From Amaurobius ferox (Eukaryota; Arthropoda; Arachnida; Araneae; Amaurobiidae), in assembly GCA_951213105.1 (NCBI GenBank), contig OX578140.1:122695985-122759984 (forward strand): DNA of 64,000 nt, read 5' to 3'. Below the pieces are notes generated by a model that was not told the origin of the DNA, searched no databases, and saw only the letters and a program-made list of their open reading frames with translations. The position numbers were made by a program, and so were the translations under genes. How positions within the stretch are numbered: position 1 is the stretch's first letter; every line of letters begins with the position of its first letter. Below, one piece after another: positions 1 to 64,000 of the stretch.

Positions 1-76
1 AAATGGCACCCTTGATCACAGTGCTTTCTGTACATTATACCATGTATGTAACTATAGCCAAAAATATTTTGTGGGC

Positions 77-99
77 GGGGGGGGGGGGGGGGGGGGGGG
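77..99. repeat. poly-G run
   Basis: An uninterrupted run of about 23 G lies within otherwise AT-rich DNA. Its exact length is a likely sequencing or assembly uncertainty. Confidence 0.8.
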
Positions 100-274
100 A
101 GGCGCGTTTCCGACAAGCATTCATTTTCACATTTTTTCTTCCACAATTCAGTAAAATGAGTATAATTACACAAAATAACACGGAGAATTATTTGAAACAA
201 CACTGCATTCGCAGTTTTACTTCAATTTTAATTTTCATTTGGCGACTAGAAAGATTTTCAAAGGCAATGGGATA

Positions 275-718
275 AAATGTTAAAAACTAAAATATTTCGA
301 GAATGATCAATGTTAGAGCTATGAAATTGGTCTTATTCTCTTAGTCGTCAAAAATTACGTACGAAACAAGCATTTAATTTATATATTTGAGCATACATAA
401 TCTTTCATTTTAAATTTTAACTATTTTTGAGGGCCATTTCGCAGAGGACCGAATGATACTAATATCAAATCAGCACCAGGGTGACCCACAAATGACTTAT
501 CTACTAAATTTTGTGAAATTTGGTCAATTAGTTATTCAACTAAAATAGATACATACATTGCACAGACACACACACACGTATAGACGTCACTCTAAAAACA
601 GTTTTTTCAGGTTCTAGAGTTATCGAAACGTGTAAATCCGTCGAATACTTGAGTTACGATTTTCGACACGATTTCAATCCTTCCCTATACATTGCCATGT
701 ATTATAGGGAAAGTAAAA
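275..718 (+). repeat. Family-2 repeat, 3' portion
   Basis: This is a diverged copy of the repeat that forms the array at 25,709-29,370. It shows the same order of landmarks: a stretch around AAAATATTTCGAGAA, a GGGCCATTTCGCA segment, a CAGCACCAGGGTGACCCACAA segment, an ACACACAC core, AAACGTGTAAATCCGTCGA, and the terminal hairpin CCCTATACATTGCCATGTAT followed by AGGGAAAGT. The 5' part is missing or too diverged to see. No coding capacity. Confidence 0.75.
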
Positions 719-1429
719 ACAAACTTTTAAACCTTACTCTATCCGTGTTACGATTAAAGCTGAGTTAATTAAATAACTTAAGTGAGAAATTTTTTCATCG
801 GTAAATAACATAATCATTTAATTATTCCATATATGTAAATACCCGTTAACTGTAATCCGTTACAAGCTTTTAACTCACATAATACACTCTATATATTGCA
901 CTAAAACATGTTAACCGCAAAGCATAAATATTTTAAAATAGAACATAAAAATTTTTCACGTCAAACGCATTTCATAAATTATGTAGTCGATTTCTCTTTG
1001 AGAGAAGCAAACACCTTTATTGGATTCGATTCAGTAATATTACAGCTGTAAAGATATTTAATCATTTATAAGAAATACCTAAAGCCACTAGACGTAATGA
1101 AAAATGTGATTTAATTTAACTTTCACTCCTAATTAATCATTGGCGGTATATGTCTGTACGGTGATTAATTTGGCGAAATAACATTTTCATTAAAATAACT
1201 GATAGGGTATCTTAGTTTAACTGGAACTTTAGAACCGCAGTATTTCGTAAAATTTGGAAGCAGTAATTTAAATATCAATTTAATTATATTAAGACTCAAA
1301 TATCTAAGAAGTTATGAAGCAGCCTTCATAGGCTAGAAAATGGTGCCAACATTTCATTTTTGACGCAACTACGAAGCATTTTTAATCTCTTTTGCATACT
1401 TATTTCGTACAATTGTTCGATTTGTCCAA
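719..1429. other. No recognisable feature
   Basis: AT-rich sequence without a convincing ORF, repeat or RNA gene. Confidence 0.6.
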
Positions 1430-1860
1430 AAACCGGAAATGACATCCCGAGAGCCAGAAATGGTAATCCTTAGTGAACCCATCCCCTTCCTACCTGCTTC
1501 GGAATTTGATTCTGAATCATATCAAAAGCTCTATCTATAACCAATCTTGGAAACCGGTAGTGAAAGTAACGTCGAAAGTTGGAATCTTTAGTAACCTGCC
1601 GCCCCCCCTTCCTAACTGCTCCGGAATTAAGTTCTGAATTATTTTCTATCATTAATCATCTAACCTCTGTAGCCAATCTTGAGAAATAGATATTTCAAGA
1701 AAAGCGTTTGAAGCAGAAGTGGTAAAAGAACCGGAATTGAAAACGCTTAGTGAACCCCCGACCCCCTTCTCTTCCTGAAATTGATGCAGATTCCAAATCA
1801 GTCATCACTTGAGCTCTTGTCTATAGCTGATCTTGAAAAATAGATGTGTCAAAGTAAAAA
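1430..1860. repeat. Degenerate tandem repeat, about 3 units
   Basis: Three imperfect units of roughly 150-170 bp each contain a 'CCGGAA ... TTAGTGAACCC ... CCCCTTC' block followed by 'ATAGC/ACCAATCTTG'. The units are too diverged for precise borders. An ORF on the minus strand here is a by-product. Confidence 0.5.
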
Positions 1861-3602
1861 AAAATTTCAAAAGCAATAGTACGGCAAAAGTTTTGTAACA
1901 AAATAAATTATTGCCTTTCGCCATAATTTGATTTTAAATGCATAATGTCTAGTGAATGTTAAGAAAATGTCTTACATAGTATAATTTACGGATTTCAGTG
2001 GCATTTTAAAAATTATACGATGAGAACTTACTTTATAAACAAACAAGCCCTACATGCGACAGGACTTACATATAAAGTTAAAAAATTCCATCCCACCCGC
2101 TCGACTGCAGCACTTGTGCTCCTAATACCCTCGAGCAGGTGAAAGCCATGCACCTCTCTCATTATTATTATTATCATTATTATTATTATTATTGCTCTTC
2201 GACACCCTATCGACATTATTACTATACCATCCCCTTACAAATCGCAATTAGTTTACAAAGCAATAGATCCCCCCCCCCTCCTACACTAAAAAAAATAGAG
2301 AGAGTACCTATCTCAAAGACAATAAAAACTCAATATCTTTCGAATCAAAAGCATTAATTCTCCTAAAGCGACAAAAATTGTCAAAGAAATTGACCTTATT
2401 TTTTAAGAAATTGAATTTTCATCAATTTAACGTTATTTTTGCTAATTTAATGTCATTTTTTGTCGATTTGGCGACATTTTTCAAAAGTCGCCACGATGGT
2501 GATATTTCACCAAATTTGTAGCTTAATTTACAGCCAAGATTGCCAAATCGTAGTCAAAGTTGTGGCCAAGCGTCCCATAAAGTCGCTTTTGAACTCATAA
2601 AATTATTTTTTCTGTTATTTCGATAAGTTTCAAATTTCAAAAAGCATGCTTGATAGTTAGTAAAAATATCTAATGTATTCAACACATAACCTTTCGTACC
2701 AACCCACGATTTCTTATGTCGTAAGAGAACAAAAACAAATGTCTTGTGTGTAAGTCACAACTTAACTTTTTCACACATATGAATTTCACGCCGTTAGGTC
2801 CATTTGTAATAGAATGAGAGAATTATACAGAGTTTTGAGCTTTCGAGCATAAGTTATTCCTGTAAAAAAAGAAAATTCCTTAAAATAATTCAAATTTATT
2901 TTTTCAATTTGGCAAATGACCAATCACACCAAATAGTTCTATGCACTTAACAGATTTATGTTAATCATGGAGTTAAAAAGAAGAAGATAAAACCAACGAG
3001 CTTACGGATGTATAACTTATATATGGACTTATAATCTTGTTGGATAAAACACCTATGAATGAAACGCTTAAAAATGCAATAAAGCTTTGAGAATTATATC
3101 TAGGTGTCACTAGTGTGTGCAAAGTAGCTGCTATTGTTAGTTGACACAACAGGAAGGCGTAGTGTTTAATATATGTATTTTTGATTATTTTTAAATTAAG
3201 GATACCCTAATTATGAGTATAATTAACCAGTATTTTTCCTTTGTACGATAGAGTACAGAATATATGGAGATAAAAATAAATTGAAAGGTAAAAATAATTT
3301 TGAATACGTAGAAATATTCGTTATTGTTTAAGTTCTACTTTGCATTGTTCTCATAATTTATTTCTACAAAATAGCCAGCCTAAATAAATATTTTAGGCCG
3401 TTCGCCATAAAAATGCGCCAACTGAATTATTGTCTCAAACGGTATTGGCGTTTTCTTAATGCAAAGTTTTAACTCTTATTTTTACCTGCATGGTGTTAGT
3501 ATATACCGTTTTAATAAAACATATTTTAATATCCTTCAAACTATAATTTGCCCTCAAAGACTATACATCTACCATTTTTCCAGTAACTGGCATTGTTCAT
3601 CC
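1861..3602. other. Mostly unclassified; ATT microsatellite and old repeat remnant
   Basis: An (ATT)n-like microsatellite lies at about 2,158-2,194. A diverged family-1-like stretch rich in TTGGCGACATTT-type words lies at about 2,395-2,590. The remainder is AT-rich with no support for a gene. Confidence 0.5.
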
Positions 3603-4452
3603 AATAAAAAAACTCTGTGGACAGCACATGACTCTACCTACCTCTGTTACTTCATTCACGGCGAAAGAATAGTGTACAAGTTCCACGGCACAGTGCTTTT
3701 GGCATTACATAAAAGTAATTTAAAATTAGCAATTTTCGTATTTATGAGTCCAAACGAATGACGTATTCATACTCACGTGCAAAACACTCATCAGAATTCA
3801 ATTAACTGATAATTAACATAAATTGAATGAAATAAATGACTATTGGTGAGTTCTTGAGCATCAGAATATACAAACCGATTACGAAAATTATCTTCTCCCG
3901 TGAATGAAACGATCAAGATTCACGAAAATGATGTTGCCCAATATTGCATTTTAATTTTATATAATTTTTTTTTATAAATTTATTTGAAAAACTTGCAATA
4001 CCTCGAAGAAGATTCCAAAGTTTATTTCATTCGTTTTCTAATAATAAATTATGCCTATCATAATTATGATTTTCTCATTATTGAAAATGCTGATTTTTTA
4101 GTGAGTTTTTTAAATATTCATTCAAAAATTGGCAGCTTTCGAGCTTTCGATCGTATTTAAAATCAATAGGATTCCAGTATTTACTGATTGCAATAACCGT
4201 ACCAAATTATATTCAAAACGTTTTTATTCCTTCGTAATATATCGCGTCCACAGACTTGAGAATATACACACACACTGACATTCATGCACACACTAGTATG
4301 CATATACACACGCAACAACATCATTTCAAAAACGTTCCATTCGAGTTTAAGGCTACTTAAAATATGCTCTTCCATCGTAAACTTGAATTCGAATTTCCAA
4401 CCCCGTCACAATTTTTTAACTATACATTATACTAAGTATGTAGGGAAAGTAA
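3603..4452 (+). repeat. Family-1 repeat, diverged copy
   Basis: Landmarks in order match family 1: GTGGACAGCACATGACT near 3,618, AAATGACTATTGG near 3,835, a TCGTGAATG-like block with AACGA near 3,900, the TTCCAGTATT block near 4,170, an ACACAC core near 4,270, and CCCCGTCACAAT followed by a terminal hairpin ending near AGGGAAAGTAATG. It is clearly older than the copies at 4,540 and 60,148. Confidence 0.65.
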
Positions 4453-4575
4453 TGAGGCTAAGAAAATTCTAAAGTTTAATTACATATTTTAAAATAAATA
4501 AAATATATAAAATTGAGAATTTAAACCGCAACATTTCAAAAAATCTGATGTGGGCAGCACATGACTTTCCTTATA

Positions 4576-5908
4576 CAGGGTGTTTCAAAATGATTGACCC
4601 GATTTCGAATACCTTTAATTTTGAAACTTACAAACCTACATTGAAAAGTTATACATGAAATTAAAGGGGAAATGTTTAAATTTTATCTGTAAGTGTTCGA
4701 TGTGATCTCCTTCAGTTGCACGAACAACGTCAAGGCGATAAACAAATCCTCACCTAACTTGATCCAGCATATCCTGTGTTACTGTCGCTACAGCTGCAAT
4801 AATGCGGTTTTTGAGATCATGCAGGTTTGTGGGTGAAAATTGCAATAACACAGAATCCTTTATGTATTCTCAAAAGAAAAAATCACTTGGGGTCAGATCC
4901 AGGGATCTGGGAGGCCAGTTTGTTAATGCGAAATCTGTAGGTCCACTACAGCCAATCCAACGATGAGGAAGAACTCTGTTAAGGTGACGACGAACGTTCA
5001 AATTCCAGTGAGAAGGCGCCCTCCATCTTGTTGGAAAATGTAATCAGTGGTATCTTCGTTCAATTGCGGAAATAACCAGATCTGTAACATATCCAGGTAG
5101 GTGTCTCAGTTACTGTGCTTTCGGGAAAAAAGAAAGGCCCATAAATCTTTGTTCGAGACATGGCACAGAAAACTTTAACTTTGGGTGAATCGCGCATATG
5201 TCAATTACTGTATGCGGGTTTTCAGTGCCCCATATTCTAAGATTGTGATGGTTTACTTTGCCACTTACGTGAAAAGTCGCTTCGTCACTGAAGACCAATC
5301 GAGCAAAAATTTCCTCATCTTCCATAATCTCTTGAATGAAATGGCAAAAGTTTAGTCTTTTTAGCTTATCGTCTGGCATTATAGCTTGCAAGAACTGGAA
5401 CTTGTATGGCTTTATAAAAATTGTTTCCTCACAGTACGCCAAACAGTCGACACAAAAATTCTTAGTTCTAGAGTGACGCGTCTTGGTGTCTTCGTTGAGT
5501 TACTTAAGAAGAATTCTCTGATCCGTCCCACATTTTCTTCAGATAGACCCGGACGTCCTGTGCTGTTGCCTTTGCACACACTTCCTGTTTGTTCGAATTG
5601 TTGATACCACCTACGCATGCTCTTAACACACGGCGGTTCAATTCCGTAACGTCTACGGAACTGACGTTGAACGGTAATTACGGATTTATATTTTGAAAAC
5701 TGCAACACGGAAAAACTTTCTGCTGCACAGTCGACATTTTCGAAAACAACTGTTCACTGTCTATTCCGAAGTCACAACCGTAACAGAAAGTGACATTATA
5801 AAACTCGGAAAGTTCTTCTTTCACGTGACACATATTAATGTAATACGCGATTAATTCTTACAAAATTACAACCATTTGAAATCGGGTCACACATTTTGAA
5901 ACACCCTG
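4576..5908 (-). mobile_element. Mariner-like element, DUF4817 type
   Basis: A 1,333-bp DNA transposon with inverted termini: the left end reads CAGGGTGTTTCAAAATG and the right end is its reverse complement. Similarity extends about 45 bp inwards and includes GACCCGATTTC on both sides. It sits at a TA dinucleotide (4,574-4,575); the right-hand copy reads AA, one base off. Undisturbed family-1 copies show the empty site CCTTATATAATGC. The only gene is a broken transposase on the minus strand. Confidence 0.85.
4690..5737 (-). pseudogene. Mariner-type transposase pseudogene (DUF4817 N-terminus)
   Basis: The N-terminal part (about 5,708-5,412) has the DUF4817 helix-turn-helix region: VQRQFRRRYGI, then SMRRWYQQFEQTGSV and GRPG. 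The next frame (5,442-5,110) carries the first catalytic aspartate in RLVFSDEATFHVSGKVN, followed by NLRIWGTENPH. Downstream, in yet other frames, come YIFQQDG near 4,990 (second aspartate) and LDLTPSDFF near 4,895 (third). The likely original start is the ATG at 5,737, but the frame shifts soon after it. At least three frame changes separate the conserved blocks and stops occur in the C-terminal third, so the gene is dead. Such enzymes cut and paste the element at TA sites. Identification rests on motif order. Confidence 0.85.
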
Positions 5909-6765
5909 AATAATGCAATAAATTTGCTACTTTTACAGTTAAAAAAATTCGTTTAAAAAAGTTTCAGTTAAAAAAGTTTGTTATTCTTATAGTAGATACT
6001 TATATTCTTTCCAAGATATTGAATTTTCTTCAATGACTCATCATTTTTATCCATTTGGCGAGATTTTCGTTAATTTGGCTACATTTAAAAATGTCGTCAA
6101 GTTGGCGACATTCCTCTAAATTCATCGGCAAAATCTCGCCAAGCGTTATGGATGGAGAAATAAGTTATTCTTACAGCAGATAAATGACTATTGGCGTTCA
6201 AATACAAAAGTATTACTCAAAGTATCTTTTCTCGTGAATGGAACGAGTTAGATCCATGAAAGTGATATTACCAAAGTTATCGCATGATATTACATATGAA
6301 AAGTGAACATGTTTCTTAACAGTTAATTTTTTTTTTCATTTATAGGATTTTTTGATAAATTTATTTGAAAACTGTGCAGTATCTCGAGAACGGTTCATGT
6401 TAGCGTTCTAAAGTTTATGTCAATCGTTTTCTAAGGAAACATTACATAAGAAATGTGTATTAGCGTAACTTTATTAAAGGTTTTAATGTTTTGATGATTT
6501 TTTCAAAATTTCACTCGAAAATTTAGGGGGGTTCTGAACATTCGATTGTGTTTTAACACAATAGGCTTCCAGTATTCACGGATTGTGATTTTTGTACCAA
6601 ATTTCATTCGAATCGCTCCATTTTCTCGTGAGATATCGTCTCCACAGTCTCACTGACACACACACACACAGACATCACCTCAAAAATGTTCGAATCGTGA
6701 TCAGGGATGCTTGAAACGTGCTCTCCGTCACAATACTTTCCTTATACATTATGTATATAAGGAAA

Positions 6766-7178
6766 ATTGCAATAAGAAAGCAGAAGGAAAATGTTTCCAG
6801 AAATTATGTAATGTAAAATGTGGTTATTAGTTTGGGAACAGATGTACTTTAAGTATTAAAGTTTATATTACAAACTTTTAATAAATTATAAAATTAGATA
6901 TATAACCGTTTTAATTTTTTTATTTTACATTTCATTAAAACGAAATACATATTTTGAATTCTATTTCAACAGGGCGACAGTTTCTAGACAGACAAAAAAT
7001 AAATGTAAAACTATAGCTTTACATTTATTTAGCAGGAATGAAGTGATCAATTAAGTAGCTGTTTAATTAATCACTTCATTCCTGCTCAAATGGTCTTTCA
7101 TGAACGTCAAATATACTCATTAAACTTCGTGATATTTTTAATATTAAATTTCAGAGTATATTTGTTAATTCATATATT
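6766..7178. other. Intervening AT-rich DNA with one hairpin
   Basis: There is no gene here. The only structure seen is the inverted repeat listed separately at 7,031-7,086. Confidence 0.5.
7031..7086. repeat. Short perfect-like palindrome (24-bp arms)
   Basis: The arm beginning AGCAGGAATGAAGTGATC is repeated in inverted orientation with one mismatch in 24 positions, around an 8-base centre. Transcribed RNA would form a long stem. It could be a tiny foldback element or a small-RNA precursor; the sequence does not decide. Confidence 0.7.
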
Positions 7179-7837
7179 ACTTTCCTTATATATGGAATGT
7201 ATAAGGAAAGTATTGTTACGGGGTCGAAAATTCGAGTTCAAGTTTTATATTCGAGCAAATAGACATTTCTTATGTAATTTTTCCTTAAAAAACGATTGAC
7301 ATAAACTTTAGAACGCTAGCATGAACCGTTCTCTAGATGTTGTACATTTTTCAAATAAATATATAAAAAAATCCCATAAATTAAAAAAAATATTAACTGT
7401 TGAGAAACATGTTCACTTTACTTCATATGTAATATCATGCGATAAATTTGGTGACACCATTCTTGTGGAACTAGCTAGTTCCATTCATGAGAAAAGATAG
7501 AGAAATACTTTTGTGTTTGAGCGCCAATAGTCATTTATCTGCTATAAGAATAACTTATTTCTCCGTCCATAATGCTTGGCGAGATTTTGGCGACAAATTT
7601 GGCAGAATTTCGCCAACTTGGCGACTATTTTAAATGTTGCCAAATTAAAGGAAATCTCGCCATATGGATAAAAATGAAGCTAAATCAATAAAAATGACGA
7701 CTTATTGACGAAAATGAAATATCTTAGAAATAATATAAATATCTACTTTAAGAATAACCTATCTTTTTTTACTGTAAAAGTAGGAAATTCATTGCATTAT
7801 ATAAGGAAAGTCATGTGCTGCCCACATCAGATTTTTT
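7179..7837 (-). repeat. Family-1 repeat, copy B, internally deleted
   Basis: The reverse-oriented copy begins with the terminal hairpin (ACTTTCCTTATATATGG) and ends with GTCATGTGCTGCCCACATCAG. The microsatellite core and the TTCTGAACATTCG segment are deleted between about 7,240 and 7,256. Copies A and B face each other (tail to tail). Confidence 0.8.
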
Positions 7838-8280
7838 CATATGTAAGAAATGATGCATAGCAGTAGGATTAATTATTTAAGTGGTTATTAAGCAAATAAA
7901 AGTAAGTTATGAAACATTTTGTTATCTTGAATGCTTTATTCTATGTTACTATATACATTTAAAAATACATAATCTAAATATCTTTTCATTTTACACATTT
8001 AGCGAGTAACGTATAAAGCGAACATTTTACCGTGAGCCAAGATATCTCGATACTACCGTAGTCGACTGCCATAAAAAAAATGATTCACATAATTCTACTT
8101 ATGGCTTTCTATATTTAGCTTATTTAATTATTTTCTATTTTATTTTTATCAAATGAATTATGATAATTGCATCATAATCCATCTATTTCTCTCAGATAAA
8201 AACAAAATTTTTAAATAGTATATCTGATGGGGCAACCACTACTTGAAGAGTCCAATTCGACTATAATAGCTTGCAATTTC
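7838..8280. other. No recognisable feature
   Basis: AT-rich, without ORFs or repeats that I can support. The last part, from about 8,226, resembles the flank of the next tRNA-like repeat. Confidence 0.5.
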
Positions 8281-8353
8281 GTCTCAGTAACTAGATAACG
8301 ATAGATCGTCTGCTAGCCAGTTCGAAGATTCAGGGTTCAATTCCCGATTGAAG
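8281..8353 (+). repeat. tRNA-like sequence, degenerate copy
   Basis: About 73 bp with a tRNA-like layout: a degraded box A (CAGTAACTAGATAACG) and a T-arm GGGTTCAATTCCC matching Pol III box B with one change. It shares the upstream words CTTGCAATTTCGTC and the downstream CAAGGTTCTTTACA with the copy at 9,160, so it belongs to a dispersed repeat, probably a tRNA-derived SINE, rather than being a functional tRNA. Confidence 0.55.
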
Positions 8354-9159
8354 AATCAAGGTTCTTTACAATGGCGCCCAAAAAAATCAACCCTGTAGGT
8401 TAGTGCAAAGATGTCGGCAGTCTGAAGACTCCAGACGGCGCGACTCACATAGTGGGTTTAGAATAGCTAGCTGCACGCCCGAGAAAGAATACCTCCTGCA
8501 CTCAGGAGGCATCCAAGGTCTACCATCCCGCCAAATGAACATTCATTTAGGTCTAAAAAGATAACAATTGATGAAAAACATTGTGGTAAAACAGACAGTT
8601 TTACATTACATTTGAACTTGACAAGTACGTCCATTTTTCAAAAATGGGAAAAAGGGTTATTGAGAATATAGATAAAAAGATCATTGAAAAATAAAATTGA
8701 GAGTGAGGTATATTTCAACATAATGAAAAATAGATTAAAATGAAAGAAAATAATAAAATTTTAAAAGTGAAATTTAGAAAATATATAAAAAAAGAAAATA
8801 TATGGGAAAGGAAAGGAATTTAGGAATATGGAAAACAAAAACAGAAATTTAAGTAATTTAGGATAAAATTTAGAAAAGAAAATTTAAAAAAATACATATA
8901 AAAAAGATCAAAAAAAAAAAAAAAAGAACCGAGAAAATAGAAGCAGTTAACGTAGCTTTTCCTCGCCCGACTAGCACGGGTCCAGTAGTCTCTGGGATAT
9001 TGTGAGCCGATTTCAAATCGGAAAGACAAAGAACACGCACGAGGCTAACCTTAGGTAAAAATAGCAAGGGTAGTTAGTCAGACTGTTAGTTGCACGCCAA
9101 TATGACATTAGAGGGTGGAGAATAAATAGTCCACTTCGAGTATAAGAACTTGCAATTTC
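8354..9159. other. Unclassified DNA between two tRNA-like repeats
   Basis: The first 200 bp (GTGCAAAGATGTCGGCAGTC, then a short CTCCTGCACTCAGGAGG hairpin) may be the body of the SINE-like repeat starting at 8,281. The rest is A-rich. Minus-strand ORFs in this interval are poly-A artefacts. Confidence 0.45.
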
Positions 9160-9231
9160 GTCCCAGTAGCTCAACGGCAGAGCTTCGACTGGCCAGTTCG
9201 ATGATCCCGGGTTTGATTCCCGGTTGAGGCA
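9160..9231 (+). repeat. tRNA-like sequence
   Basis: The better preserved of the two tRNA-like copies. The D-arm AGCTC/GAGCT pairs, the T-arm CCGGG-TTTGATT-CCCGG pairs perfectly, and box B is GGTTTGATTCC. The acceptor stem is only partly paired and the anticodon loop lacks the invariant U33 in my fold, so a working tRNA is unlikely. Flanks shared with 8,281 mark it as a repeat. Confidence 0.6.
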
Positions 9232-9554
9232 ACAAGGTTCTTTACATACTTCGCCTGTATTCTGTAACTGCGTGTGAATGGTAATTCAGGGATTCCGTGT
9301 GAAAATGTGATCTCGAAACTCCATGGTTATAAGTACCAGAATCCTGGGACTTCAGGATGTAGCCCAATTATTTTTATTGATGAAATATGGTACTTTCTTG
9401 TTTGCTCTTTTCTGTAAAAATTGCTGTATAAAACTCGGCAGTGGCTCAAACCCGATGGAGCCGAAATGGTTTTACATAAGATCTTTCTTTGTCTTCTTCA
9501 GACATTTTAAAAGCATCTCAAAACATTCAAATATCGACATTAGAACCAGTTTTT

Positions 9555-9937
9555 CAAAATAGTTTTAAATATTGATATATCAAAATTATAACCGGTATAT
9601 TTCGCAAAATTAAAACCTGGTCTCAAATCCAATTATATATAATTGTAGTGCTTTTAAAGGGCTATAAGTTATTCACAAACTGTTCATAGCTTTTAATTTC
9701 CGCTCATATTTCAGCCGAATATCCTGACCATAGACTCCACGCCAAAATAGTTTTAAATATTGATATATCAAAATTATAACCGGTATATTTCGCAAAATTA
9801 AAACCTGGTCCCAAATCCAATTATATATAATTGTAGTGCTTTTAAAGGGCTATAAGTTATTCACAAACTGCTCATAGCTTTTAATTTCCGCTCATATTTC
9901 AGCCGAATATCCTGACCATAGACTCCACGCCAAAATA
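9555..9937. repeat. 188-bp direct tandem duplication
   Basis: The unit starting CAAAATAGTTTTAAATATTG occurs twice in a row (9,555 and 9,743) with only a few differences, for example CTGGTCTC versus CTGGTCCC. It is a recent local duplication without coding content. Confidence 0.9.

Positions 9938-11553
<1,616 letters not shown>

Positions 11554-11607
<54 letters not shown>
11554..11607. repeat. (TA)n microsatellite
   Basis: Uninterrupted TA dinucleotides, about 54 bp. Confidence 0.95.
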
Positions 11608-11609
<2 letters not shown>

Positions 11610-12601
11610 ATAACTTAATAACATTGAATTTAATTTTTTATATTTAATGGTACACTATTTTCGAAAAACGGGTAAAAATTGTTTACATATTTGTCTCTTT
11701 GCTTCGGAGCAGTAAACGTCCAAAGTGCTCACATTTTCCTAAATACTCCGATTACAGCCAGAAATACCCCAAACATAGATGTTATTCACATCAAAACAAT
11801 GTCATCATTTTAGCGGGTCAACATACATCAGAATTCCAAATGAAATTGCAAAACTTCGTTGAAGCAATAGAGTAAACAATTCAAAGTAAAATATGAACAG
11901 ATATTCTCGTGAAAAACTGGAGTCAAATTCGTGGATGACGCTTTTCACTTTAACTATTGTGTAAGACTTATTGCACATATAAAAAGATTAATAAATATTA
12001 TAATAATAATATATATTATCTTAACTTTTATCGTAATTAAAAAAATTTTAAGGCTAATATCCTTTTTACGGGAAATTTATTTTCACACATTGGTGAGAGT
12101 GAAATTATTGACTAAAATATACATCTGTGAGTGTGTGTGTATGAGACTCAAAAACCAATGTACAGACCGCTATCAAATTTTAAAGGTAGATACGATATAC
12201 AAAATACTAGAAGTATTTTTTTATTTATTCTTCGAATTTTTTAATTAATGTTTAGTAATCCAGTACGTCCCATGATTAAATCTCACATTATTCAAATAAG
12301 TCTTGGAACAAGGATTGTAGTATAGGAGAAATGAATAATTTGAACAACGTTATAGATATTGTTTAATGGTTTCAAAATAGTATATATATTAATGCAGATC
12401 GGACAAATAATTCCATTTCATTGACGTAGCAGACCAGTTTCAAACTTGATTATTTTTCTTTTTAATAATTTTTACAGAAAAATTTAAAATGATAACCTGA
12501 AAATGAAAGCAAAAAAAGATGTATTTTTGTATTCTAATGATGATTATGATAGTTTACCTAAACAATATTGAATATGAATGCATAAGAAAATTAAGTGCAA
12601 T
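11608..12601. other. No recognisable feature
   Basis: AT-rich. The 105-codon ORF at 11,931-12,248 is low complexity and unsupported. Confidence 0.5.
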
Positions 12602-13000
12602 TCCAGATATATTTTTACTATACACGAATAATAATTCATGATATTCATTTATTCAATAAATAATTATTATTGCAATGTAACTCCAGATATAATTTTACCA
12701 TACACGAATAATAATTAATGACATTAATTTATCCAATAAATAATTATTATTGCAATGTAAATCCAGATATATTTTTAATACACAAGAATAATAATCAGTG
12801 ACATTAATTTATTCAATAAATAATTATTATTGCAGTGCAAAATCCAGATATATTTTTACTGAACGCAAGTAATAATTAATGACATTGATTTATTCAATAA
12901 ATAATTATTAGTGCAGTGTAACTCCAGATATATTTTCACTGCACACGAATAATAATTAATGGCATTAATTAATTCAATAAATAATTATTATTGCATTCAA
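12602..13000. repeat. Tandem repeat, about 80-bp unit, 5 copies
   Basis: Five consecutive units share TCCAGATATATTTTTAC, ACGAATAATAATTAATG and TTTATTCAATAAATAATTAT with scattered substitutions. Each unit contains a self-complementary segment (ATAATTATTTATTGAATAAA type), so units may extrude hairpins. Non-coding. Confidence 0.9.
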
Positions 13001-14544
13001 AGCATAATAATTGAGTTGATAATTATAAGCCTAATTTATTGAATCTATGCAATAAATACAATTTGTGTAGCAAGTAAATTTCGTAATATTATTGGTGAGT
13101 GGATGCAGTATAAGAATCTATCTGGGAGCCCTCACCTGCTTTTGTGGCTGGCCTATGTAATTAAGTATAAGGATATTTCAGTATTGTATTTCAGTACATG
13201 TATTAAAACGATATAGTATTATCATTTAAATACATATAGATACTATTGGGAAATAAATTAAAACGTTAAGAGCATAAAATTTAGCTTACAAATGAATTAT
13301 ATTAGAACCTAAAATACCGAGGGATCCCAGGGTTGAAAAAATATTCAATTCCTCTTCCGAAAGTAAATGAATTTCTGTACTGCAAACTGACACTAAATAT
13401 GAAATGGCGCAACAACTGGAGTAAAAGCAAAAGAGTATGACCAAATAGAATAAAAAATTATTTTAAAATGTTTTACACATTTAAAAATACCATCCGGTTT
13501 GCTATATAATGAAAGTTTTGCTAGTTTTAACTATATTAGAATAAAATTTGATGCAATACTTTTCGTAATCACAAAAAAATTTATTGTTATATAAAGCGTC
13601 TTATATCAAACGTATTGCTTCAAACGTATTGCTATCAAACGTATTGCTGTTAATTGTATTTCTTATAATGGAATCCTTTTATAGCATCCAATACTGGTGT
13701 CCTAAATGCCAGTATTCCAGTCTAACTTTTTCGACGCTTTAATACCGGTATCAATAAAAATATACTGGTATTTAGATATTACCAGTTTTTCATATTTATT
13801 AAATTGTTAGATTAAAAATGTAATACTACTCTTTACTCCTTTATTTTCGTTATTTTTAGCGTTCTATATATAACAATAGAAATTAGTGTTATTCCCTGCA
13901 TCGTTTTGTTGAAGCTCTCATTTTTTCATGCGCTTAATAAACATATGCTAATTTCGAATTATATTCTCAATTAATTTTGATGTTTTGAATTTGAAAACTG
14001 AAGAAACCGAAATATGTTTCAGGCATTTTTATTTCTATTTTCCATTAATTTATCATATTAATGTCTATAATATTTTTACCTTACCGTGTAAATAACTTAC
14101 TTTTGAAATATGTTTGAAATTCAATTCTTTTAGTTGAAAATTATTAATTTTTTTTTAAATTTTTATCAAGCACTTTTCTTATACCATATATTTCAAATAA
14201 TTTGCATATTACTTTATGTGATGGACCAAGTTTATCAAATTATTATTTTTTTCTTTTTTGCATGGTGTAATTTTTAATTACACTTTTTTAGGAGGCGGAG
14301 TTTAGTTGATAACTTATTTTTTAGGAGTAGAGACGGGATTAACGTCACTATTATTATCTTGTTGCATTTAGATTTTTCATATTATTGTTGATCTGGGCAT
14401 TTTCATATTTAATTAGATAAGTGAAAAGGCATTTTCACAACCTTTTATTTAACTTGATCTGGTGTGTCTGTCAGTGAGATTCAAATATTTGAGACCCTAA
14501 CTAACCAGGTTCCACTATTCATAGTAAGCATGAAATTGGATAGG
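13001..14544. other. Unclassified AT-rich DNA
   Basis: Several inverted words of the type ATACCGGTAT / ACTGGTATT at about 13,685-13,790 resemble the subterminal repeats of some hAT transposons, but I cannot define ends. Nothing else is supportable. Confidence 0.4.
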
Positions 14545-14960
14545 TCATTATCTTTTGTGGTACATTTTAGTTCTTTGGATTTTGTATCTTATCGGGCCCA
14601 CAATATGAATGTACTCGTTTTGGGGGGAGTAACTCGAAAACAGGAGCAACTAGAAAGTCTAAATTGGGTATGTCCCTATCTTTTGTTGTATATTTTAATT
14701 CTTTAGATTTGGAACCCTATTCTACTAGCCCTTTCTGGTCCCGTTTTAGGAATATTCGCGTTTTAAGGAAATAACTTGAGATCCGAAGTAGCTAAAACGT
14801 TCCTATTTGACATATCGCTGGCTTTCATGGTATATTTTAACGTTTTGTTTTTTTGGACCTTACCAGCTCATCCAGCCCTGGTCCCGTAATAAGAATGTAC
14901 TCATTTTTGGGAAAATAACTGGAGAAACGGAACAGCAAGAAAGTCGAAATTAGATATATA
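14545..14960. repeat. Degenerate tandem repeat, about 145-bp unit, 3 copies
   Basis: Three units share a CTATCTTTTGTTGTATATTTTA-like start, a TGGTCCCGT/ATAAGAATGTACTC middle and a GAAAATAACT..GAAA..CAA end. The first unit overlaps an 80-codon ORF that I do not regard as a gene. Confidence 0.65.
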
Positions 14961-15107
14961 TTTACCTTTCATGCATTTAAGTTACATGTATTTTAATAAA
15001 AACATTTTTTCGTTCATTTAAGTTAGATACAAATACTAATAGGGGGTACTTTAAAAAACAAATGTTTTTACTTTTACTTGTTTTTAAATGAAGTAACAGT
15101 ATAAACC

Positions 15108-15470
15108 TTGCTATCTTATATATTCTTTATATCGCTATCTTATATATTCTTTATATCGCTATCTTATATAATCTTTATATCGCTATCTTATATATTCTTT
15201 ATATCGCTACCTTATATATTCTTTATATCGCTATCTTATATATCCTTTATATCGCTATCTTATATATTCTTTATATCGCTACCTTATATATTCTTTATAT
15301 CGCTATCTTATATATTCTTTATACCGCTATCTTATATATTGCTATCTTATATATCGCTACCTTATATAATCTTTATATCGCTATCTTATTATATTCTTTA
15401 TACCGCTATCTTATATATTCTTTATACCGCTATCTTATATATTCTTTATATCGCTATATTATATATCTTT
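15108..15470. repeat. 24-bp tandem repeat array, about 14 copies
   Basis: The unit CTATCTTATATATTCTTTAT plus ATCG is repeated head to tail, with a few shortened units near 15,340-15,370. Because 24 is a multiple of three, it creates a repetitive 122-codon ORF that is not a gene. Confidence 0.95.
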
Positions 15471-15743
15471 CTTTAAATATTCTCTAGTTGTTCCAATAGC
15501 AAAACTTTTGATATTTAAAAATCCAGAAATACCAGTTTTTCACAATGCCAACACGGACTGCGAAAAATAAAAATAAAGGTTTTCAATTTTGTCTCAGAAT
15601 TGAATGCATTACCATACATTATAAAGCATCTTATACAATGCATATTTTCTTATATTACTTACATTTCTTATATAATTTTCATGTACCATACGGCTTATTT
15701 TCAACATACAACGCCATGTTTGTTAAAAAGAAAAAGTACTTAC

Positions 15744-15819
15744 TTAAGCCGTCAAATTTCCTGATGATGCTGTCAATGAAGATATTCTGTGGTGCCACAT
15801 GTCCACGTTTTACCGGCAT
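15744..15819 (-). CDS. ERG-type (KCNH) potassium channel, first coding exon
   Basis: This exon encodes the first 25 codons plus one base of a voltage-gated potassium channel of the ERG subfamily (vertebrate KCNH2/6/7, Drosophila seizure). Translation begins [12 protein letters not shown] and continues with [11 protein letters not shown]. It matches the highly conserved N-terminal PAS-cap of ERG channels ([12 protein letters not shown]...), which tunes slow deactivation of the plasma-membrane channel. The start is fixed by homology and by an in-frame TGA 18 bases upstream. Coding stops after 76 bases at a perfect donor, A|GTAAGT; as I recall, human KCNH2 exon 1 also ends after base 76. The PAS, transmembrane, pore and cyclic-nucleotide-binding exons should lie at lower coordinates on this strand. 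I could not find exon 2 in the 15.7 kb available. ORFs on the plus strand over this exon are shadows. Confidence 0.87.
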
Positions 15820-17383
15820 CTTCGCTCGTACTGGTCACCGTTACAGTAAAGCTCGCTGCACGTGGGAATCCAAAGAATGCATTTCCGGTCAATGGAATAT
15901 CCTCGATTCGTGAAAATGTAATAAAAGAAGGCAAAATTGGTGCGTTGTATGTATCTACTTATCCACAAATCTGTCCTTAGAAAAGAACTTCTACTTTCAT
16001 CTCAACATCTACTGCAAAAGTCGAACTTTTGTTATTAAATTATGTACTCCACTATTCTTATTCGAACATATCTGTTTATTCTAAAGTGTTTTATATATAT
16101 ATATATTTTTTTTTTATTTACAAAAATTTGTGCAATCTGTATCTTAGCTCTTCAGCAGCTTTAGAAAAGACCTGCAGCGTGCATTAAAATATATTCCATA
16201 ATTGCAATTTCTGTAAATTTCGCTAAAGATCTCAATCTAATCTTACGTGCGGCTGTGCACTCAAAAAATATTAATGAGAAATTCATCTTCATCTAAATGG
16301 CGTTTCACTACACATATCAAGACAAGATTTTGCTTCAAAAATATATCACAAATGTACAGAAATGTGTGTGATGTAGAAGGCCAGCGTGGTGTAGCACAGA
16401 AAATTGATCCTGTGTTCCATGTTCTCCCAAAGATAATAATTCAAAATACCTGCATGGTTAGAGTGCATCTATAAAATTCTGAGGTGCTCGTATCAAACGT
16501 TTATAAAAGTTCACTAACTTCTCTATTCAGTCACATTTGGAATGCGTTCCGGTTAAAAAGATCCTAACTAAATTCACAAATCCCCATGTATATTTTATCG
16601 TCTGCTGACAGCATCGTGTGTATTTCTCAAGAGGTTGTCTTACACACGTTGGTTTCCCACTGAGTCAGAGACGGAATTGTCAACGCCGGGAAACCATCTG
16701 CGAAAAAAGCAACTTCTGCGCCTCGACGCAGCGCAGCAATCGATTCGGTGGAATATTCCACGAGGTTTCCTCTTCCCATCACAACATTAAATATTCTACC
16801 TTAGACTTGTTTATTTAGATGTATGAATCAACGAAAACAAATCCCGCCCAAATATCGATTTTTTAATTGATTTTAAAATAAATCGAAAGCACTCGAGAGC
16901 ATATTTTACCCCTCTTCATATTTTAGAGTCACTTCATAAGCGTCAGTTATTTACAGGGATCCATCCCTGTACGTGTTTTCAGAGAAATTTGCGGGCATTC
17001 CGAAACGGAGGCGCAAGAGGAGTCTTGGAGATCCGTTGCTTGCCAGCGCCATCTGTCGTAAAATCCCGAGACTATAAACGCTCTCCTGTAATGTATGTAC
17101 TGGAATGTGTAATGATTGTATGTGATGGTGTTGTGGTTAATTTTACTTCTGAGATAACGCGGTATATAATTACTATACCGATAACTATATTCTTTTAGTT
17201 TTTTTGTGGATTTAAGTAGCCACATGCTTCTCAAATATGAGAAACGTTTTCATTATACCCTATGCGTTGCAATTCAGAGAAGTTAAATATTTTCTATCAC
17301 ACAAAGTTGGGAAAAAACGATTTTGTTTTTAATGAAAAACCGTGGTTTAAAATCGAAAAAGTGATTTTAACAAAAACAAGAAC
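15820..17383 (-). promoter_or_regulatory. Probable 5' leader and promoter region of the ERG gene
   Basis: The region upstream of ERG exon 1 is richer in GC than its surroundings at 15,780-15,910, 16,620-16,790 and 16,945-17,100. The last patch contains AGATGGCGCT on the minus strand (about 17,046-17,056), resembling the arthropod CTCF core. No TATA box or start site can be assigned with confidence. Short ORFs here have no recognisable content. Confidence 0.35.
15841..15882 (-). promoter_or_regulatory. Upstream ORF in the ERG 5' leader
   Basis: If the leader extends at least 63 bases above the ERG start, it contains an upstream ATG opening a 13-codon reading frame. That frame ends in TAA 21 bases before the main ATG. 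Such frames usually lower translation of the main protein. Whether this stretch is transcribed cannot be told from the sequence. Confidence 0.4.
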
Positions 17384-18333
17384 GATCAGTCATGCTTAAA
17401 GCATTGATTATGAAACACTTTCCAACTTCAATGCAATTTTATTTAAACATCTCTAAAATGCAATACATTCCTCGGTAATATTTTAAAAATTATCACAATA
17501 CTGCAATTATTTACTATATTTGAAAACTTAAACATTCATCGAAAAAAATGAACTTCATTCAAATGACGGCATTGAAATATAAATTGCCTGGTTTAAACAT
17601 ATCTAAAATGCGATACATTCCTTGGTAATAATTTTAGAATTATCATAATACTACGATAATTTATTATATTTTAAAACTTCATCGAAAACAACTGAAATTC
17701 ATTCAAATGACGTCATAGAAAAAATAACACGCCTGGCGCTCTCTATAAAAGCAGCATTTCATTCATAAATAATTTCCCATTCATTTCATTCATATCAGCT
17801 ATGCAGACTCTATGTGCTAAATAATTTTACGTTAAAGAAATACAGTAATTCTTATACAATTCATTCTGCATATTTTGCTGTTTACACTTTACATAAGTGA
17901 AAAATAGCCTTCGTTGTAGAAATAATCAAATTTGGATGATCATTTAAACTCAAATATATTGTAATTGCGTTGTTTCAGTATGTAGATGCACGGAATTTAA
18001 GCAAAAATAAAGTGGTTTTAGGACGGATACAACACTCAATATGAATTAAAAAGAACTTTAAAAATCACGATTTTGAGACAAGATGGATGCCATATATCAT
18101 TTTGAAGTGGGTCACGTGATTTTTTCATATCATGGTCATGTGATCGCTTCATATAAGAGGTGTAATTATTATTTTAATTTTTATTTAAAAAACTACTGAA
18201 TATATTTCGCTGAATTCTTTTTTATATATTTTATGGAACAATTTGAATATTACCTAAAATTTTCGAAGCAATTTGTGAATTTTAAATCCGCTTAAAAATA
18301 TTTGAAAAATTAGGTCCCATAGGGTTCAATGTA
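17384..18333 (+). repeat. Repeat R copy 1, left part
   Basis: A non-coding repeat starting GATCAGTCATGCTTAAAGC. Internal near-duplicates at about 17,425-17,560 and 17,590-17,700 share the words AAACATCTCTAAAATGC and ATACATTCCT. It is cut at 18,333 by a Tigger transposon and resumes at 22,302. It aligns with copy 2 (20,613-21,909) throughout, except that copy 2 has about 150 bp more near 21,020-21,160. Confidence 0.85.
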
Positions 18334-18933
18334 CAGTAAAACCTGTAAAGTGGGACACCTCTGTAAGTTGGACACCTGTTTGTCTTGGACACAATTCGGT
18401 GGAACCGAGCGAATTCCTATGTTTTAACATGTATATAATACTGTCTAACTTGGACTGTTAATACTGTCTAACTGTCTATCTTGAAAGTTGGACGCTGTTT
18501 ACATTACTAAGATGGACAAGTTCCTTGAAATTGGCGTTTGCATAAAGGAAGTATCCTACCTCTTTTGACCTTCCTTATATATCCCCAGGAATTATCTTTT
18601 GTTGTTGATCCCCAGAAGTATTCTTTTGTTGTTGTTATCACTTATAGGAAGCTCTTATCTGCCCACATTTCTTTCTTATTGTTGCTAAGGTGCCGTTCCT
18701 CCCCACCATTCCATAGCCCTCAATTATGCATCACAACCTTTTTGTTATCAGTTTATTTACACACACACAACACACTTGATTGGACATTTATAGCTTCCCT
18801 ACCCCATCCCATGTCCAATTAGATTTCTGCATCATCTGAATAAAAAGGTTTCTCTACCTTCAAAAGTCACATTTGTTTCTTAGTGCATTCTGGAAAGGTG
18901 ACTGTGATTTTAGTGACGTGCACATTAGTTTTT

Positions 18934-20508
18934 AATAATGAGCAAACTTAATTAGTTGAGCTAACTATTGAAAAGAAAAAAATAATTCTTGATCGCCTAG
19001 ACAAAGGTGGCAGCTGCAGAACGTTGTCAGAGGAGTTGGGCATATCAAAATCTACTGTTTCCAATATACACAATAAGAGATCTGATATGATGCATGCATG
19101 GGAAATGAACTGTTCTGGAACAAGAAAAAGAATCTGTGGAACCCCACATAATGACCTAAATGAGAAAGTGCTTTAATTTTTTCTATGTTGTCGTGGCAAG
19201 AACATCCCCATAAGTGGCCCACGTCTTCAGGAAAATGCTAAAGAAATAGCTTCAGAGTTGAAAATGGAGTCATTTTTTGCAAGTAACGGATGATTAGAGT
19301 CCTTTCGGAAACGAAACATTATCAGTTTTAAAGTTCTTTGCAGTGAATCAGCTGGTGCTAACATCCACGTTGTAGAAGACTGGAAAAGTAAACTTTTAAG
19401 TCTAACATTGGAGTATGGAAACGAAAACATTTTTAATGCTGATGAAACTGGCCTTTTTTATCGGTTGTTGCCTACACGTTCATTGGTGAAAAAAGGTGAA
19501 AGATGCAGAGGTGGGAAAAAGTCAAAAGAAAGGATCACAGTCTTGTTGTGCTGCAGCGCTCGAGGAGAAAAGTTGAAGCCTTTGGAAATAGGAAATGCAG
19601 CCTACTCTAGATCATTTAAAAATAACAATGTGAAAATAAACAACCTTCCTGTAATATGGAAGCATAACAAGAAAGCCTGGATGACTACCGTAATATTTTC
19701 AGGTTGGTTGACTGAAATCAACAAAAAAATGAAGCATGCAAACAGAAAAATTCTGTTATTCATTGACAATGCAACAATTTATGTTAACTTGAAGTTGTCA
19801 AACATTACAATACAATTTTTGCCTCCTAATTTAACGAGTGAAGTGCAGCCATTAGACAAAGGGATTATTCAAGCAGTAAAGTTATTGTATAGGAAACAAC
19901 TAATTCGGAAACTTATCCAGGCTGCAGAAAATTGTGAGAATGCGACAATATTTTTCAAAGAGGTGACAGTCTTAGATGCAGTCCGATGGATTTATGAATC
20001 ATGGAAAAATGTGTCAGAAAACACGATTGTTAAGTGTTTCAAGCATGCAGGATTTATATGTGATCTCAGCTCTTCCTAGGGTCAAGTGATAGACTGTTTC
20101 GAATTGGAGTCACTGGATAAAGAACTAAAGTGCCTTTCTGAAACGTGCAGAAAAGAGTTATCCAATGCTTGTCAAAATGTTGCATTTGACGATATTCTTG
20201 AAACCCATGATATTAAATCTCCATGTGTTGCTACATCGAGCAAGAGTGATTACGACAACTTTTCTTCGAAGAAGAGGAAAAAACAGATGTAGAAGAACTT
20301 CCTACACACGAAAGTGCAATGCAGTGTGTCAAGAAATTAGAACTGTCTGCTTTTATGCAAAATATGCCAGAACTCATTGAGGCCGTGTTTAATCTGCACC
20401 GTAAGATAATAAATATGCATAGCAGAATAGGCACGAAATTGTCATTAAGAAGCACCCAAAATTTGCAAAATAGTAAATCTACTAACATATGCACTAAAAC
20501 CTCTCAGT
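18934..20508 (+). pseudogene. Tigger/pogo transposase pseudogene
   Basis: The N-terminal CENP-B-type helix-turn-helix lies at about 18,975-19,110: IILDRLDKGGS, LSEELGISKSTVSNIHNK. The DDE_1 catalytic core is intact in one open frame (19,408-20,079). It contains FNADETGLFYR (first Asp), ILLFIDNATIY (second Asp) and EVQPLDKGIIQ (third position), followed by DAVRWIYESWKNV. The protein would bind the transposon ends and move it to TA sites. It is inactive: there are stops near the start (about 18,949-18,966), at 19,174 (TAA) and 19,291 (TGA). A further TAG at 20,077 is followed by C-terminal tail sequence in other frames. The 223-codon open piece is not a host gene; JRK/Tigger-derived host proteins are the alternative, but the flanking termini rule that out here. 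Confidence 0.9.
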
Positions 20509-20612
20509 AGTGTGCAAGGTTCATGAAGCCTTTTAGTCAAAAGCTATAAAATTTTGAAAGCAAAATAACATTTATATTTAAGGTAAATATTGTTCAACTT
20601 TACTTTAAAAAA

Positions 20613-21909
20613 GATCAATCATGCTTAAAGCATTGATTATGAAACACTTTCCAACTTCAATGCAATTTTATTTAAACATCTCTAAAAGGCAATACATTCC
20701 TCGGTAATATTTTAAAACTTATCACAATACTACATTAATTTATTATATTTGAAACTTAAACCTTCATCGAAAAAAATGAACTTCATTCAAATGACGACAT
20801 TGAAATATAAATTGCCTGGTTTAAACATCTCTAAAATGTTATACATTCCTCGGTAATAATTTTAGAATTATCATAATACTACGATAATTTATTATATTTG
20901 AAAACTTCATCGAAAACAACTGAAATTCATTCAAATGACGTCATCGAAAAAATAACACGCCTGGCTCTCTCTATAAAAGCAGCATTTCATTCATAAATAA
21001 TTTCCCATTCATGTCATTCATCACAATACTATAATAATTTATTTTATTTAAAATTTAAGACCATGGAGCTGCAAGTAATTAAACTCTATGCGTAAATCTT
21101 CATCGAAAAATATCGTCCTTCTCTTTGTAAAATCAATGAATATATCATTCATATCAACTATGCAGACTGCATGAACTAAATGATTTTGTGTTAAAGGAAT
21201 ACAGCAATTCTAATACAACTTATTCTACATATTTTCCTGTTTACAATTTACATAGGTGAAAAATAGGCTTCGTTGTAGAAATAATCAAATTTGGATGAAC
21301 ATTTAAACTCAAATATATTGGAATTGCGTTGTTTCAGTATGTAGATGCACAGAATTTATGCAAAAATAAAGGGGTTTTAGGACGGATACAACACTCAATA
21401 TGAATTAAAAAGAACTTTAAAAATCACGATTTTGAGACAAGATGGATGCCATATATCATTTTGAAGTGGGTCACGTGATCTTTTCAAATCATGGTCACGT
21501 GATCGCTTCATATACGAGGTGTTATTATTATTTTAATTTTTATTTAAAAAGCTACTGAATATATTTCGCTGAATTTTTTTTTATATATTTTATGGAACAA
21601 TTTGAATATTACCTAAAATTTTCGAAGCAATTTGTGAATTCTAAATCCGCTTAAAAAATGTTTGAAAAATTAGGTCCCATAGGGCTCAATGTATTTCATT
21701 TTTTCAACCCGAGTTCAATCCAAAACTAATTGGGTGATATTATTCATTTATATTCCCATAGGTCCTACAGACCGTCTGAACAACATACTAAAATTTCATT
21801 TTGATTAAGTCATTTTTACGGCGGTTATCGTGCTAACGGACAGACAGACAGACAGACAGAATGAACAAAGTCATAAACAATTTTCAACTTTGTTGTAAAG
21901 TGTTAAAAA
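20613..21909 (+). repeat. Repeat R copy 2, complete, nested in Tigger
   Basis: A full-length copy of the repeat that flanks the Tigger element. It starts GATCAATCATGCTTAAAGC and ends after a GACAGACAGACAGACAGA microsatellite with TTTCAACTTTGTTGTAAAG. It carries no ORF. The ends show short AAAAAG words on both sides that could be a target duplication. It inserted after the transposase gene, before the Tigger right end. Confidence 0.85.
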
Positions 21910-22301
21910 GACAATGTGCATCTGGAATCAGAGAAAAACAAACTCTTCTGACAGAGTACTTTTCTGAACAATAGAAATGGATTACTGCATCAATATGACA
22001 GTATGTGAGTAGCCGTTACATATTACGTATAAAATCATGTGTATGTATTTAGAGTTCCTCCTTCACATTTTAAGTATGTACGCACATACTTAAGTATTTT
22101 GTAATAGTAATTACAATATTTAATTAAAACCATTGGCTTATTAGTATTTTCTATATGTCGAAAATCGTTTGATGAAATCGTTTGATGTGCTTCATTGAAG
22201 GGGGAAAATGAAATTTCTTCACACTGTCTATGTTGGACACCTGTCTAAGTTGGATGCTTTTAGGGGGAACTGTGAGTGTCCAATTTAGACAGGTTTAACT
22301 G

Positions 22302-22518
22302 TATTTCATTTTTTCAACCCGGGTTCAATCCAAAACTAATTGAGTGATATTATTCATTTATATTCCCATAGGTATTACAAACCGTCTGAACAACATACTA
22401 AAATTTCATTTTGATTAAGTCACTTTTAGGGCAGTTATCGTGCTAACGGACAGACTGACAGACAGACAGAATGAACAAAGTCATAAACACTTTTCAACTT
22501 TGTTGTAAAATGTTAAAA
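22302..22518 (+). repeat. Repeat R copy 1, right part
   Basis: Continuation of copy 1 after the Tigger insertion. It begins at the second TA and TTTCATTTTTTCAACCCGGG, with the GACAGA microsatellite near 22,450, and ends near TTGTAAAATGTTAAAAAC. Confidence 0.85.
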
Positions 22519-22844
22519 ACATGGTTACAACCAAGGTTAAAACCAATGGAGTTTAAATCTTGTTAATTTTTTTTTTATTTATCATTTTTAAAAATAATTT
22601 AATATTTCTTTAAATATTTTTATCTTTTGCTTTTTATTAGAGTTATCGTGAAGAGATTTTTACTTCACAAATCCCCTAACTGAAGTTATTTTAAAGATTT
22701 TAAACTTCTGTAGCATTTTCTCGTACACCATTTCATATTACAGTGGCCAGTAGCAAACTTCCTACTAACCAACTAGCCCCAACTTAGAACGATAGATTTT
22801 GATACATAGCAAATTTCATGACGATTTTAGAGCTTTAAAACTAA
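22519..22844. other. No recognisable feature
   Basis: AT-rich spacer without ORF or repeat that I can support. Confidence 0.5.
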
Positions 22845-23885
22845 AAAATCTGATGTGGACAGCACATGACTTTCCTTACATAATGCAATGAATTTACAAC
22901 TTTTACAGTAAAAGAAAAATATGTTATCCTTATAGTAGATATTTATATTCTTTCCAAGTTGGCGACATTCCGCCAAATTCGTCGCCAAAATCTTGCCGAG
23001 CGTTATGGATGGAGAAATAAGTTATTCTTATAGTAGATAAAGCAGATAAATGACTATTAACGTTCAAATACAAAAGTATTACTCAAAGTATATTTTCTCA
23101 TGAATGGAACGAGATCCACGAGAATGATGTCACCAAATTTATCGAATGACATTACATATGAAAAGTGAGCATGTTTCTCAGCAGTTAATATTTTTTTTAA
23201 TTCATGGGATTTTTTGTTAAATTTATCTGAAAAATGTGCAATATCTCGAGAACGGTTCATGCTAGCGTTCTAAAGTTTATGTCAATCGTTTTCTGAAGAA
23301 AAATTACATAAGAAATGTCTATTTGCGTAACTTTATTAACGGTTTTGATTTTTTAATGAATTTTTCAAAATTTCACTCGAAAATTTAGGGGGGTTCTGAA
23401 CATTCGATTGTGTTTAAAAATAATAGGCTTCCAGTACTCACGGATTGTAATTTTGTACCAAATTTTATTCGATTCGATCCATTCGTTCGTGAGATATCTT
23501 CTACACAGACTCACTGACACACACACACAGACATACACATACTTTCACACACAAACACATACTTTCACACACACACACACACAGACACACACACACTTTC
23601 ACACACTCACACAGACACACACACACTTTCACACACACACGCACACTTTCTCACACACACAAACACACACACACATACTTTCACACACACACAAACACAC
23701 ACATACTTTCACATACACACGCACACACACACACACTTTCACGCACACACACATACTTTCACACACACAGAGAGAGAGAGAGAGAGACATCACATCAAAA
23801 ATGTTCGATGCGTGATTAGGGATGCTTGAAACGTGCTCTCCCGTCGAAAACTCGAACTCGAATTTTCGACCCAGTCACAATACTT
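22845..23885 (+). repeat. Family-1 repeat, copy C
   Basis: The copy begins AAAAATCTGATGTGGACAGC and ends at GTCACAATACTTT. Part of the TTGGCGA block is deleted near 22,960. The CA core has expanded to about 270 bp (separate entry). Confidence 0.85.
23515..23790. repeat. Expanded (CA)n/(ACACTTTC) microsatellite ending in (GA)n
   Basis: In family-1 copy C the short CACACA core has grown into a higher-order pattern of CA runs punctuated by ACTTTCACAC. It ends with GAGAGAGAGA just before the conserved CATCACATCAAAAATGTTCG. Confidence 0.9.
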
Positions 23886-24051
23886 TAATTAGTATAAGAA
23901 TATTAAAAATATAAAATATTGAGGCATTAACTTGAAATTTATCAAGACCTCAAATACAATCACATCACCTCATAACGAAATCGAAGGTGTCTCAAAATTC
24001 CTTTGGAGTATTATATAATATTGTCGTACTAACGTCATAACCAAATTTATT
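23886..24051. other. Short spacer
   Basis: AT-rich interval between two family-1 copies lying tail to tail. Nothing else is visible. Confidence 0.5.
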
Positions 24052-24176
24052 ACTTGCCTTATATGCATAATGAATAAGGAAAGTATTGTAACAGGGTCGA
24101 AATTTCGAATACGAGTTTTCGACGGAAGAGCACGTTTCAAGCATCCCTGATCACGAATCGAAAATTTTGGAGGTGA

Positions 24177-24211
<35 letters not shown>

Positions 24212-24991
24212 ATGTGTGTGTGTCAGTGAGTCTATGGAGACGATATCTCACGAACGAATCGATCGATTCGAATAAAATTTGGTACAAAAATTACAATCCG
24301 TGAATACTGGAAGCCTGTCGCTTTTAAACACAATCGAATGCTCAGAACCCTAATAAATTTTCAAGTGAAACTTTGAAAAATCATCAAAAAAACAAAACCT
24401 TTAATAATGTTACGCAAAAAGACATTTCTCATGTAATTTTCTCTTAGAAAGCGATTGACATAAACTTTAGAACGCTAGCATGAACCGTTCTCGAGATATT
24501 GCACATTTTTCAAATACATTTATCAAAAAATCCCATAAATTAAAAAAAATATTAACTGTTAAGAAACATGTTCACTTTTCATATGTAATACCATGCGATG
24601 AATTTGATGACATCATTCTCGTGGATTTAGCTCGTTCCATTTATGAGAAAATATACTTTGGGTAATACTTTTGTATTTGAACGCCAATAGTCATTTATCT
24701 GCTGTAAGAATAACTTACTTCTCCTCCCATAACGGTTGGCGAGATTTTGGCAACAAAGTTGGCGGAATGCTGCAAACTTGGCGGCTTTTTAAAAGTTGCC
24801 AAATTAACGAAAATCCCGCCAAATGAATAAAAATTACAATAAATCAATGAAAAGGACGACTAATTGACGAAAATTGTTATCTTGGAAAGAATACAAGTAT
24901 CTACTATAAGAATAACCCTTTTTTTTACTGTAAAAGTAGTAAATTCATTGCATTATATAAGGAAAGTCATGTGCTGCCCACATCATATTTT
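24052..24991 (-). repeat. Family-1 repeat, copy D
   Basis: A reverse-oriented, near-complete copy. It begins with the terminal hairpin region (ACTTGCCTTATATGCATAAT), has a (TG)n core at 24,180-24,215, and ends GTCATGTGCTGCCCACATCA. Together with copy C it forms an inverted pair. Confidence 0.85.
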
Positions 24992-25062
24992 TTTACTGTA
25001 AATGTAGTAAATTTATTGCAGTATATAAGAAAAGTCATGTGCTCTCCACATCAGATTTTTTT
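24992..25062 (-). repeat. Family-1 terminal fragment
   Basis: A second, truncated copy of the same end (ACTGTAAATGTAGTAAATTT ... GTCATGTGCTCTCCACATCAG) directly abuts copy D. It is a tandem reduplication of about 70 bp of the terminus. Confidence 0.8.
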
Positions 25063-25708
25063 TTTAATCACTTAGAAGAAATATTCGTAGTAACGAGTCT
25101 CCACGAGTTTTTTGTATCAACATTTTATACAAAGATTCATATAAAATATTACTTGCCCTACAAAGACAAACAGAAACGTATTTGTATAAACAGGTATTAT
25201 TATAGAGTCGAAAATTCGATTTCAAGTTTTAGATAGATTTCCATTTTGATGTGAATAAATATATGGTTGGAAAATCTCTGGCTAAAATTGGATCCATGAA
25301 AAATACAAACATTTTGGATGCTTATATCTCCAAATGTAATACATAAAAATATAAGCAATTTCACTTGTTTTTGTCGAAAGTATGGTAATTGTAATAAATG
25401 GTATGAATACGTGTATGGTAAGTGTAATTGAACTTAGGGCTTCTAAAGTTTTAATATTTTGAATGTTTTTAGAAAAATCTAAGAAGTTTTTGTTTCGACA
25501 AGTTTTTAAACTTTGTTTACCTTCGCTCGAAATATCTTCTAAACTATAAATGATAGATAAAAACAGGGAGTGACTAAAAAGGTTCTGTAGGAAGTTCAGT
25601 TTCCAAGGATTCTTTTTTACAAAGAAGCTACAGTTTTTGAGGAACCGTCTTGTCAAGTGAAAGAAGGTTGAGAATTTTCCTTTTTTAAAGCTTATATCTT
25701 ATAAATCT
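25063..25708. other. No recognisable feature
   Basis: AT-rich. The 124-codon minus-strand ORF (25,282-25,656) shows no domain I recognise. Confidence 0.5.
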
Positions 25709-27412
25709 AAAAATCTGATGTGGGCAGCACATGACTTTCCCTGCAGAGTCAAATTCATATTTTCTTTATTTCTTTAATAATTCGTTAGTTTATTGCACCA
25801 AATAACACTAAATTTGCATTTTTAATTCGATTTTGGTTTTATTTGGTAATTGGACATTTTCCCGATAGCGGCGTAACAAAAATGCAAGAAATTTCAAATA
25901 TCTTGAGAACGGTTAGTCCTAAAGTATAATGGAGTGTGTTATATTCTTTTCCTCGTCAAAAGTTGTGTATAAAACAAAAATTCATTTAATATATTTGACC
26001 ATATATATTCTTTTTTTTTTATTTTGGCGATTTTTGCGGGCCATTTCGTAAAAAAGGCAGATTGTTCTTCTCCGAATCATACCAAAATCGAATCAGCACC
26101 AGAGTATCCCACAAGTAACTTATCTACCAATTTTTGTGAAATTGGGTCAATTAGTATTTTAGCTAGTATGGATACATGAAATTTTTACGGGCCATTTTCT
26201 AAAAAAAAAGCAGGTTGTTCTTTTCTGAATCGTATCAAAATCTAATCAGCACCAGGGTCGACCACAAGCGACTTATCTACCAAATTTTATGAAATTTAGT
26301 CGATTAGTTGAGTTATTTAGTCGATTAGTTGAGAGTGGAAATATACAACTTTTGCAGGCCATTTCGTAAAAAAAGCAGGTTGTTCTTTTCCGAATCGTAC
26401 CAAAATCTAACCAGCACCAGGGTCGATCACAAGTGCCTTATCTACCAAATTTTATGAAATTTAGAGTAGAAATATACAATTTTTGCGGGCCATTTCATAA
26501 AAAAATGCAGGTTGTTCTTTCCCGAATCGTACCAAAATCTAATCAGCACCAGAGTCGACCATAAGTGACTTATCTACCAAATTTTATGAAATTTAGTCTA
26601 TTAGTTGAGTTAGAGTGGAAATATACAATTTTTGTGGCCATTTCGTAAAAAAAGGCAGGTTGTTCTTTTCCGAATCGTACCAACATCTAATCAGCACCAG
26701 GGTCGACCATAAGTGACTTATCTACCAAATTTTATGAAATTTAGTCGATTAGTTGAGTTAGAGTGGAAATATACAATTTTTGCGGCCATTTCGTAAAAAA
26801 AGGCTGGTTGTTCTTTTCCGAATCGTACCAACATCTAATCAGCACCAGGGTCGACCATAAGTGACTTATCTACCAAATTTAATGAAATTTAGTCGATTAG
26901 TTGAGTTAGAGTGGAAGTATACAATTTTCGCGGGCCATTTCGTAAGAAAAGGCAGGTTCTTCTTTTCCGAATCGTATCAAAATTCAATCAGCACCAGGGT
27001 GACCTACAAGTGACGTATATACCAAATTTTGTAAAATTTGATCAATTAGTTTTTCAGTTACAGTGGATAAAGGCAATTTTTTAGGGTTATTTCGCAAAAA
27101 AAGGCAGGTTGGTTTATTCCGAATAGTACCCAAAACTAATCAGCACCAGGGTCACATACAAGTGACTTACCTACCGAATTTTATGAACTTCGGTCCATTA
27201 GTTTTTGAGTTAAAGTGGATACATACATTGCACAGACAGACAGAGACACAGACAGATAGCCAGACATACACACACACAGACGTCACGCTAAAAATAGTTT
27301 TTTCGCACTCTAGAGGTCTCGAAACGTGTAGATCCATCGAAAACTCGAGTTGTGATTTTCAACATGATTCCAATACTTTCCCTATACATTACCATGTATT
27401 GCAGGGAAAGTA
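25709..27412 (+). repeat. Family-2 repeat, array unit 1
   Basis: The unit starts AAATCTGATGTGGGCAGCAC, CTTTCCCTGCAG and ends with ACATTACCATGTATTGCAGG, GAAAGT. It contains six or seven subrepeats of about 150-190 bp between 26,030 and 27,180. Each reads GGGCCATTTCGTAAAAAA, then AATCAGCACCAGGGT, then CTACCAAATTTTATGAAATT. A CAGACA/CACACA core and AAACGTGTAGATCC follow. Non-coding. Confidence 0.85.
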
Positions 27413-28352
27413 AAAATCTGACGTGGGCACCACATGACTTTCCCCTGCAGGCTCAAATTCATATTTTCTGTATTTCTTTAATAATTCATTAGATTGAGTT
27501 TAATTGAACCAAATAACACTATATTTCAATTTTTAATTCAATTTTTGTTTTTATTTGTTAATTGGACATTTTTCCGAAATCGGCGTAACAAAAATGCAAG
27601 AAATCTCAAATACCTTGAGAACGGTTAGTCCTACAATGGAGTGCGTTATATTATTGTTCTTCTCAAAAATTTCGTATAAAACAAGAATTTAATTGATACA
27701 TTTGAACATACACTACTTAGTCTTTTTCTCTTAGATTTTGGCGGACCATTTCGTAAAAAAAAGGCAGGTTGTTCTTTTCCGACTCGTACCAAAATCGAAT
27801 CAGCACCAGAGTATCCCACAAGTAACTTATCTACCAAATTTTGTGAAATTTGGTCAATTAGTATTTTAGCTAGAGTGGATACTTGAAATGTTTGCGGGTC
27901 ATTTCGTAAAAAAACGCGGGTTCTTCTTTTCCGAATCGTACCAAATTCTAATCAGCACCAAAGTATCCAACAAGTAATTTAATTACCAAATTTTGTGAAA
28001 TTTGTCGATTAGTATTTTAGCTAGAGCGGATAAATGGAATTTTTACGGGCCATTTCGCAAAAAAAAGCGGGTTCTGTTTTTATGAATCGTACCAAAAACT
28101 AATCAGCACCAGGGACACATCCAAGTGACTTACCTACCAAATTTTATGAAATTTGGTCCATTAATTTTTGAGTTAGAGTGGATACATACATTGCACAGAC
28201 AGACAGACCCATACACACACAGACGTCACGCTAAAAATAGTTTTTTCGTATTCTAGAGGTCTCAAAACGTGTAGATCCGTCGAAAACTCGAGCTGCGATT
28301 TTCGACATGATACCAATACTTTACCTATACATTACCATGTATTGCAGGGAAA
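27413..28352 (+). repeat. Family-2 repeat, array unit 2
   Basis: Head-to-tail with unit 1, same start and end signals, but with only three internal subrepeats (about 27,735-28,180). The junction has the end hairpin immediately followed by the next AAATCTGACGTGGGC. Confidence 0.85.
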
Positions 28353-29142
28353 ATAAAAATCTGATGTGGGCAGCACATGACTTTCCCTGCAGACTTATAT
28401 CCACGTTCTCTTTATTTTAATTAAATTTATTTCACTTGTAATTCAATTTTCGTTCTCATTCGGTAACCGGACTTATTTTCAAAGGTGGCGTAGAGGAAAT
28501 ACGAAAAACTAAAATATCTCGAGAACGGCTGGTCCTAATGTAATGGGGTTGGTCTTATTCTTTTCTTCGCTACAAATTACGTATTAAACAAGCATTTAAT
28601 GGATATATTTGAGCATGCGTAGTTCTTTAGTTTAGATTTGGACGATTTTTGCGGGCCATTTTGCAAAAAAATGCAGGTTATTTTTTTTTTCGAATCATAC
28701 CAAAATCAGATGCACCAGAGTGACCCACAAATGACTCATCTGCCGCATTTTGGGAAATTCGGTCCAGTAGTTTTTTAGTTAGAGTGGATAGAAGCTTTTG
28801 CGGGCCATTTCGCAAAAATAGGCGGGTTCTTTTATACCGAATCGTACCCAAAAATAATCAGCTCCAGACTCGCCCACAAGTGACTTACCTACCAAATTTT
28901 GTGAAATTCGGTCTATTAGTTTTTTAGTTACAGTGGATACAAAATCTGCACAGACAGACACACAGAGAGACAGAGACACAGACAGATAGACAGACAGACA
29001 CACACACAGACGTTACGCTAAAAATAGTTTTTTCGTATTCTAGAGGTCTCGAAACGTGTAAATCCGACGAAAACTCGAGTTGGGATTTTCGGCATGATTC
29101 CAATACTTTCCCTATATATTACCATGTATTGCAAGGAAAGTA
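28353..29142 (+). repeat. Family-2 repeat, array unit 3
   Basis: Same architecture with two internal subrepeats and an extended GACAGACAGA/CACACA core at 28,950-29,010. The minus-strand ORF over the core is an artefact. Confidence 0.85.
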
Positions 29143-29370
29143 AAAATCTGATGTGGGCAGCACATGACCTTCCCTGCAGACTTATATTCACGTTCTCTTT
29201 ACTTTAATTACATTTAATTCACTTTTAATTCAATTTTCGTTCTCATTTGAAAACTGGACTTATTTTCAAAAATGGTGTAGGAAAAATACGAAAAACTAAA
29301 ATATTTCGAGAACGGCTAGACCTAGTGTAATGGGGTTGGTCTTATTATTTTCTTCGCTAAAAATTACGTC
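29143..29370 (+). repeat. Family-2 repeat, array unit 4, truncated
   Basis: Begins like the other units and breaks off after CGCTAAAAATTACGT at about 29,370, where unrelated sequence starts. Confidence 0.8.
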
Positions 29371-29814
29371 GCATGATCGTCCAAATGCTGAAACGGAATT
29401 TCGGCGTCGTTGACCAGGCATCTATTCAACAACGTGTGTCTTCTAAAATGAAAAACAGCTCTGAAAACGGGTTTCTGTAGGCGACAGACAGTAACAACTG
29501 TTGGATCATTTGCGGTTTCCATCCCTTTTATCCTGCACTCTAATCACGTGACCTATTTGCATTTCAGATCATTTGCATACATCGGCCGGCTGCGTTTGTC
29601 TCGTAATTTACATAATTAAACGGCCAAAGCTTCGCGGTGTTGCATTTTCTATGTCGAGTAGTGTAATTCGTACTGTAATGCTTAGCACGGTCGATCGATG
29701 TTGGATGGCCTAAAGCTAAACTTGGGTTTGAACCCGGCTTCGTCGGTCAGGCATCTCTTCAACAACACGTGTTTTCTGAGACGAAAAAAAGCTTATTTTG
29801 AAATTAATTTATCG
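29371..29814. other. Unclassified, less AT-rich DNA with a duplicated motif
   Basis: Contains two related stretches of about 55 bp (29,410-29,460 and 29,730-29,790) sharing CAGGCATCT, TTCAACAAC and TTTTCTGAGACGAAAAA-like words. It may be the decayed upstream part of the Tc1 element that follows, but I cannot show this. Confidence 0.4.
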
Positions 29815-29870
29815 ATGCTTTGGGGAGGCGACTTTCTGGTCGAAAATATCCTTCAACAAACAAGAACACC
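29815..29870 (+). pseudogene. Tc1-like transposase fragment, left of the Polinton
   Basis: In the frame GAT GCT TTG GGG the sequence reads DALGRRLSGRKYPSTNKNT, the segment that follows the catalytic DPNLNPIEHxWD motif in Tc1-family transposases. It is cut at codon NT by the palindromic Polinton and continues in the same frame at 40,218 once one target duplication is removed. Upstream of 29,815 the frame meets a stop, so only an internal-to-C-terminal fragment survives. No function is expected. Confidence 0.85.
29865..29870. repeat. Target site duplication, left copy (AACACC)
   Basis: Six bases immediately outside the left terminus AGTAGGGGAT. Identical to 40,212-40,217. Six-base duplications are the hallmark of Polinton integrase. 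Confidence 0.93.
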
Positions 29871-30184
29871 AGTAGGGGATTAGGGAGAGTTCAGCGGCAC
29901 TTCAGAGGCGGTGAATCCCTATACTTTAACATGGGGAACCCTCCGAGGCCAGAAAATGAGTGCATCAAGAGAGGCGGTGGTAAAGTCCCATGCTTTAACA
30001 TAGGGGTTCTCAGAAGTCGGTGTGAGGCAGCACAGTTCCATAAGGTGACGTCACAGAAGAGAGTGGAGTTTATGACGTATATTGTTTTTCCCTTTTAAGT
30101 GTTAATGTTTTAAAAATTTCGTAAATGTAAGTTTTTTCTTTTTTTTTTTTTCAACAAGTTGGATTTTGAGGGTTGTTGGATTTC

Positions 30185-30600
30185 TCTATGGGAAATAACA
30201 TGAATTTTTAAGAAAGTGTCACTTTTAGCGTTTTTTCACAAAAAGTTTCAAAAACGTTAAAAAACAACAAAAATGTACGTTTTTAAAATAAATTGTGGTT
30301 TTTAGATTGTTTGAATTCTCTATGGGAAATAACATGGGTTTTCGCACTTTTGTGTATTTTTTGTAAAAAAAATGTGCGTTTTTGCAAAAGTGTTACCAAA
30401 AAAGCGTTTTTTGAAAAATGTGACATTTTGCGATTTTTTTTCAAAATGCCGTTTTCTCTATGGGAATTAACATAGGTTTTCGCACTTTTACATTTTTTTT
30501 TAAAAAATGTGCGTTTTTGCAAAAGTGTTACCAAAAATGCGTTTTTTGAAAAATGTGACATTTTGCGATTTTTTTCAAAAACACACTTTTTACTTGTAAA
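30185..30600. repeat. Polinton subterminal repeats, left arm
   Basis: Three to four imperfect units of about 120-145 bp, each with CTCTATGGGAA(A/T)TAACAT, TTTTCGCACTTTT, AATGTGCGTTTTTGCAAAAG and GACATTTTGCGATTTTTTTC. The mirror copy lies at about 39,482-39,897. An apparent 110-codon ORF here is repeat-derived. Confidence 0.85.
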
Positions 30601-30620
30601 AACTAAGAAAAACACGTTTT

Positions 30621-30800
30621 CAAAGTAGCAGAATCGTGTGAATCGGTGTTTTAAAGTAGTAGAATCGCGTGAATTGGTGTTTTAAAGTAGCAGAATCGCG
30701 TGAATTGGTATTTTAAAGTAGCAGAATCGCGTGAATTGGTGTTTTAAAGTAGCAGAATCGCATGAATTGATGTTTTAAAGTAGCAGAATCGCGTGAATCG
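30621..30800. repeat. 31-bp iterons (x6), left arm
   Basis: Six head-to-tail units of AAAGTAGCAGAATCGCGTGA plus ATTGGTGTTTT, about 750-930 bp inside the left terminus. Mirrored at 39,281-39,460. Iterons near a replicating end could bind a replication or packaging protein; that role is inference. Confidence 0.9.
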
Positions 30801-30957
30801 GGTGTATGGGAATCTCGAGAATCTCGGGGGTTTAAGGGGTATGTTTCCCCAATCCTTTCGTCTTGGATTTCAAAATTTAAATGCAGTAATGTCTTTTTAA
30901 GAAATTAGATGCTGTTAGAAAAATATATTATTTTTTTATTGTGGTCCCACCTCCACC

Positions 30958-30976
30958 CGGTGTATAGGATACACCG
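30958..30976. terminator. Hairpin downstream of the polymerase gene, left arm
   Basis: CGGTGTA-TAGGA-TACACCG forms a 7-bp stem with a 5-base loop about 65 bases past the polymerase stop. It follows an A-rich tract and is followed within about 20 bases by AATAAA (coding strand). It may take part in 3'-end formation. The mirror copy is at 39,105-39,123. Confidence 0.45.
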
Positions 30977-31039
30977 CCACAATCTCTATTTTTTTCTTTT
31001 TTTTCTTTTTTTTTTTCCTTCTTTCTCTTTTTCCTTTTT

Positions 31040-33787
31040 TTATTTTTTTATTTTAAAATGTCCGTAGGCATAACTTGTAATGCCGTCCTCGAGTAAATAT
31101 CTTTTGTCATCAATGGGTGACAAAGCCACCTTGTTCTGGCATACAGTGAATAGTTTATGATGGCTACTATCAATTCTAATCTGTTCTTCCATGGTAGGTC
31201 TAACACTCAACAGGCATTGTCTATAGTCATTATGTGTAATTTTCCGTGCAACCACATGTGTAGAAACACCTTTAGCTCTTTTCTTTTCTCCAGCAGCTGA
31301 TAGAATAGAGTACATTTTAGGTCTAAGTCCTATAAACTCTTGAATGGGGGTTGAATTCAGTTCATCTTTAAAATATCCAATACGCTTTTTATTGTCTTCA
31401 CTGAAGAGGGGATGATCCTTGGGATAGTCAGAAAAATCATACAAGTGTTTATGCTGGTTCACATCTTCATAAATATCAGCAGTTTGGATTTCATAAGCCA
31501 ATGAATCAGTATCGGTGAAGAGAAGAGAAGCTTTTTCACCATATTGGCTTTTAATATGTTTATAATGAAACTCATACATCAGGAGTTTAGATAACTCCAA
31601 GATAGCAAAGCCAACGTATATAGGCCGGTTCATTAAAATGCAATTCCTTACACGTTCAACACCCACCAGATCTTCGCTAAAAATCCTGATAGCTCTAAAA
31701 GCTGGAGATGCCACCACCTTCAGGGCCCGCTTTGAAGAATTCACTAGTTCAATATTCACTCGATTTCGAAGATTCTCCATCGTTTTTCCAAACACAGCGT
31801 TATTAAGCAATTTAAAAAAGTCTTTCTCAAAATTAGTCTTTGCCTTCCTTCTTTCTTCTGTGTTAAATTGGATGTATTTCTCCAACCAGGGCTTCTGATT
31901 AAATTTTAAGGTCTTGTGAATTTTCTTGAGTCTTAAACCTAATGATAGGTATAGCTGAAGGTTCCGATAATGAACAATATAATGTTTCTTGTCATGCAGA
32001 TTGGGTACCAATTTCGTAGTACTAACAAAATGTCCATGATGTAACTGTTGAACTAGTCGTTCAGCATAGGGGGAGAGCATTTCTCGTTCAATCTTCACCC
32101 TTTCAGGGGCTAGAGGGTATTCATTATGATAATCATGTAAGGATTCAGGATACTCCAGATCCACTTCAAATATATAGCCCTCTTGGGTATTATCCTTTAG
32201 ACTCATTATCCAGAATTCATTCAAATTTTCTGTAGATATCCATTCAAAGCCACCATAGGGCAGTGGTTGAGACATGGCCCAACCATATAGGTTATTAGCA
32301 TCAAGATAGATAATGTGCTTATCAGGCTTAGAAGAATCGTAATTTTCCAAATAACGATTATTAGCCTCGGATCTACGCTGACTTATCATACATATGCCAC
32401 CGCGGATTCCACGTTCTATAAACAGTAACATATTTTCATCTGTGAGTAGTTCCAGGGTTTGCTCAGTCATTTTCAAAGAGGCCTGCCAAGCCAGTCCAGG
32501 GGCGGTCATCATATGAGCGGCATCCAAATCATAGTTCTTCTTGCAAATTTTTCGAAAATTCTCAAATACATCGGCTAATAGTAGCACATCTGTTTTCACA
32601 TACAGGTCGTGATATTCTCCCAAGTTCTTTATGTTGAAGGTATCCCATACAGTTTGGGCATGCCGATAATCTTCACTCTTAATATCTTCTCCTTTAATAT
32701 CATTATGAAATGCAGAAGGGGGAGGGAGTACATTTTCATCAAATTTTTGAAAGGATGTCATATAGCTATAGGGATATACTCCTTTCCTAATAAGAGCATT
32801 CTGTTGTACTATATCGGGGAAATGTTCTCTGAGAATATAAAATTCACTCAAGTCTAAATTGGAAACTAGCTTTTTCAGGGAAGCATTCAGAAACTGTAGG
32901 CTATCAATAAATTGTAAACAGACACGGGGCCCCTCTTTCTTTGAAATCTCAAAAGATATGTATTTTTCAATATTAGTGGCAATCACATCAATTTTATGGT
33001 CTTGCAATTTCCCAAAACTCAGCATAATATGATGAGAGTCATAATTTTTTAAATTATGAAACACTACAGGAATATTAATACTTTGTCTATAGTTAAGATT
33101 ACAGGCATTATGCAGGGCACCTCTATAGGCTCCAGTCACGTGATTGTGATCACGCACACGATCTGTTTTCAGTTCACGATGGCACACGTTACAATGGGTA
33201 GCTCTTTCAAAGTCAACTTCATTCTCTTTAGTCATTCGTAGTGGTTTAACATAACGTAATTTTTCTCCAAGATACTGTTTCTCCATTATCAAGTTGTTAA
33301 GAAAATGATTCACAGGGTCGATACCTCGATACACAGTAGCTTGTTTCAGGCATTTTCCATCAGGCCCTATAATAACATAAGCATATCCACAAGGTTCATG
33401 AATCGCTAGTCTATGCGTGTAAGATCTAATATTCGAGGGTTTAGTAGTGTCTTCTTTAACGATCAGGGCTTCAAAGTCAGCATAAATGATGAAAGGGATA
33501 GAATGCTGATACTGTTTGTTCGTGAATTGGAGATATTTCTGATCTTCCGAGGGCATTTTAATGCGCTGAGGTGCATGTTCTTTGCAATATTGAGCATGAT
33601 CTTGCAAAAGATCGTCTCTACTGTAACGATGTAAACATCTATAACATATATATTGGGCTCCATTGTGCTTAGTTATATCTCCCAGCAAGCGTGACATATT
33701 CCTTATGAGAGTATAGTGTTGCTTATCTTCATCACTAATCAGCAGGAGATTCACACAGTCTTCATCTTCACGTTTGGATATATGCAA
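31040..33787 (-). CDS. Polinton protein-primed DNA polymerase B, left-arm copy
   Basis: A 915-codon open frame with the full set of family B motifs. Exo I YADFEA lies at residues 102-107, Exo II FHNLKNYD at 243-250 and Exo III YVKTD at 396-400. Polymerase motif A DANNLYG is at 496-502, motif B FFKLLNNAVFGK at 657-668, motif C FTDTDS at 757-762 and KMY at 824-826. A CYRC...H...C finger lies near 48-68. An endonuclease-VII-like zinc motif (CNVC ... DHNHVTGAYRG ... HNACN, 199-230) precedes Exo II, as is usual in Polinton polymerases. It would copy the linear element from a protein primer in the nucleus. The frame has no ATG at its beginning (it opens at a TTG); the first ATG is codon 31. It is really the continuation of the zinc-finger frame just upstream, separated by a one-base frame change. 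All catalytic residues are intact. Confidence 0.93.
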   Translation of the reverse strand: MHISKREDEDCVNLLLISDEDKQHYTLIRNMSRLLGDITKHNGAQYICYRCLHRYSRDDLLQDHAQYCKEHAPQRIKMPSEDQKYLQFTNKQYQHSIPFIIYADFEALIVKEDTTKPSNIRSYTHRLAIHEPCGYAYVIIGPDGKCLKQATVYRGIDPVNHFLNNLIMEKQYLGEKLRYVKPLRMTKENEVDFERATHCNVCHRELKTDRVRDHNHVTGAYRGALHNACNLNYRQSINIPVVFHNLKNYDSHHIMLSFGKLQDHKIDVIATNIEKYISFEISKKEGPRVCLQFIDSLQFLNASLKKLVSNLDLSEFYILREHFPDIVQQNALIRKGVYPYSYMTSFQKFDENVLPPPSAFHNDIKGEDIKSEDYRHAQTVWDTFNIKNLGEYHDLYVKTDVLLLADVFENFRKICKKNYDLDAAHMMTAPGLAWQASLKMTEQTLELLTDENMLLFIERGIRGGICMISQRRSEANNRYLENYDSSKPDKHIIYLDANNLYGWAMSQPLPYGGFEWISTENLNEFWIMSLKDNTQEGYIFEVDLEYPESLHDYHNEYPLAPERVKIEREMLSPYAERLVQQLHHGHFVSTTKLVPNLHDKKHYIVHYRNLQLYLSLGLRLKKIHKTLKFNQKPWLEKYIQFNTEERRKAKTNFEKDFFKLLNNAVFGKTMENLRNRVNIELVNSSKRALKVVASPAFRAIRIFSEDLVGVERVRNCILMNRPIYVGFAILELSKLLMYEFHYKHIKSQYGEKASLLFTDTDSLAYEIQTADIYEDVNQHKHLYDFSDYPKDHPLFSEDNKKRIGYFKDELNSTPIQEFIGLRPKMYSILSAAGEKKRAKGVSTHVVARKITHNDYRQCLLSVRPTMEEQIRIDSSHHKLFTVCQNKVALSPIDDKRYLLEDGITSYAYGHFKIKK

Positions 33788-33800
33788 AGGAAAAATATCT

Positions 33801-34853
33801 TCATCTTCGTATCCATATACATATTCGTATATTATTCAATTTTTCAATCTGAGGAATCTTCACAACTGAGATAGGGTATTGAATATCTCCAAGTTTAATG
33901 TCATTTTCAAAACTTTTATAATGTGACACTCTTTCAGGCTTATATTCACGGGATATATAGTATTTGTGGGCTAATAGGCACCACACCAGGCATTTCTCGT
34001 CATCATTTCGAATATTGAGTAAAGCTTTCTTGGCTGCAAGTTTTGTTGGCAAGGGTATATAGCTAGAAGCCGCAAGAGGCTTATACTTTGCACAGAAAAC
34101 ATCTATCTTTCGCATCTTTTGTAAAGTCCATCCAGAGCCTCGGCTGACAAATTCTTCGAATAACTTCAAGATTTGTGAAAAAGCTTCTTCAGCATTGTTG
34201 GGAGGGGTATCATCACGAAGTTCTGTCACAACATCTGTTCTAAAATATGAGCTGGATACCTGTTGGCCATTTGCAACGTCACGAATAAATTGCACATCCG
34301 CAATAAGATACCACTTAATAGATCTGTATGCATCAAGTTCGTCTTTTAATATCTTCAATAGCTGAGGGCGAATTTCATCAAAACATAGCATAAGATCCCT
34401 CTCTACACTTTCAGTAGGTTCCAGAGTGTGTACAGAGAATACATCTAAACCCTTCTTCTTCTTCGCTGCAATCTTGGGGCGCTTATTAGAAGTTGAGGCT
34501 AAAGCAGGAGCTTTTCTCTTTTTAGAACCATGTTCAATACGCTGATGGCGCAGGGCATCACTTTTCTTGCTTAATATAAGTTCACAATGCATGCATTTCA
34601 CACCATCCTTCAGATGAAATAACAGGTGGCGCTTCAGGTTATCTCGTCTAGTAAACTGTATGGAGCATTGAGTGCATTCAAACACTTTAACGGGAGAATG
34701 CATATTCGCATGTCTAGCCAAGTCTTCCTTACGAACAAATGCACGTTCGCATACTTTACATCGATAAGTCAAGGCATCATCGTCAGAATGAATCTTCATA
34801 TGTCTTGCTAAGGCATCTTTTCTGGAAAAGTGCTTATTACAAGATAAACACAT
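33801..34853 (-). CDS. C2H2 zinc-finger N-terminal part of the Polinton polymerase, left arm
   Basis: 350 codons from an ATG at the very inner end of the arm. Four C2H2 fingers lie in residues 2-110 (CLSCNKHFSRKDALARH, CKVCERAFVRKEDLARH, CTQCSIQFTRRDNLKRH, CMHC...RHQRIEH). A basic KKRKAP/KKKKG stretch near 112-140, a possible nuclear signal, follows, then a region ending FENDIKLGDIQYP...KLNNI. That region is found just before the polymerase proper in related elements. The stop lies 14 bases before the polymerase frame; shifting one base at the ATATGTATATGG stretch joins the two frames. I interpret it as the N-terminal part of one large polymerase polypeptide, split by an old frameshift that is also present in the other arm. 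DNA binding by the fingers is inferred. Confidence 0.85.
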   Translation of the reverse strand: MCLSCNKHFSRKDALARHMKIHSDDDALTYRCKVCERAFVRKEDLARHANMHSPVKVFECTQCSIQFTRRDNLKRHLLFHLKDGVKCMHCELILSKKSDALRHQRIEHGSKKRKAPALASTSNKRPKIAAKKKKGLDVFSVHTLEPTESVERDLMLCFDEIRPQLLKILKDELDAYRSIKWYLIADVQFIRDVANGQQVSSSYFRTDVVTELRDDTPPNNAEEAFSQILKLFEEFVSRGSGWTLQKMRKIDVFCAKYKPLAASSYIPLPTKLAAKKALLNIRNDDEKCLVWCLLAHKYYISREYKPERVSHYKSFENDIKLGDIQYPISVVKIPQIEKLNNIRICIWIRR

Positions 34854-34856
34854 CTG

Positions 34857-34922
34857 AAATGTATTACATTGTTACCGAGAATAGCGTGTTTATACTAAGG
34901 TCTTGTATTTTTTTATCTCTTG
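34857..34922. other. Unique 66-bp centre of the Polinton palindrome
   Basis: The only part of the element not mirrored. On the right-arm side it ends TTTTTTTATCTCTTGCAG, a very good 3' splice acceptor directly before the zinc-finger frame. On the other strand the left arm is preceded by TACATTTCAG, a weaker acceptor-like end. This suggests the palindrome formed close to an intron-exon boundary of the ancestral gene. If both polymerase copies are expressed, their promoters would have to lie here or in cryptic sites. Confidence 0.8.
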
Positions 34923-34925
34923 CAG

Positions 34926-35978
34926 GTGTGTTTATCTTGTAATAAGCACTTTTCCAGAAAAGATGCCTTAGCAAGACATATGAAGATTCATTCTGACGAT
35001 GATGCCTTGACTTATCGATGTAAAGTATGCGAACGTGCATTTGTTCGTAAGGAAGACTTGGCTAGACATGCGAATATGCATTCTCCCGTTAAAGTGTTTG
35101 AATGCACTCAATGCTCCATACAGTTTACTAGACGAGATAACCTGAAGCGCCACCTGTTACTTCATCTGAAGGATGGTGTGAAATGCATGCATTGTGAACT
35201 TATATTCAGCAAGAAAAGTGATGCCCTGCGCCATCAGCGTATTGAACATGGTTCTAAAAAGAGAAAAGCTCCTGCTTTAGCCTCAACTTCTAATAAGCGC
35301 CCCAAGATTGCAGCGAAGAAGAAGAAGGGTTTAGATGTATTCTCTGTACACACTCTGGAACCTACTGAAAGTGTAGAGAGGGATCTTATGCTATGTTTTG
35401 ATGAAATTCGCCCTCAGCTATTGAAGATATTAAAAGACGAACTTGATGCATACAGATCTATTAAGTGGTATCTTATTGCGGATGTGCAATTTATTCGTGA
35501 CGTTGCAAATGGCCAACAGGTATCCAGCTCATATTTTAGAACAGATGTTGTGACAGAACTTCGTGATGATACCCCTCCCAACAATGCTGAAGAAGCTTTT
35601 TCACAAATCTTGAAGTTATTCGAAGAATTTGTCAGCCGAGGCTCTGGATGGACTTTACAAAAGATGCGAAAGATAGATGTTTTCTGTGCAAAGTATAAGC
35701 CTCTTGCGGCTTCTAGCTATATACCCTTGCCAACAAAACTTGCAGCCAAGAAAGCTTTACTCAATATTCGAAATGATGACGAGAAATGCCTGGTGTGGTG
35801 CCTATTAGCCCACAAATACTATATATCCCGTGAATATAAGCCTGAAAGAGTGTCACATTATAAAAGTTTTGAAAATGACATTAAACTTGGAGATATTCAA
35901 TACCCTATCTCAGTTGTGAAGATTCCTCAGATTGAAAAATTGAATAATATACGAATATGTATATGGATACGAAGATGA
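34926..35978 (+). CDS. C2H2 zinc-finger N-terminal part of the Polinton polymerase, right arm
   Basis: Mirror copy of 33,801-34,853 with the same four fingers and the same terminal frameshift. It differs from the left copy by a GTG in place of the first ATG and by two residues seen in translation: Leu for Phe in finger 3 (HLLLH) and Phe for Leu in finger 4 (CELIFSKK). With GTG instead of ATG it has no obvious start codon of its own, but it follows a strong splice acceptor (TCTCTTGCAG) and could be an internal exon of a longer transcript. Since the upstream sequence is the opposite arm, normal expression is doubtful. Confidence 0.8.
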   Translation: MCLSCNKHFSRKDALARHMKIHSDDDALTYRCKVCERAFVRKEDLARHANMHSPVKVFECTQCSIQFTRRDNLKRHLLLHLKDGVKCMHCELIFSKKSDALRHQRIEHGSKKRKAPALASTSNKRPKIAAKKKKGLDVFSVHTLEPTESVERDLMLCFDEIRPQLLKILKDELDAYRSIKWYLIADVQFIRDVANGQQVSSSYFRTDVVTELRDDTPPNNAEEAFSQILKLFEEFVSRGSGWTLQKMRKIDVFCAKYKPLAASSYIPLPTKLAAKKALLNIRNDDEKCLVWCLLAHKYYISREYKPERVSHYKSFENDIKLGDIQYPISVVKIPQIEKLNNIRICIWIRR

Positions 35979-35991
35979 AGATATTTTTCCT

Positions 35992-38900
35992 TTGCATATA
36001 TCCAAACGTGAAGATGAAGACTGTGTGAATCTCCTGCTGATTAGTGATGAAGATAAGCAACACTATACTCTCATAAGGAATATGTCACGCTTGCTGGGAG
36101 ATATAACTAAGCACAATGGAGCCCAATATATATGTTATAGATGTTTACATCGTTACAGTAGAGACGATCTTTTGCAAGATCATGCTCAATATTGCAAAGA
36201 ACATGCACCTCAGCGCATTAAAATGCCCTCGGAAGATCAGAAATATCTCCAATTCACGAACAAACAGTATCAGCATTCTATCCCTTTCATCATTTATGCT
36301 GACTTTGAAGCCCTGATCGTTAAAGAAGACACTACTAAACCCTCGAATATTAGATCTTACACGCATAGACTAGCGGGGCGCGGTAGCCCATTGGTTAGCG
36401 CGCTGGAGTTGCACTCGGTAGGCCCGGGTTCGATTCCAGCCACTGCCAAAACTGCCGCCGTGTTCATGCGGAGTACGATCACGTTAAACATGTGGGTCCG
36501 AAAGTCCTTCCGAGAGGTTGGTGGTAGGGGAAGGAGGGTACGGTCCCTGTGGATGCCTCCCCCACTGGGTTCCGGTCTAAATTGGGTGGCACTTCCCGAC
36601 CGTCCAAACAGTTACCTTACACCTTTCTGGTAGGTCGGACGGTCTGGGTTTCAACAACAACAACGCATAGACTAGCGATTCATGAACCTTGTGGATATGC
36701 TTATGTTATTATAGGGCCTGATGGAAAATGCCTGAAACAAGCTACTGTGTATCGAGGTATCGACCCTGTGAATCATTTTCTTAACAACTTGATAATGGAG
36801 AAACAGTATCTTGGAGAAAAATTACGTTATGTTAAACCACTACGAATGACTAAAGAGAATGAAGTTGACTTTGAAAGAGCTACCCATTGTAACGTGTGCC
36901 ATCGTGAACTGAAAACAGATCGTGTGCGTGATCACAATCACGTGACTGGAGCCTATAGAGGTGCCCTGCATAATGCCTGTAATCTTAACTATAGACAAAG
37001 TATTAATATTCCTGTAGTGTTTCATAATTTAAAAAATTATGACTCTCATCATATTATGCTGAGTTTTGGGAAATTGCAAGACCATAAAATTGATGTGATT
37101 GCCACTAATATTGAAAAATACATATCTTTTGAGATTTCAAAGAAAGAGGGGCCCCGTGTCTGTTTACAATTTATTGATAGCCTACAGTTTCTGAATGCTT
37201 CCCTGGAAAAGCTAGTTTCCAATTTAGACTTGAGTGAATTTTATATTCTCAGAGAACATTTCCCCGATATAGTACAACAGAATGCTCTTATTAGGAAAGG
37301 AGTATATCCCTATAGCTATATGACATCCTTTCAAAAATTTGATGAAAATGTACTCCCTCCCCCTTCTGCATTTCATAATGATATTAAAGGAGAAGATATT
37401 AAGAGTGAAGATTATCGGCATGCCCAAACTGTATGGGATACCTTCAACATAAAGAACTTGGGAGAATATCACGACCTGTATGTGAAAACAGATGTGCTAC
37501 TATTAGCCGATGTATTTGAGAATTTTCGAAAAATTTGCAAGAAGAACTATGATTTGGATGCCGCTCATATGATGACCGCCCCTGGACTGGCTTGGCAGGC
37601 CTCTTTGAAAATGACTGAGCAAACCCTGGAACTACTCACAGATGAAAATATGTTACTGTTTATAGAACGTGGAATCCGCGGTGGCATATGTATGATAAGT
37701 CAGCGTAGATCCGAGGCTAATAATCGTTATTTGGAAAATTACGATTCTTCTAAGCCTGATAAGCACATTATCTATCTTGATGCTAATAACCTATATGGTT
37801 GGGCCATGTCTCAACCACTGCCCTATGGTGGCTTTGAATGGATATCTACAGAAAATTTGAATGAATTCTGGATAATGAGTCTAAAGGATAATACCCAAGA
37901 GGGCTATATATTTGAAGTGGATCTGGAGTATCCTGAATCCTTACATGATTATCATAATGAATACCCTCTAGCCCCTGAAAGGGTGAAGATTGAACGAGAA
38001 ATGCTCTCCCCCTATGCTGAACGACTAGTTCAACAGTTACATCATGGACATTTTGTTAGTACTACGAAATTGGTACCCAATCTGCATGACAAGAAACATT
38101 ATATTGTTCACTATCGGAACCTTCAGCTATACCTATCATTAGGTTTAAGACTCAAGAAAATTCACAAGACCTTAAAATTTAATCAGAAGCCCTGGTTGGA
38201 GAAATACATCCAATTTAACACAGAAGAAAGAAAGAAGGCAAAGACTAATTTTGAGAAAGACTTTTTTAAATTGCTTAATAACGCTGTGTTTGGAAAAACG
38301 ATGGAGAATCTTCGAAATCGAGTGAATATTGAACTAGTGAATTCTTCAAAGCGGGCCCTGAAGGTGGTGGCATCTCCAGCTTTTAGAGCTATCAGGATTT
38401 TTAGCGAAGATCTGGTGGGTGTTGAACGTGTAAGGAATTGCATTTTAATGAACCGGCCTATATACGTTGGCTTTGCTATCTTGGAGTTATCTAAACTCCT
38501 GATGTATGAGTTTCATTATAAACATATTAAAAGCCAATATGGTGAAAAAGCTTCTCTTCTCTTCACCGATACTGATTCATTGGCTTATGAAATCCAAACT
38601 GCTGATATTTATGAAGATGTGAACCAGCATAAACACTTGTATGATTTTTCTGACTATCCCAAGGATCATCCCCTCTTCAGTGAAGACAATAAAAAGCGTA
38701 TTGGATATTTTAAAGATGAACTGAATTCAACCCCCATTCAAGAGTTTATAGGACTTAGACCTAAAATGTACTCTATTCTATCAGCTGCTGGAGAAAAGAA
38801 AAGAGCTAAAGGTGTTTCTACACATGTGGTTGCACGGAAAATTACACATAATGACTATAGACAATGCCTGTTGAGTGTTAGACCTACCATGGAAGAACAG

Positions 38901-39041
38901 ATTAGAATTGATAGTAGCCATCATAAACTATTCACTGTATGCCAGAACAAGGTGGCTTTGTCACCCATTGATGACAAAAGATATTTACTCGAGGACGGCA
39001 TTACAAGTTATGCCTACGGACATTTTAAAATAAAAAAATAA
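35992..39041 (+). pseudogene. Polinton DNA polymerase B, right-arm copy, split by a SINE
   Basis: Mirror copy of the left-arm polymerase. After Exo I (YADFEA) the frame is broken by a 287-bp SINE plus a 15-bp duplication at 36,376-36,677, in the codons for YTHRLA, about residue 127. Downstream of the SINE the frame is open again to the stop at 39,041 and keeps the EndoVII-like zinc motif, Exo II/III and all polymerase motifs. Two amino-acid differences from the left arm were seen: Glu for Lys at about residue 305 and Lys for Arg at about 647. The SINE happens to remain partly open in frame, so the apparent longer ORFs at its two edges are chimeric. Not expected to be functional. Confidence 0.92.
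36376..36662 (+). mobile_element. tRNA-derived SINE inserted in the right-arm polymerase
   Basis: The 5' head GGGCGCGGTAGCCCATTGG contains box A, and GGTTCGATTCC (36,427-36,437) is a perfect Pol III box B. A body shared with the SINEs at 44,302, 44,691 and 55,424 follows (GCCGCCGTGTTCATGCGGAG, CCTCCCCCACTGGGTTCCGG, GGTAGGTCGGACGGTCTGGG). The tail is (CAA)n. It is flanked by the 15-bp duplication ACGCATAGACTAGCG at 36,361-36,375 and 36,663-36,677. The uninterrupted site is visible in the left arm at 33,404-33,418, so the insertion occurred after the palindrome formed. Confidence 0.95.
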
Positions 39042-39104
39042 AAAAAGGAAAAAGAGAAAGAAGGAAAAAAAAAAAGAAAAAAAAGAAAAAAATAGAGATT
39101 GTGG

Positions 39105-39123
39105 CGGTGTATCCTATACACCG
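39105..39123. terminator. Hairpin downstream of the polymerase gene, right arm
   Basis: Exact mirror of 30,958-30,976, followed by AATAAA at about 39,141. Confidence 0.45.
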
Positions 39124-39280
39124 GGTGGAGGTGGGACCACAATAAAAAAATAATATATTTTTCTAACAGCATCTAATTTCTTAAAAAGACATTACTGCAT
39201 TTAAATTTTGAAATCCAAGACGAAAGGATTGGGGAAACATACCCCTTAAACCCCCGAGATTCTCGAGATTCCCATACACC

Positions 39281-39460
39281 CGATTCACGCGATTCTGCTA
39301 CTTTAAAACATCAATTCATGCGATTCTGCTACTTTAAAACACCAATTCACGCGATTCTGCTACTTTAAAATACCAATTCACGCGATTCTGCTACTTTAAA
39401 ACACCAATTCACGCGATTCTACTACTTTAAAACACCGATTCACACGATTCTGCTACTTTG
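39281..39460. repeat. 31-bp iterons (x6), right arm
   Basis: Mirror image of the left-arm iterons, with the same number of units and the same variants. Confidence 0.9.
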
Positions 39461-39481
39461 AAAACGTGTTTTTCTTAGTTT

Positions 39482-39897
39482 TTACAAGTAAAAAGTGTGT
39501 TTTTGAAAAAAATCGCAAAATGTCACATTTTTCAAAAAACGCATTTTTGGTAACACTTTTGCAAAAACGCACATTTTTTAAAAAAAAATGTAAAAGTGCG
39601 AAAACCTATGTTAATTCCCATAGAGAAAACGGCATTTTGAAAAAAAATCGCAAAATGTCACATTTTTCAAAAAACGCTTTTTTGGTAACACTTTTGCAAA
39701 AACGCACATTTTTTTTACAAAAAATACACAAAAGTGCGAAAACCCATGTTATTTCCCATAGAGAATTCAAACAATCTAAAAACCACAATTTATTTTAAAA
39801 ACGTACATTTTTGTTGTTTTTTAACGTTTTTGAAACTTTTTGTGAAAAAACGCTAAAAGTGACACTTTCTTAAAAATTCATGTTATTTCCCATAGAG
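39482..39897. repeat. Polinton subterminal repeats, right arm
   Basis: Mirror image of 30,185-30,600. A nearby A-run (39,930-39,943) is one base longer than its left counterpart, the only length difference between the arms apart from the SINE. Confidence 0.85.
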
Positions 39898-40211
39898 AAA
39901 TCCAACAACCCTCAAAATCCAACTTGTTGAAAAAAAAAAAAAAGAAAAAACTTACATTTACGAAATTTTTAAAACATTAACACTTAAAAGGGAAAAACAA
40001 TATACGTCATAAACTCCACTCTCTTCTGTGACGTCACCTTATGGAACTGTGCTGCCTCACACCGACTTCTGAGAACCCCTATGTTAAAGCATGGGACTTT
40101 ACCACCGCCTCTCTTGATGCACTCATTTTCTGGCCTCGGAGGGTTCCCCATGTTAAAGTATAGGGATTCACCGCCTCTGAAGTGCCGCTGAACTCTCCCT
40201 AATCCCCTACT

Positions 40212-40217
40212 AACACC
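40212..40217. repeat. Target site duplication, right copy (AACACC)
   Basis: Six bases immediately outside the right terminus CTAATCCCCTACT, identical to the left copy. Confidence 0.93.
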
Positions 40218-40340
40218 CTCATCAGTGCAGTGACAGAGGAGTGGGATAACCTACCTCAAAAGCTGCTGGATAATGTTGTGCAAAGCATGACACTACGTGT
40301 AGAATGTTGCATCGCACTCCACGGTGGACATATCCCATAC
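40218..40340 (+). pseudogene. Tc1-like transposase C-terminus, right of the Polinton
   Basis: Reads VTEEWDNLPQKLLDNVVQSM, then RVECCIALHGGHIPY, the typical C-terminal end of Tc1-family transposases. It is in frame with 29,815-29,870 when the Polinton and one AACACC are removed, so the two fragments are one gene interrupted by the insertion. The following bases run on without the usual stop directly after HIPY. Confidence 0.88.
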
Positions 40341-40849
40341 CGACAGCTTTCTCCAAGGTACTTGCTGTCGTTCGTATGTATTTTCCCATTTCTCCGTACA
40401 CAGCATCTAATGAACACTTTTTTCCTTTCAGATGTTTCAAAACCTTCAGCATTTTCCAGAACAATAAATGATCTTTATTCTAATGTCCGAACAGTGTAAC
40501 AACAATATTTTATGCTGCTGGGCCTCCACCCCCGCTTAATGTTGTGCTACATTGCAATTTGTGATCCATCCTTAGCAATTGTCCAGCAGTGTAATAACGG
40601 GAGGGTTTCACTCGGTTTCTCCTACAATTTATATTTTTGATTTGCACTAATGTTCTTATGTTATAATTTCGCAGTTATTAAAAACCACACATAAAATGTT
40701 CTTTTAGACTTACCCCAATAACATTACGTTACTTATATAAACATAAATTATTTTAAACAACCGTATGTTCTACACAATCAAAAGTGTACGACTGTTGTTG
40801 TTGCCTGCCCTTCATTGTCTAGCAGCAGCTAGATACTGTCCACAAGTCC
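40341..40849. other. No recognisable feature
   Basis: Possibly the 3' remainder of the Tc1 element at first, then AT-rich sequence. No ends could be defined. Confidence 0.4.
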
Positions 40850-41475
40850 TTTAAGACTCTGGAAATCCAGAGAAAGTAAGGGTCTTGAGGTAAAATCGTC
40901 TTTCGTGAGCTGCAGACAAGTCGAGTGAAGCCTGCTCGATACTACATCTGCTGCAGATTGAGTAAACCTTATATTCACGACTACAAGAAAGACCCTTTAA
41001 GTGGCCACTGACAAATCTGGATACCACCGTCCGATCTTTTCTCTCACAAGTAAGACCAAGGTAACCATCGGGGGCAGTCCGTCTGATACCAGGCATGCGT
41101 TGGGGGGACAAGCCATGTCTTTTTATCCAAATTTTTCCTTCTAGAGTAGAGCTCTAAGAAGGTAGGAGAATTATTGGAAGTCAAAGATTCCCCAGTGCCC
41201 TTCTTTGCTAGGTTATTAGCAATGTTAGTACTATCCACGTGAGAGGGCAACCACTGAAGGTGCACATCGTGGGACGAAGAAAGGCATTTAAGTTTGCTCA
41301 ATATAGAAATACTGGTCCTATCTACAACACTCATGCAATTACTCAGAGCTGAATTGAGCTTCTGCTATCGGATAAAATCCATATTTCACCTAAATTACTT
41401 TCAGGCAAGATAGCATCAAGCCCCACATCAATAGCTATTAATTCACTTCTGAAGACAGACCATGTGCGATTAAAT
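40850..41475 (-). pseudogene. LINE-type RNase H domain remnant
   Basis: The translated minus strand shows the order expected for the RNase H domain at the end of a non-LTR retrotransposon polyprotein. FRSELIAIDVGL comes first (acidic residue), then IWILSDSRSSIQLL with the central Asp, then VHLQWLPSHV and NLAKKGT. It then passes into a C-terminal tail with VVSRFVSGHLKGLS and SICSRCS. Two frames are needed to read it, and no reverse transcriptase is visible beside it. A truncated, dead copy. Confidence 0.75.
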
Positions 41476-42229
41476 GTAATCTTAATTACATTTAATCGAT
41501 TAAATGTAAAGTTAATTAATGAATTACGTAATTTTACGTTTGGGGTGGCAGCATCAGCAACCGTGCCACATAGGAACGCACAAATCTGCCATGAACAAAA
41601 AGTTTTTTTTACTTAAAATAACTAAAAACTAATTCGAATTTTAATCCTGAAGTGCCTGTGTACCAAATATCATAACCGTACGACCTTTAGATTTTTCTCT
41701 ACAGACGACACAAACAGACAGACATCTTCTTTAATTATTATAGATGGTGCAGACGTTTGGACAGATGCCCTAAATAAAGAATAATCCAAAAAACTATCTC
41801 TACAAAGGCTTTCCTTGTTGAAAATATCAATAGGTTATCGAACTTCATCAAAAGTATCACTTTGTTCCTTTTTATGTATCTCTCGCTTTTCTTCCTGACC
41901 TTTGTTAGTTCCGACTAAGGGGTAATGCTAAGGGGTGGAAGGGTTTCAAAATGAGTGACTTTTGTCTGTCGCGGTAGGGATTTTGATGCGCTTTGCACGT
42001 TGCATCTTCTACTCTGCAAATGGACCCAATGGGCTTGCTTGGACCCAATCGACTCACGCTGAACTTCAACCCACTCTTGGGAGCGACCCCATGTTTTCAA
42101 TCTGTATTTTTATCTATTTCGGCGACTCTTGCTCCGATTTTGGTGCAATTTTCACGTTTTATTTTCTTCTCAGTAATAGACCAACTCCACAAGACGTTGA
42201 ACTTGGACCCAATTTTGTTAGTTGCTACT
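41476..42229. other. Unclassified DNA
   Basis: A short inverted repeat TTACATTTAATCGATTAAATG lies at about 41,485-41,515, with GACAGACAGAC at 41,715. The second half is less AT-rich with overlapping ORFs on both strands that show no domain I recognise. Confidence 0.4.
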
Positions 42230-42510
42230 TTTGCGCCCACGGAAGAAGGGGCGATAAAAAGAACAGATGTTTTTGCTGCTGTCCCACATAATAGCTCCCC
42301 AGACGGCTACACCACGTGTGCTGGTCGTGCGCCTTTCGACAACAAATGCAGAATAGGAACGTTGCCCAGTTCTCCACACACGTATGCGGCAGTCATCAGC
42401 ACTGAGAGAGAAGCCGAATTTGTCGCTAAAGAGAACATGCTTCAAATCAGACGCTAACCGGGCTCGTTACCAATCCAGACGATTTTGCCATGTTGATGGT
42501 CCAGCAACAT
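42230..42510 (-). pseudogene. Tc1-like transposase catalytic-core fragment
   Basis: HVLFSDKFGFSLSADDCRIR, then VWRTGQRS, AFVVERRT and GVAVWGAI follow the pattern of Tc1-family transposases around the first catalytic Asp (FSDE...F, here FSDK, so the neighbouring Glu is changed). The frame is lost after GAIMWDSS. It is not part of the Tc1 copy that hosts the Polinton, because the segments come from a different part of the protein, on the opposite strand. Confidence 0.8.
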
Positions 42511-42514
42511 GGCA

Positions 42515-42640
42515 AAAGTGAATAAAGCTATGCAAAGTGAAATAAAGCTATGCAAAGTGAAATAAAGCTGCGCAAAGTGAAATAAAGCTATGCAAAGTGA
42601 AATAAAGCCTATTGCAAAGTGAAATAAAGCTATGTTTACT
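42515..42640. repeat. 20-bp tandem repeat, about 6 copies
   Basis: The unit GCAAAGTGAAATAAAGCTAT is repeated with small changes. Confidence 0.9.
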
Positions 42641-44301
42641 GTGCCATAAACATAATTTTAGGGCCCCTGCCATATGCGTAAAGTTGTGTGGGCCAATGGG
42701 GCTTCCCCCCCCCCCCTCCCTCCCAATAATTTTCCGAGGTGAGCTGAGCCGTCCCCTCCGATAGGAGGAAGCCAAAGCACTAACTTTTGACATCTCGGCT
42801 TGTAGGCCCACTGCGAGTAGGAGGTCTTCCAGAGCACGATCAGAACTTTTGCAATTTGCTTCCCTTTTGTTTCTCTATTCGATGTAAAAGAATACTAATT
42901 TATAATTAAAGCAATAATATTCATGAAATTTAAAAGTTTAGAATTTTCAATACTTACAAATCGTAGAACAAACAAAGTGAAACGTAAGGAAATGCTGTAT
43001 TTATGTTTGTTCATAAATAATATTCGACAATTTACATTAAAATGGGTGATTTAAAAAATTAATATTGGTGTAAATTTCCTTAAAACAAAATTTATAACTA
43101 CTCAAATTCACTCTGGAAGCAAAGATGAATGGATTCCATTCAGTTAGTCAGTAATGTTTTAATAAAAGTTTTAAAAAGAAGCCTGGGTATTTATTGCTTA
43201 ATCAGGCATTTTATTTAAATAATTGTTCAGTACATTCACTTACAGCTAAAGTATGCTGAAGCTAAAATGATTACTCAATACTATATTTTTCTTTGAATAT
43301 CATAAGATAATCACAAAAAATAAATTCATAATTTAACTTTCAATATGCTTATTTATTTATTTTTTTTTATTTTATTTATTTTTATTGTTGTTGTTGTAAA
43401 TTGTAAAATGATTTAAAATTAAGTTAAAATGCTAGTTGAATGTCATTCATTAACCTATTCACTATAATCTGTAGAAGTTCAGGTTTTCTAATATGGCACA
43501 TCTTATGTCCCTTTTTTTACTACCATATATTAACAAATAATAAACAATTTTGCTTAAATATAAAGTTGGAAATACCTCAGGGGCTTTGCAAATTTAATAA
43601 AGCTGTATAATAGAACTTTTTGGAATTAATATTTCATTTATATTTCCATTGAATTGAAAATGTAAGAAAGATTAAATAAGCTTTGTATTATTAAAGTAAC
43701 ATTAACTAGTATAATGAAATATGCAATGATAACTTAAAACTGTAAGTTGATTACTTTACTTTTTTCCAAGTAATTTTAACAATTTTCAATAACATAGTAA
43801 CAGTTTATTCGCTACGTTAAAAAAAATGTGCACAACCTAAATACAAATGACTTCTTAACCCATTCTTTTAAAATTTCAGCATGCTATAACCAATAATAAA
43901 AAATATACATGCAATATATTAAGATACTAAATCTTTTACATGCAATTACTTGTCAAACGGTTAAAAATATTCTATTTGATGTATGACATATTACATTTTA
44001 TATTATCATTTTACTTTCATAACTTTAATGTAGCATTTTTATTGCTACAATTTCTTACTATTGACAATATCTTTAAAAAAGAATGAATTATTTTTATCTA
44101 TGTAAATAAAATCGAAAATACATCTATCTGTCTGTCTGTGTGTTTATCTATCTCATCATCACGGTAGAACAACTGCATCGAATTTCATGAAAATTTTGTG
44201 GGTAGCCTTAAAATAGCCCCACTTAAAATTTAGTTCATGTTTCGAGTTTCTAGGACCTGGGATTATCGAGAAATAAATAAAAATCACACAATTAAACCTT
44301 C

Positions 44302-44680
44302 GACCGTGCTGAAAACACCGGTTCTCATTAGATCACCGAAGTCAAGCAGCATCAGGCGCGGTTAGTACTTGGGCGGGTGACCACCTGGGAACATCGCGTG
44401 CTGTTGGCACATTTCGGGTGCGATAGCCCGGTGGTTTGCGCGCTGGATTTGCACGCTGCCACAACTGCCGCCGTGTTCATGCGGAGTACGATCACGTTAA
44501 ACATGTGAGCGCGTAAGTCCTTCCGAGAGGTTGGTGGTAGGGGAAGGAGAGTACGGTCCCTGTGGATGCCTCCCCCACTGGGTTCCGGTCTAAATTGGGT
44601 GGCACTTCCCGGCCGTCCAAACAGTTACCGTACACCTTTCTGGTAGGTCGGACGGTCTGGGTCTCAACAACAACAACAAT
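44302..44680 (+). mobile_element. 5S/tRNA composite SINE, copy 1 of a same-site pair
   Basis: The head is a 5S rRNA sequence lacking its first dozen bases (from GACCGTGCTGAAAACACCGG to GCGTGCTGTTGGCA). It is joined to a tRNA-like piece GCGATAGCCCGGTGGTTTGC in which the box B region has been deleted. The common SINE body and (CAA)n tail follow. It is flanked by the target duplication (A)CAATTAAACCTTC. Confidence 0.92.
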
Positions 44681-44690
44681 TAAACCTTCG

Positions 44691-45078
44691 GGCCAACGGC
44701 CCTACGGTGTTGAAAACACCAGTTCTCGTTAGATCACCGAATTCAAGCAGCATCGGGCGCGGTTAGTACTTGGGTGGGTAACCACCTGGGAACACCGCGT
44801 GCTGTTGGCACATTTCGGGTGCGATAGCCCGGTGGTTTGCGCGCTGGATTTGCACGCTGCCACAACTGCCGCCGTGTTCATGCGGAGTACGATCACGTTA
44901 AACATGTGGGTCCGTCAGTCCTTCCGAGAGGTTGGTGGTAGGGGAAGAAGGGTACGGTTCCTGTGGATGCCTCCCCCACTGGGTTCTGGTCTAAATTGGG
45001 TGGCACTTCCCGGCCGACCAAACGGTTACCTTACACCGTTTTGGCAGGTCGGACGGCCTGGGTCCCAACAACAACAAC
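44691..45078 (+). mobile_element. 5S/tRNA composite SINE, copy 2 of a same-site pair
   Basis: Contains a complete 5S rRNA-like head (about 44,692-44,809) with the internal control region AAGCAGCATCGGGCGCGG and TTAGTACTTGGGTGGG, then the same tRNA-like piece without box B, body and (CAA)n tail. The same CAATTAAACCTTC word precedes and follows it, so the two SINEs share one target duplicated twice. The 5S part is pseudogenic relative to rRNA function but keeps the internal Pol III promoter. Confidence 0.92.
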
Positions 45079-46359
45079 AATTAAACCTTCCATAGAAATA
45101 GCATTATGCAGATGATATATTTTCCGCAAATTTATTAAGAAAATTATATCATGATGCTTAGCAACGCAATTAAATCAAATGTATTTATTGGGTAGACGAT
45201 TTTTATTATTTTTTTCCGATTTAAATAATAAAAAAATTGGTATAAAAGAAAATTTTATAAATGATCGGAATTTCATTTTTAACTAGATTACATCAATTAT
45301 AGCTTCCAGGTTTAAATATTGCGGGAATTCATATTTCAATTTAATACCTCACATGTTTTATTTTGGCAAAAACTCATGTGTTTAGTCAATTAATTCATAT
45401 ATTGCTTTTAGTCAATTAACTCACATATTGTGCTTAGCCAAATGTTGAAACAGAATAAAAGTGATAATACCATTTTAGCGCTTTCATTTTAGTATATATT
45501 GATCCAATTTCATATATATTTTATAATTTGCTTGCAAACGGGTTCAGGATGTTTTATTCTTCAGATCTGCTTGTAAAGATAATTTTGTATAAAAAACACA
45601 GAAAGGAGAATTAAATTTAGTAGAATTAAGTGAAAGGAGAATAAAATGAAATATTTTAATAGAATGTTTTGAGTAACAATATCATTCGGAATACTGCTGG
45701 AATTTACACATATTTTATATCATGCAATGTCGGGTATATCTGCTATTAACTGTATACTTAAAATTGAAAGTTGTGCATCTGTCTGTCTATTTATCTCAGC
45801 ACGGTAAAACTCACTCATTTTCTTTTTGTTCGCTGCAAATTCTGAATTTTAAGTTTCTTCTGTTATATAATCAGTACGAAGAACGAGCATACTGCTAGTC
45901 TTTTATAAAATATCACAAAGCTAATAACATTATTAAAATTATTTTAACATATTTGCAGGAAACTGAATAAATTATGACAACAAATTAAGTACACTAGGCA
46001 AATACAATAAATAACACAAGCAAACCTGATAAAATACATATTTTAAACATTGAATAATTTTAAATACTTAACAATGCTTAATTTTACAAGTGTCTAAGTA
46101 GTTCTCTTAATGAGACAACTATAACATTTTAAAACTAGACAAGAAAACTCTAAAAAGTTTGCTGACGTTATAATTAGCAACAAAACAATTTAGAATTCAA
46201 TTAGCTTTAATTGAAAGAAATTTAGACAAGAAGGAATAATAAAATTTAAATATTTTGAATGGCATATATTTAAAATAATACGTATATTAAATGACACGAG
46301 AAGAAAAAAAAAATTATAAGCACTTACTTCTAAGGAACACCTACACTCTATACTATCTT

Positions 46360-46400
46360 CCCTTACACCTTCTGGTAGGTCGGACGGTCTGGGTCTCAAC
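46360..46400 (+). mobile_element. Severely 5'-truncated SINE tail
   Basis: Only the last about 40 bp of the SINE body (CTTACACCTTCTGGTAGGTC GGACGG...) and one CAAC remain. It is flanked by ACTCTATACTATC and ACTCTATAGTATC, a 13-bp target duplication with one change. Confidence 0.8.
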
Positions 46401-48170
46401 TCTATAGTATCAATGTATCACGATAAAAGTTATTTTTATCCAATGTATCACGATTTCCATGATTTAATACAAATTTTGCATAAAAAAGTACACAAAACAA
46501 AATGTAACATAAAGGAAACGTGACTAAAAAAAAATGCTGACCGTTACATCCACGAGCCAGCTACTCAATGACTTCCTTCTTTGTGTGGGCTAGTGGGGAG
46601 AATTTTCCAGAAAAGAAGGTCAGGGGAAATTCCAAGTCCAGCTTTGGGCCTACATACCATGATGCGGTCCACTTTCGGGGGGTTGTGCTCTGGCTTCAGC
46701 TATCAGGGGTGCTCAAGAGAAAAATCTGATGGGACGGGTGAGATGGCCAGAAGCAAGGCCACCTAGAATAAACCTTGCCAGAAGCAAGGACTGCAGCACA
46801 CGATCGACCAAGATGTCGACCATCCAGAAGGAATAGATAGAGGCGGCATGACGTCACAAAGTTGTCTGCAAGATCAGAAGCGAACGTCGCATGGTAAACC
46901 CATGATCCAATATGCGACAGGGACGCAATCACGTGACTGGTATCCACTTCGCTCTATGCTTACAGTAAAGCTCGTATTATAAATGCTCATTTCTGTTGGA
47001 AAATCTTTTTACCGATATATTGTTTGTAGATGAGTTCCTTGCACATTTAAAATTTGTACTAATCTGCTGTGCGAATGTATTAACCAATACATAAAAGTGA
47101 GATTGAATCATCTAGGAAATTGTTTAAATGTGATATTCATGGAATTAAAATTCGAAACAAAAACGAAAAATAATTTTTTGCTAAGGGGCAGTAGTTTCTT
47201 TTTGTTGTTGTTGTTGTTGTTGTCGTTTATTGTAAAAATAAATATACTTTGTTGTATTTTGATTTCACAGGTAAAAAAGTAATTATTATGTTGATTTCAC
47301 AGATGAAAAGTAATTATTAAATCAGAACTGAATTTTTCTCAAATCTTTTAAGATATCTGAGCTGAAAGCTGAAGATTAACTTTTCCTCGAAAAAACCTTT
47401 GTTTTTAACACGTCATAAAATATCCTTTGATTACTCCCATGTTTGTTTTTAATATTATGTTTATGAAAAATAAACTCTAGTTTTATGATCCACTAGGAAC
47501 GAATTAACGCGTAAAGAAAATAATTACCTCGATTTATAGGTTATTGAATTAGCAGACTTGGAAATATAAGGCAGGATTTGTTTCAGAAATTGTTTATTCT
47601 TAGACAAAAGTCAATAAAATCCCCCCCCCCCCCCACCTTCTTCCATATTTTTTTTTTTATATTATGTAGCTATGAGCAAAAAATTAAAAAAAAACTTACA
47701 AATGCGTCTTTTTAGTAAATATATTTAGTGTTATTAATAACATATTACTTTTCAGTATTTAGAAAGAAAATTGAATAGGGGTTTTTGCCTGATTTTTGGA
47801 AGTTCCCCCTATGGGTGGGTTCTGTGACCATGGTCATTGCAGCCTGAGCTAAAAACGCTGGCTAGGTGGTAGAACTAAATGTGTCACTTTCCATAGAGGT
47901 TTACAAAATTATGGAATTTTATGGTGTGAATTTCCAACTCAATTAGCTTTATAAAAATAACAAAAAGTGTAACATTTACTTTTAGGTATTTTTACCAATA
48001 TTAAAAATGTCAACAAATTTCTCTCGAAACCATTTCTGAGTTATATCTTGAGTTCAGAATAAAGTGAACAGTCTGAGGGAGAAATTTCTATGCACGAGAC
48101 TTCATATAGTATAGTAAACAGGGAATGAATAATGAAAAACTTGACAAATTAATAACAAAACAAAATCCAT
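46401..48170. other. Unclassified; GC-richer segment at 46,540-46,960
   Basis: About 420 bp with balanced base composition and CpG-containing words (CACGATCGACCAAGATGTCG, ATGACGTCACAAAG, CAATCACGTGACTGG) stand out from the AT-rich background. It could be an old LTR or regulatory DNA, but I found no LTR pairing. The rest shows only a (TTG)n tract at about 47,200 and a C-run at about 47,622. Confidence 0.4.
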
Positions 48171-49195
48171 CCATGTATGCGTACATTTTCTGCACTAAAT
48201 ATGCACAAAAACATTAGGGATTCCAGAAACCCACAACAAAATGATTGGGGGTTCCAAAAGTGTCTCGAACCCACGAACTCGACGAGCTGTAATAAAATAT
48301 ATTTCTGCTGCTATTTTAATAATTTCAACGCCCCATTTTCACAGTCTCCCGAAGACATTGCAGGCCCATCACTGAACGTGATGCTGTACCTTGTATCTGA
48401 ATCTAACATATGGAATAAAACTTTGTAGCACTATTCCTTATGTTAATCGAATTTATGATTATAAAATAAACATAAATCGCATTTTAGATTCCTATTATCA
48501 TGAAATCCAACTTCTTCTAATAAATTTCTTTATAATCCAATTTGTTTTAACATAAATGATTCTTTCAAAAATTTAATTGGCTTTTGAATTTTGTAGGAAA
48601 GTTTTTTAAGTTAAACTTTAATAATAACTATTCCCTTATAGTATTATAATGTACTTATTTTATTTATCAATAATTTATGTTATGATGAGTACTTATAGTT
48701 AGGTTTGGTTTTGCAAAATAAAGTATATTATAAACACTGGAATTTTAAGAAAAAACAGAAGAAAAGAAAATGCAAGTGTTCCGCAAGGAAAGAAAATTTA
48801 GAATAATACGCTTTCCGTCCTAACTCGTGGGCGTATATCAATATATGTAGATTGACTTCTGTATTGCTGTACTACTAGCTAACATATTGTTATAGTTTAT
48901 CTTCATTCTATTAGATGGCAGCACTGATGCCTTAATTTCCATGTTTGAAAAGGTGGTTATTCTTGCACATGCGCACGCATATGTCTCAAGGTATTTTTTA
49001 TGAAGTAGTCAAACAGGTGAAAGCAAATACCAAATACATTGAGAATTAAGGGTGTAATCTGTCTGCGATGTGTTGGTAGTATATGTGCAACTATGAACGC
49101 TGTTTTGTCTTGACTTTGGAATTATATCATGAGGATTTTATCAAACTTTCAGTGTCGACTTCTGCTTATGTCTTGGTGAAATTGTGCTGTGAAAA
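48171..49195 (+). promoter_or_regulatory. Upstream region of the FERM gene
   Basis: Probable promoter and 5' leader of the gene beginning at 49,196. It contains TTAGATGGCAGCACTG (about 48,913-48,928), similar to a CTCF site, and GCACATGCGCACGCATATG (about 48,966-48,984), similar to an NRF-1 site. No TATA box can be assigned with confidence. The 83-codon ORF at 48,177-48,428 is unsupported. Confidence 0.35.
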
Positions 49196-49348
49196 ATGTT
49201 GCGATTTTTGAGCAAACGTTTCAGCCGCTCTACACGAGGAGCTAAAAGTCGTGGAAACGACAGCAAAGCTTCTGCCAAACCTGGAAAAAATATTTTACCA
49301 TGTAAAATAATATTGCTTGACGGTTCCGACATGTCAGTTGATGTACAT
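49196..49348 (+). CDS. FERM-domain protein (EPB41L5/Yurt group), first coding exon
   Basis: 51 codons beginning MLRFLSKRFSRS, an arginine-rich start like that of Yurt and EPB41L5 (MLRFLSRR / MLSFFRRT). A short linker follows, then LPCKIILLDGSDMSVDVH, which matches the first beta strand of the FERM F1 lobe (CRVxLLDGTDVSVDL). These proteins sit under the lateral membrane, bind Crumbs, and limit apical membrane growth and help form septate junctions. The start is supported by an in-frame TGA two codons upstream (TGA AAA ATG). The exon ends in phase 0 at a strong donor CAT|GTAAGTAA. The rest of the FERM domain should lie at higher coordinates; I could not recognise exon 2 within the remaining 14.6 kb. 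A related FERM protein (EPB41L4-type) remains possible. Confidence 0.83.
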
Positions 49349-52130
49349 GTAAGTAATTTACCTTTTAATATCTGATATATTATGTTTTAGTTTTAAAAAG
49401 ATTCATTGGCTGCATGCTACAGCTTGCTTCAAATTGAATTTTACTAGATATATCTGGTTAATGAAGGACATTATTTCTCACTAAGTCAAATTTCATAAAC
49501 ATCTTTATAGATTTCAGTGAGAAAAAAATATTTTTAAATTTTCCTAGCGTTGTAGATTTGTTTTTTCAATCCCAAAGATGTCTATGAAACAAGAAAATTA
49601 TTTAACAAACATGTACCAAAACACTGTAATTTAGTACATTTGCATTATTTTGATTAATGATGTCACAAAAATAGATATTGCCAATTTCATTACATTTAAG
49701 TACAATTTTTATTAGACATGGTTAGTCTGCAATTTGTCAGAAATGTATATTGGCAAGTTTGTCGTACAAAAATTGTGTTGTGTTATTCCTTGATTTATAT
49801 ATTATAGCTACAGTTATTTTCCCTGCAGTTGAGAAACTTTTCGAAATATAATTTTCCATAATGTTTGTAGTCTAATAACATTTTGTATTTATAAATTCTA
49901 AACATTTTTCGCAACTTAAGATTTTTATCAACAACAAATAATTAGTTTTCGAAATACAACTTCATCATTTATAGCTTTGTATAGTAAAATTTTGCTGCCA
50001 TAAAATTCAATAGAGTATATCTAATATAGTAAGAAATTTTAACTTTATTCACATTAAATTTATTTTTTTTTTCAATGTTAATTTTTTTAAAAGCTCATAA
50101 TGCCAAATGAAGTAGCATAGCATATAATTCTTAGCTCGATTTTTTGCTTAATCATAATTAAAAGAATTCTTACCTTTAAACAGTGGCAGCTCTTGATGTG
50201 GCACATAATAAGTGTTGCATCACTTAAAGTTGGGTTATTATTATTCGGCAAATTTTTTACTCATTTGGTTATTTTTAGATAATATTTGACAATACTTGTA
50301 TCAGTACACCCATTCCTGAAGTCATGAACTGCCAAAGCTTTTAAGCAATATCATTCAAAGCATTATAATTATTTGAAAATGAAAGATCTATAAATCTCGA
50401 AAGGTGTACATTTTCATTTTAATCACCCCAAAATAGTATCTTACAGTGAAGTAAGTCCCTTTACTGTAATCCCAAGCATTTAAGAGTTTTGTTTAAGGTG
50501 GGGGAAAATTATGCCCTGCATTGTTGAGTTCAAAGTAAATGTCTACCAGAAAAAATTTAAATTTCTTACTTTTAGGATTAGCTGACGAGTAACAAAATAC
50601 ATAAAATCATGATTCACAGGTAGTGGGGAATGATCTGTTAAACATTTTCATGCTTTTATCCTTCTCTTCATGTATAACTTGAAAGTGTTCATGTAATTTC
50701 ATACTTTTTTGGAAGTACCTCACCGTTATTTCTTACTATATCCTATTGTTTGTAATATTTGATTTATTTTGTAATAACTATCGGTAACGTAACTACAATT
50801 TTGGGGCACCTGTACACACACACACACCTTCCCCCGTCCCAACCCTTTTGGGCTGATTTTATTAAATGTATTTAGAAATAATTTACAACTGATGAATTTA
50901 GTTCTTTCTGGAAGAAATAATATACTATTGCATCACATAAATATTTTTTTCCTTTCTTTGTAGAAGCCAACTTGTAATAAGCTATGTCATATTCTTTTTT
51001 CTGGCCACTTTAAATTGCCAACAGGCCTCAATCACTTAATCGTAATTGTCGGATAGAATTTATTTTTTAGTCTTTAATAAGTTTTAATTTTGTTGCATGA
51101 CCTTTCAACAGAAGTGATGGTGGCTGACAGAGTTAATAACTGCAATAATACAGAATACAGATGAACAATCCCTTTTTATCAATTTATATTTGTTAATATT
51201 TCTGCAAAATTTTTAATCACCTATAGTTTCAGATCATTTTTCATCAAGGTTTTTAATTAAATTGAATGGTATTCATGAAATATTTACAGCCAATTAGAAT
51301 TTTATGATATGCCATTTGACAACAAAAGCGAATTTTACAAATATATTGAAATAAGACTCCATAAATTTTGCAATCTGCTTTTACTCCATGTTTGGTGATT
51401 TTTATATTTTGACTTATTCCTTTCAAGTTTAGTATAATAATTCATACTACTAGAAACTTTACATTGTTTTTAATATCTATTGCCGTTATTTACTTACTAA
51501 ATTTATGAAGTGTTGAATTTAAGCTTTATACCTAACCCTTGATTTACATGGTACATTGATTCTATAAAAGTACCAAAAAATGAAAATTGAGTAAAGCAAA
51601 ATTAACATGATTTTAATTAAAAACCCATTTTGTTATTCTTAAATCATGTTAAACCAAAAGCATACTGTGTATATTAAAAATATGTAGCATTTAACCAGGC
51701 ATGCAAAACTGAAATCATACAAATCAGGTGCAAGTTTTATTTTATGTTGTGTATCAATATTGCTAAAAACAAATATCAACTTTTGTTTTTAGCAATATCA
51801 ACATTTTTTTTATCAAAGAAATATCAACATTTTTTTGCACAATTTTATTACTGGGAACCCTCCTCTTAATTATGATAGAAAAAATGTACAACAAAGCAAA
51901 TTTAATATTATTTGTATTCAAAACAAATTAAAGATGTAAACAAACACATCAATGAATTTTCCACAGAAATACCAAATAAATGTAATTAGCTTAATTACAA
52001 TATTTGTTTTTATATTAAGGCCATATTTTACATTTCTATAGTTTCTAAAGTTTGTCAGTCAATTCATTTTATAATTGAAAACAATAAAAGCGTGAAATGG
52101 AATCTGCAAAACTGTTTAATTGTTATGTAA
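49349..52130 (+). other. Start of intron 1 of the FERM gene
   Basis: Begins with the donor GTAAGTAATTTACC. It is AT-rich without ORFs, tandem repeats or transposon motifs that I recognise, and is unusually free of the repeat families seen elsewhere in the window. Confidence 0.6.
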
Positions 52131-52800
52131 AAAATCTAATGTGGGCAACACATGACTTGCCTTATATAATGCAATGAATTCACTACTTTTAAAGTTAAAA
52201 AAAATGTTATTCTTATAGTAGATACTTATACTCTTTCCAAGATATTGAATTTTCTTCAATTATTAGTCATTTTCATTGATTTAGCGTCATATTTTTCCTT
52301 CTGGATTTTCGTTAATTTGGAAACATTTAAAAATGTTGCCAAGTTGGTGACATTCCACTAAATTCGTCGACAAATCTCACCAAGCGTTATGGACGGGGAA
52401 ATAAGTTATTCTTGCAGCAGATAAATGACTATTGTGCATTCAAATAGAAAAGTATTACTCAAAGTATCTTTTCTCGTGAATGGAACGAGTAAGATCCATG
52501 AGAATGATGTTACCAAATTTATCCCATAATATTACATATGAAAAGTAAACATGTTTCTCAACAGTTAATATTTTTTTTTAATTTATGGGATTTTTTTTTT
52601 GATAAATTTATTGAAAAATGTGCAATATCTCGAGAACGGTTCGTGCTAGTGTTCTAAAATTTATCAATCGTTTTCTTAGGAAAAAATACATAAATGTCTA
52701 TTTGCGTAACTTTATTAAAAGTTCTGATTTTTTGAAAATTTCACTCGAAAATTTAGGGGGGGTTCTGAACATTCGATTGGGTTTTAAAACAATAGGCTTG
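52131..52800 (+). repeat. Family-1 repeat, copy E, 3'-truncated
   Basis: Starts AAAATCTAATGTGGGCAACA and runs to TTTTAAAACAATAGGCTTGG, ending before the microsatellite core. It lies head to head with respect to the following copy F across about 460 bp. Confidence 0.82.
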
Positions 52801-53261
52801 GTTTATCAAAAATATGGTACAGTTTATAAACATATAAAAATAATTTTAATATTCATTTTTTTTTATTATATTAAATTTTTTGTTTGAGTGAGTTTTTGCT
52901 TTACTTTGCATACTTTCACTCAAAATAATATATATATATATATATAAACAGTAAGTGACAAAAATGTTCAGTTGTTGAAAACCCAGTTTATAGATTATTT
53001 GCAAAACTTTATAATTTTTGAGGAATTGTCTTATCAAGTTCAAGAAGATTGAAATTTTTTAATATATGTATTTATAATCTGCTAATTTCAAAGATAAATT
53101 GACTGAAATTACATAAACGTATTGCAAATTAGAATACATCCAAGACAATTTAAATTAGATAAGCCTAAAAATAGTAAAAATATCAACTTCTGCTAACCAG
53201 ACATTAAAAGTGATAGCAGGATTAAGAATTTTGTGTTATTGAGCTCTGTATCTGTTCATGT
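52801..53261. other. Spacer with short (TA)n
   Basis: AT-rich with a (TA)n tract at about 52,925-52,947. Nothing else is visible. Confidence 0.5.
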
Positions 53262-54690
53262 GGAAATGCTTCAAGCATCCCTGATCACAAATCGAACATT
53301 TTTGAGGTGATGCCTGTGTGTGTGTGTCAGAAAGTCTGTGGATAAGATATCTCACTAAACAATGGAGCGATTCGAATGATCAGTATCAGCTGTGTGTGTG
53401 TATCAGCGAGTCTGTGGAGACGATAACTGGTGAACCAATAGACCAATTCGAACGAAATTTGGTACAAAAATTAAAATCCGTGAATACTGGAAGCGTATTG
53501 TTTTTATATGCAATCGAATGTTCAGAACCCCCTAAATTCTGGAGTGAAATTTTGAAAAATTCATCAAAAAATTAATATGTTTAATAAAGTTATGCAAATA
53601 GTCATTTCTTATGTAATTTTTCATTAGAAAACGATTGACACAAATTTTAGAACATTAGCATGAACCTTTCTCGAGGTATTGCACATTTTTCAAATAAATT
53701 ATCAAAAATCATATAAAATATAAAAAAATATTACCTATTGTGAAATATATTCACTTTACATAAGTAATATCATACGAAAAATACGGTGACATCATTCTCG
53801 TGAATCTAGTTAGTTCTATTCATGTGAAAAGATACTTTAGGTAATACTTTTGTATTTGGATGCTAATAGTCTTTCATCTGCTACAAGAATAACTTATTTC
53901 TCCGTCCATAACGCTTGCTGAAATTTTGGCAGAATGTCGCCAATTTGTGGACTTTTTTAAATGTTGCCAAATTAATAAAAAAAATGACACTAAATTAATG
54001 AATATGACGACTAGATGATGAAAGTTCAATATCTTGTAAAAAACATAAGCGTAGACTATAAAAATAACACATTTCTCCCCCCATCCATATGTAACATTTG
54101 GCAAGAAATTTAGCGGGACATCGCCAACTTGGTAACTATTTTAAATGTTGCTAAAATGACAAAAATGTCACCAAATTGATAAAATTCACACCAAATGGGA
54201 AGTAATGACTCGCAAATTCTGATTTCCATCATATGACGGGCATACCTTCTAATATTATATAAGAAATACTCTTCTCTCCGTTTGTCTGTAACACTTGATG
54301 ATGCATTTGGCAAACTTAGCGAATAATTTAGCAAAGTATTTCCACCTTGGTGATATTTTGCCCCAGATTGACAAAAATATCGTCCAATTGCAAAAATGAA
54401 ATTAATGAAAATTATGCCTAATTGATGACTTAATTATTAAGGTATTTTAATATATGGACTATATCGCTTATTGAGGATGCTATCAATATTGATAATTGTT
54501 TATTTAGAGTTGCTCGAAGTATAAGTTAATTGAATATTTTGAAATAGTTTTACATGTTGTCACCCGGAAAATCGCCAAATGTCTACAGAAACACATCGCC
54601 GTGGATCTTATACATTATTTTTTGACTGTAAAACTAGTAAATTCATTGCAATATGTACAGAAAGTCATGTGCTGCCCACATCAGATTTTT
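53262..54690 (-). repeat. Family-1 repeat, copy F, with reiterated internal blocks
   Basis: A reverse-oriented copy from CTTCAAGCATCCCTGATCAC to GTCATGTGCTGCCCACATCAG. The TTGGCGA-type block is repeated two or three times between about 53,900 and 54,580, making this copy longer than the others. A TGTGTG core region is partially duplicated at 53,315-53,405. Confidence 0.8.
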
Positions 54691-55423
54691 CCTTATGTAA
54701 AAGGGTTTTAATGTTCCTTTGCTCTGCAATAAACTTATTTTTAATCAGTTTTTTAATTTCAAATTTGAAGAAATATATTTTCAAGTAAATTTCTGGTTTG
54801 TATGTAGAACCGAACTTCTTAACCAAAAGTCAAGGTCTTTCTATGCTTATTCATTTTGAGCACAAGAACAAAAAATAATTTTATTATTTTGTAGTCTCAT
54901 AGACCTTCAAGGAATGGACCCCAGGTTAGGAACCTCCTGATCTAAACTATAAGCAGTGCTGAGAATCTCTTCTAGTTCATGATAATTTTCAAGCTTTACA
55001 TTCCTTGAAGTTATCTGTGCACTTTTCAAAACTAACATAAATTTCTTGCAAACACTGATATTATATATTTTAGTTCAAAGGATATGTGGAAGCAAGAAAG
55101 ACAATCATAACAGTTTTTAATAACAACGTTTATCGCACTTCACAACTGATAAACTCTAATAAACCGAAAACTGGTCTACCGTTCTTGTTTACAGACCTTG
55201 GAACATTATTCCAAAGTTTAAAAAGCGGAATCTGCTCTAAACAGAATTCTGCTTAATATCCGATTTTAGTTTATCGTTAAACGTAACCTGCTCGCGTAGC
55301 TGGCACTTTTATTCAGACAGATTCGGTTGTATTTGACTGATGTGACCAATCGCGATGTCTATCATCAGTCGTTAAAAATCGCCAAGTTTTGCCAAGCGTT
55401 GCAAATAGACATGTCAAATTTAG
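54691..55423. other. No recognisable feature
   Basis: Unique AT-rich sequence. The short stretch 55,080-55,340 is less AT-rich but contains no supportable exon. The target duplication ATGTCAAATTTAG of the next SINE ends at 55,423. Confidence 0.45.
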
Positions 55424-55822
55424 TTGTTGAGACCCAGACCGTCCGACCTACCAGAAAGGTTTAAGGTAACTGTTTGGACGGCCGGGAAGTGCCACCCAAT
55501 TTAGACCGGAACCCAGTGGGGGAGGCATCCACAGGGACCGTACCCTCCTTCCCCTACCACCAACCTCTCGGAAGGACTTACGGACCCACATGTTTAACGT
55601 GATCGTACTCCGCATGAACACGCGGCAGTTGTGGCAGCGTGCAAATCCAGCGCGCAAACCACCGAGCTGCCGCGCCCGAAATGTGCCAACAGCACGCGGT
55701 GTTCCCAGGTGGAAACTCAACCGCGCCCGATGCTGCCTGATTTCGGTGATCTAACGAGAACCGGTGTCAGGCAGCATCGGGCGCGGTTAGTACTTGGTTG
55801 GGTGACCAAACTTGGGTGGGTG
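55424..55822 (-). mobile_element. 5S/tRNA composite SINE with inverted 5' end
   Basis: On the minus strand the copy has (CAA)n-derived tail TTGTTG, body, tRNA-like head without box B, and 5S head (to about 55,767). At that point a second 5S piece of about 55 bp (CAGGCAGCATCGGGCGCGG, TTAGTACTTGG) follows in the opposite orientation. The entire structure lies between identical ATGTCAAATTTAG duplications (55,411-55,423 and 55,823-55,835), so the inversion arose during insertion. Confidence 0.9.
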
Positions 55823-55929
55823 ATGTCAAATTTAGTGTAATTTTATTCATTTTTACTTCCCTTATATACCTATACTTCGATATCCAATTATCTCGGTATA
55901 TCTGCTGTGCATAAAAGCTGATTCCCAGT

Positions 55930-56440
55930 GATTTTCCCTTATATACCTACTATGTATATAAGGCAAGTATAATGTATAAGGATAGTATTGTGACGAGGTC
56001 GAAAATTCGAGTTTTCGACGGGAGAGCACGTTTTAAGCGTCCTTGAACACGAATCAAACATTTTTGAGATTATGTCTGTATGTGTGAGTCTGTGGAGACG
56101 ATATTTCACGAACGAATGGAGCGATTTGAACGAAATTTGGTACAAAAATTACAACCCGTGAGTACTGGAAGCCTATTGTTTTAAACGCAATCAAATATTC
56201 AGAACCCCCTAAATTTTTGAGTGAAATTTTGAAAAAATCAAAACCTTTAATACAGTTACGTAAATAGTCATTTCACATACAACTTTTCGTTAGAAAACGA
56301 TTGTCAGAAACTTTAGAACGCTAGCATGAACCCTTCTCGAGACATTGCACATTTTTTATTGTTTTGTGTAGTGCATCTGATTTCAAAAAAAGGGAAAAGA
56401 CAAATTTGTCGGAAAGTTATGTTGTGCCCACATCATATTT
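55930..56440 (-). repeat. Family-1 repeat, copy G, internally deleted
   Basis: Terminal hairpin region at 55,938-55,975, CGACGGGAGAGCACG, the GAACCCCCTAAATTTTTG block, then a jump from GCACATTTTTTATTG to GTTGTGCCCACATCA. Confidence 0.78.
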
Positions 56441-56911
56441 TTTTTTTATTGACAGACTATCATTTTCCGTGCTTTCTGTTTAATTTATTAAATTTGAATG
56501 CATTATTTCCATTTCTTATCTTGGAATCTTAGGTAGTTTGTTCGTCAGTGAGAAGGAAAGTGTGTGCGATCGGGGGGTGTCACTTCTCTGACCTTTTTCA
56601 TTTGCCTCCTGAATGCTTTCTAATCTCTTAGGAATCTTTGAACTGAATGGTTTCTTTCCACGGCCGTGTTGTCATATGTTGACATGACAACAAAGAATAA
56701 GGGAATATGCGATACTTTGCTATCTACTACCATTGTTCCAGGAATTATATTTCTATGTCTCTGTAGGCAAAAACGCACGTTACAAAAATACTTTGACTTT
56801 TTTCTTCAATGCGATAAGTCTAGAGCTAGCTGAACGTCGAAAAGGAGCTTTAAACTTCAGGTCTATTCGCCCCCTGAAGAAGGAAATCCAAGCATTTCCG
56901 AAAAGTACGTC

Positions 56912-56968
<57 letters not shown>

Positions 56969-57725
56969 CGCGCACCATTGTACGCGGATTTATTTATCGT
57001 TTTTAAGCTCTTCAAAAGTGTCACTCAAAAATATTTAGCAAAAAAAAAAATGCTTTTTCATGTTTTATATTACCTTCAAATCCAGACAAAATAATTCCCC
57101 CCCCCCCCCTCCCCCGCTACCTATTCGAATATTTTCTCTTGCCATTCACATTTTATTCATATAGTTTTTCTTGACTCATTACTCTAATTTTTTGTCTGCT
57201 TTCATTCCGGATTATGTACATAACGAGACGATGAAAAAGCAAAAGTACAACAATCGTGAGAATCCACAATGATTAACAAGCTCTTCAAATTACGAGGATT
57301 TTCAAGTTACTGGAATTCCTATTTCATTCCTAGTATGAATTCGTATATGATGTATGTATGTGTGTTGTGTAATTGGGGACTTTTTGTTTTCCGGTTCATG
57401 TTGATTGTGTTGGTCTGGTCGTGTTCGCCCAGTGTGCGATTGTCTGCGGTTATGTGAATTCGAAGTTCATGGAGTATGTTCTGACATTGGACTGCTGCTT
57501 CTTTGTTTCGTTGGCAATTTTTTTGTTGGGTCGGTAATTATTATGATAGGCTGCGCTTCTTTATGAAGGTCTGTGTTCTCTTTCAGTGTCAATATCCCAC
57601 CGTCTGGTATCGTAATATGCTCCGTTGGTTTTTATTTGCGAATGTCATTCATGAAGACCAACCAACCTGCTGAAACATTGTGTATTTTATAGGATGTACA
57701 ATCGATAAAAAATTAAAAAAAAAAA
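56441..57725. other. Unclassified; (TA)n at 56,918-56,966 and C-run near 57,100
   Basis: 56,700-56,905 is less AT-rich and ends in CCCCCTGAAGAAGGAAATCC, but no conserved protein is recognisable. The interval holds a TA microsatellite and a poly-C tract. Confidence 0.4.
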
Positions 57726-57765
57726 AATATTTGATGTGCCCATCGCATGACCTTCCTTACAAAAT
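57726..57765 (+). repeat. Family-1 5'-end fragment
   Basis: ATTTGATGTGCCCATCGCAT followed by GACCTTCCTTACA is an altered copy of the family-1 start. The rest of the repeat is absent. Confidence 0.55.
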
Positions 57766-58089
57766 AACAGATTTAGATTCTGCAGGAAAACGAGAGAGAT
57801 GACTGCACGGGATCGGGCCTGATTAATGCACGGGCTCCAGGGCCCCTAAATTTTGCATGTGATAAAAATTTTAAGCATAAATATTTTTTTCATCAATTTA
57901 CAATCGGTAATAATATTAGTTTTTATTTTACATTGTAAAACATGTTAATAGTTTTGAATATTATATATCCTTTATATTACTTTGAAGTAAAAGGTTTGGA
58001 AGTTTTCTACGTGTACAAAAGGGCATTCGGGGGCCTGCTAATATTCCCCAAATTTGGTATGTGTTGATTTTTACCACGTGTTTGGTATG

Positions 58090-58505
58090 AATATGGGGCA
58101 CCCCGAATTAACACCAGGCCTGGGCCCCACTTTGGCTTGATCAAGCTCAGGAACCCACTGGCTTAGGGCCGGTCCGGGCTTAACTTTTAAAACACAGTTT
58201 CGGGGCGGGTTGGATTCAAGCTTAGGTTTTTTAAAAATCAGACCGGGCCGAACACATTTAATTTTGAAAACGTTTTAAATGAACTTTAATAGAGTACATG
58301 AAATTATTGTGATTTAAGCTATGTAAAGATAATGTTTAGAAATAAACCAACTTTTATCTTAATTTTTTGTAAAAAAAAATCACACATTTTATGTTTTAAC
58401 ACATTTGAATACAAATTAATTCGGAGCGGAACGGGCCGAGACTCATTGGTCTTCGAGCCGGGTGAAAGTCTGAAATTTCGACCCGTGCAGATCTCTAAAA
58501 CAAGA
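58090..58505 (-). mobile_element. hAT-like non-autonomous remnant
   Basis: The minus strand begins TTAGAGATCTGCACGGGTCG, followed by CACCCGGCTCG and GGCCCGTTCCGC. It ends with GGCCCGGTCTGA and further CCCGG/CCGGG words. The start resembles the TAGAGGTCTGCACGGG termini of some hAT elements. A related start lies at 61,289 (AGAGGTCTACACGGGTC). Ends and target duplications could not be fixed. Confidence 0.45.
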
Positions 58506-60147
58506 CCATGTTAGAGATTTTGTGGGGAAAACAAACTAAAGCTTTTTGTTTTGTTTTTAATTTTACGGGAAAACAAAAGAAACTAAATATTTGCTAAGTT
58601 TTGTGGGAAAACAAATCAGAGTTTTTGTGTGATTCAATAACCTAAAAGTCAATATTTATAAACAAGAAATATTTAGACAAAATTCAATTCAGAAATCACT
58701 TGATTCTTTTGATATATTTTGAAAAAATGAAACATATCTTGAAGACCGCTCCTTATAACTCTTAAACAACGGTGTCCATTTATTCATAAAAGTGCTTGCT
58801 CTCATTACACTCATTTGATAGTGGGAATATTTAAAATATTTCCCAATTTAAATCGAATGCGAACAATATTGGTAAAAAGCACAGGCTAGTTTCTTATTAT
58901 ATAGTATTATTCGCTTTTAAAGTTTAAAAAGTTCAGATAAAAGAGCCACCCAATGTCAACTAGAAAAGTTGCTGTGCACCGCAATTTTACAAACTTCTGT
59001 GGAAACCGACGGGGTGAGTCATATACCACCCAATCGACGTTAAATTGTAAGAATATTGAGCTCGGACTGTAATGACAAAGGTTATATTGACATATTTCTT
59101 GAAATTTTATGCCAGCTGCGTGGTATGACTGACTTTGTCGATCACGGTTGGCTGTATGGTCTGGGCCTTTCATGACTTTGTCGATCACGCTGTATGAGGT
59201 TCACACATTACGTTTTTGACTTTCCTATTTCGTCGAAAAATTTCCAAGAGCATTGCAGAGTTAATTATTCTCACATTTCTTGCCGCGTCATTGATATTCA
59301 GCTTATCACCGTGCAGTAGCTATACTTGCCCGTATTAAAACGTTGCAAATAACATCGTTAAAGCGACGCCCTACTTTTCTGAGGCAAGATAGACAAACAG
59401 GGCACCTCGTGCCTGCATTCCGTTTGTTCCATTGAATCAGCTGCTTTAAAGTTAAACATCATCCATGTCTGGCATGCCTGAATCACTTACTTGTTTTATT
59501 GATCTCGGACTACCTCGGTCTTCAGAAGGGGATCAAGGTTGGAGAAAGTATTATTTTATGTCGTTTGTTATGCGGTTAAATTTCGACTTCAGTGGTTTGG
59601 TTATTAATGCGTTTAGTAATTTTGTTTAATCAAATCAGCTGGTGTAAAATTTATCGTTGCGATCAACATGGAAAGTCTCCCCAATAATTTTGTAAGTAAA
59701 GCTCCATGAGTGTACACGTTAGGTCTGTCCACAGTAAAGTGACCATGCCGATTGAATAAAAGGGATTGCAGCGCCCCGAGCGAAGAATTTTAGAAGTTAG
59801 GATAAAGAACTCGGCAATAGCGAGATAAAGCCAATTATAAAGTTCTGGAGAAGAGGTTCTCAACCTTTACATCAATGCGTACCGTTAAAGCCAAATTCAA
59901 AATTTTCAGTATCACAAAAAAAGTCTTGTATGCAAATAGGCAGGGGCGCGTTTAAGGGAGAGTTTAGGGGGTTCAACCCCCCCCCCCCCCCCCGCCTTCG
60001 AATTGAAAAATTTAAAAATTGCCTTCATAAAACACACGTGATAAAGAAAATAATCTACTAAATCCCCATTCAGTTGTCGTTCTGAAATTCTTGAACTAAA
60101 AAAACAATCCTTTTTAACCTCCAATAAATAAATACAAAAAAAAAAAA
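58506..60147. other. Unclassified DNA
   Basis: Includes a direct repeat GACTTTGTCGATCACG at about 59,131 and 59,173, and a C-run at about 59,978-59,993. No gene or element could be supported. Confidence 0.45.
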
Positions 60148-61067
60148 AACTGATGTGGGCAACACATGACTTTCCTTATATAATGTAATGAATTTACTTA
60201 CTTTTACAGTAAAAAAAATAGGTTTTTCTTATAGTAGATACTAATATTCTTTCCAAGATATTGAATTTTCGACAATTAGTCGTCATTTTCATTGATTTAG
60301 CGTCATTTTTATCCATTTGGCTAGATTTTTCGTTAATTTGGCAACATTTCAAAAAGTGACATTTCGCCAAAATCTCGCCAAGCGTTTGGACGAAGAAATA
60401 AGTTATTCTTACAGCAATAATGACTATTGGCGTTTCAAATACAAAAGTATTACTTAAAGTATCTTTTTTCATGAATGGAACGAGCTAGATCCACGAGAAT
60501 GATGTCACCCAATTTATCGCATGCATTACATATGAAAAGTGAACATGTTTCTCAGTAGGAAATATATATATATATATATTTTATTATGACTTTTTAATAA
60601 TTTTTTTTTAAAATGTACATATCTCGAGAACGGTTAATGTTAGCGTTCTAAAATTTGTCAATCGTTTTCTAATGAAAAATTGCATAAAAAATATCTATTT
60701 GCGTAACTTTATTAGCGGTTTTGATTTTTTGACGATTTTTTTCAAAATTTCATTCGAAAATTTAGGGGGGTTCTGAACATTCGATTGCGTATAAAAACAA
60801 TAGGCTTCTAGTATTTACGGATTGTGATTTTTGTACCAAATTTTGTTCAAAGCGGTCCATTCGTTCGTCAGTTATCGTCTCCACAGACTCACTGATACAC
60901 ACACACATACTTTCACACACACCCACACACAGACAGACATCACTTCAAAAATGTTTGATTTGTGATCAGGGATGCTTGAAACGTGCTCTCCCGTCGAAAA
61001 CTCGAATTCGAATTTTCGACCCCCGTCACAATACTTTCCTTATACATTATGTATATAAGGAAAGTAA
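60148..61067 (+). repeat. Family-1 repeat, copy H, near complete
   Basis: The best uninterrupted copy. It has ACTGATGTGGGCAACACATG, the TTGGCTAGATTTTTCG block, ATATCTCGAGAACGGTTAAT, GGGGGGTTCTGAACATTCGA, a CACACACATACTTTCACACA core, ATCAGGGATGCTTGAAACGT, CTCCCGTCGAAAACTCGA, and the terminal palindrome CTTATACATTATGTATATAAG. About 920 bp. Confidence 0.88.
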
Positions 61068-61464
61068 TGAAAAAAAAATAATATAATAATAATATTTTTT
61101 TTTTTAAATGGAATACGTGCTCAGGTTTTAGAAACTAAAAATTAAAATAAAAAAAATGGTGCTTCGACTACTGCATCACTGTAATAGGAGGGAAATTCTC
61201 CTACTACAATGCCACGTCTGCAAATTTGGAAAAATTCCGGTTCCTGAAACTGGCAGAAGCTAAGACCAAAACCCAGTTATTTAGTGACTAGAGGTCTACA
61301 CGGGTCTAATTTAAAATTTTACCCGGCCCGAATATATCAAGATTTAACTCAGCCAAAGCACAAGAATTTTTTTAAATATTTTACCCGAGCCAAACCCGTC
61401 CGGAGAGCACTCAAAGCCCCAGCCCCAACGTGGACCGTCCGAATTTTTTTGGAATGCATTAAAG
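61068..61464. other. Short unclassified stretch with hAT-like start
   Basis: From 61,289 the sequence AGAGGTCTACACGGGTC followed by CCCGGCCCG resembles the element at 58,090-58,505. It is interrupted by the assembly gap. Confidence 0.4.
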
Positions 61465-61664
61465 NNNNNNNNNNNNNNNNNNNNNNNNNNNNNNNNNNNN
61501 NNNNNNNNNNNNNNNNNNNNNNNNNNNNNNNNNNNNNNNNNNNNNNNNNNNNNNNNNNNNNNNNNNNNNNNNNNNNNNNNNNNNNNNNNNNNNNNNNNNN
61601 NNNNNNNNNNNNNNNNNNNNNNNNNNNNNNNNNNNNNNNNNNNNNNNNNNNNNNNNNNNNNNNN
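61465..61664. other. Assembly gap (200 N)
   Basis: Exactly 200 undetermined bases, probably a placeholder of arbitrary length. ORFs crossing it are invalid. Confidence 0.99.
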
Positions 61665-64000
61665 ATTTTTGACGTCTTGGCTTGTAGGCCCACTACGAGT
61701 AGGTCTTCCAGATCGCGATCGAAGCTTTTGCTATTTGTTTCCCTTTTAATTCTCTGTTCGATGTAAAGGAATCATAATTTATCAGTAAAGAAAATAATAT
61801 TCATGAAATTTGGAAGTATTTTCGATAATGTTCATTAAAATGGGTGATTTAAAATCTTAATATTGCTGTACATTTCCTTAAAATAAAATATTTATAATGA
61901 CTCATTCACTGTAGGAGCAAAGATGAAAGGATTCCATTCAGTCAGTGTTTTAATAAAAGTTTGAAAAAGAACCCTGTATATTTATTGCTTAATCAGGCAT
62001 TTTATTTGAATAATTCTTCAGTACATTCAGCTAAAGTATGCGTACTTACAGATAAAGTATGCAGAAACTAAAATGATTACTGAATACTATATCTTTAAAT
62101 ATCATAAGATAATCATTAAAAAGAAACTCAGAATTTAACTTTTAATGTGCTTACGTGTTTATTTATTTTTATTTCATTTTATTTTATTCATTTTTTGTTG
62201 TTATAAATTGTAAAATGATTTAGAATTAAGATAAAATACTAGTTGAATGTCATTCATTAACCTATGCACTATAAATTGTAGAAGTTCAGGTTTTCTAATA
62301 TAGCATATCTTATATTCCCTTTTTTACTACCAGACATTAACAAATTGTAAACAATTTTGCTTAATTATAGAGTTTGAAATACCTCAGGGGCTTTGAAAAT
62401 TTAATAAAGCTGTATAATAAAACTTTTTGGTATTAATATTTCATTTACAATTCCATTGAAGTGAAAATGTAAGAAAGATTAAATTAGCTTTGTATTATTA
62501 AAATAACATTAACTATAATATAATGAAATATACAATGGTAACTTGAAATTGTAAGTTAGTTACTTTGCTTTTTTCCAAGTTATTTTAACAATTTTCAATA
62601 ACATAATAACTCGCTACATAAAAAATAAAATGTGCCCAACCTAAACACAAATGACTTCCTAACCTATTCTTCTAAAATTTCAGCATGCCATAACAAATAA
62701 TAAAAAATATACGTGCAATATATTAAGATACTATATCTTTTATATGCAATTACTTATCAAACAGTTAAAATATGTTATTTGATGTGTGAAATATTCCATT
62801 TTACATTATTTTACTTTCATAACTTTAGTGTAGCATTTTTATTGCTACGATTTCTTACTATTGACAATATCTTAAAAAGAGAATGACATTTTTTTATCTA
62901 TATAAATAAAATTGAAAATACATGTATCTGTCTGTGTATTTATCTATCTCATCATCACGGTAGAACTGCTGCATCGAATTTCATGAACATTCTGTGGGTA
63001 GCTTTGAAATAGCCCTACTTAAAATTTAGTCCATGTTTCGAGTTTCTAGGACCAGGGATTGTCGAGATATGAATAAAAATCCCACAATTAAACCTTCCAT
63101 AAAAATAGAATTATGCAGATGATATATTTTCCACAAATTTATTAAGAAAATTATATCATGATGCTTAGCAACGCAATTAAATCAAATGTGTTTATTAGGC
63201 AGACGATTATTAAATTTTTTAAGATTTAAATAATAAAGAAATCAATATAAAACAAAATTTTATAACCATTTTTATACAATTTTAACGCTTTTATTTTAGT
63301 TTATATTGATCCAATTTCATATATATTTTATAATTTGTTTTCAAACGAGAATGTTTTATTCAAATCTGCTTGAAGATAATTTTGTATAGAAAACACAGAA
63401 AGGAGAATTAAATGAAATATTTTAATAGAATGTTTTGAGTAAGAATGTCATTTAGAATACTGCAGGAATTTGCACATATATTAAATCATGGGCAATGTCG
63501 GGTATATCTGCTATTAACAGTATACATAAAATTGTATGTTGTACATCTATCTGTCTGTTTATTATCTCAGCACGGTAGAGATCACCTATTTTCATTTCAT
63601 TAGAATTATTATAAAATTTCAAAAATTGAGACTCTAAATATTAAAACTTCACATCAAATTCTGAATTTTAGGTTTCTTGTATTATATGGTCAGTATGAAG
63701 AACGGACATGCTGCTAGTCTATTATAAAATATTACACAACTAACAACATTATTAAAGTAATTTTAAAATATTTGCAGGAGACTGTATAATTTATGTATAA
63801 TGACACATGTATAATAGCTGTATAATGACACAAGCTAACTTGATAAAATATACATTTTAAACATTGAATGATTTTAAATACTTTACAATTACTTAGCAAA
63901 GCTTAATTTTACAAGTACCTGGGCAGTTCTTAATTAATATGACAACAATAAAATTTTAAAACAAACTAAGAAAACTCTAAAAGGTTTGTTGACGTTATAA
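61665..64000 (+). repeat. Dispersed long repeat (family 3), copy 2
   Basis: Paralogue of 42,785-46,190, in the same orientation and running off the end of the window. It lacks the SINE pair: at about 63,080-63,100 it reads CACAATTAAACCTTCCATAA, the intact target site. Numerous substitutions and small indels separate the two copies, so the duplication is not recent. Confidence 0.85.

Follow-up and report, generated by a model that had tools for sequence, protein, structure and literature searches.

A palindromic element of 10,341 bp lies within the 64,000-nucleotide stretch of Amaurobius ferox DNA analysed here (the window). With a probability of roughly two in three, we interpret it as an internally deleted copy belonging to a group of satellite transposons derived from Polintons/adintoviruses, in which the palindrome would be the normal form, replication would pass through a folded molecule and the integrase would be borrowed. 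The palindrome is the usual architecture of a high-copy family in this genome, and the window element is a shortened copy.

RESULTS

The palindrome in the window

The two arms, at 29871..34852 (minus strand) and 34927..40211 (plus strand), are inverted repeats of one another; the outer ends both read AGTAGGGGATTAGGGAGAGTTC, and AACACC adjoins each of them (29865..29870 on the left, 40212..40217 on the right). The left arm opens with the terminus AGTAGGGG..., followed by subterminal AT-rich repeats, 31-bp iterons and an outward-reading PolB gene, and about 5-6 iteron units are present in each arm (30618..30801 and 39280..39463). On the left, the PolB ORF (31040..33835, minus strand) is a 931-codon open stretch with an endonuclease VII-like patch and exonuclease and palm motifs, and the N-terminal part of the gene, comprising C2H2 zinc fingers and an N-terminal region, lies in another frame (33801..34871, minus strand). 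On the right, the N-terminal part is a 359-codon ORF (34899..35978, plus strand) and the remainder (35944..39041, plus strand) is split by an insert into ORFs at 35944-36633 and 36528-39041. In both arms, the PolB frame is interrupted at the same position, the junction of the two ORFs, and it is interrupted a second time in the right arm by the insert, a 287-nt sequence at 36376..36662 (plus strand) that is present in this arm only and is accompanied by a 14-15 nt duplication (ACGCATAGACTAGC[G]). Judged by eye from its tRNA-like head and AAC tail, the insert, on which the preliminary description is silent, appears to be SINE-like. The preliminary description had taken the palindrome to be real, its two halves to be alike and its outer ends to be flanked by a 6-bp duplication; the inverted-repeat arms with their few differences, the same termini, AACACC at both ends, and the iterons and zinc-finger and polymerase ORFs in either arm agree with it on each of these points.

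Alignment of the arms, a check proposed earlier, revealed 7 substitutions and one 1-base indel besides the 287-nt insert. The alignment consists of one block of 3,549 columns with 3 mismatches and the 1-base gap, and another of 1,456 columns with 4 mismatches, two of which lie in the final columns past exact pairing; the blocks overlap by the 15-nt insert duplication and run 7 nt beyond exact pairing at the centre. Exact pairing ends at 34852/34927 and a gap-free extension carries it to 34859/34920. The centre, previously given as 66 bp, does exist, but its unpaired length is 74 nt (34853..34926, from arm pairing and comparison of the joint) where exact pairing stops. Compared over 500 bases, the left flank and the reverse-complemented right flank have 28% ungapped identity, which is about chance; the assembler therefore did not create the palindrome by folding back a single flank.

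A high-copy family of palindromes

The exact 22-nt terminus has 190 forward and 187 reverse matches (377 in all) in the 3.56-Gb genome, and its reversed control has 0 matches in the same genome. Among 100 termini listed, 76 form 38 inward-facing pairs and 24 are single. Thirty of these pairs span 12.3-13.4 kb, six span 7.8-11.7 kb and two span 19.2 and 20.8 kb, the window element belonging to the short tail of the distribution. A search for other copies with a 121-nt centre query, which had been recommended, turned up numerous palindromes with a related centre: 40 scored matches were obtained among 976 candidates, the window element being one of them, and the other 39 fall at 22 sites, with 34 arranged by their coordinates as 17 inverted pairs 2-3 kb apart. 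The five single matches were fetched and proved to be three palindromes, one hybrid (see below) and one element without a right arm. In all searches of this kind, the scored matches are parts of longer candidate lists (40/976, 40/2,293, 38/12,487 and 128/8,321). The idea of a one-off defective by-product, folded at a centre of its own, is not supported in view of the 377 exact termini, the common length class, and the open PolB frames of many copies and the selection on PolB described below.

In all 12 palindromes for which both termini were retrieved, the window element among them, the 6-bp duplications are perfect and each is different. Since one such duplication surrounds the whole unit, the whole palindrome is the inserted unit, and the earlier proposal that it was preformed before integration holds for the window element and for 11 other palindromes. 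For the thirteenth palindrome, C12b, no recognisable ends were present in the pieces fetched. Polintons as a rule have 6-bp target-site duplications and AG...CT ends, and both were found in the 12 palindromes and in one hybrid. Terminal inverted repeats, another Polinton feature, are also present, at ~5-6.4 kb; those of Polintons are usually shorter. It had been suggested to look for full-length Polintons with this terminus, and none of the 38 listed pairs has the appearance of such a parent. The two pairs of 19-21 kb were considered as candidates and rejected, as each set of sampled points comprises PolB-A at one and gag-like sequence at the other, so that nested retroelements are likelier.

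Centre, loop and probable secondary deletions

The usual element has a median length of 12.7 kb, with two ~6-kb arms around a loop of ~490 nt, each arm consisting of the terminus, the 31-bp iterons, the outward zinc-finger/PolB gene and a further ~1.1 kb on the inner side. Ordinary copies have arms that run ~1.1 kb past the position of the window element's centre before the loop is reached. The loop boundary is common to copies C12a, C10a and C1a, and it fits in seven of ten further copies (C13a, C9a, C2a, C11b, C10c, C10e and the hybrid), as judged by the meeting point of inner-arm and loop matches; in some copies, the loop is longer or part-duplicated. Because the elements share loop and centre, the palindromes were not formed independently. 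Shorter centres also occur, with a spacer of ~150 nt in C11a, almost none in C10d, a short remnant in C12b and the 74 nt of the window. The window centre is an intron-like stretch of the right arm that ends in a 3' splice-site-like TTGCAG, and its joint overlaps with the ordinary arms by 3 nt (ACA), the overlap in C11a being 1 nt. By these joints, the short centres of the window element and C11a appear to have arisen by secondary deletion in the middle of the palindrome; some 2.8 kb of the usual centre is missing from the window copy, the loss dating from either before or after insertion. Formation of the window centre at a 9-nt homology was also considered and rejected: comparison with an ordinary arm shows a deletion-like ACA joint, and the homology is imperfect (7 of 9).

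The polymerase gene of the arms

Each arm contains one outward-reading gene. The zinc fingers and the polymerase belong to this single gene, since in copy C1a both lie in one stop-to-stop frame of 1,280 codons. A Pfam domain search identified the C2H2 fingers and placed the endonuclease VII-like patch just under the cut-off. The arm gene also contains the motifs DANNLYG, NNAVFGK and DTDS of family B polymerases. The Pfam model DNA_pol_B_2 had no match on the element sequences themselves, and several close relatives carry a precomputed DNA_pol_B_2 domain. Among the best 120 of 7,969 matches, the closest named relatives are spider proteins at 56-59%, and an entry named 'PolB, Parasteatoda house spider adintovirus' is 51% identical to the window PolB. 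The polymerase of the element is thus a protein-primed one of family B and of the Polinton type, as the preliminary description had recognised a Polinton polymerase. Viral contigs searched with the window PolB gave no match; searched with alignment A1, they gave two distant Polinton-like contigs, which served as a source of reference proteins. In the same alignment, Cys250 (C250) and His341 (H341) of the N-terminal region are invariant. A vOTU protease with Cys and His is described for Polinton polymerases in PMC11071308, and the two residues would fit these positions, the residue assignment being our own.

Concordance of the arms and selection on PolB

The left and right PolB of 13 elements were compared over 2,893-3,843 sites. 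They differ by 0-18 substitutions in 12 elements and by 43 in C2a, and in three of the 13 the two polymerase stretches have zero difference. The distance to the nearest arm belonging to a different element is 0.23-1.12%; by raw distance, a foreign arm is slightly nearer than the own partner in C12a (0.42 vs 0.47%) and C2a (1.07 vs 1.12%). In the phylogeny (IQ-TREE, 1,000 ultrafast bootstraps), the two arms of an element are each other's sister (a cherry) in 12 of the 13 cases, C2a being the exception, with a support of 90-100 in 11; for the window cherry none was printed, and its FastTree support is 0.998. When the labels were shuffled 1,000 times, the mean was 0.48 cherries and the maximum 5. 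Over the arms as a whole, mismatches number 86 across 5,075 columns in C2a and 54 across two blocks in C12a.

The mean dN/dS of PolB is 0.115 (range 0.03-0.44) across the 15 pairs formed by six elements whose PolB frames are open over their full length. Such ratios indicate that PolB is under purifying selection between copies, which in turn implies a polymerase used by the lineage. No in-frame stop was found in either arm of seven of the 13 palindromes, where C12b counts only over the part matched, its left arm being partial. C10a has one PolB arm open and the other cut by an insert, and the remaining five (the window element, C12a, C13a, C10d and C2a) have stops in the PolB frame of both arms. 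Copies whose two genes are seemingly broken alike, as in the window and C10d, may have been copied in trans.

The SINE-like inserts of the window element and C10a occupy the same site, are 99.65% identical and are each confined to one arm; the other copies examined have no such insert at that site. A single one-armed SINE inherited by both elements was considered and rejected, since the SNPs around each insert, duplication included, are those of the subclade to which its element belongs. These flanking variants are better explained by two independent insertions at a single preferred site, and the inserts therefore carry no information on arm homogenisation.

A second polymerase family and a hybrid element

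The hybrid at C10:136.36M has inner arms that are ~99% like those of A, the family of the window element. Its right arm carries an open 1,222-codon polymerase, PolB-B, which is 45% identical to PolB-A, together with a different terminus (AGTAGGGAATA..., the B terminus), and the target duplication AATGCT is present at both ends. The outer arms of the hybrid can hardly pair and yet its duplication is proper, so integration does not depend on a hairpin of full length. A PolB-B search returned 38 scored matches among 12,487 candidates, the query's own locus included, the others being 98-99% identical. No stop was found in 36 of the 38, and 18 of them form nine inverted pairs 2.3-3.0 kb apart; loop matches at C21:86.13M and C3:6.795M fall within such B/B pairs. 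The left end of one B/B copy begins with the B terminus, and its right end was not found at the place expected in the pieces fetched. From these arrangements, modules made up of a polymerase and its terminus seem to have been exchanged on a common centre.

Genes not found in the elements, and integrases elsewhere

Thirty reference proteins were matched against the ORFs of ten pieces of the elements. In nine pieces, only PolB was found; the tenth, the right half of C1a, gave PolB and one marginal integrase match, with none in the left half of C1a. An rve integrase was thus missing from nine of the ten pieces and marginal in one. Capsid proteins and a packaging ATPase were found in none of the ten, which for the capsid is a weak negative as the references are distant, and the same distant references detected no adintovirus virion genes alongside PolB in the element pieces. 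At the positive-control locus, which contributed its own proteins to the reference set, the comparison returned 21 integrase matches as well as ATPase, PLA2-like and KilA-N proteins. With PolB as the sole clear match in the element pieces, the earlier statement that only the polymerase end is retained stands.

Polinton-type integrases are encoded elsewhere in the genome, with 128 scored matches among 8,321 candidates and more than 30 open frames of 356 codons; by eye, none of the 128 has another within 20 kb. When their profile was compared with that of Polinton integrases, the probability was 99.65%. The six loci fetched are about 96% alike or more over 3.2 kb, and the integrase neighbours in them are an A32-type ATPase, a PLA2-like protein and KilA-N. 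One integrase has a PolB fragment about 4 kb away, putatively in the same element; this fragment is 45-52% like PolBs from other animals and resembles them more than it does A or B. The integrase-bearing elements, in which no capsid gene was recognised, may be complete adintoviruses. A two-segment virus, with PolB on the palindrome and the integrase on another segment, was also considered, and the PolB fragment near the sampled integrase makes it the less favoured arrangement. A satellite would lack a function of its cycle that a resident element supplies; the integrase, not convincingly found in the palindromes and encoded elsewhere in the genome, may be such a function. A need for integrase in trans, as proposed in the preliminary description, is plausible, with no convincing integrase in the pieces tested and adintovirus-type integrases elsewhere.

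DISCUSSION

A model for the palindromic elements

In the mechanism that we favour, PolB would start protein-primed synthesis at its own terminus, and the displaced strand would fold back on itself as a hairpin, the loop forming one end and the terminus the opposite one. In this folded form, the two arms would be the two strands of one duplex, so that mismatch repair or re-copying could keep them identical. Once refilled, the linear palindrome would be inserted by the integrase borrowed from resident adintovirus-type elements, leaving the 6-bp duplications. The first palindrome of the family may have arisen when a displaced strand copied itself, along the lines of the preliminary description. 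We infer the hairpin intermediate, the source of the arm identity and the provision of integrase in trans, and the identity could either be made in each replication round or arise by conversion after insertion. Taken further, the elements would be a virus-derived satellite lineage with the palindrome as its normal genome, arms kept identical in the folded form and the arm as a swappable unit of heredity (A/A, A/B, B/B), a proposal to which we give even odds. If true, the time of an insertion could be read from the differences between its left and right arms, in the way that LTRs date retrotransposons.

Assemblers tend to make errors in long palindromes, which is the one argument for regarding the element as an artefact in which a haplotype or a chimeric read was folded over at its centre. 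This is scarcely credible here, as unrelated flanks share a 6-bp duplication, the arms differ from each other and one of them contains an insert, and dozens of other sites, on contigs at least 100 Mb long, have the same architecture; a one-off artefact or misassembly was rejected on the duplications and flanks together with the terminus count and pair lengths. Protein-primed linear replicons also throw self-complementary derivatives, and the palindromes could be defective derivatives of a full-length Polinton or adintovirus with the same terminus, formed by repeated fold-back of displaced strands, which is the model of the preliminary description in a general form. In its favour, adintovirus-type elements with integrase exist in many open copies; we consider it unlikely. 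The single length class holding 30 of the 38 listed pairs, and the loop boundary shared by C12a, C10a and C1a and fitting in seven of ten further copies, mean that the centre was inherited rather than re-formed at random. Defective derivatives would also be hard to reconcile with a PolB under purifying selection between copies. Moreover, none of the 38 listed pairs resembles a full-length parent, the only two above 13.4 kb having gag-like sequence and PolB-A, and the PolB near one integrase is unlike both A and B.

An explanation that concerns the arms only is that their identity comes from gene conversion between inverted repeats in the chromosome and not from replication. There is a precedent in Galileo, where terminal inverted repeats are 98-100% identical within a copy and copying between repeats is invoked, also for their growth (PMC3573991). 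The three elements without any difference between their polymerase stretches would be in keeping with it. The arms of C2a and C12a, on the other hand, have diverged and both PolB frames are broken in each, so conversion after insertion did not keep their arms alike; the window element and C10a likewise keep a one-armed SINE-like insert, although these inserts may be recent. For the family as a whole, we find conversion in the chromosome decidedly improbable as the source of arm identity, and return to homogenisation in the folded form as the preferred reading.

Relation to known systems

Self-complementary derivatives of adenovirus and AAV are palindromic linear genomes of terminally primed replicons, and they are laboratory or defective genomes, not a lineage inherited by a host. 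There is also a resemblance to transpovirons and to linear plasmids of the pGKL/kalilo kind, which are not known to be palindromic or to be integrated with 6-bp duplications in an animal genome. In PMC11071308, they appear as linear, terminally repeated replicons that depend in part on a larger partner. Bidnaviridae combine a Polinton-derived PolB with terminal inverted repeats (PMC4061559, PMC11071308). Unlike the integrated palindromes described here, in which only PolB was recognised, they have capsid and helicase genes on ssDNA genomes. Galileo/Foldback elements are similar in their long terminal inverted repeats, the high identity of the repeats within a copy and the existence of chimeric copies (PMC3573991). 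They differ in having a P-superfamily transposase, duplications of 7 bp and repeats that reach ~1.2 kb, and their chimeras lack a shared duplication, whereas the A/B hybrid has one. PMC3573991 also touches briefly on how the inverted repeats of Polintons grow.

Polinton/Maverick elements and Adintoviridae have in common with the palindromes the zinc-finger/protein-primed PolB, the AG...CT ends, the 6-bp duplication and the inverted terminal repeats. The palindromes differ from them in having no convincing integrase, capsid or ATPase gene, and in a repeat that spans nearly the whole element including the polymerase, giving two PolB genes per element. As no convincing integrase and, with distant references, no capsid or ATPase gene was found, the elements are not filed as Polintons; they would work like a satellite of Polintons/adintoviruses. 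No description of palindromic Polintons was found among the titles and abstract openings searched, a scope outside which most subscription papers lie.

If this reading is right, a protein-primed virus lineage has given rise to a stable palindromic genome that is maintained by selection and, judging by the 377 termini, accounts for well over a hundred insertions. Hairpin replication, arm homogenisation and integrase sharing would then leave readable marks in every copy, the insertions would come with an LTR-like clock, and the modules of polymerase and terminus would be suggested to move between elements. It would also be a warning for annotation, since a PolB gene found in an animal genome would not have to be part of a complete Polinton.

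Variant and integrase-bearing elements

The element at G000:C10:136.36M (pieces L019 and L020) is a hybrid, in which one arm carries PolB-A, the polymerase of the window element's family, and the other carries PolB-B, the two being 45% identical; its inner arms are ~99% like A inner arms, and AATGCT is present at both outer sides. The two polymerases differ in their zinc-finger parts, yet the 31-bp iterons adjoining PolB-A (window 30618-30801) and PolB-B (L020:6860-7020) look nearly alike.

At G000:C24:64767313-64779417, the loop sequence is present as an inverted pair with 11.8 kb in between, in contrast to ordinary elements, where ~6-kb arms surround a ~490-nt loop. Past the loop of an element lacking the right arm (G000:C10:13.97M), fragments at L022:3184-3814 resemble a mariner/Tc-type transposase, as judged by eye only. 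Open adintovirus-type elements with integrase, A32-type ATPase, PLA2-like and KilA-N were found at many places in the genome (pieces L045-L050 and L057-L061), one of them with a PolB fragment nearby.

SINE-like insert in the PolB gene and its partial relatives

Three partial relatives of the SINE-like insert (window 44456-44675, 44857-45076 and 55423-55637) cover only insert positions 68-287, at 93-97%, and their head apparently differs from that of the insert. The insert itself occupies one common site, in one arm each, of two separate elements (window 36376-36662 and L012:3222-3508, 99.65% identity). The surrounding duplications bear the SNP of the respective host element. The shared site in two elements suggests an insertion hot spot within the PolB gene.
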